Source: a virus
Length of the DNA stretch: 24,302 nt
Virus record (IMG/VR): IMGVR_UViG_3300006916_000371
Span: 1-24,302 of that record
Direction: 5' to 3' (one strand)
The notes under the pieces were generated by a model, which had not been told where the DNA came from, did not search any database, and saw nothing but the letters and a program-made list of their open reading frames with translations. A program made the position numbers and the translations under genes. Shown piece after piece: positions 1 through 24,302 of the stretch (its first letter is position 1; each line of letters starts with the position of its first letter).

Positions 1-1871
1 GAGGGTGCGCCATAAGGGAGCTGGATAGTGGTCTTGTCGGTGACGCCGTTGTGAACCAGAGAGCAGCTTGTCTCTCGCAGACGGCTATCTAGAAGGGTCT
101 TCCACCCTTTTCCTGTATCGACCGGGGCATCCTCGAGCCTTACCTTCTCAAAGAAGATACCATCAGCCCGTTGCAGGATCAGGTACAGGTCGTTCCCTAG
201 GAACTCACACCCGAGAATCGTAACGTCGTCAGCCATCTTCCATTTGGACCACGCCGATTGTCTCTTTTCGGTGCGCTCATAGTGGAACTTGTAGGTGTAG
301 ATAGCGTTACTCTCGCCGCTGGTAAGGGCGGCAATGAAGTTCTCGTCACCGTTACAGGTGAAGTGGCTCAGGCCCGACGGAATGTACGTAGGACAATGAG
401 CTGTCACGTCGTCGGACGTGTTGATCCCTGCGTCTTCTCCAATCAGGAACTCACGTACACCAGCGCTACTGCCTCTCTCGAAGCCGCCATACACGTTAGT
501 ACCGCAGCCGATTGGCCGGACATTCTTGGACATTGAGTAGTCCGTGACCCGGTCGATGGCAATGGTACTAGGCGTCAGGTTGTTGGGAGTATTGATGGTG
601 AACTGAGCGTTCTCCGCCCCCAGCATTACTGTCTCGTTAAACGGAACGGCATGCTCTAGGACAGACACCTTGGTCGCTGTGATCTGTACATCAATCGGGT
701 CCCCATCGAGAATGCTTGTGGCCGTCGTTGGGAAGAAGTTGAAGAAGTCACTGGCCGCTGAGAGGATTACATTCTCGTCCGAGGTAACACCCAGTCGGTT
801 ACGGAAGAAGAAGATGTCGCCTAGGGTCCGCCCAATGAATGAAGGGAACGGAACACTATCGTCGTCGCCTGCTTCCCGTGGTGCCCATGAGAGTTGCTCG
901 AAGTTGAACTCACCGTTTGGCTGGCGGATCAGCGCATGCGGCATACTCGCAGGATCAATCTCGATGTCCAGGTCAGGAGCTACGGTCTCGATCCACTCCC
1001 CTTCCTTGACCCACTTTACGTAGTAGTCGTCGAAGGCATTACTAGGATCGCCGGTGATGCGGATAACGTAGTTGGCAGGTGCCTTGCGGGGCAGGTCCGT
1101 GAAGTTCTGAGTCCCTGAGGCGTTCAGGCCCACCATGGACGTGTTGCCAAAGCCATCCTCCGTGCTAACCGAAAGATCACCACCAGCCACGGCGTTAGTA
1201 TCCTCAATGTGGATCACTGAGCCGATCAGGTTGAACGTCAGGTTCGGGAAGTTAAGGGCCAGACGAGATCGGAGCTGCGTAGCGATGAAGGCGCTATCAA
1301 CTTGGGCCTCGTTACCACCGTTGTCACCCGACCAGTCAGGCGTCGTGTGAGACACTGAGCCATTCACGTTGCTACTGGCGATGGTCACGGTGTACGTCTT
1401 ACCGAAGTTCCCCTGCTTCACATACACCAGCGAGGTGTCCTTCTGAGCCGGGGACTTGGAGCCAGACTTGATGGCAGGAACCACGGTGCGGTTAAGGATG
1501 AACGTGTAGTCAGCCACGGTCACTGCCCTTAGGTCGGCAGCGGTTCCGGTGCTGAGGTAAGCAATCCCGTTCGGGTTATTCACGACCCGCTCAGAGCCAT
1601 TCAGATCAAACACCTTGATACCGGAAGACCTCACGAAGGCGATGTGCTGGTTGTTCTCATCACGGTTGATGACGTGGAGCATAGCGCCGCTTTCATCAGT
1701 CAGGCCGGTGAGCTTGGCAATGTACTCCGTGTTCGGGCGTTTGGTCAGGCCCTCGGTCAGGCTAGAGAGTGCGTTGGTTTGGGTCCCTACTTGGGAAGCC
1801 AAGCGGATGTTTTCAGCCTGCTCGCTAATCCCGCTCACGAATGAGGGGAACTCTCCATCGACCATAGTCAT
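1..1871 (-). CDS. Tail tubular protein B (T7 gp12-like), C-terminus cut by window edge
   Basis: Likely the nozzle protein of the short tail, forming the distal tube below tail tubular protein A. The frame is open without a stop from an ATG at 1871 to the left edge, giving 623 residues; T7 gp12 has about 794, so the last fifth is probably missing. The product begins MTMVDGEFPSF and soon contains TEGLTKRPNTEY, the 'GLTKRP' type opening common in gp12 homologues. It is rich in short beta-type segments and aromatic pairs (for example a DIFFFRNRLG stretch near residue 330). The start follows a GGAG ribosome site and comes one base after the stop of tail tubular protein A, which suggests coupling. 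Position right after tail tubular A matches T7 order. Identification is by order, size and overall look, not by a catalytic motif. Confidence 0.9.
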   Translation of the reverse strand, partial: MTMVDGEFPSFVSGISEQAENIRLASQVGTQTNALSSLTEGLTKRPNTEYIAKLTGLTDESGAMLHVINRDENNQHIAFVRSSGIKVFDLNGSERVVNNPNGIAYLSTGTAADLRAVTVADYTFILNRTVVPAIKSGSKSPAQKDTSLVYVKQGNFGKTYTVTIASSNVNGSVSHTTPDWSGDNGGNEAQVDSAFIATQLRSRLALNFPNLTFNLIGSVIHIEDTNAVAGGDLSVSTEDGFGNTSMVGLNASGTQNFTDLPRKAPANYVIRITGDPSNAFDDYYVKWVKEGEWIETVAPDLDIEIDPASMPHALIRQPNGEFNFEQLSWAPREAGDDDSVPFPSFIGRTLGDIFFFRNRLGVTSDENVILSAASDFFNFFPTTATSILDGDPIDVQITATKVSVLEHAVPFNETVMLGAENAQFTINTPNNLTPSTIAIDRVTDYSMSKNVRPIGCGTNVYGGFERGSSAGVREFLIGEDAGINTSDDVTAHCPTYIPSGLSHFTCNGDENFIAALTSGESNAIYTYKFHYERTEKRQSAWSKWKMADDVTILGCEFLGNDLYLILQRADGIFFEKVRLEDAPVDTGKGWKTLLDSRLRETSCSLVHNGVTDKTTIQLPYGAP

Positions 1872-1872
1872 C

Positions 1873-2460
1873 TTAAATTCTCCGGTTCATTACGCGACTA
1901 GCTCCACCTCGGGAGTTTCGCAGGAGCGTCTTGTCGCTCGACTGCACGTCGCCGCGTCTCATTTCTGCCAAAGCCTCAGCCTCGTCATATGTCAGGACCT
2001 TGTAGTCGTTGGTCCCCTTACCCACCGAGCGGCCATAGAATACGCGGACTGTACGAGCCTTGATGTACTCTTGGGCGTAGGGAGGGATATCAGTGAAGTC
2101 GAGCGCCCGGACGATGTCGAAGTCAACGGTATCGGTGAAGACGTCCGTGTTCTCTTCGTAGTCCCAGAGCTTGCCACCTCGCCATACATAGGGAAGCGAT
2201 ACGTCGCAGGGGTCAGCCTTCAGGAAGTCAACGCCTTGGAGGATGTTGTTGCTCCCGTCCGGGGACAGGGTGACTTCTTTGTCAGTATTAAAGTTCCACC
2301 CTTTGAGTAGGACTGAGCGGGTCACTTCATTGTAGACCCGTTGAGCAACAGCCACGAGGACTGAGGTCTGGCCGACGAGGGTTTGAATTGGTGCCTCGTG
2401 GATTTCTTCGAGACAAGAGTTAACCACGTCTAGCTCGGTCAAGCGTTCAGGTGCTGCCAT
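1873..2460 (-). CDS. Tail tubular protein A (T7 gp11-like)
   Basis: Adaptor ring between portal and nozzle in T7-like tails. It has 195 residues, almost the same as T7 gp11 (196). The N-terminal half (LDVVNSCLEEIHEAPI, then a VYNEV..SVLLKGWNFNT segment around residues 42-60) is the usual opening of this family: a helical pair followed by the conserved 'GW.FN' turn. The C-terminal part has the family-like EYIKARTVRVFYGR helix near residue 131. The gene sits between the capsid-distal terminator and the gp12-like gene. The ATG at 2460 is preceded by a GAGAG stretch that may act as ribosome site. Nothing looks broken. Confidence 0.92.
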   Translation of the reverse strand: MAAPERLTELDVVNSCLEEIHEAPIQTLVGQTSVLVAVAQRVYNEVTRSVLLKGWNFNTDKEVTLSPDGSNNILQGVDFLKADPCDVSLPYVWRGGKLWDYEENTDVFTDTVDFDIVRALDFTDIPPYAQEYIKARTVRVFYGRSVGKGTNDYKVLTYDEAEALAEMRRGDVQSSDKTLLRNSRGGASRVMNRRI

Positions 2461-2464
2461 AGGA

Positions 2465-2482
2465 GTCTCTCATTTGGGGTAA
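2465..2482 (-). promoter_or_regulatory. Weak candidate phage promoter upstream of tail tubular A
   Basis: On the minus strand the sequence reads ACCCCAAATGAGAGAC. It shares GAGAGAC and an ACC-CC block with the promoter family at 17902, 17932 and 20458, but needs a one-base gap and lacks the TAA core. It lies just after the terminator that follows the capsid gene, where a tail-gene promoter would make sense. The GAGAG may simply be the ribosome site of the tail gene. Confidence 0.22.
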
Positions 2483-2488
2483 TAAACG

Positions 2489-2519
2489 AAAAAAGAGGGG
2501 AGCCATTAAGACCCCCCTC
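2489..2519 (-). terminator. Rho-independent terminator after the capsid gene
   Basis: Read on the minus strand, an 8-bp stem GAGGGGGG / CTCCCCTC (one G-T pair) closes a 9-base loop and is followed directly by six T residues. It lies 28 bases after the capsid stop and 28 bases before the tail tubular A start. T7 has its main late terminator at the same point, after gene 10. As in T7, some read-through would be required for the tail genes unless another promoter follows. Confidence 0.9.
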
Positions 2520-2547
2520 AAATGGGTGACTAGGTCATACCAATCTA

Positions 2548-3489
2548 TTATGGTGCGCCTGTACGTACCTCTACGGCACCTTCGACACGGACCTTGCCGT
2601 GGCCAAGAGCCTGCTTTGCGACCAGCAGGGTATCCTGATAGTCAACACGGTGACCGGTGCTTTCGACAGCAAGGTCGATCAGCTTCACGGTGCCCACGGC
2701 GGACTCATGCATGATCAATGCGGCAGTCGTCGTGGCGTTCACGTCGTAGTCAGTACGGAACTGAGACGAGATATTCGTGATCGGCAGGTTGTTAGTCTTC
2801 ACAAGCTCAATGCCTGCAATACGAACAACGGAGCCATCAGCGTAGGAACCACGGCCATCCCAGTCCTTGTTGATCACGTCGGTAGTCCGAGCGAGCAAGT
2901 AGTACTGAGCCGGGCGCAGGAAGCCATAACGCTTGTCCTGTTCCGGTACGTCGTTCTCATCCAGCGCCTGTGCGCCATCGAAGAAAGCGGTGGCCAGATC
3001 GGCACCTACGGTCTTGGAGTTGGCAGACGTGATGATAGTACCACCGGGGAGACCAGTAACCTGGTTGGTAGCTGTACGAGCAGCGTTGATGCCGACCTGC
3101 ATAACGGTCTTATCGAACTGCTGGGCAAGGGCATCAGCACACTCAAAGGCGTACTGAGAGCGTACGTCATAGTGGGCCATTGCTTCATCAATATCAGCAA
3201 TCGCTACGTCGGAGATGAGCATGTCATCGACCGGGATCACGACTTCAGCGTTATTGATAGCCTTACCGGTCAACTGCGTACCGGGTGTGTGGTAGGAAGC
3301 GGTGTTCTTACCAAGGCGCGGGAACTGAGCAGACTTGCCGCTCTGGATGTTACGCACCATATGCTTGTCTAGGGTGACTGTCTGGGTCTGGAATGCAGCC
3401 AGAACTTCGCCACCAAAGACTTTTAGGAATAGGGCCTTATTATCGCCAGCAGCGTTAACCTGACCAATTCGGGTAGGAGTAGAAGCCAT
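2548..3489 (-). CDS. Major capsid protein (T7 gp10-like)
   Basis: Shell protein of the icosahedral head. The 313 residues are close to T7 gp10A (345). Family-like features are the N-terminal LFLKVFGGEVLAAFQ segment (residues 20-34), the NIQSGKSAQFPRLGK block (about 47-61), the VIPVDDMLISDVAIADIDEAMAHYD segment of the E-loop/P-domain region (about 84-108), and a C-terminal half with LRPAQYYLL. The start has a GGAAGGAA ribosome site. A strong terminator follows. The scaffold gene is not the upstream neighbour, unlike T7: about 4 kb of other genes lie between. A 122-base gap (3490-3611) precedes the gene; I found no good promoter or terminator in it. Confidence 0.95.
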   Translation of the reverse strand: MASTPTRIGQVNAAGDNKALFLKVFGGEVLAAFQTQTVTLDKHMVRNIQSGKSAQFPRLGKNTASYHTPGTQLTGKAINNAEVVIPVDDMLISDVAIADIDEAMAHYDVRSQYAFECADALAQQFDKTVMQVGINAARTATNQVTGLPGGTIITSANSKTVGADLATAFFDGAQALDENDVPEQDKRYGFLRPAQYYLLARTTDVINKDWDGRGSYADGSVVRIAGIELVKTNNLPITNISSQFRTDYDVNATTTAALIMHESAVGTVKLIDLAVESTGHRVDYQDTLLVAKQALGHGKVRVEGAVEVRTGAP

Positions 3490-3611
3490 AAGCTTTTCCT
3501 TCCTTTCATCTTGGGGTTGGAGTTGGGGTGCTTTCCGCAGACCGCTTAATGCGTTCCAAAGGTTGTCCGTCGCAACGGGCCAGTGATGCTATTCAGCGTC
3601 TTTGGGTAGCG

Positions 3612-5588
3612 TTATTCGCGCTCAATGTACTCAGTAAGAGGGAGTGTAAGCGGGAAATGGAGTTCGGTGATGAACGGTGGGGGTTCATACCGGGTAGGCT
3701 TTCCGTTCACTGTTACATGACCGGGGCCGACATTGTAGGTAACAAGGACTGAGGACGCCGTATCGAGCGTCACAGCTTGTCCTGTGAAGGTGAGTAAGCC
3801 CTTAAACACACTCATAGCCTTCTTACGCGAGAGTGAAGCAAGTGTACCGGAGACCGTAAGGCCACCCGTAGCAATGCTCTGCGCGTGATACTTTTGGAGG
3901 GATGTCTCTCCGCCTGTCACTGTAAGAGTACCCGGGGAGGGTTCTTGAGAGGATTTGCGAGAGAGACTGGCGGACTGGCCAGTGAACACCGCACTACCGG
4001 GTGGTACTGAGTACTTCGATAGTTTGGCTATTGTTGTAGCCAGCCCTGAGACGTTCATAACACCATCAGACACGTCTTGTCCATGGTACTTGTATGTGCT
4101 GTTGGTTTGTCCTGAGAGATTCATAACACCATCAGACACATCTTGCCCGTGGTACTTGTAGGTGCTGTTAGCCTGCCCTGAGAAGCTCAGTGAGCCATCA
4201 GCGACATCTTGCCCATGGCGTCTGGAGAGACTGCTGGTCTGCCCTGAGAAGCTCATCGAGCCGTCAGCGGCATCTTGCCCATGGCGTCTGTAGGTGCTGT
4301 TGGTCTTCCCTGTGAAGCTCATAGAGCCTTTGGTTGCCGTATGCTGCACTAACGTTATCGGAGGAGCAATAGCAATACTGTACAGGACCCTCTGTTCCGT
4401 GAAGGTATTAGCACTGATTAGCGTTAGCGTTCCACTGTCGATCACTTCGGTGGAGCAAAGGACGGCATGGACGCCAAAGCTTGCTGCGTTGGAAACAAAG
4501 CTGGCGACCTCAGGCATCCCGGGGATGTAGCCAGTGTCTAGGCCGTCATCAGAACCAAGGAAGGCGAGGTGCAGGCAATTGCCCTGCGTCGTCGTGATGT
4601 CGAGGGGCTGACTGAAAGCTACGCCACCACCTTCGCCTCTCCATCCGCTGGTCTCGATGGGCGTCGTTGCGTCGTGGCCGCTGATGCGGGAGGCTGTGAT
4701 GCAGGCACGCGTTGTTACGTTGGTGGTAAAGCTGTAGGTAGCAGGTTCGCTTGCGCCGCCAATCTTGTAGCAGGCGGTCGTCGTCAGCTCCGATGTACTG
4801 CCTGAGATGTTCTGATAGAGGGCCGTGAAGCCACTCGGCATGGTGATTGTACGGGAGCCATCGACCACGATGAACAAGACGATCAGGCTGTCTTCACACT
4901 CCGCTTGAGTACCGGGGCGGTTCACTGTGGCGGTTGTGCCTGTGGTAATAAGGCCCGTGGTTGTCTCATCCAGAGTGGGACCACTGTAGCTGGCATCGCT
5001 TGTCTCAACACCTAGAACAGGATCATTGGCAGTGCCAGAGCTGCTGGCCGAGTAGATTGTTATCTGCTCAGGTGTACTGCTGTCAGCGGGAGCGTTGTTG
5101 GTACGCTGGCGGTCAGAGGCCATGACGAAGCGGAGATCGCCTCTCAGGGCAACCGCTGTCTTCAGTGCGGTCTCGCTGGAATATTTCACCACCTGATTGG
5201 TAGCGGTCATAATAGAGGAGTCGCAGCTGGCCCAGAGAGTCTTTGATCCTAGGTCTGAGCCTGCCACAAAGTCGCCTGAGGTCAGAGTACCGCCACCCCA
5301 GTCATGCTCTCGAATCTCGAAGGTGAAGTCCTGAGTGGACTCATCGTTTTGAAAGCGGAAGTAGAAATCAGCAAGGTCAATGGTCTCACCTGTAGGGAGG
5401 CCGGAGCAATCCACTTCGCCGAAGTATTCTCTGCAATAGTACTGAAACGTCTCCTCTTGTCCAACTTCAAGCCAGCTGGTGGTGCTAATGGAAAATCTGC
5501 CGAGACCTTCACGGGCGTCGGAATAGGAGAAGTCCCGGCTATTGATAACCCCATCAGTGTCTTCAACGCGTAGGACGTGAGTTGTCAT
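3612..5588 (-). CDS. 658-residue phage surface/structural protein with C-terminal 22-residue repeats
   Basis: Unrecognised as a named protein. Residues 1 to about 200 are beta-rich and polar (DTDGVINSRDF, HDWGGGTLTSGDF). Residues about 220-415 look like a domain frequent in phage fibre or decoration proteins: DSLIVLFIVVDGSRTITMP, then a GFTALYQ and EPATYSFT pattern. From residue 421, eight consecutive units of exactly 22 residues follow, each opening G-x-[LMA]-x-[FVL]-[ST]-G, then a ninth weaker unit and a short tail. Low lysine and cysteine and high serine/threonine content suit a secreted or virion beta structure. The start overlaps the upstream stop as ATGA. It lies immediately before the capsid gene, so a head decoration, head fibre or adhesin role is plausible; this is inference. 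Confidence 0.8.
   Translation of the reverse strand: MTTHVLRVEDTDGVINSRDFSYSDAREGLGRFSISTTSWLEVGQEETFQYYCREYFGEVDCSGLPTGETIDLADFYFRFQNDESTQDFTFEIREHDWGGGTLTSGDFVAGSDLGSKTLWASCDSSIMTATNQVVKYSSETALKTAVALRGDLRFVMASDRQRTNNAPADSSTPEQITIYSASSSGTANDPVLGVETSDASYSGPTLDETTTGLITTGTTATVNRPGTQAECEDSLIVLFIVVDGSRTITMPSGFTALYQNISGSTSELTTTACYKIGGASEPATYSFTTNVTTRACITASRISGHDATTPIETSGWRGEGGGVAFSQPLDITTTQGNCLHLAFLGSDDGLDTGYIPGMPEVASFVSNAASFGVHAVLCSTEVIDSGTLTLISANTFTEQRVLYSIAIAPPITLVQHTATKGSMSFTGKTNSTYRRHGQDAADGSMSFSGQTSSLSRRHGQDVADGSLSFSGQANSTYKYHGQDVSDGVMNLSGQTNSTYKYHGQDVSDGVMNVSGLATTIAKLSKYSVPPGSAVFTGQSASLSRKSSQEPSPGTLTVTGGETSLQKYHAQSIATGGLTVSGTLASLSRKKAMSVFKGLLTFTGQAVTLDTASSVLVTYNVGPGHVTVNGKPTRYEPPPFITELHFPLTLPLTEYIERE
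3801..4328 (-). repeat. Eight in-frame 66-bp tandem repeats inside the 658-residue gene
   Basis: The units encode residues 421-596 of the host gene, 22 residues each with no length change. The first four are most alike: each carries HGQD near its end except that the last variable part differs, and units 3 and 4 share the same 13-residue stretch NSTYKYHGQDVSD. Later units keep only the G-x-x-x-x-[ST]-G opening and the S-L or S-T position. The DNA of units 3 and 4 is also nearly identical, which suggests recent duplication on top of an old repeat. Confidence 0.93.
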
Positions 5589-6040
5589 TGGTGTCTCCTC
5601 AGGCCCTCCATAAGATCGACCAAACGGTCAACTGGGTTTTCCCCAATGGCCGGGTCATCGACGCGGATGGGGTTCTTTAAGATATGCTTCACGCCATCGA
5701 CATCGACTACGGCTTTCGCTTGGCCATTGTTACGTTCGATGGGACGACTGTCTGCGTCCAAGGCCATCACCTCAAGCCACAGACCATCGTCAGCCACTAC
5801 GGACTTGATGACGACAAAGCGTCGGTCGCTGTCCGGGCGACGGATGACCTTTGGGTCGTTGCCTAGAGCGGACTTCAAAGCCATGCGGCGGTTGGCACGA
5901 GCCTCATCGCGCTTCTGGCGGGGCGTAGTGCTAGGGTTCGCTAGAATGCGGTCCTGCTGGCGTCGTGCCGAGCGAGCTACGGACAGCTCATAGGATTCAT
6001 TACGATTACTTGCGTCGTCTAAAGCGTCGTGATGAGACAT
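5585..6040 (-). CDS. Hypothetical phage protein, 151 residues
   Basis: Not recognised. The first 60 residues are very polar and charged (ARSARRQQDRILANPSTTP, then KRDEARANRRMAL), probably helical. The remainder is beta-like and acidic, with RRFVVIKSVVADDGLWLEVMA, a VDVDGVKHIL segment, and a helical end VDRLVDLMEGLRRHQ. There is no signal peptide or membrane segment. An AGGAGT ribosome site precedes the ATG at 6040, and the stop overlaps the start of the 658-residue gene as ATGA, so the two are probably co-translated. A virion accessory or a chaperone for the large neighbour are both possible; the sequence does not decide. Confidence 0.75.
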   Translation of the reverse strand: MSHHDALDDASNRNESYELSVARSARRQQDRILANPSTTPRQKRDEARANRRMALKSALGNDPKVIRRPDSDRRFVVIKSVVADDGLWLEVMALDADSRPIERNNGQAKAVVDVDGVKHILKNPIRVDDPAIGENPVDRLVDLMEGLRRHQ

Positions 6041-6058
6041 ACAGCACTCCTAAGCTTA

Positions 6059-6475
6059 TCATGCAGCGGTAAAAATACCAGCAGCATCAATGACAACCTC
6101 AAAGTCGTGAGTAGTATTGTTCTGGTCAGTCGTCATGTCCTCGTAGGCAATGATCTGGTTGGTAGCCACAATGTACAGAACAGCGTACCGGGCGTTGGAA
6201 AACCCTGCTGCGTTCTCACTCCATAGGAATGTTGCTGGGCTATCAAAGGTTACCGTACCAGCGGCCTCAGAGACCGTGCAGGTTCCTGCTGAAATACCGC
6301 CTGCGGTGTACCCGGTGCCTGACACTTCTGTAAGAGATGTCACCAGGTTGTTGCCGCTAGGGCTAGTTGCTGAGGTGTACAGACCCATCTTGACGTTGTC
6401 TGCTCCCTCGAGAGAGGTTTGAGAACCACCGGTGATGCGGTCCTCAATGAATGTTTCGTTAATCTGCCACGCCAT
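6059..6475 (-). CDS. Probable phage structural protein, 138 residues
   Basis: Resembles a common type of small phage structural protein: an N-terminal helix (INETFIEDRI), then VKMGLYTSATSPSG, an E-x-SGTGYTAGG turn around residues 51-60, VTFDSPATFLWSENAAG, ARYAVLYIVATNQIIAYEDM, and a C-terminal beta end. This order of 'alLyt..., GY.aGG, W.., aR.avLY' is seen in many head or tail accessory proteins of tailed phages (recalled pattern, not a search). The start has a GGAGA ribosome site and overlaps the previous gene by 17 bases. It belongs to the module between scaffold and capsid. Exact location in the virion is unknown. Confidence 0.75.
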   Translation of the reverse strand: MAWQINETFIEDRITGGSQTSLEGADNVKMGLYTSATSPSGNNLVTSLTEVSGTGYTAGGISAGTCTVSEAAGTVTFDSPATFLWSENAAGFSNARYAVLYIVATNQIIAYEDMTTDQNNTTHDFEVVIDAAGIFTAA

Positions 6476-6776
6476 CTAACGGGTCTCCAAGTTGCATATT
6501 CAATTCAATCAGCTCGTGACGCAGGTGTGCGGGAATCTCTTCCCCCTTCGCACGATGACGGGCGATGATGGTCTTGAGGCGTTGCTTACGGCCTCTCCAT
6601 CGGCGCACATGGGCGTCTGTTCGACGCTGTCCTGTGGCTATGGTGACGGGTTGCCCAACCCAAGCGGTGGTCTTAGGGTCCTCTACAGGCGGCTTAGGCG
6701 CTACTGTAGCCATTGCTTCATCCAGCTCCTTCGCTGTGATGGAAGGCTGGAGCTTTCGTTTGATCCATCCAAGCAT
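6459..6776 (-). CDS. Hypothetical phage protein, 105 residues, basic
   Basis: Not recognised. It opens with a short amphipathic MLGWIKRKLQ, has a proline-rich linker (APKPPVEDPK), and then a strongly basic helical segment RRTDAHVRRWRGRKQRLKTI followed by HLRHELIELNMQLG. The basic stretch could bind nucleic acid or an acidic partner such as the scaffold; this is a guess from charge alone. The start lies one base after the stop of the preceding gene, and the end overlaps the next gene by 17 bases, so it is embedded in the scaffold-capsid module. Its frame is kept open and its neighbours are tightly packed, which supports a real gene. Confidence 0.65.
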   Translation of the reverse strand: MLGWIKRKLQPSITAKELDEAMATVAPKPPVEDPKTTAWVGQPVTIATGQRRTDAHVRRWRGRKQRLKTIIARHRAKGEEIPAHLRHELIELNMQLGDPLDGVAD

Positions 6777-6777
6777 A

Positions 6778-7062
6778 TTAGAACCTCATTTCCACCCTGA
6801 TAGGACCACCTGATACACCTGAGGAAACTGCTCGCATCTCAGGGAAGGCGGTGACCCGTCGCCCGTCGTCCTGTGTGAAGGTAATGATATCGAGCCACGG
6901 CATGTTAGAGGTCGTGCGTCCTTGTAGGGTCACGGTCCCCGTGCTTGTGATCTTGCATTGAACAACGCCGTACTCGACCCTGTTGAAGTTGTCGATCTCA
7001 GTGAGCGCACCGGTGTGATCCGTGGCCACGTCATCGATCAGTACGTAGGTTGACTTAACCAT
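6778..7062 (-). CDS. Small beta-rich phage protein, 94 residues
   Basis: Not recognised by name. The whole product looks like a small beta sandwich: VEYGVVQCKITSTGTVTLQG, then a R-T-x-S-x-x-PWLDIITF strand, and a C-terminal GGPIRVEMRF strand. Proteins with a 'tv.lqgr.....W.dv..ft' pattern occur as small virion or decoration proteins in several podoviruses (recalled, not searched). It overlaps the upstream holin-like gene by 8 bases and is followed closely by the 105-residue gene. A head accessory role is reasonable from the neighbourhood. Confidence 0.7.
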   Translation of the reverse strand: MVKSTYVLIDDVATDHTGALTEIDNFNRVEYGVVQCKITSTGTVTLQGRTTSNMPWLDIITFTQDDGRRVTAFPEMRAVSSGVSGGPIRVEMRF

Positions 7063-7444
7063 CTCGAGACATGACCTCCATGTTGGTACGGGTGAACCAC
7101 CAGCGCAATCCGAACGATGCGGCTACGGTTCCGAGGAACGCCACCTGATACCAAACGGGCGCTTGGGATACGTAGTCCCAGCCTCTCATAACGTGATCCT
7201 GAATACCCGGGAAGAATGATCCCACAAAGGGAGCTGACAGAATGATCGTCAGGTATTCATCCTTCCATGAGTATTGGGATTGACGGAGAGCTTCGGTATC
7301 CCAGTCGCGCTCTGCGGTGGCGACCTTGGCCTGAGCCTCAGCCTGCGCTACGGCGACCTTAACTTTACCCTCAGCCTTGACTTGTCGGGTTTTCACCCAG
7401 CCGCTGAGGACGCTGGTGATGCCCTTTACGATGAGTGAAAACAT
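7055..7444 (-). CDS. Holin-like membrane protein of the 3-TM (GTA holin) type
   Basis: 129 residues. An N-terminal moderately hydrophobic stretch (FSLIVKGITSVLSGW) is followed by a highly charged, alanine-rich helix (residues about 20-60, KVKVAVAQAEAQAKVATAE), a conserved-looking SWKDEYLTIILSAPFVGSF start of a membrane segment, and a second segment WYQVAFLGTVAASFGLRWWF near residues 97-116. This layout, including 'W..E......S...DE' and the final 'fG.rw', matches the family of holins with three membrane segments described for gene transfer agents (Pfam GTA_holin_3TM, from memory). A holin lets the amidase reach the cell wall. Its place between scaffold and capsid, about 8.5 kb from the amidase gene, is unusual for a T7-like phage. 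Confidence 0.75.
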   Translation of the reverse strand: MFSLIVKGITSVLSGWVKTRQVKAEGKVKVAVAQAEAQAKVATAERDWDTEALRQSQYSWKDEYLTIILSAPFVGSFFPGIQDHVMRGWDYVSQAPVWYQVAFLGTVAASFGLRWWFTRTNMEVMSRDG

Positions 7445-7455
7445 GACTGTAGTCC

Positions 7456-8241
7456 TTACAGGTTGCTGACTGCCATCCGCTCCATGACCTTATTACGGAA
7501 GGCTGGGTCGGTCTTGTAGTCAGGCGTGTTGATATCTTTGAGCCACTGAGCGCGAGACTCATACGGCTTGGGTCCACTAGGCATACTGGTGCCCTTGCCT
7601 TGGAGAAGGTTCGGCTCTTTGGTAGCGTTGTACTGAGCGACTAGGCCCTTCACGGCTACGTTGATCTCGTCCTTAGAGCCACTCTCCATGACGTTGTTGT
7701 AGACGGTCTTCTCGTCCACCGTCATGTTGTCATTGGCCCACGCCATCATTGACTCGAAGTTGTCCTTGCCACCGGCCAGGTTATGGATGTCATTGGTCAA
7801 CTGCGTGGCCAACGCCTCCTGCCCCTGAATGAAGGCATCGATCATTTCATCCGACAAGCCCTTGGAGTTCAGGGCCGAGCGGGTCTCATCGGTGAGCTTC
7901 CCGTCGTTGTCGTTCCATTCGCTGGACAAGGCATTCATATCGAAGCCAAGGTCAGAGACCACCTGATCAGCTTCTTCGGCTGTGGGGGTTTCTACTGGTT
8001 CGCTTGAAGCCTCGACTGCTTCGTCGCCGGTGCTACCGCCCTGCCCAAGCTTACGCTCGAGTTCACGATAGCTCTCGATCAGCTCTTCCGTACTGGAGAA
8101 CTTACCAAGGATCTTACCGTCGCCATCCGAGGAACCATCGTTGTCTGTGGTCTTACCCTCGGCGGCACCACTAGCTGTCAAGTTGGGATCGACAGCGGGA
8201 GCTTCGTCGGTCTGGAAGGTAACTGTCTGCTGCTGTGACAT
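7456..8241 (-). CDS. Scaffolding protein (T7 gp9-like)
   Basis: Internal scaffold for procapsid assembly, removed before the head matures. 261 residues against about 307 for T7 gp9. The N-terminal 45 residues are acidic and disordered-looking. They are followed by KILGKFSSTEELIESYRELE, the typical 'GKFKs.edLi.aY.eLE.klG' element of T7-like scaffolds, then an acidic low-complexity linker, helical segments, and a basic C-terminal end (YKTDPAFRNKVMERMAVSNL) expected to bind the capsid. It follows the portal as in T7, separated by one small gene. Unlike T7, the capsid gene does not come next. Confidence 0.9.
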   Translation of the reverse strand: MSQQQTVTFQTDEAPAVDPNLTASGAAEGKTTDNDGSSDGDGKILGKFSSTEELIESYRELERKLGQGGSTGDEAVEASSEPVETPTAEEADQVVSDLGFDMNALSSEWNDNDGKLTDETRSALNSKGLSDEMIDAFIQGQEALATQLTNDIHNLAGGKDNFESMMAWANDNMTVDEKTVYNNVMESGSKDEINVAVKGLVAQYNATKEPNLLQGKGTSMPSGPKPYESRAQWLKDINTPDYKTDPAFRNKVMERMAVSNL

Positions 8242-8255
8242 GATACTACCTCCTG

Positions 8256-8465
8256 CTAATTCTTGGTGATGATGTTGCCGTAAGCACTCACGGAGCTATG
8301 CTCGTCCAGCTTACCACCAACAGCCGCAAGGTTTTCCTTTGCGCGTTGCTGTGCTTCTGGATCCGGGTCAGCGCCGGGGATGATGTCATCGCTAGTGTCG
8401 ATCACCACATCGGTTTCCTTGGCATCGGCTGATAGCGTAGTTGCCGTCGGTTTCTTGTTAGCCAT
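8256..8465 (-). CDS. Small acidic hypothetical protein between portal and scaffold
   Basis: 69 residues if it starts at the ATG at 8465 (MANKKPTATTLSADAKET); a GTG three codons earlier (8474) is possible. The chosen start has a GAGTGAG ribosome site and overlaps the portal stop by 8 bases. The product is acidic and probably disordered in the middle (VVIDTSDDIIPGADPDPEAQ), with a short helix (RAKENLAAVGGKL). No family recognised. Small genes at this place are common in marine T7-like phages and may encode head accessory proteins, which is inference. Confidence 0.65.
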   Translation of the reverse strand: MANKKPTATTLSADAKETDVVIDTSDDIIPGADPDPEAQQRAKENLAAVGGKLDEHSSVSAYGNIITKN

Positions 8466-9999
8466 TTTGCTCACTCTCTTGTTGTTGTAGCATGCCCATC
8501 TGGTCAGCCGCCTTGTCGATAAGACCCGGAGCTGCCTGTTGAGCCAGCGCAGCCATCTGTTGCTGCATCATTTTCTGTTGGAACTCTTCCTCTGAAAGAA
8601 GGAACGCACCTCGCTCGATACCGTGCCCTACGGTTAGCTGATCCAAGATAGCGTTCTCGTCCAGCCGCATGAGGACTTCAGGACGTACCTCTGCCAGAGC
8701 TGTGATGTCCGACAGGAACCCACGGAGACGGGTCAGGTCGTGCCCACGGCCAAGTGCTTCAAGACCTGTTACAATGACAGGCTCGATGTTCTTGACCTTA
8801 ACGTCGTGCTGGTACATCAGGCGCTTAACAATGGGGAGCTGGAGTTCTACCGCAAGGTTGGAATAGAAACCACCTAGGGCGTCTTCAAGCTCACCAGCGA
8901 CGAACCTGATTTCCTCAGCCGTCACACGCTCTGCATCACGCTGGACCGAGGTGTTCATTAGGAAGGCCATGCTCAGGCGTTCTTCAATGCGCCGGATTGC
9001 AGCGTCAGCGATCCGTAGATCAGCGAACTTCTCAAGCTGCAAAGCCACTACGTCATTAGCCTCACCTACAACGAACCCGCCGTTCTCTGTTTCGAGAAGG
9101 TCGTCGATGCGTGTGATGCCATTAGGGCTGACGAGGAACTTAACCTCAGCAGCCGCAGCGGCAGCTTCAACTACACTTTGGGATAAACCTTCGAGGGAGC
9201 GCAGGTCGCCTGCATATTCCTCAAGGTAGGACCGTCCGTAGTCTTCACCATCAACGCGAGTTGCGCGGAGGGCGATCCAAGGACTGGCATCCTTCGGGTA
9301 GGAGCCGTCAGTGCCGGGAATAACCTGGCCGTTAACTTCCTGCTGGACCTGCCAGCGGCTGTCAATCAGCTTAATGTGCGTGTAGAGGTCGATGTCCTCA
9401 TCACTGTCTTCGATATTATCAAGCAGAAGACTTGCTTGTTCTGGGAGTGTACGTGCTGAGACCTTCTCGCATACCACAATTTCGTATGGGAGATCGTCGG
9501 CCCCTCGGGCTACGACGTACTGGCGGAGTGAAAACACTCTGGGATTACCCGTGTCGGGGTCCAAATACACCAGCATGTTGCCTGTAATTAGCAGATGTTT
9601 AAGGGTCTCAAAGATAGCAATGCGTAGGGTTGACGCCTCGGTGGCGCGTTGCATTGTCTTTTCTGCTTCGGCAAGTGCTAGGTCGATCTCTTCTGCGAGA
9701 CCTTCCTGTTCGTCCAGTTCTTTCTTGACCGACGGTTCAATCGTCAGCCTAAAGAATGGAGCATTAGGGGGGAACAAAGCGAGCAGCAGCTTGGACGCAA
9801 GGTTGTTGACACCTCGTGCGCCCATGCCTTGATAGGCTGTCTCGAATGTTGTGTAGGCGTTGTCGCCTGTTTTAGGAAACAACGTCGGGATCGTCAGCTC
9901 AGATACTTCCTCAGCACGGAGCGCGTAAGGGCTGCGCTTCTCAGCAAGCTTCTTGTACCGGGAGGCGGCTGTAACGACTTCAAGGGTATGTTCCATCAT
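8458..9999 (-). CDS. Portal / head-tail connector protein (T7 gp8-like)
   Basis: Forms the dodecameric portal through which DNA is packaged and ejected. 513 residues against 536 in T7. Family-like parts: SRYKKLAEKRSPYALRAEEV and SELTIPTLFP near the N-terminus, QGMGARGVNNLASKLLLALFPPN (about residues 56-78), LLITGNMLVYLD (about 131-142), GRSYLEEYAGDLRSLEGLS (about 253-271), and a C-terminal region VTAEEIRFVAGELEDALGGFYS. The very end is glutamine-rich, as in homologues. There are two adjacent Met codons at the start; the first (9999) is used here. It is preceded by a gp7.3-like gene and followed by a small gene and the scaffold. Confidence 0.95.
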   Translation of the reverse strand: MMEHTLEVVTAASRYKKLAEKRSPYALRAEEVSELTIPTLFPKTGDNAYTTFETAYQGMGARGVNNLASKLLLALFPPNAPFFRLTIEPSVKKELDEQEGLAEEIDLALAEAEKTMQRATEASTLRIAIFETLKHLLITGNMLVYLDPDTGNPRVFSLRQYVVARGADDLPYEIVVCEKVSARTLPEQASLLLDNIEDSDEDIDLYTHIKLIDSRWQVQQEVNGQVIPGTDGSYPKDASPWIALRATRVDGEDYGRSYLEEYAGDLRSLEGLSQSVVEAAAAAAEVKFLVSPNGITRIDDLLETENGGFVVGEANDVVALQLEKFADLRIADAAIRRIEERLSMAFLMNTSVQRDAERVTAEEIRFVAGELEDALGGFYSNLAVELQLPIVKRLMYQHDVKVKNIEPVIVTGLEALGRGHDLTRLRGFLSDITALAEVRPEVLMRLDENAILDQLTVGHGIERGAFLLSEEEFQQKMMQQQMAALAQQAAPGLIDKAADQMGMLQQQESEQNG

Positions 10000-10191
10000 T
10001 TACATGGGGACCTTCAAGCCGCTGCCTCCGGGAGACTGCAAGCCCACTTTGAGAGCATTGCGTCCTACCTTGCTGCGGTTTCGCAGGCGTCCCGGTGCCT
10101 CTTCTGTGTTAAGCCTAGGAGCTTGTGGTGGCTTAGGAGCAACCTGAGCGGGAGGTGTGGGTGCCACCTTTGGGGCTGACATAAAGCACAT
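10000..10191 (-). CDS. gp7.3-like tail assembly protein, 63 residues
   Basis: The N-terminal half is proline/alanine rich and disordered-looking (SAPKVAPTPPAQVAPKPP). The C-terminal half has the basic 'GR-x-R-x-x-x-K-x-G-R-x-x-L' block and ends GGSGLKVPM. T7 gp7.3, which has 99 residues and is needed for tail assembly and adsorption, ends in a similar basic block followed by a glycine-rich GGGINI. The position directly before the portal is also that of gp7.3. The protein is much shorter than the T7 one. The first Met (10191) has an AGGA ribosome site; a second Met three codons later is possible. Confidence 0.7.
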   Translation of the reverse strand: MCFMSAPKVAPTPPAQVAPKPPQAPRLNTEEAPGRLRNRSKVGRNALKVGLQSPGGSGLKVPM

Positions 10192-10219
10192 GGGAACATC
10201 CTGCGATATTGGTATCTGG

Positions 10220-10402
10220 TTAGTCGAGAACTGACCCTCGTTTCTGGGCCTTCTGTAAGTTCTCTATGAACTGGACCACCTCTCGGCGGCCTTGAGCTTG
10301 ACCCAACTCGAGGAGCGATGATGCTCGCATTGGAGTTACGTCAGGGTATTTGCGTTGGAGATAGCGCACAAAAGCGGGTGATACGCTTGGCCAATCATCC
10401 AT
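10220..10402 (-). CDS. Small hypothetical protein at start of late block, 60 residues
   Basis: Not recognised by name. The product begins MDDWPSVSPAFVRYLQRKYP and looks fully helical, with VTPMRASSLLELGQAQGRREV and VQFIENLQKAQKRG. The WP-SP-x-F-x-x-YL-x-x-x-YP pattern followed by a 'G..qG...vv..le...' helix recurs in small genes beside the portal in T7-like phages (from memory). It is the first gene after the candidate late promoter at 10426-10445. A virion accessory or late regulator are both open. Confidence 0.7.
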   Translation of the reverse strand: MDDWPSVSPAFVRYLQRKYPDVTPMRASSLLELGQAQGRREVVQFIENLQKAQKRGSVLD

Positions 10403-10425
10403 TTTAGGTAAGGGTTCGATCTTTC

Positions 10426-10445
10426 GTCTCCCTGTTAAGGTGGTT
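10426..10445 (-). promoter_or_regulatory. Candidate phage RNAP promoter for the late genes (divergent copy)
   Basis: The minus strand reads AACCACCTTAACAGGGAGAC. It keeps the ten-base ACCACCTTAA of the promoter before the RNAP gene, then differs (CAGGGAGAC instead of GAGAGAC). It lies in a 65-base non-coding gap (10403-10467) between the last replication-type gene and the first late gene, with a predicted leader of about 30 bases. Position and core match make it likely; the altered start region suggests different strength. Confidence 0.65.
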
Positions 10446-10467
10446 GAATTTGGAAAGCCTCATAATA

Positions 10468-10701
10468 TCAGAGGGTTGTATCCGTGGGCACTTCCAGGTT
10501 CCCGGCTTCAAACTCGTTAAGAAAGCAAACAAGCTGCCCAAGGTCCTCAAGACGTACAAGAATAGGGTTCATGTCATTGATTTCCCGATAGAAGGCAACA
10601 GCCACGCTTGAGGCGTTGGCAGCGCCGCAGCTCACCTGCACGTTGACAGTAGAAACTCCGATGCCCGACTCCTCAAGCCAGTACATGTCCCGCCCAGTCA
10701 T
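10468..10701 (-). CDS. Hypothetical phage protein, 77 residues
   Basis: Not recognised. The product (MTGRDMYWLEESGIGVSTVN start) looks like a small alpha/beta protein: strand VSTVNVQVSC, strand SVAVAFYREIND, strand PILVRLEDLGQLVCFLNEF. No membrane segment. The start overlaps the stop of the DUF3310-type gene as ATGA, so the pair is likely co-translated. It is the last gene before the late promoter gap. A companion function to the upstream gene is possible but nothing in the sequence shows it. Confidence 0.6.
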   Translation of the reverse strand: MTGRDMYWLEESGIGVSTVNVQVSCGAANASSVAVAFYREINDMNPILVRLEDLGQLVCFLNEFEAGNLEVPTDTTL

Positions 10702-10964
10702 AGCTCCGTCTGGCCGCGTAGCATGTTGATACGCATATCGGCGTATCGCTTGACCTTCTCAAGGTCGGTTACCTCACTGTCAATTTCGTCCATTCCCTCA
10801 TACATCTTACTACCAGCGCGAGACGCATACTTGATGATGTTCCCCCGCCAGAACTCCATCTTGTTACGCATAACAAACGTGACGGGTTCGATTAGGTATT
10901 GGGTGTAATGAGGCGGGTGATTGATAAGAGCTTCTTTGTCAGTCTCTACTTTGGTGGGGTCCAT
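10698..10964 (-). CDS. DUF3310-type phage protein (T7 gp1.7-related domain)
   Basis: 88 residues. The motif NHPPHYTQ near residue 15, then IEPVTFV, then FWRGNIIKYASRAGSK (about residues 38-53) and a final DLEKVKRYADMRIN helix are the signature of the small phage domain DUF3310 ('np.HY....iE.......f..GN.iKY..R...K......Dl.KA..Y'). T7 gp1.7, a nucleotide kinase, contains a related domain as I recall it; whether this short form has kinase activity is unknown. The AAGGAG ribosome site is strong. It overlaps the exonuclease end by 19 bases, so it is part of the DNA metabolism operon. Confidence 0.82.
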   Translation of the reverse strand: MDPTKVETDKEALINHPPHYTQYLIEPVTFVMRNKMEFWRGNIIKYASRAGSKMYEGMDEIDSEVTDLEKVKRYADMRINMLRGQTEL

Positions 10965-11713
10965 AAAATCGGCTCCTTCTTATTGAAGTCATAGTCGGCG
11001 TGACGGAGAATACGGGCACATCGGGCCTGAGTGAGGGCATGGTCTTCGGTGAGACCTTTGCCCACATAGGTTTCTACCACGGCTTCCCACATATCGACGG
11101 GGTCAGTCAGGCCATCGAGGATATCGGTAGCTTTCACTGGGCCGATCCGAGGACAGCCTTTGTAGTTGTCAACCTGATCCCCGGTCAGGGTCTGGAACAT
11201 ATGGAACCAGTTAGCCCGTTCGTCGTCAATTTTCTGAGGCCCCTTCTCAGGGTTGTTGGGGTTGTACCAAGTGCAGGGGACTGTCTCCATGTCCTTGTCA
11301 ATGGACACCACGATCTTCTTACCGGGAACCAACGTAGGATGCGTAGCAAGAATACCCATGACATCATCCCCTTCAAGGGTAGGACGTTCATAGATGCGGT
11401 AGCGGCTATCCTTTACCAACTCTCGGGCAGCCGCCCATCCAGAAGGCTTCGCGCTCCCTTTCCGGTTCTCTTTGTAGGTACTCAAGATCTTCTTGCGGAA
11501 GTTCTTTTTAGGATCAGACAGGGCCACGATAACCCCTGTTGCTTTGAGCTTCACAACCAGGTTATTGATAGCGCCTCGGATTATCCGCATGATCCGGTCA
11601 GGGTCAGAGTAAACGGTACTAGCGCCATTCTGCCAGTCGTACTTCTCTTCCTCCGCAGCCGACGCTTGGAACAGGACAATGTCTCCATCGATCAGCAGGG
11701 TCAACTCACGCAT
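10946..11713 (-). CDS. 5'-3' exonuclease (T7 gp6-like, FEN family)
   Basis: Degrades DNA from 5' ends; in T7 it removes primers and breaks down host DNA for nucleotides. The start chosen is the ATG at 11713 (MRELTLLIDGDIV), since the metal-binding Asp motif LLIDGD is expected near the N-terminus; an earlier in-frame Met at 11791 would only add 26 residues that overlap the upstream gene. 255 residues, somewhat shorter than T7 gp6. Acidic motifs: LIDGD (D9, D11), TLEGDDVMG, SIDKDME, and the helix-3-turn-helix block TGDQVDN..GCPRIGPVKA. The basic YKENRKG also fits the family. It overlaps the preceding gene by 8 bases. Confidence 0.9.
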   Translation of the reverse strand: MRELTLLIDGDIVLFQASAAEEEKYDWQNGASTVYSDPDRIMRIIRGAINNLVVKLKATGVIVALSDPKKNFRKKILSTYKENRKGSAKPSGWAAARELVKDSRYRIYERPTLEGDDVMGILATHPTLVPGKKIVVSIDKDMETVPCTWYNPNNPEKGPQKIDDERANWFHMFQTLTGDQVDNYKGCPRIGPVKATDILDGLTDPVDMWEAVVETYVGKGLTEDHALTQARCARILRHADYDFNKKEPILWTPPK

Positions 11714-12011
11714 CGTACTTATCCAAGGGGAGAGAAGGCTGTGCTGAAGAGACATCCCGAGACTGAGTGTGATAAAGGATGCTCTGCCCAAAGAGAGTCC
11801 TCACGAGGTCTTGAGCTTCTTCATGGGACGGGAGGTTTTTCGCAAACACAATACCCAAGGCGGGGGTAAAGAAGGTCAACCGCAAACCTTCCTCGCCCTC
11901 TTGACCAGACGTGATCGTGTATTCAGTAACGTCGTCACGTTTGACGGCGGCTTTCCCGACACAGGACTCAAGCCACGGGTTATTCGATAGTGTTTCTTGA
12001 GTAGTACTCAT
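11706..12011 (-). CDS. Hypothetical phage protein, 101 residues
   Basis: Not recognised. The start at 12011 (MSTTQETLSNNPW) is chosen because a GGAGGAG ribosome site precedes it; upstream in-frame Mets fall inside the previous gene. The product is a small alpha/beta protein: VTEYTITSGQ, a GLRLTFFTPALGIVFAKN strand pair, then a helical HEEAQDLVRTLFG. It sits between DNA polymerase and exonuclease, overlapping the upstream 72-residue gene by 32 bases. A replication accessory is possible from position only. Confidence 0.65.
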   Translation of the reverse strand: MSTTQETLSNNPWLESCVGKAAVKRDDVTEYTITSGQEGEEGLRLTFFTPALGIVFAKNLPSHEEAQDLVRTLFGQSILYHTQSRDVSSAQPSLPLDKYDA

Positions 12012-12198
12012 TAAACCACTCCTCCAAAGTTGAGAGTTGATAAAGGGGACGTGTCTTGCCCCGATATTCGTAGGTGCCATGGAGCTGACCGCGTAGATTA
12101 GCTTCGGCTTTCTTGTAATCCGCATAAGGGATCGTCAGGTTTTTGATATCGACCAGAAAGGAATACAGGCTGGTCCATAGATACTCTGACTGTGGCAT
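11980..12198 (-). CDS. Hypothetical phage protein, 72 residues
   Basis: Not recognised. The product begins MPQSEYLWTSLYSFLVDIKN, is helical and aromatic-rich, and contains YADYKKAEANLRGQLHGTYEYRG as a second part. No membrane segment or metal motif. Its ATG shares one base with the stop of the DNA polymerase gene (TAATG), so its translation probably depends on ribosomes finishing the polymerase. The frame is intact up to a 32-base overlap with the next gene. Confidence 0.65.
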   Translation of the reverse strand: MPQSEYLWTSLYSFLVDIKNLTIPYADYKKAEANLRGQLHGTYEYRGKTRPLYQLSTLEEWFNEYYSRNTIE

Positions 12199-14030
12199 TA
12201 GTGTGTCTCCGCCCAGTTAATACCTACGTTGTAATCGCCCGTCAGGGGACAGCGGAGGCCCAAGGACCGCCCTGCCTTTTCGATAGAAGAGACGCCAGCC
12301 GTGCCGATGTCCTCAGCAAACCCGGCATCACACTCGATCTGCCATTCGTCATGTACGTTGGCTACGAACTCGTAGTCATTGTCACCGATATGATGGCGCA
12401 GGGTTTCATCCAGATGGACAAGGGCCTGCTTCATAACAACGGCACCCGCTCCTTGGAGCAGCGTGTTGAGGGCTGCATGCTGTGAGCGGACGGGGATGAT
12501 GCGCTTATCCAAGCCGATCAAGGAGTCCTTCTTCTTGGCTGCCGCCTGCACGTCGTTGATCAAGTAACTGAGTGCGGGGAGCGACTTAAGGAAACGATGA
12601 CGCAACGCGCCGCCAACCTTAGCCTGCTCGGAAGAGCTTTCATCAGGAGCCACAATCGACCCCAGCTTCGGGACGCCTGCTCCATACAGGAACGCGTAGA
12701 TGAACGTCTTGGCTTGGTCACGGGTCTCAAGCCCAGCCGCCGCTTGGTTGGCTGAGTGTACGTCCCCCTCAGCTACGACCTGTGCGTACTCACCGTTGTC
12801 ATATGCGCCCATGTAATGAGCCAGCATACGCAGCTCCAAGCCAGAGGCGTCGATGCCTACCAGCTTCATGTCCTCAGGAACTGTCATAAGAGATCGGAAT
12901 CTCTCACCGTAAGGCGACCGGTTCCCGGGTATCTGCGCCAGGTTAGGCTTGGAGTGGGTCATACGACCTGTCACTGCGCCGTTGGTGTTGACGTAACCAT
13001 GGATGCGGCCATCCTCTGGTGAGACTGAGTGCATCAACGCCTGCTTACCTTCAGCAAGCTGTCCGCACCTCTTCTGTAGCAGTAGGTACTCACCAATCAT
13101 CTTGGCTTCAGGGTAGTCCAGAGTAGACAGGATGCTTTCATCCATCTTGGGACGACCATCAGGCGTGAACTCAGTCGGCTTCCAGCCGTACTCAGTCTTG
13201 AACCTGTTGGCAATATGCTGGAGAGAAGAAGGGTTGAACTCAATGACCTTAACCTTGGTCACCGTCTCCCCCTTCGTGTAGCCCAGCTTCTTGTTGTTCA
13301 CCTTGGGAGTGAACTCCCCGCCACTCTCATACCAAGTACCGAAGCGGTCGATTAGCTGAGTACGCAGCTCTTCCCGGCGAGCAACAAGATCACCGTACAG
13401 GCTCTGAGCAGACTGCATGTCAAACAGGAAGCCATGCTCGCTCTGGCGGTGGACAATCTTGAAGGTCTCATGCTCAAGGTGAACAGCAGTAGGAGCTGTC
13501 TCGAGGAGGTCTTCAAGCTTCTGGTACAACGCGACGTTGACCATCACGTCCTGCACGCAGTAGTCCAGCATGTCCTGTGACAGGTGTTCCCAGCCTCCGT
13601 CGTAGTCGTCCTTGTGGTTCTTGAGGCGCAGGCCCCAAGCCCTCAATGAGTGGGAACCAATGTCCCTGCCAGTGATGGGATAGTCAGCCACAGTAGCTCG
13701 CTTGGCAAAGTCCAAGCCCCGGAGGTGCGGGTACTTGAGGCGTGAAAGAACAAGGGTGTCGAGAACTTCGCCCGTCGCACCGTCCCACTCAGGGTACACC
13801 TTGGAGAGGGCTGGGAGATCAAAGCCTAGGATGTTATGGCCGATCACAGTGTCGGCTTCCGAGAGCATTGCTAGGCCCTCGTCAATTGTCCCATCGACAC
13901 CATCAAGCGAGGCGTCAGCAGAGAAACTGTAGGCACGTTCATCGTCCAGGTCATAGACCACTATGCAATGGACACGGTCGGTTACGTCGAGAAAACCATT
14001 GGTCTCGATATCGAAAACAAGACGGGACAT
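12198..14030 (-). CDS. Family A DNA polymerase (T7 gp5-like)
   Basis: Replicative polymerase. 610 residues against 704 in T7. The 3'-5' proofreading domain is present: DIET (D7, E9), HNILGFDLP, and YCVQDVMV as the third exonuclease motif. Polymerase motif A is GIDASGLELRML (D394), motif B is RDQAKTFIYAFLYG, and motif C is NVHDEW (D561, E562). The residue equivalent to E. coli Phe762 and T7 Tyr526 is Tyr445, followed by Ala where T7 has Gly. T7 polymerase recruits host thioredoxin through an inserted loop; the shorter length here suggests that this loop may be reduced, which is inference. An AGAGAGGAGG ribosome site lies about 8 bases before the start. Confidence 0.97.
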   Translation of the reverse strand: MSRLVFDIETNGFLDVTDRVHCIVVYDLDDERAYSFSADASLDGVDGTIDEGLAMLSEADTVIGHNILGFDLPALSKVYPEWDGATGEVLDTLVLSRLKYPHLRGLDFAKRATVADYPITGRDIGSHSLRAWGLRLKNHKDDYDGGWEHLSQDMLDYCVQDVMVNVALYQKLEDLLETAPTAVHLEHETFKIVHRQSEHGFLFDMQSAQSLYGDLVARREELRTQLIDRFGTWYESGGEFTPKVNNKKLGYTKGETVTKVKVIEFNPSSLQHIANRFKTEYGWKPTEFTPDGRPKMDESILSTLDYPEAKMIGEYLLLQKRCGQLAEGKQALMHSVSPEDGRIHGYVNTNGAVTGRMTHSKPNLAQIPGNRSPYGERFRSLMTVPEDMKLVGIDASGLELRMLAHYMGAYDNGEYAQVVAEGDVHSANQAAAGLETRDQAKTFIYAFLYGAGVPKLGSIVAPDESSSEQAKVGGALRHRFLKSLPALSYLINDVQAAAKKKDSLIGLDKRIIPVRSQHAALNTLLQGAGAVVMKQALVHLDETLRHHIGDNDYEFVANVHDEWQIECDAGFAEDIGTAGVSSIEKAGRSLGLRCPLTGDYNVGINWAETH

Positions 14031-14067
14031 GCCGCGCCTCCTCTCTGTGTGTTAATGTGTGATGGAA

Positions 14068-15726
14068 CTAAAAGTCTGCCGAAGCAGCCACTCGGGTGTG
14101 GTCTTGGAACCCCTCCGTATCGGGCAGACTCTCGATCTCATGGAGCATACCGGTGGAGTGATCGTACTGGAGATACGTAAGCGAACCTGTGCCTCTCCCG
14201 GTGTACCTCTCCTTTAGGATACGCATGGTCGTGATGTTCTTGAGCTGCTCATCGTTAGACTGTTGGTCTCGCTCAAGGCCAATCATCACGTGGGACCAGA
14301 AGCCAATGCTCCGGCTGCCCTTGAACTGACGAATAGTAACCCGTCCCCCTTCTTCGTGGGACTTGCCCTTGTCAGGGGTGGTCAGGTGGGAGATCATGCA
14401 GATCGTAATCTCAAGCTCCTGAGCCAGTGTTGCCACTTCCTTCATCAGGGTCTCGAGAGATTCCTTCTCGTTCTCCGGGTCAGCCATAGCGGTCAGGTGG
14501 TCAATGAAGAAATCAAGAACACCCTCGGCTAGGTACAGGTAACGGATGTGCCCTTCGATCACAGACCAGTCCGTCTCACCGAAGTGGTTGTAGAAAGTCA
14601 GGCGGTCCTTCTTCTCAAGGTCATCCATCACCTTGGTGTATTCGTCCTGAGACCACTCCCCTTCCTCGAGGGGAACATGGAACGGACGGCCCGCAGTCTT
14701 ACCTGCGATGCGTCGGACTGTCTCTTTGGGCATCTGCTCCAGGTAGAATACAGCAGCGGGGAGACCCAAGCCTCCCTGCTCCTTGTCGGCGATGGTGTGG
14801 GCTATGATCTGCGTGAACACATCGGACTTCCCGATACCTGTACCGGCACCAAGCGTGATCACCTGACCACGGTGTCGGCCATAGGTAGCCTTTGTAAGTC
14901 CTTCCCACGGCCACGGCAGGCCCATCTCCAAGGGAGCTAAGGCATCCTCTTTGATATCAGAGACGCGGACCAGACCATCAGGCCGATAGGGAGTTGCTTC
15001 CCACACGGCGGAGGTGATGGCTTTGGTCTGCCCTTGGACAAGACATTCCGAGGCATCCTTGAGGGGGAGCGTGGCAATCTTCGCCTTACCCGGACTGAGT
15101 AAGAGGGCGCATTCAACTGCTGCCTCTTGCCCCGGCTCATCCATGTCAAACATGAACACGACCTCGTCGTACCCCTCAAGGAATGCGATGTTATTCTTTA
15201 CAGTCTTAACCGCTGAACCAGTGCCATGCGGTATGCTAACGACAGGCCATGAGTTACCCAAGACTTGGTCCACAGCCATGGCATCAAGCTGACCCTCAGT
15301 CACTACGATCCGGCGACCGCTCCCACTGCAATGCTTCTGGCCAAAGAAGGGGAGGTTTGAAGTGTCGCCTACGATCTTGAACTTCTTGTGAGGATAGCGC
15401 AGGTGCTGAGCGACAAGCCGTCCATCGACATAGTATGGTGATACATGGCAGGTCTTGTCGGCCTTGTCCTTACCCATAGCATACCCGAAGCGTTCACAAG
15501 TTTTCTTCGTGATCTTCCGGGAAGGAATGGGGAGTATCTCGAGGTCGGTCAGCATGGCTGTTTCCTTCGGTGGTGTCGAGGGCATGGGTCGTGATTGACC
15601 CTCCCCCTTCTCGTGATGCTTACACCCGAAGCAATACCCGGAACCATCCGAGTATCGCGCCAGGTTATCCTTACTCCCACAGGCGGGGCAAGGCTCATGC
15701 TGTATGAACGTACTGTCGTCAGCCAT
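14068..15726 (-). CDS. Primase-helicase (T7 gp4-like)
   Basis: Bifunctional replisome motor. 552 residues against 566 in T7 gp4A. The N-terminal zinc ribbon has C13, C16, C32 and C35 with the T7 spacing. The TOPRIM primase domain shows VTEGQLDAMA (E144) and VVFMFDMDEPG. The helicase domain has the Walker A GAGTGIGKS (K300), an FFIDHLTAM Walker B type strand, and an RQFKGSRSIG segment. The end is acidic and finishes with an aromatic residue (VAASADF), as needed in T7 for contact with the polymerase. The gene lies between a small HTH gene and the DNA polymerase. The gap before the polymerase is only 37 bases. Confidence 0.97.
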   Translation of the reverse strand: MADDSTFIQHEPCPACGSKDNLARYSDGSGYCFGCKHHEKGEGQSRPMPSTPPKETAMLTDLEILPIPSRKITKKTCERFGYAMGKDKADKTCHVSPYYVDGRLVAQHLRYPHKKFKIVGDTSNLPFFGQKHCSGSGRRIVVTEGQLDAMAVDQVLGNSWPVVSIPHGTGSAVKTVKNNIAFLEGYDEVVFMFDMDEPGQEAAVECALLLSPGKAKIATLPLKDASECLVQGQTKAITSAVWEATPYRPDGLVRVSDIKEDALAPLEMGLPWPWEGLTKATYGRHRGQVITLGAGTGIGKSDVFTQIIAHTIADKEQGGLGLPAAVFYLEQMPKETVRRIAGKTAGRPFHVPLEEGEWSQDEYTKVMDDLEKKDRLTFYNHFGETDWSVIEGHIRYLYLAEGVLDFFIDHLTAMADPENEKESLETLMKEVATLAQELEITICMISHLTTPDKGKSHEEGGRVTIRQFKGSRSIGFWSHVMIGLERDQQSNDEQLKNITTMRILKERYTGRGTGSLTYLQYDHSTGMLHEIESLPDTEGFQDHTRVAASADF

Positions 15727-15733
15727 GGTGGCT

Positions 15734-15931
15734 CTACTTATTCAAGCGATAGCGGGAGTAGCGGACCCCGTTGGGATCGGTATGCATCTCAGTGTTGATG
15801 TAGTGACCAGCCTTACGCAGCTCGCGGATAACCACAGGGAGGTGGTCAATCTGGTAGTGCATGCTGGCCTCGCGCTTGGAGATAGGGCCATGCTTCATCA
15901 AGTGACTAAGCACTTTCGTTGTCTGTGTCAT
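15734..15931 (-). CDS. Small helix-turn-helix protein, 65 residues
   Basis: Likely DNA-binding. The start at 15931 (MTQTTKVLSHLMKHG) has an AAGGAAAGGA ribosome site; an earlier in-frame Met lies inside the amidase gene. The layout is a winged helix: VLSHLMKHGPISKREASMHY, then IDHLPVVIRELRKAGH, then a wing HTDPNG..YSRYRLNK. This 'vl.hL..G.is..eA...y.i..l...i.eLR..G..I' pattern matches a short phage HTH domain I know as HTH_39. It may control phage or host genes, or act at replication origins. It is not an obvious CI or Cro repressor. It overlaps the amidase gene by 26 bases. Confidence 0.8.
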   Translation of the reverse strand: MTQTTKVLSHLMKHGPISKREASMHYQIDHLPVVIRELRKAGHYINTEMHTDPNGVRYSRYRLNK

Positions 15932-16361
15932 TGTTTGTGTCCTTTCCTTGAGATAACCACGCGCCAACGTCGAAGGTGGGGCATGACTTATTACTGGTTA
16001 GATCGCGGTGACCTACGATATCCTCAATGGGATGCTCGTCCTTGAGACGCTCGATCAGCTCTTTCAGGGACTTGTACTGAGCCTCGGTGAAGTTCCTCTC
16101 GTCGTTACCATCCGCACCCTTGCCGCCGATCAGGCATATGCCCAAGCTGTGCCGGTTGTAGCCGTAAGCATGAGCGCCTTGCTGATGCACTGGGCGACCG
16201 TTCTCGACTGTACCATCGCGCTTGATCACGTAGTGGTAGCCGATGTCCAGCCATCCGTTAGCCCGGTGCCAGCGTCTGATCGTACTGGTGCCAATGTCCA
16301 TCTCAGGCGGTGTCCACGAGCAGTGAATAACCAGCATGTTAATCTTGCGGGAGTTACTCAT
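15906..16361 (-). CDS. N-acetylmuramoyl-L-alanine amidase (T7 lysozyme, gp3.5-like)
   Basis: Cleaves the amide bond between muramic acid and L-alanine in peptidoglycan; in T7 it also binds and inhibits the phage RNAP. With the start at 16361 the length is 151 residues, the same as T7 gp3.5. Zinc ligands are H13, H118 and C127; the catalytic Tyr is Y42 in GYHYVI, and K125 in NKSCPTF matches the T7 catalytic Lys. The N-terminal MSNSRKINMLVIHCSWT fits the family. The start overlaps the stop of the endonuclease gene as ATGA with no strong ribosome site, so coupled translation is likely. No signal peptide, so a holin is needed for export. Confidence 0.96.
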   Translation of the reverse strand: MSNSRKINMLVIHCSWTPPEMDIGTSTIRRWHRANGWLDIGYHYVIKRDGTVENGRPVHQQGAHAYGYNRHSLGICLIGGKGADGNDERNFTEAQYKSLKELIERLKDEHPIEDIVGHRDLTSNKSCPTFDVGAWLSQGKDTNNDTDNESA

Positions 16362-16807
16362 GGTAACCACGCCAGCTTCTGGACGTAGGCTTTGGAGGCG
16401 CGTGTAGTCTCGCTGTCCTCTGTTAACCATTCATCAGGAATATCCTTGTGAGCATACTTGAAGCCATGCTTCTCACTCCAAAGACCATAGGAAGTCTTAC
16501 TCGCCTTGTTGAGTAGTTGACGCGAGTTAGCGAAGACGAACCTCAAGTCGATTTGCGGATGCTCTTCACGCAGCCTCAAGTGCTTGGTTCTGTCGGCGGA
16601 TTGGAACCACCCCTTAACCTCGATCACGATACCGTTGGGAAGAACGAAGTCAGGCCGGAAGCGGGTGTGCCGGTGGATAAGATACTTAACCGTGCCGGGT
16701 TCATAGGCAAAGGCCATCTTTCGGGCCTCAAGAGACGACGCAATGCGTTCCTCGAAGCCCGACCGATAACCTAGCGATGTCATCACAGTCTTGTTCTTAG
16801 ACGGCAT
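16358..16807 (-). CDS. Endonuclease I, Holliday junction resolvase (T7 gp3-like)
   Basis: Resolves branched DNA before packaging and degrades host DNA. The start at 16807 (MPSKNKTVMTSLGYRSG) gives 149 residues, the same length as T7 gp3. The PD-(D/E)xK nuclease core is RPDFVLPNGIVIEVKG, with D53, E63 and K65; E20 in SGFEERIA matches the fourth T7 active-site residue. The start comes one base after the SSB stop. The end overlaps the amidase start as ATGA. The order SSB, endonuclease, lysozyme, primase is the same as in T7 (2.5, 3, 3.5, 4). Confidence 0.95.
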   Translation of the reverse strand: MPSKNKTVMTSLGYRSGFEERIASSLEARKMAFAYEPGTVKYLIHRHTRFRPDFVLPNGIVIEVKGWFQSADRTKHLRLREEHPQIDLRFVFANSRQLLNKASKTSYGLWSEKHGFKYAHKDIPDEWLTEDSETTRASKAYVQKLAWLP

Positions 16808-16808
16808 C

Positions 16809-17441
16809 TTAGAAGTCCGGGTCCATAGTGGAACCGCTTTCCTCAGAGCGGTCTGCGAACCCTGAGCTGTTGCCAGCAGGCTCTTCGGGGGCCACGTAGC
16901 CACCCTCAACAACACCGAAGGCACTGGAGCTGCTTCCAAACTCAACCAGCTCGACGATCTGTACAGCCTTGAGGCGGAAGCTTACGCCAGCACCCTTGAC
17001 GGTCTTACTGGTGCCGTACCAAGGGTAAGGCTGATACGCCACAGCTACCTTGGAACCACCGCCTACTCTCGGGCGGTCGCCTTCGATAACTTTACCGGCA
17101 GCATCGACCAGGTCGGGCGTATTATCCCAAGTCTCACCGGTCTTCTTGTTCCGGCCTTCCGCTTTAACCTTGAAGGTGACAAGCCAGTCGCCGGTCAGCT
17201 CTTCGTCTTCGTCCTCTTCGGGTCGGATAGGGGAGCCATCAAAGTCAACCTGCTTGCCCTTCTCATTCCACATGTCACGGGCGGCTGGCATCAGCGAGTC
17301 GTGAACCTTGATAAACTCCTGAGCTTCTTCCTCAGTAAGACGGAAGGTAACCTTGTAGTCACCGTACTCAGGGTCTTCCCGGTGCAGGTGAGGGTACACG
17401 GCGGTATGTACGCCGGTCGTATGGATTGGATATTTAGCCAT
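16809..17441 (-). CDS. Single-stranded DNA-binding protein (T7 gp2.5-like)
   Basis: Coats ssDNA and links polymerase and primase-helicase. 210 residues against 232 in T7. The OB-fold region holds YPHLHREDPEYGDYKVTFRL near the N-terminus and VAVAYQPYPWYGTSKTVKGAG further on (about residues 130-150), followed by GVSFRLKAVQIVELVEFG. The C-terminal tail is acidic, serine-rich and ends MDPDF: the terminal aromatic residue after an acidic stretch is the hallmark needed for replisome contacts in T7. An internal acidic insert (PEEDEDEELTGD) is also seen. The start shares a base with the upstream stop (TAATG). Confidence 0.94.
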   Translation of the reverse strand: MAKYPIHTTGVHTAVYPHLHREDPEYGDYKVTFRLTEEEAQEFIKVHDSLMPAARDMWNEKGKQVDFDGSPIRPEEDEDEELTGDWLVTFKVKAEGRNKKTGETWDNTPDLVDAAGKVIEGDRPRVGGGSKVAVAYQPYPWYGTSKTVKGAGVSFRLKAVQIVELVEFGSSSSAFGVVEGGYVAPEEPAGNSSGFADRSEESGSTMDPDF

Positions 17442-17623
17442 TAGTAGTCTCCGTGTTGGTAATCAGTAGTTTCCCAGCCCCGTTGTTCCATCTCCGCGAG
17501 AAGGTCCAGAGGAAGGGGCAAGCCTGCTCGACGCCATTCGCTGGCCGACAGGCTAAGTTGAGCATTGGTCAGCGTCTGGTAATCGACAGGGGGATAGAGT
17601 TCGGTGTGATCCACAGTTCTCAT
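17441..17623 (-). CDS. Hypothetical early/middle phage protein, 60 residues
   Basis: Not recognised. The product is helical with a proline break: TNAQLSLSASEWRRAGLPLP then LDLLAEMEQRGWETTDY. The start overlaps the previous stop as ATGA and the stop overlaps the SSB start as TAATG, so it is locked between two genes in a coupled chain. No membrane segment or cysteine motif. Part of the first transcript from the tandem promoters. Confidence 0.65.
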   Translation of the reverse strand: MRTVDHTELYPPVDYQTLTNAQLSLSASEWRRAGLPLPLDLLAEMEQRGWETTDYQHGDY

Positions 17624-17886
17624 TTGAGTTCTCCATGCACGTAATCACGGAGCGCCCACGCTTCGGGGCTGTCCGCATTCCACGCGCTGTTAAGAAGGTT
17701 GTTGGTCTTGGCAACGGTCTCGGAAATCGGTAGTCCGAGAGCGTCCATGGTTACCACCGCAGCAGCAACTAAGGCATGAACCTGCGTCTCTGCTGGCAAA
17801 TGCTGGACCGAAGACACGACTGTCATAGCCGCACCCGCTGCCTCAGCAACGCCGTGGTTGTTAAAGTTATCAGGGTTGAAGGGCAT
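17620..17886 (-). CDS. Hypothetical phage protein, 88 residues, first gene after tandem promoters
   Basis: Not recognised. The N-terminal half is rich in alanine and valine (GVAEAAGAAMTVVSSVQHLP, HALVAAAVVTMDALGLP) and is helical; it is not hydrophobic enough for a confident membrane segment. The C-terminal part reads NLLNSAWNADSPEAWALRDY. A GAGAGG ribosome site lies close to the ATG. As the first gene read from the two phage promoters at 17902-17953 it should be strongly expressed. T7 has small regulatory genes (1.1 and following) at the matching place after gene 1, but no sequence likeness is visible. Confidence 0.65.
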   Translation of the reverse strand: MPFNPDNFNNHGVAEAAGAAMTVVSSVQHLPAETQVHALVAAAVVTMDALGLPISETVAKTNNLLNSAWNADSPEAWALRDYVHGELK

Positions 17887-17901
17887 AGGGCCTCTCTTTC
17901 A

Positions 17902-17923
17902 GTCTCTCTTATGGTGGTGGTTT
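17902..17923 (-). promoter_or_regulatory. Phage RNAP promoter, tandem copy 1
   Basis: The minus strand reads AAACCACCACCATAAGAGAG followed by AC. It is identical to the copy 30 bases upstream (17932) except for the one N position in ACCACCNTAAGAGAGAC. By analogy with T7 the start would be the G after TAA, at 17908, leaving a leader of about 20 bases before the 88-residue gene. It lies in the non-coding gap after the RNAP gene, where T7 also has its first phage promoters. Confidence 0.85.
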
Positions 17924-17931
17924 CTGATAGC

Positions 17932-17953
17932 GTCTCTCTTAGGGTGGTGGTTT
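17932..17953 (-). promoter_or_regulatory. Phage RNAP promoter, tandem copy 2
   Basis: The minus strand reads AAACCACCACCCTAAGAGAG followed by AC, 30 bases upstream of copy 1. The preceding CAG is also shared. The predicted start is the G at 17938. It lies just after the RNAP stop and a small 5-bp hairpin (17960-17974, no T tract). Two exact-core copies in a 90-base gap are very unlikely by chance. Confidence 0.85.
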
Positions 17954-17976
17954 CTGGGTGCGGCATCGCGCCGCTG

Positions 17977-20430
17977 TTAGGCAAAGAAGAAGGACGAGTC
18001 CTGCACCAAGCTCAGATCTAGGTTACCTGGTTCAGGGAGTTCTTCCAGTTCAGTCTGGTTGTAGTCATCGAGCTGGCTGTAGATGTTCTCCCGGAAGGTC
18101 TCGAGGACCGGCTGAGAGTACATCTCGACAAAAGTCATACGCAGTACGGTGTTGAGCATGGGGACGTCGGCTGCGTGGCAACCATAGCTGTCATGGACAA
18201 CGTGAATGCTCACCTCGCCCTCGATGTTAGCGTCCATCAGGTTCACCGTCTTCATCAGGTGAGCAGCGTCCATGCTGTGCACCCAGTTAGGGGCGATCCC
18301 GTTCTGCATACGCTTGAGATCCACCTTGTCAGTGTCCTCGGCCAGCGTCAGGCGGATCATGCTGCCTGCCAGAGCTGTATCGACTCGACGTTTGTGAATG
18401 CTCCGATAGTCCTGCATAACAGGAAGACCAACCGGCGTGATCCAGTGGACAGGGAGTCCTTCGCTAGCAACCAGCGATGCAGCACCCATGAACCAGTCCA
18501 TCAACTCACGGGCCTTGATCACGGTGTCACCCGTCGCCTGCCAGAGGATCTCTCCCAGGTAACCCGCAGCTTTCCAGCCTTCATCACCGAAGGGGTAGTC
18601 ATCCTCTCGCTGCCAGTCATTGATGGTGTCCTCGATGATCTGCTGACGGAAGCCAAACTTGGTGGCACCGTAGGCCAGCGTCATCACCGGACGCTTGCAC
18701 ACCTTGCGGGTGATGTTTCCCTGCCAGCCCTTGGCGTACTCATGGCCAGCCGCAGCGTCACGGTCAACGATGGCGTTCACCTTGTCAGCTACGATACGGT
18801 AGATATCCGAGGGCACATCCGAAGGGATCATGTTAACCGCAGCACCACCTACTTCATCGCGAAGAGCGGCGCTGAGGTTCTGCAGGCCGTTGCATGAGCC
18901 ATCCAGAGCCACCGGAAGATGACTGTAGAACTCCTCATCTGCGTCACAAGCAGCACAGAAAGCTGCCCACTCATAGCAGAATGCGAGGAACAACCATGCA
19001 CCCTTACCACCGTCGGCTTCAGTCCACCAGCGGTTAGCATAAGGATCGTTGGCACACTCGATGATCTGGGCCTCGTGATCTAGGACCCACTGGATCCGGT
19101 CTTCAAGCGAGACCTTGTCATAGCCAAACACGTTGGCTCCATGAACAGCCAGCCATGCGCCGCCGTCTTCTCCTAGGGGTTTGCCTTCAGAGAACTCGAG
19201 GAGACCCTTGGCCAGTCCATTCCCCTGTGGGTTGAGGAACAAGGGTACTGCATACACGCGACCCCGGAAGTCCATCTGATGAGGGAACCAGATTGCCTCA
19301 CGATCAGCAAACATATGGGCAACCTGAAGGGTGCGTGTTGTGCTGAGGCGCTTGGACATGATCCGGCGGTTCTCATTGTGGATTGATGCGGCATCCTTAC
19401 GCCACGCCTTACGAGCTGTCTCGTTGGTCTCGATGTCAGACGGCTTAGGGGGTAGCTCAATGTGATCATGGGGAGGCAGCTCGCCTACCTCAGCGTTGGC
19501 TTCGTACATAGCCTGAGCCACCTCGAGAACCTTGGTATTCACACGCCACGCAGTCTCCTGCACCGTGTTGAGAGCTTGGTAAACCTCAGGCATATCATAG
19601 TTGGCCAAGTCAGACAGGTAGTTGCGGTTGTACACCTTGATCATAGGCACTCGAGACGCGCCGGTCTCCCAGTAGCCACCATCATAAGGCTTGGTCCAAG
19701 GCTTGGGCGGAATGATCGTCGGCAGGTAAACCGGGGACAACATCATGGCCCGGTCGTGAGCCTTCTCGAGCAGCTCAATGCCAGCGTCAGTCAGCTTGCA
19801 GTACACCTCCTCCTTCGAGGTGCCTACGTTAGCACGACCAACCGTCACGAATCCCGTTGAGGCAATCAGCAGGTCGATCATCTTGGTACCGACCCGCATC
19901 TTCTCAGGCTGGGTCCATGAGCGCCAGGTTACTTCGGTCCTGTTCATAACTGTCAGCAAGGCAGCTCGCTTGTGCTTTTGATTGCTCGTCCGGCGGTCCA
20001 GTTGGTACTTCTGGTGACGGTAAAGCTTGCCTTCTTCCTTCTTGAAGTGGCTGAAGCGTCGCTCGTCCTCGATGTTCGCACCAATGGCGATGGCTAGCCG
20101 CTGCATGTTGAAGCGTTGGCCCCCATCAAGGATGGTCTTGAGTGCAATGAAGCAGACAACGTCAGGGGTGCTGCCCATCATAACCTTGGCGGCTTGGTTG
20201 TTACGACCGGCCTTGCCTGTCTTGACCTCGTCCAGCCATCTCTCGGTGGCCGCAACGAATGGCTCCAAGAGTGACCGGATGACAGCTTGTGCGCCTTCCG
20301 TCGTACTCAGTCGGCCCTTCTCGGTGGCCTTGTGGAGTTTGCTCTCTGCAATCTCTCTGCCCCAGCCCCTCATGTGAGCTTCAAGGTCAAGTTGTTCGTT
20401 CAGTTCGCTCTCGGTGATGACTCTCTGCAT
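17977..20430 (-). CDS. Single-subunit DNA-directed RNA polymerase (T7 gp1-like)
   Basis: Transcribes the phage genome from phage promoters. 817 residues against 883 in T7. The start at 20430 (MQRVITESEL) has TTAGGAG seven bases before it; a Met seven codons earlier (20451) lacks a proper ribosome site. Motif A is VALDGSCNGLQ (D510), motif B KRPVMTLAYGATKFGFRQQ (K579, Y587), motif C HDSYG (D747); Lys-Tyr spacing is the same as T7 K631/Y639. The end is SSFFFA, the counterpart of the T7 'FAFA foot' near the active site. The segment HKRRVDTALAGSMIRLTLAE corresponds to the promoter-specificity loop. A phage-type promoter lies just upstream at 20458, suggesting self-activation. Confidence 0.98.
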   Translation of the reverse strand: MQRVITESELNEQLDLEAHMRGWGREIAESKLHKATEKGRLSTTEGAQAVIRSLLEPFVAATERWLDEVKTGKAGRNNQAAKVMMGSTPDVVCFIALKTILDGGQRFNMQRLAIAIGANIEDERRFSHFKKEEGKLYRHQKYQLDRRTSNQKHKRAALLTVMNRTEVTWRSWTQPEKMRVGTKMIDLLIASTGFVTVGRANVGTSKEEVYCKLTDAGIELLEKAHDRAMMLSPVYLPTIIPPKPWTKPYDGGYWETGASRVPMIKVYNRNYLSDLANYDMPEVYQALNTVQETAWRVNTKVLEVAQAMYEANAEVGELPPHDHIELPPKPSDIETNETARKAWRKDAASIHNENRRIMSKRLSTTRTLQVAHMFADREAIWFPHQMDFRGRVYAVPLFLNPQGNGLAKGLLEFSEGKPLGEDGGAWLAVHGANVFGYDKVSLEDRIQWVLDHEAQIIECANDPYANRWWTEADGGKGAWLFLAFCYEWAAFCAACDADEEFYSHLPVALDGSCNGLQNLSAALRDEVGGAAVNMIPSDVPSDIYRIVADKVNAIVDRDAAAGHEYAKGWQGNITRKVCKRPVMTLAYGATKFGFRQQIIEDTINDWQREDDYPFGDEGWKAAGYLGEILWQATGDTVIKARELMDWFMGAASLVASEGLPVHWITPVGLPVMQDYRSIHKRRVDTALAGSMIRLTLAEDTDKVDLKRMQNGIAPNWVHSMDAAHLMKTVNLMDANIEGEVSIHVVHDSYGCHAADVPMLNTVLRMTFVEMYSQPVLETFRENIYSQLDDYNQTELEELPEPGNLDLSLVQDSSFFFA

Positions 20431-20457
20431 CCTGTATCTCCTAATGCCCATCCTCGG

Positions 20458-20480
20458 GTCTCTCTTAAGGTGGTGGTGTT
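20458..20480 (-). promoter_or_regulatory. Phage RNAP promoter upstream of the RNAP gene
   Basis: The minus strand contains CACCACCTTAAGAGAGAC, matching the tandem copies at 17902 and 17932 in all fixed positions of ACCACCNTAAGAGAGAC. The predicted start is G at 20464, giving a leader of about 34 bases with the RNAP ribosome site in it. It lies just after the stop of the ArfA-like gene, which shares its first base. Self-transcription of the RNAP is the obvious inference. Confidence 0.82.
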
Positions 20481-20620
20481 TAATCTTGGTCAGCCTTAGG
20501 CGCTCTCCCTTTGCGGGTGTAACTGCCCCGGCCTTTCTTCTTTCGTTCCACTCGTTTGCGGAACTGAGCGGAGCGCAGCGACATCGCGTAGTAGTTCCGG
20601 CGGTCCTTCTTCTTGTGCAT
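20480..20620 (-). CDS. arfA-like: ArfA-like alternative ribosome-rescue protein, 46 residues
   Basis: Small basic protein encoded in another frame over the last part of the integrase gene, running 16 bases past it. It begins MHKKKDRRNYYAMSLRSAQF. The core is F-R-x-R-V-E-x-x-K-K-G-x-G-S-Y-x-R-K-G at residues 20-38, which matches the E. coli ArfA stretch starting at its F25, including the KGKGS-type motif that lies in the empty mRNA channel and the tail that recruits RF2. ArfA frees ribosomes stalled on mRNA lacking a stop codon, as a backup to tmRNA. The product ends soon after the core, so it lacks the hydrophobic C-terminus that makes full-length ArfA unstable. A GGAG ribosome site sits about 8 bases before the ATG. 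A promoter and the RNAP gene follow. Identity is by motif recall, without search. Confidence 0.8.
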   Translation of the reverse strand: MHKKKDRRNYYAMSLRSAQFRKRVERKKKGRGSYTRKGRAPKADQD

Positions 20621-21626
20621 TCTGTTTCTCCAAAGCAGACAGGCCAGCGCTAAGTGTATCAGGCACGAGGTGAGCGTAGCGCATGGTCATCTTGATGTCG
20701 GTATGGCCCAGCCAATTCTGGACCAGAACTATGTTGCCAGTAGCCTGAAGCAGGCGGGTGGCGCAGTCATGGCGGCAGGCATACGAGACAAAGTCCGGGT
20801 CGTCCATTAGCCCCAGCTCCTCCCGGATAGCGTTCCACTTCTTGGTGCGGGCGGCGGTGTTGCTGAATGCGAAGGGCCGCTCGTTGAGGGTCTGCCTAGT
20901 GAAGGCTGCAAGTGCACGCTGGGTCAGCGGTACTGTCCGGGGCCGGTCTGTCTTGGTCTTCCAGATACGGACTGACCCTGATTCCAGGTTAATATCCCTA
21001 GTCTCGATTTGGTCCAGCTCGGATGGACGCATCCCCGTATCAAGCAGGATGGTGAAATAGTCAGACCACTTCTGATCTCCCCGGGTTGACCAGTAGGACA
21101 CGATCAGAGACCGCTCTTCTGGTGTGAAGTAGCGGACCCGGTGTGCTGTCTCCTTCAGGTAGGAAATCTTGGGCTTGATGTCCAGCGTCCCCCGGTCTAC
21201 TGCATGGGACAGAACCTTGTTGATACTGGTAAGCCGTCGGTTGATCGTGCTTGAGGTGTGACCTTTGGCCCTCCATGTCGAGACCAGTGCATCGATCTGC
21301 TCGACACCAACGTCCTTGAGTGGAGTGGCAGGGCCTAGTGCGTCCTGAATGATCGACGCGTTGCTGCGTGCCACGGTCTCGCTGCGGGTGCCATCCCAGA
21401 ACCGCTCGAAGGTCTTGTGATAGGCTTCTGCTAGTGTCTCCTCGTCAGCAGTAGCTGTCATCGGGGATGGGTCCCGTCCTTCAGCCAGTGCTGCCCTGAT
21501 CTGCCACTCCCGGGCCTGAGCCTCGATCTTCGAGCCGGTAAATTGCTCACGATAGCGTGTCTTGCGGCCTTCACGGGTGACGGAAACGTCGATCTGATAC
21601 CCGCTCCCTCGGTGTCGTATTGTCAT
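20496..21626 (-). CDS. int: Tyrosine recombinase / phage integrase
   Basis: Site-specific recombinase for integrating phage DNA into the host. 376 residues. The N-terminal part (GYQIDVSVTREGRKTRYREQ) is an arm-binding-like beta domain. A core-binding helical domain covers about residues 60-155, with TSSTINRRLTSINKVLSHAV. The catalytic domain has R200 (DTGMRPSELDQ), a KTKTDRPRTVPLT hairpin with the Lys, R285 (YACRHDCATRLL), H308 (WLGHTDIKM) and the nucleophile Y317 (MRYAH). The position three before R285, usually His, is Tyr282. An AGGAGA ribosome site overlaps the stop of the small membrane peptide gene. It stands before the RNAP, the place where integrases are found in some marine T7-like phages. 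No attP or tRNA piece was recognised. Confidence 0.95.
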   Translation of the reverse strand: MTIRHRGSGYQIDVSVTREGRKTRYREQFTGSKIEAQAREWQIRAALAEGRDPSPMTATADEETLAEAYHKTFERFWDGTRSETVARSNASIIQDALGPATPLKDVGVEQIDALVSTWRAKGHTSSTINRRLTSINKVLSHAVDRGTLDIKPKISYLKETAHRVRYFTPEERSLIVSYWSTRGDQKWSDYFTILLDTGMRPSELDQIETRDINLESGSVRIWKTKTDRPRTVPLTQRALAAFTRQTLNERPFAFSNTAARTKKWNAIREELGLMDDPDFVSYACRHDCATRLLQATGNIVLVQNWLGHTDIKMTMRYAHLVPDTLSAGLSALEKQNAQEEGPPELLRDVAALRSVPQTSGTKEERPGQLHPQRESA

Positions 21627-21635
21627 GGTTTTCTC

Positions 21636-21734
21636 CTATTCAAGGTTGCTGGCTACCCATAGCAGCCCGACGTACAACGACAGGTAAATCACAAGCGTCA
21701 ACACGCCCTCGAGAAAGGTCATAAGGTCAAACAT
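21636..21734 (-). CDS. 32-residue single-pass membrane peptide
   Basis: Too short for usual gene finding. The product starts MFDLMTFLEGVLTLVIYLSL and then YVGLLWVASNLE. Residues 7-28 form one continuous hydrophobic segment with few charges (an acidic residue before it and one at the end). It is preceded by an AAGGAGA ribosome site and its ATG shares a base with the methyltransferase stop (TAATG). Its own stop lies inside the AGGAGA ribosome site of the integrase. This chain of signals argues for a translated gene. Small membrane peptides of early phage regions can act as holin-like, superinfection or host-membrane factors; which applies here is unknown. Confidence 0.72.
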   Translation of the reverse strand: MFDLMTFLEGVLTLVIYLSLYVGLLWVASNLE

Positions 21735-22465
21735 TAGCGGTCTCCTTTGGTGGTATTATTGGATTCAAACACGGCCTTCGCCCAGCCTCGAGGCGTGGCG
21801 CTGCGTATGTTCTTGGTCTTGAGGGATTTGCCCCCAAGCTTTTTCCAAGCGGTGTTGCTCTTGGTGATGCGACCGTCCTTACGTACGGATTGCTCACAGA
21901 TCGGATCAACGGGCCGCTTGGGTGGTACGACAAACCCGCCACCGTGCCAGATGCAGGTCAGCTTGGTGTATGCATCCTGTGCCGGGATGTAGTCAGGCCA
22001 TAGCGGGTGCGGTTCATCTGGTTCCAGGTAATCTCCATAGTCGCATGGATCAAACGTGAAGTCAGGCTTCCGCCAAAGCGTTGAGACCCTGCCTCGAGGG
22101 TTCTCGAGATACCACGGGCAACCGATGGTCTCCGCAATCTCGACGCCCCACAACACGAGGTCCATAGCCTTCTTCTGAAAGTCAGGATCCCGGGCAGCTT
22201 TGGCGTGCCAATGGCGGGCACCAGACGACGCTAGGTCAGTACAAGGCGGGAACATGGAGACAAAGTCAGCGCGGACAGTCTTCGCCCATGCTCGGTCGCC
22301 CTTGTCGGTGGCATCCCAGCCCACGAACCGCATGTTGCCCTCCACACGCTCTGGCTGGTGCTGGATGTCACAATTCAAGACGGTGTACCCTGCGTCAGCC
22401 CATGGCTGGCCTGCTGTCCCCGTGTAGTCGAACAGGGAAAGCACCTTCGGCGAGATCTTGGACAT
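21734..22465 (-). CDS. DNA cytosine methyltransferase-like protein
   Basis: 243 residues. The start has SAM-binding motif I in the form LSLFDYTGTAGQPWADAGY (residues 9-27), then NCDIQ as the acidic motif II, MFPPCTDLASSG with the catalytic-type Pro-Cys at P74-C75, and LENPRG (E121-N122-P123) in place of the usual motif VI ENV. This matches the short phage C5-cytosine methyltransferase type. The product is shorter than typical restriction-system methylases, and no separate target-recognition domain is evident, so specificity may be low or the substrate unusual. No restriction enzyme is nearby, so self-protection from host restriction is the likely role (inference). Ribosome site AGGAGG lies inside the end of the upstream gene. 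Confidence 0.8.
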   Translation of the reverse strand: MSKISPKVLSLFDYTGTAGQPWADAGYTVLNCDIQHQPERVEGNMRFVGWDATDKGDRAWAKTVRADFVSMFPPCTDLASSGARHWHAKAARDPDFQKKAMDLVLWGVEIAETIGCPWYLENPRGRVSTLWRKPDFTFDPCDYGDYLEPDEPHPLWPDYIPAQDAYTKLTCIWHGGGFVVPPKRPVDPICEQSVRKDGRITKSNTAWKKLGGKSLKTKNIRSATPRGWAKAVFESNNTTKGDR

Positions 22466-22466
22466 G

Positions 22467-22679
22467 TTAGTCCTCCTGATAATGCATGAAGAAGTCGTCC
22501 GGTAACACGCCGGTCATCTCGGACAGCCAGTCGGCGTATCGCCATGCAGCCTCCGCGTCGTCAAAATCTTCATCGACGTGCAGCAGGTAATAAGGCGACG
22601 TAACGGCAGCGGCCCAGACAGTAACTGAGCCATTCTCGTTCCGGCATAGGTTGATCTCATTGATGATAGTGTTGGTCAT
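22467..22679 (-). CDS. Hypothetical early protein, 70 residues
   Basis: Not recognised. Start at 22679 (MTNTIINEINLCRNENGSVT), chosen because it shares a base with the upstream stop (TAATG). The product is acidic: a beta pair VTVWAAAVTSPYYLLHVDED, then a helix DDAEAAWRYADWLSEMTGV and DDFFMHYQED. Small acidic early proteins in T7-like phages often bind and inhibit host enzymes; no such target can be read here. Confidence 0.7.
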   Translation of the reverse strand: MTNTIINEINLCRNENGSVTVWAAAVTSPYYLLHVDEDFDDAEAAWRYADWLSEMTGVLPDDFFMHYQED

Positions 22680-22855
22680 TATGCGTCCCCCTGCTCGACC
22701 ATAACACCATCGTGATAGGTGGCCACGAACTCTGCCCCTTCGATGGTGTCGAACACGTGTGCAGGCATGCATCCCATGCCCCGCCATGTGCGGAAAACAA
22801 CGTAGGCTTGGCCTTCGTTAAGCGATAAGCGAGCGGCGCGATCTAGTGCGGACAT
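22679..22855 (-). CDS. Hypothetical early protein, 58 residues
   Basis: Not recognised. Start at 22855 (MSALDRAARLSLNEGQAYVV) shares a base with the upstream stop (TAATG); a longer reading to 23209 would run through the upstream gene and is not supported. The product is alpha/beta with WRGMGCMPAHVFDTIEGAEF and a TYHDGVMVEQ strand. The stop again overlaps the next start as TAATG. Member of the chained early operon. Confidence 0.7.
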   Translation of the reverse strand: MSALDRAARLSLNEGQAYVVFRTWRGMGCMPAHVFDTIEGAEFVATYHDGVMVEQGDA

Positions 22856-23079
22856 TATGCGTCTCCTTCCAGGTAATATTGGTTGGCTATGCGTACGGCT
22901 TGGGTGTAAAAGTTCCAGCGCCGACGGGTTGAGGGTGCGAGTGCATCGATAGGCATTTTCAAGATGGTGCCGTATTGGTCGAGGACCTCTCGCGGCGTCA
23001 TGCTGTAGCGTGGGCCATCCTTCGGGACGAATTGGACACGCCCCGATTCGATGAAAATATTGACGGATTCGATTGTCAT
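22855..23079 (-). CDS. Hypothetical early protein, 74 residues
   Basis: Not recognised. The product begins MTIESVNIFIESGRVQFVPK, then YSMTPREVLDQYG, ending in a basic helix PSTRRRWNFYTQAVRIANQY. The ribosome site AGGAGT lies 7 bases before the ATG. The leader just upstream holds several copies of AACCAA (see the repeat at 23091-23117). The stop overlaps the next start as TAATG. Confidence 0.72.
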   Translation of the reverse strand: MTIESVNIFIESGRVQFVPKDGPRYSMTPREVLDQYGTILKMPIDALAPSTRRRWNFYTQAVRIANQYYLEGDA

Positions 23080-23090
23080 TGAAGACTCCT

Positions 23091-23117
23091 ATGGTTGGTT
23101 GATTGGTTATTGGTTGC
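23091..23117. repeat. TTGGTT-type short repeats in an early-gene leader
   Basis: Plus-strand reading shows GGTTGGTTGATTGG, then TTATTGGTTG: four TTGG/TTGGTT units in 27 bases, partly over the last codons of the 255-residue gene and mostly in the short gap before the 74-residue gene. The same word occurs around 24184-24225, before another early gene. Possibly operator sites or leftover duplications. Confidence 0.5.
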
Positions 23118-23874
23118 GGGCGTTGAAGGCGTTGACCTTGCTCGCCGCGCCATGGGCGATTATGGCGATGTTCTTGGCCATCTTGGCCGATCCAGCACAC
23201 AACATGCAATCAGCACATTGGGTGCGTTGTCCAGCCTCTTCACTGGCCGGGCAGGCAATCTCGCTTTGGGTCATGCCTTCGGATTCACTACGGACCCTGA
23301 AGGTACGCCACCCTTGCGCTGTGGCCAGCTTGTGCTGGTCTGCAGTGTCACATGACGCCATGCAATAGGTCTGATAGGCCGACACGTTGGCCATTGAGGT
23401 CTGCCATTGGTGAGTGTACCCCGTCCAATCCTTAGCGGCCACGGTGATAGCTTGCCAGATGTTCACCGGGACGGCCATAGGGTCGCCATAGGCACCCAAG
23501 CGAACCTTACGGCCTGCGAATGGTTCGGCCAGTTCGTTTCCGGTGATGGCTTTGGGATATTTCCCAGCCTTCCATGTCTTCCATACGTTCAGTGGCGCTT
23601 GGAATACTGTTACGTAACAGGAACGACCAACATTCTTACCATCGACGATCGTGCCACGATGTGGACAATTACCGCAAATCGAGCTATCAGCGCCAGTGTT
23701 GACGGCATCGGTCGGCTTGATGTCTTGCCGAAGAATCCATGTCTGGATAATGTCGCCCGTCTTGGTATTGCTGGACGATTGGCGCATGCCAGTGGCGATT
23801 ACTACGATAGGCGCACCGTCAAGCATGCTTGGGCCTTCATACAGCACGAGTCCGTTAGATTTGGGATTGCTCAT
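23107..23874 (-). CDS. Cysteine-rich conserved phage protein, 255 residues
   Basis: I recognise the general type, a protein found in many phages, but know no function. It opens MSNPKSNGLVLYEGPSMLDG. Cysteine groups: SSICGNCPHRG and GRSCYVTVFQAP (about residues 65-95), then a middle with WQAITVAAKDW, YCMASCDTADQ, and a final CPASEEAG..TQCADCMLC with an IAIIAHG end. The spaced C-x2-C groups could bind zinc or an iron-sulfur cluster. It starts with a GGAGA ribosome site and overlaps the upstream stop as ATGA. Early position suggests action during takeover or against host DNA; this is not shown by the sequence. Confidence 0.8.
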   Translation of the reverse strand: MSNPKSNGLVLYEGPSMLDGAPIVVIATGMRQSSSNTKTGDIIQTWILRQDIKPTDAVNTGADSSICGNCPHRGTIVDGKNVGRSCYVTVFQAPLNVWKTWKAGKYPKAITGNELAEPFAGRKVRLGAYGDPMAVPVNIWQAITVAAKDWTGYTHQWQTSMANVSAYQTYCMASCDTADQHKLATAQGWRTFRVRSESEGMTQSEIACPASEEAGQRTQCADCMLCAGSAKMAKNIAIIAHGAASKVNAFNARNQ

Positions 23875-24173
23875 TGGTAGTCTCCGAATTCTGCTTCTAG
23901 TTCTGCCATCATGATGCGAATCTCTTCATCATTGTCATCAAGCCGGGTGAAATCGTCCTCTGAGACGCGATCTCGCTGGGCTGGTGTCATGTAGATCTGA
24001 GCCATAGCCAGATCGTAGATATCACCGTTATCGTAGCGCGGCAAGGCGTCAAACTCTGCGTCGGTCAACTTGCCTTCGCGGTCTGGGTACAAGATAGCGT
24101 CGAGCGTTTCCTGCATACTTTGAGGGAATGCAGGCCCACTCTTTTCATGAGCAAAGCGCATTTTCAGGGTCAT
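23871..24173 (-). CDS. Hypothetical acidic early protein, 100 residues
   Basis: Not recognised. The product begins MTLKMRFAHEKSGPAFPQSM and is acidic: GKLTDAEFDALPRYDNGD, then YMTPAQRDRVSEDDF, ending EEIRIMMAELEAEFGDYQ. Helical and soluble. The GGAGA ribosome site is good. Acidic early proteins of T7-like phages often mimic DNA or bind host RNAP or nucleases (for example T7 Ocr); the charge alone does not establish this. ATGA overlaps join it to the genes on both sides. Confidence 0.72.
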   Translation of the reverse strand: MTLKMRFAHEKSGPAFPQSMQETLDAILYPDREGKLTDAEFDALPRYDNGDIYDLAMAQIYMTPAQRDRVSEDDFTRLDDNDEEIRIMMAELEAEFGDYQ

Positions 24174-24289
24174 GGTTGTTCTCCATTGGTTGGTTGCGCG
24201 ACTTGTCGTCGCTTGGTTGGTTGGTCATGCTTAATGGCATGTAGTGACCAGCACCCGGTGATCTGATGCTGGCCAGAAGATGCCATCAT
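24170..24289 (-). CDS. Possible 39-residue ORF at right edge (weak)
   Basis: Reads MMASSGQHQITGCWSLHAIK and then a basic, glutamine/proline-rich end. It stops as ATGA over the next start, which would fit the coupled pattern. However, no ribosome site precedes the two Met codons, the frame stays open to the window edge (so it may be the end of a longer gene), and it runs across the TTGGTTGG repeat and hairpin. Could be non-coding leader. Confidence 0.3.
   Translation of the reverse strand: MMASSGQHQITGCWSLHAIKHDQPTKRRQVAQPTNGEQP
24184..24225. repeat. Direct TTGGTTGG repeats flanking a small hairpin
   Basis: On the plus strand, ATTGGTTGGTT and CTTGGTTGGTTGG flank GCGACTTGTCGTCGC, which can fold as a 5-bp stem (GCGAC/GTCGC) with a 5-base loop. 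It lies just before the ribosome site of the 100-residue gene. The repeat word recurs at 23091-23117. No T tract follows, so it is not a normal terminator. Confidence 0.5.
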
Positions 24290-24302
24290 GCGTTGCGGTT
24301 GA

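Follow-up and report, generated by a model that had tools for sequence, protein, structure and literature searches.

T7-like phages repeatedly carry cargo, most often lysis genes, in a slot of the late operon that separates scaffold from capsid. In the phage lineage analyzed here the slot and its first gene, p129, are already known in kind. However, the remaining cargo, the gene set p94-p105-p138-p151-p658, is unusual, and in our sequence searches the five were met together in no other lineage. We consider it somewhat more probable than not that these five genes form a lineage-specific accessory adsorption module, i.e., a group of virion-surface proteins carried on the head or the tail and encoded behind a putative holin. 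No published description of a scaffold-capsid cargo slot as such was found in the open-licence literature.

The DNA analyzed (hereafter the window) comprises all 24,302 bp of an IMG/VR record and represents a fragment of a T7-like phage, which we regard as temperate because a tyrosine integrase (PF00589; 20496-21626) is encoded immediately 5' of the RNA polymerase. The affiliation to the T7-like phages (former Autographiviridae) is given by a putative single-subunit RNA polymerase, the portal (PF12236), the scaffold (7456..8241, minus strand; PF05396, 1.5e-14; phrog_1052, 6.9e-45), the major capsid protein (2548..3489, minus strand; PF21703, 1.8e-65; phrog_267, 1.3e-76) and tail tube genes that align with those of relatives. 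All the late genes are located on the minus strand in the order portal, scaffold, six-gene interval, capsid and tail tubes. Upstream of them are found the genes for an exonuclease, a DNA polymerase, a primase-helicase, an amidase of the T7 lysozyme type at its T7-like place (15906..16430, minus strand; PF01510, 6.1e-23), the RNA polymerase and the integrase; the two polymerases and the primase-helicase were named from their sequence, the RNA polymerase from an 824-aa reading frame and its position. A 243-aa ORF at 21734-22465 is, by its sequence, a putative DNA methylase-type gene. A near twin of the window (IMGVR_UViG_3300009001_000057, 30,323 bp) extends further right. Beyond the window's reach it contains a B12-type ribonucleotide reductase (8152-9831 of the twin), inserted after tail tube B and followed by the internal virion proteins, and a tail fibre of 1,048 aa carrying the T7-type domain PF03906 at its N-terminus. 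Another coiled, hydrophobic-ended protein, incomplete at the contig end, is encoded 3' of this fibre.

The gap between scaffold and capsid measures 3,966 bp and consists of six minus-strand ORFs coding, from the scaffold side, for proteins of 129, 94, 105, 138, 151 and 658 aa. Counted from the scaffold gene, their spacing is +11, -8, +1, -17, +18 and -4 bp, with 122 bp separating the last gene from the capsid gene, and most of them are preceded by a purine-rich Shine-Dalgarno-like stretch. The six genes announced in a preliminary description of this DNA are thus in place, and the same order is kept in an independent contig, the twin, where all six are intact and syntenic (dN/dS below 1 in the comparison with the window). 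The same description took the module to be used as one unit, and the tight packing agrees with this, as does a single predicted late transcription unit with no promoter-like site inside. A motif near ACCACCNTAAGAGAGAC occurs four times in the window (0.07 matches were expected in shuffles), always on the minus strand and in intergenic gaps, and its copies are probably phage RNA polymerase promoters. One lies 5' of the RNA polymerase gene (20457-20478), two lie 3' of it (17931-17952 and 17901-17922) and a weaker version precedes the late genes (10427-10448). When a promoter specific to the module or to the capsid gene was sought, no copy of the motif appeared inside the module or 5' of the capsid gene. 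Because of this, and because a strong intrinsic terminator-like site (2495..2519, minus strand; a 10-pair stem and a T run) follows the capsid gene at the position of T7 T-phi, scaffold, module and capsid are predicted to share one late transcription unit running from 10427-10448 to 2519-2495.

The placement of these genes had been presented as unusual with respect to T7. The contrast with T7 is real, but a gene-filled interval is common in relatives and the position is not special. We have surveyed the slot in 43 distinct relatives, found by capsid-protein search, in which both the scaffold and the capsid gene were readable. Less than 500 bp separated the scaffold and capsid matches in 14 of them, an endolysin and a holin-like gene were present in the slot in 20 (most with Rz/Rz1-like genes too) and esterase/fibre-like genes in 2 others, L014 and L118; these counts are not frequencies for the whole T7-like group because the capsid-search set leans towards rhizobial prophages. 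Among the endolysins were M15 peptidases, GH19-like enzymes and amidases, and Desulfovibrio phage ProddE has a lysozyme. The annotated slots comprise an endolysin, a class II holin and both spanins in Rhizobium phage Pasto (MT708545), an endolysin and a holin in ProddE (MZ666938) and an amidase in Mesorhizobium phage Lo5R7ANS (KM199771). These three phages share with the window the presence of extra genes in the slot, their orientation, a first gene right after the scaffold and a separate gap before the capsid gene. However, what they carry there is an endolysin, a holin and often spanins, whereas in the window five further genes accompany the single holin-like one and the amidase lies outside the slot. 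Both the cultured pelagiphage HTVC011P (Stopavirus) and Fussvirus S30-C28 resemble the window in having a p129 homologue in the slot (38% identity in S30-C28), but beside it they contain only very small basic genes and neither p94, p138 nor a large repeat protein. What the window shares with described relatives is, then, the slot and the 129-aa gene, and not the other five genes.

The scaffold-capsid intervals of L014 (6710-9862) and L118 (8692-9842) contain fibre-like and helical genes, to which L014 adds a weak relative of p94 and an esterase of the GDSL type; they represent a second lineage with apparent surface-protein cargo in the slot. L118 was also the one distant match obtained when GTDB genomes were searched with the capsid protein for prophage relatives. 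In Rhizobium phages TRX32-1 and RHEph01 (L003, 9350-10984; L109, 6303-7925) a related protein of 540-544 aa, preceded by a small gene and named as an esterase in one RefSeq record, is instead encoded directly after the capsid gene.

The first gene of the interval, p129 (7055..7444, minus strand), codes for a small, holin-like membrane protein with two hydrophobic segments, and the phrog_2524 profile (5.1e-30) covers its residues 1-118, i.e., nearly its full length. Besides the homologues in the slots of HTVC011P and S30-C28, there is one in HTVC019P, where it sits in the right arm, 5' of the large terminase gene. The likeliest, moderately favoured role of p129 is that of a holin: p129-like genes are found close to a lysozyme in HMO-2011 and to an M15 peptidase in CRP-6, and some are annotated as DUF3154, a former designation for a family of 3-TM holins. 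It is nevertheless quite conceivable, if less probable, that p129 is a membrane protein with another role and that the interval holds no lysis gene. The protein has no match in Pfam or NCBIfam, holin families included, and homology to the slot-holin family of the relatives had to be rejected, the hhalign profile comparison not being significant. Alteromonas phage R8W has a p129-like gene besides its own class II holin, and the further hydrophobic-ended protein after the twin's tail fibre also fits a non-holin p129. The same-sized gp49 of Dinoroseobacter phage R7L, located just before the p94 relative of that phage, shows no similarity to p129. No endolysin was detected among the six genes by Pfam search, and no Rz- or Rz1-like match either. 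The relocated lysis gene proposed for this interval is only partly sustained: homologues of p129 occupy this slot in cultured relatives and in some phages lie near lysins, but p129 matches no holin family and the endolysin stays at its T7-like place.

At the other end of the interval, p658 (3612..5588, minus strand) codes for a large multi-domain repeat protein, putatively a fibre or adhesin. Its description as a repeat protein is confirmed by nine 22-residue units with a 66-bp period (3735..4328, minus strand), starting at residues 421, 443, ... 597. The corresponding protein of the twin has 616 aa, lacks two of the nine units and is 78% identical over the MAFFT alignment. Divergence is highest in the first 55 residues (49% identical) and lowest in residues 206-258 and the C-terminal 47 (>90% identical). 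The dN/dS of p658 was 0.55, while the portal, scaffold, capsid and tail tube genes gave 0.05-0.10; all these values come from a single genome pair, window and twin. Such fast evolution and change in repeat number are typical of surface-exposed adhesins, though relaxed constraint would give a similar picture. The T7 gp17-type N-terminal domain PF03906 is absent from p658, which has no Pfam match at all and no informative homologue in IMG/VR or isolate records. An AlphaFold model built from the two-sequence alignment reached a pLDDT of 29 and was discarded.

Three of the small genes are almost restricted to this lineage. The product of p94 (6778..7062, minus strand; phrog_34406, 0.00099), beta-rich by sequence, is a relative of R7L gp50 (40% identity over 58 aa); it is not similar to RHEph01 gp39 or to the 103-aa protein encoded after the capsid gene of TRX32-1. 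The next gene, p105 (6459..6776, minus strand), matched no family in PHROGs, Pfam or NCBIfam, and its product is indeed the basic protein that had been noted in the module, with 19 K+R against 13 D+E. Both p94 and p105 are 100% identical between window and twin, while p151 (5585..6040, minus strand), which overlaps p658 by 4 bp and is translationally coupled to it, is 90% identical with a dN/dS of 0.29. Searches of IMG/VR retrieved the twin and one more near-identical contig with p94, and only the twin with p151 and p658; among the fetched loci, p105 was found only in the lineage of window and twin. In the isolate records, queried with p94 and p658, gp50 was the one relative of p94, and p658 had one partial match. 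Sequence searches of the PDB with p94, p138 and p658 gave nothing meaningful.

By contrast with this narrow distribution, p138 (6059..6475, minus strand) belongs to the phrog_644 family (1.2e-9, residues 2-136), and its homologue in L055 has relatives in 215 phage records. The family gene follows the coat gene and precedes a 1,003-aa protein in CRP-207, lies a short way 3' of the capsid gene in both MiniFlayer and L058, and in L055 is placed between the capsid and head-tail connector genes, followed by genes for 143, 156 and 689 aa. In Gordonia, Mycobacterium and Caulobacter phages it is among or beside minor tail genes. The tail fibre of MiniFlayer and three hypothetical proteins have been proposed by its authors as an adsorption module (PMC10690885), and we infer from the position of the p138-like gp6 that it belongs to these three. 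What likens the MiniFlayer block to the module described here is a member of the p138 family adjoining the capsid gene on its 3' side, with genes for a large protein and a fibre next; however, MiniFlayer is an unrelated satellite phage of Streptomyces and the other genes of its module are not homologous. The p138 model (pLDDT 74.8, mostly strands) had no match in the PDB below E 0.001. Among the predicted structures of BFVD, its fold matched a 484-aa protein of Atu_ph07 and a structural protein of Agrobacterium phage 7-7-1 that has 502 aa, the length of gp107; gp107 was detected in virions by mass spectrometry (PMC3517404). The capsids of both phages bear fibres or whiskers (PMC12796354, PMC6102473), but no 7-7-1 protein has been identified as the capsid fibre, so the likeness is only a lead. 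It exists at the level of fold only, since profiles of 7-7-1 gp103, gp105 and gp107 as candidate homologues were not significant. The structural block gp102-gp111 of 7-7-1 resembles the module in combining small beta-rich proteins with larger repeat proteins (PMC3517404, PMC12796354), although 7-7-1 is contractile-tailed and has no significant sequence homology to it. Most proteins of gp103-gp111 (L119, 6387-12112) are virion proteins confirmed by mass spectrometry, two have short repeats, and they are possible candidates for the capsid fibre of 7-7-1.

These data are compatible with several ways of employing the five genes. The one that we mildly prefer, an accessory adsorption module, makes no choice between head and tail. 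In the division of labour that we infer, p94 and p138, both beta-rich, would fasten to the virion a fibre or adhesin formed by p658, with the repeats as its shaft, p105 and p151 would help assembly, and p129, first in the slot, would probably serve lysis. Given the late transcription predicted for the module together with scaffold and capsid, its products would be made in step with particle assembly. The virion would gain a second, variable host-contact element, which may aid sticking to the host, and it would be additional to the ordinary tail fibre because the twin keeps a normal T7-type one. The extra fibres suggested in the preliminary description thus receive indirect support from this retained fibre, from the repeats of p658, their change in number and its fast evolution, and from the contexts and fold of p138.

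As to where such a module would be attached, several receptor-binding proteins occur in some T7-like phages, and this together with the tail-gene contexts of the p138 family makes it a tentative option that the products attach to the short tail next to the gp17-like fibre, giving a branching receptor-binding apparatus; p658, however, has no T7-type fibre domain at its N-terminus, and its gene is remote from that of the tail fibre. Anchoring to the capsid, with p94 and p138 binding the head shell and p658 projecting as a head fibre, appears unlikely. The module does lie between two head genes, p138-like genes directly follow capsid genes in CRP-207, MiniFlayer and L058, and both phages with matching folds have capsid fibres or whiskers. 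But the family is also found among minor tail genes, the 7-7-1 fibre protein is unidentified, and position in the slot is no guide to role because lysis genes sit there too. Least probable is a moron set parked in the slot that would act outside the virion, for instance altering the lysogen surface or excluding other phages. Such a set would suit a temperate phage, a slot that accepts unrelated cargo and a fast-evolving p658, but the genes are tightly packed on the same strand in a predicted late operon with scaffold and capsid and do not form an independent lysogenic unit, and the relatives of p138 sit in structural gene blocks.

Returning to the adsorption module, a bolder version, which we hold improbable, is a T7-like podovirus with capsid-borne fibres, in which p94 and p138 would decorate the head, p658 would be a repeat fibre of variable length, and the whole would be a portable, p138-marked module inserted beside capsid genes by different types of phage. 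More generally, T7-like phages have a hot spot for interchangeable late cargo between two of their core head genes, where several unrelated lysis cassettes are found and, in no fewer than two lineages, genes that appear to encode fibres or esterases. The phrog_644 family of p138, with more than 200 phage records, is a possible marker of adsorption modules beside capsid genes, and if it does mark them, it would provide candidates for the head-fibre proteins of phages such as 7-7-1.
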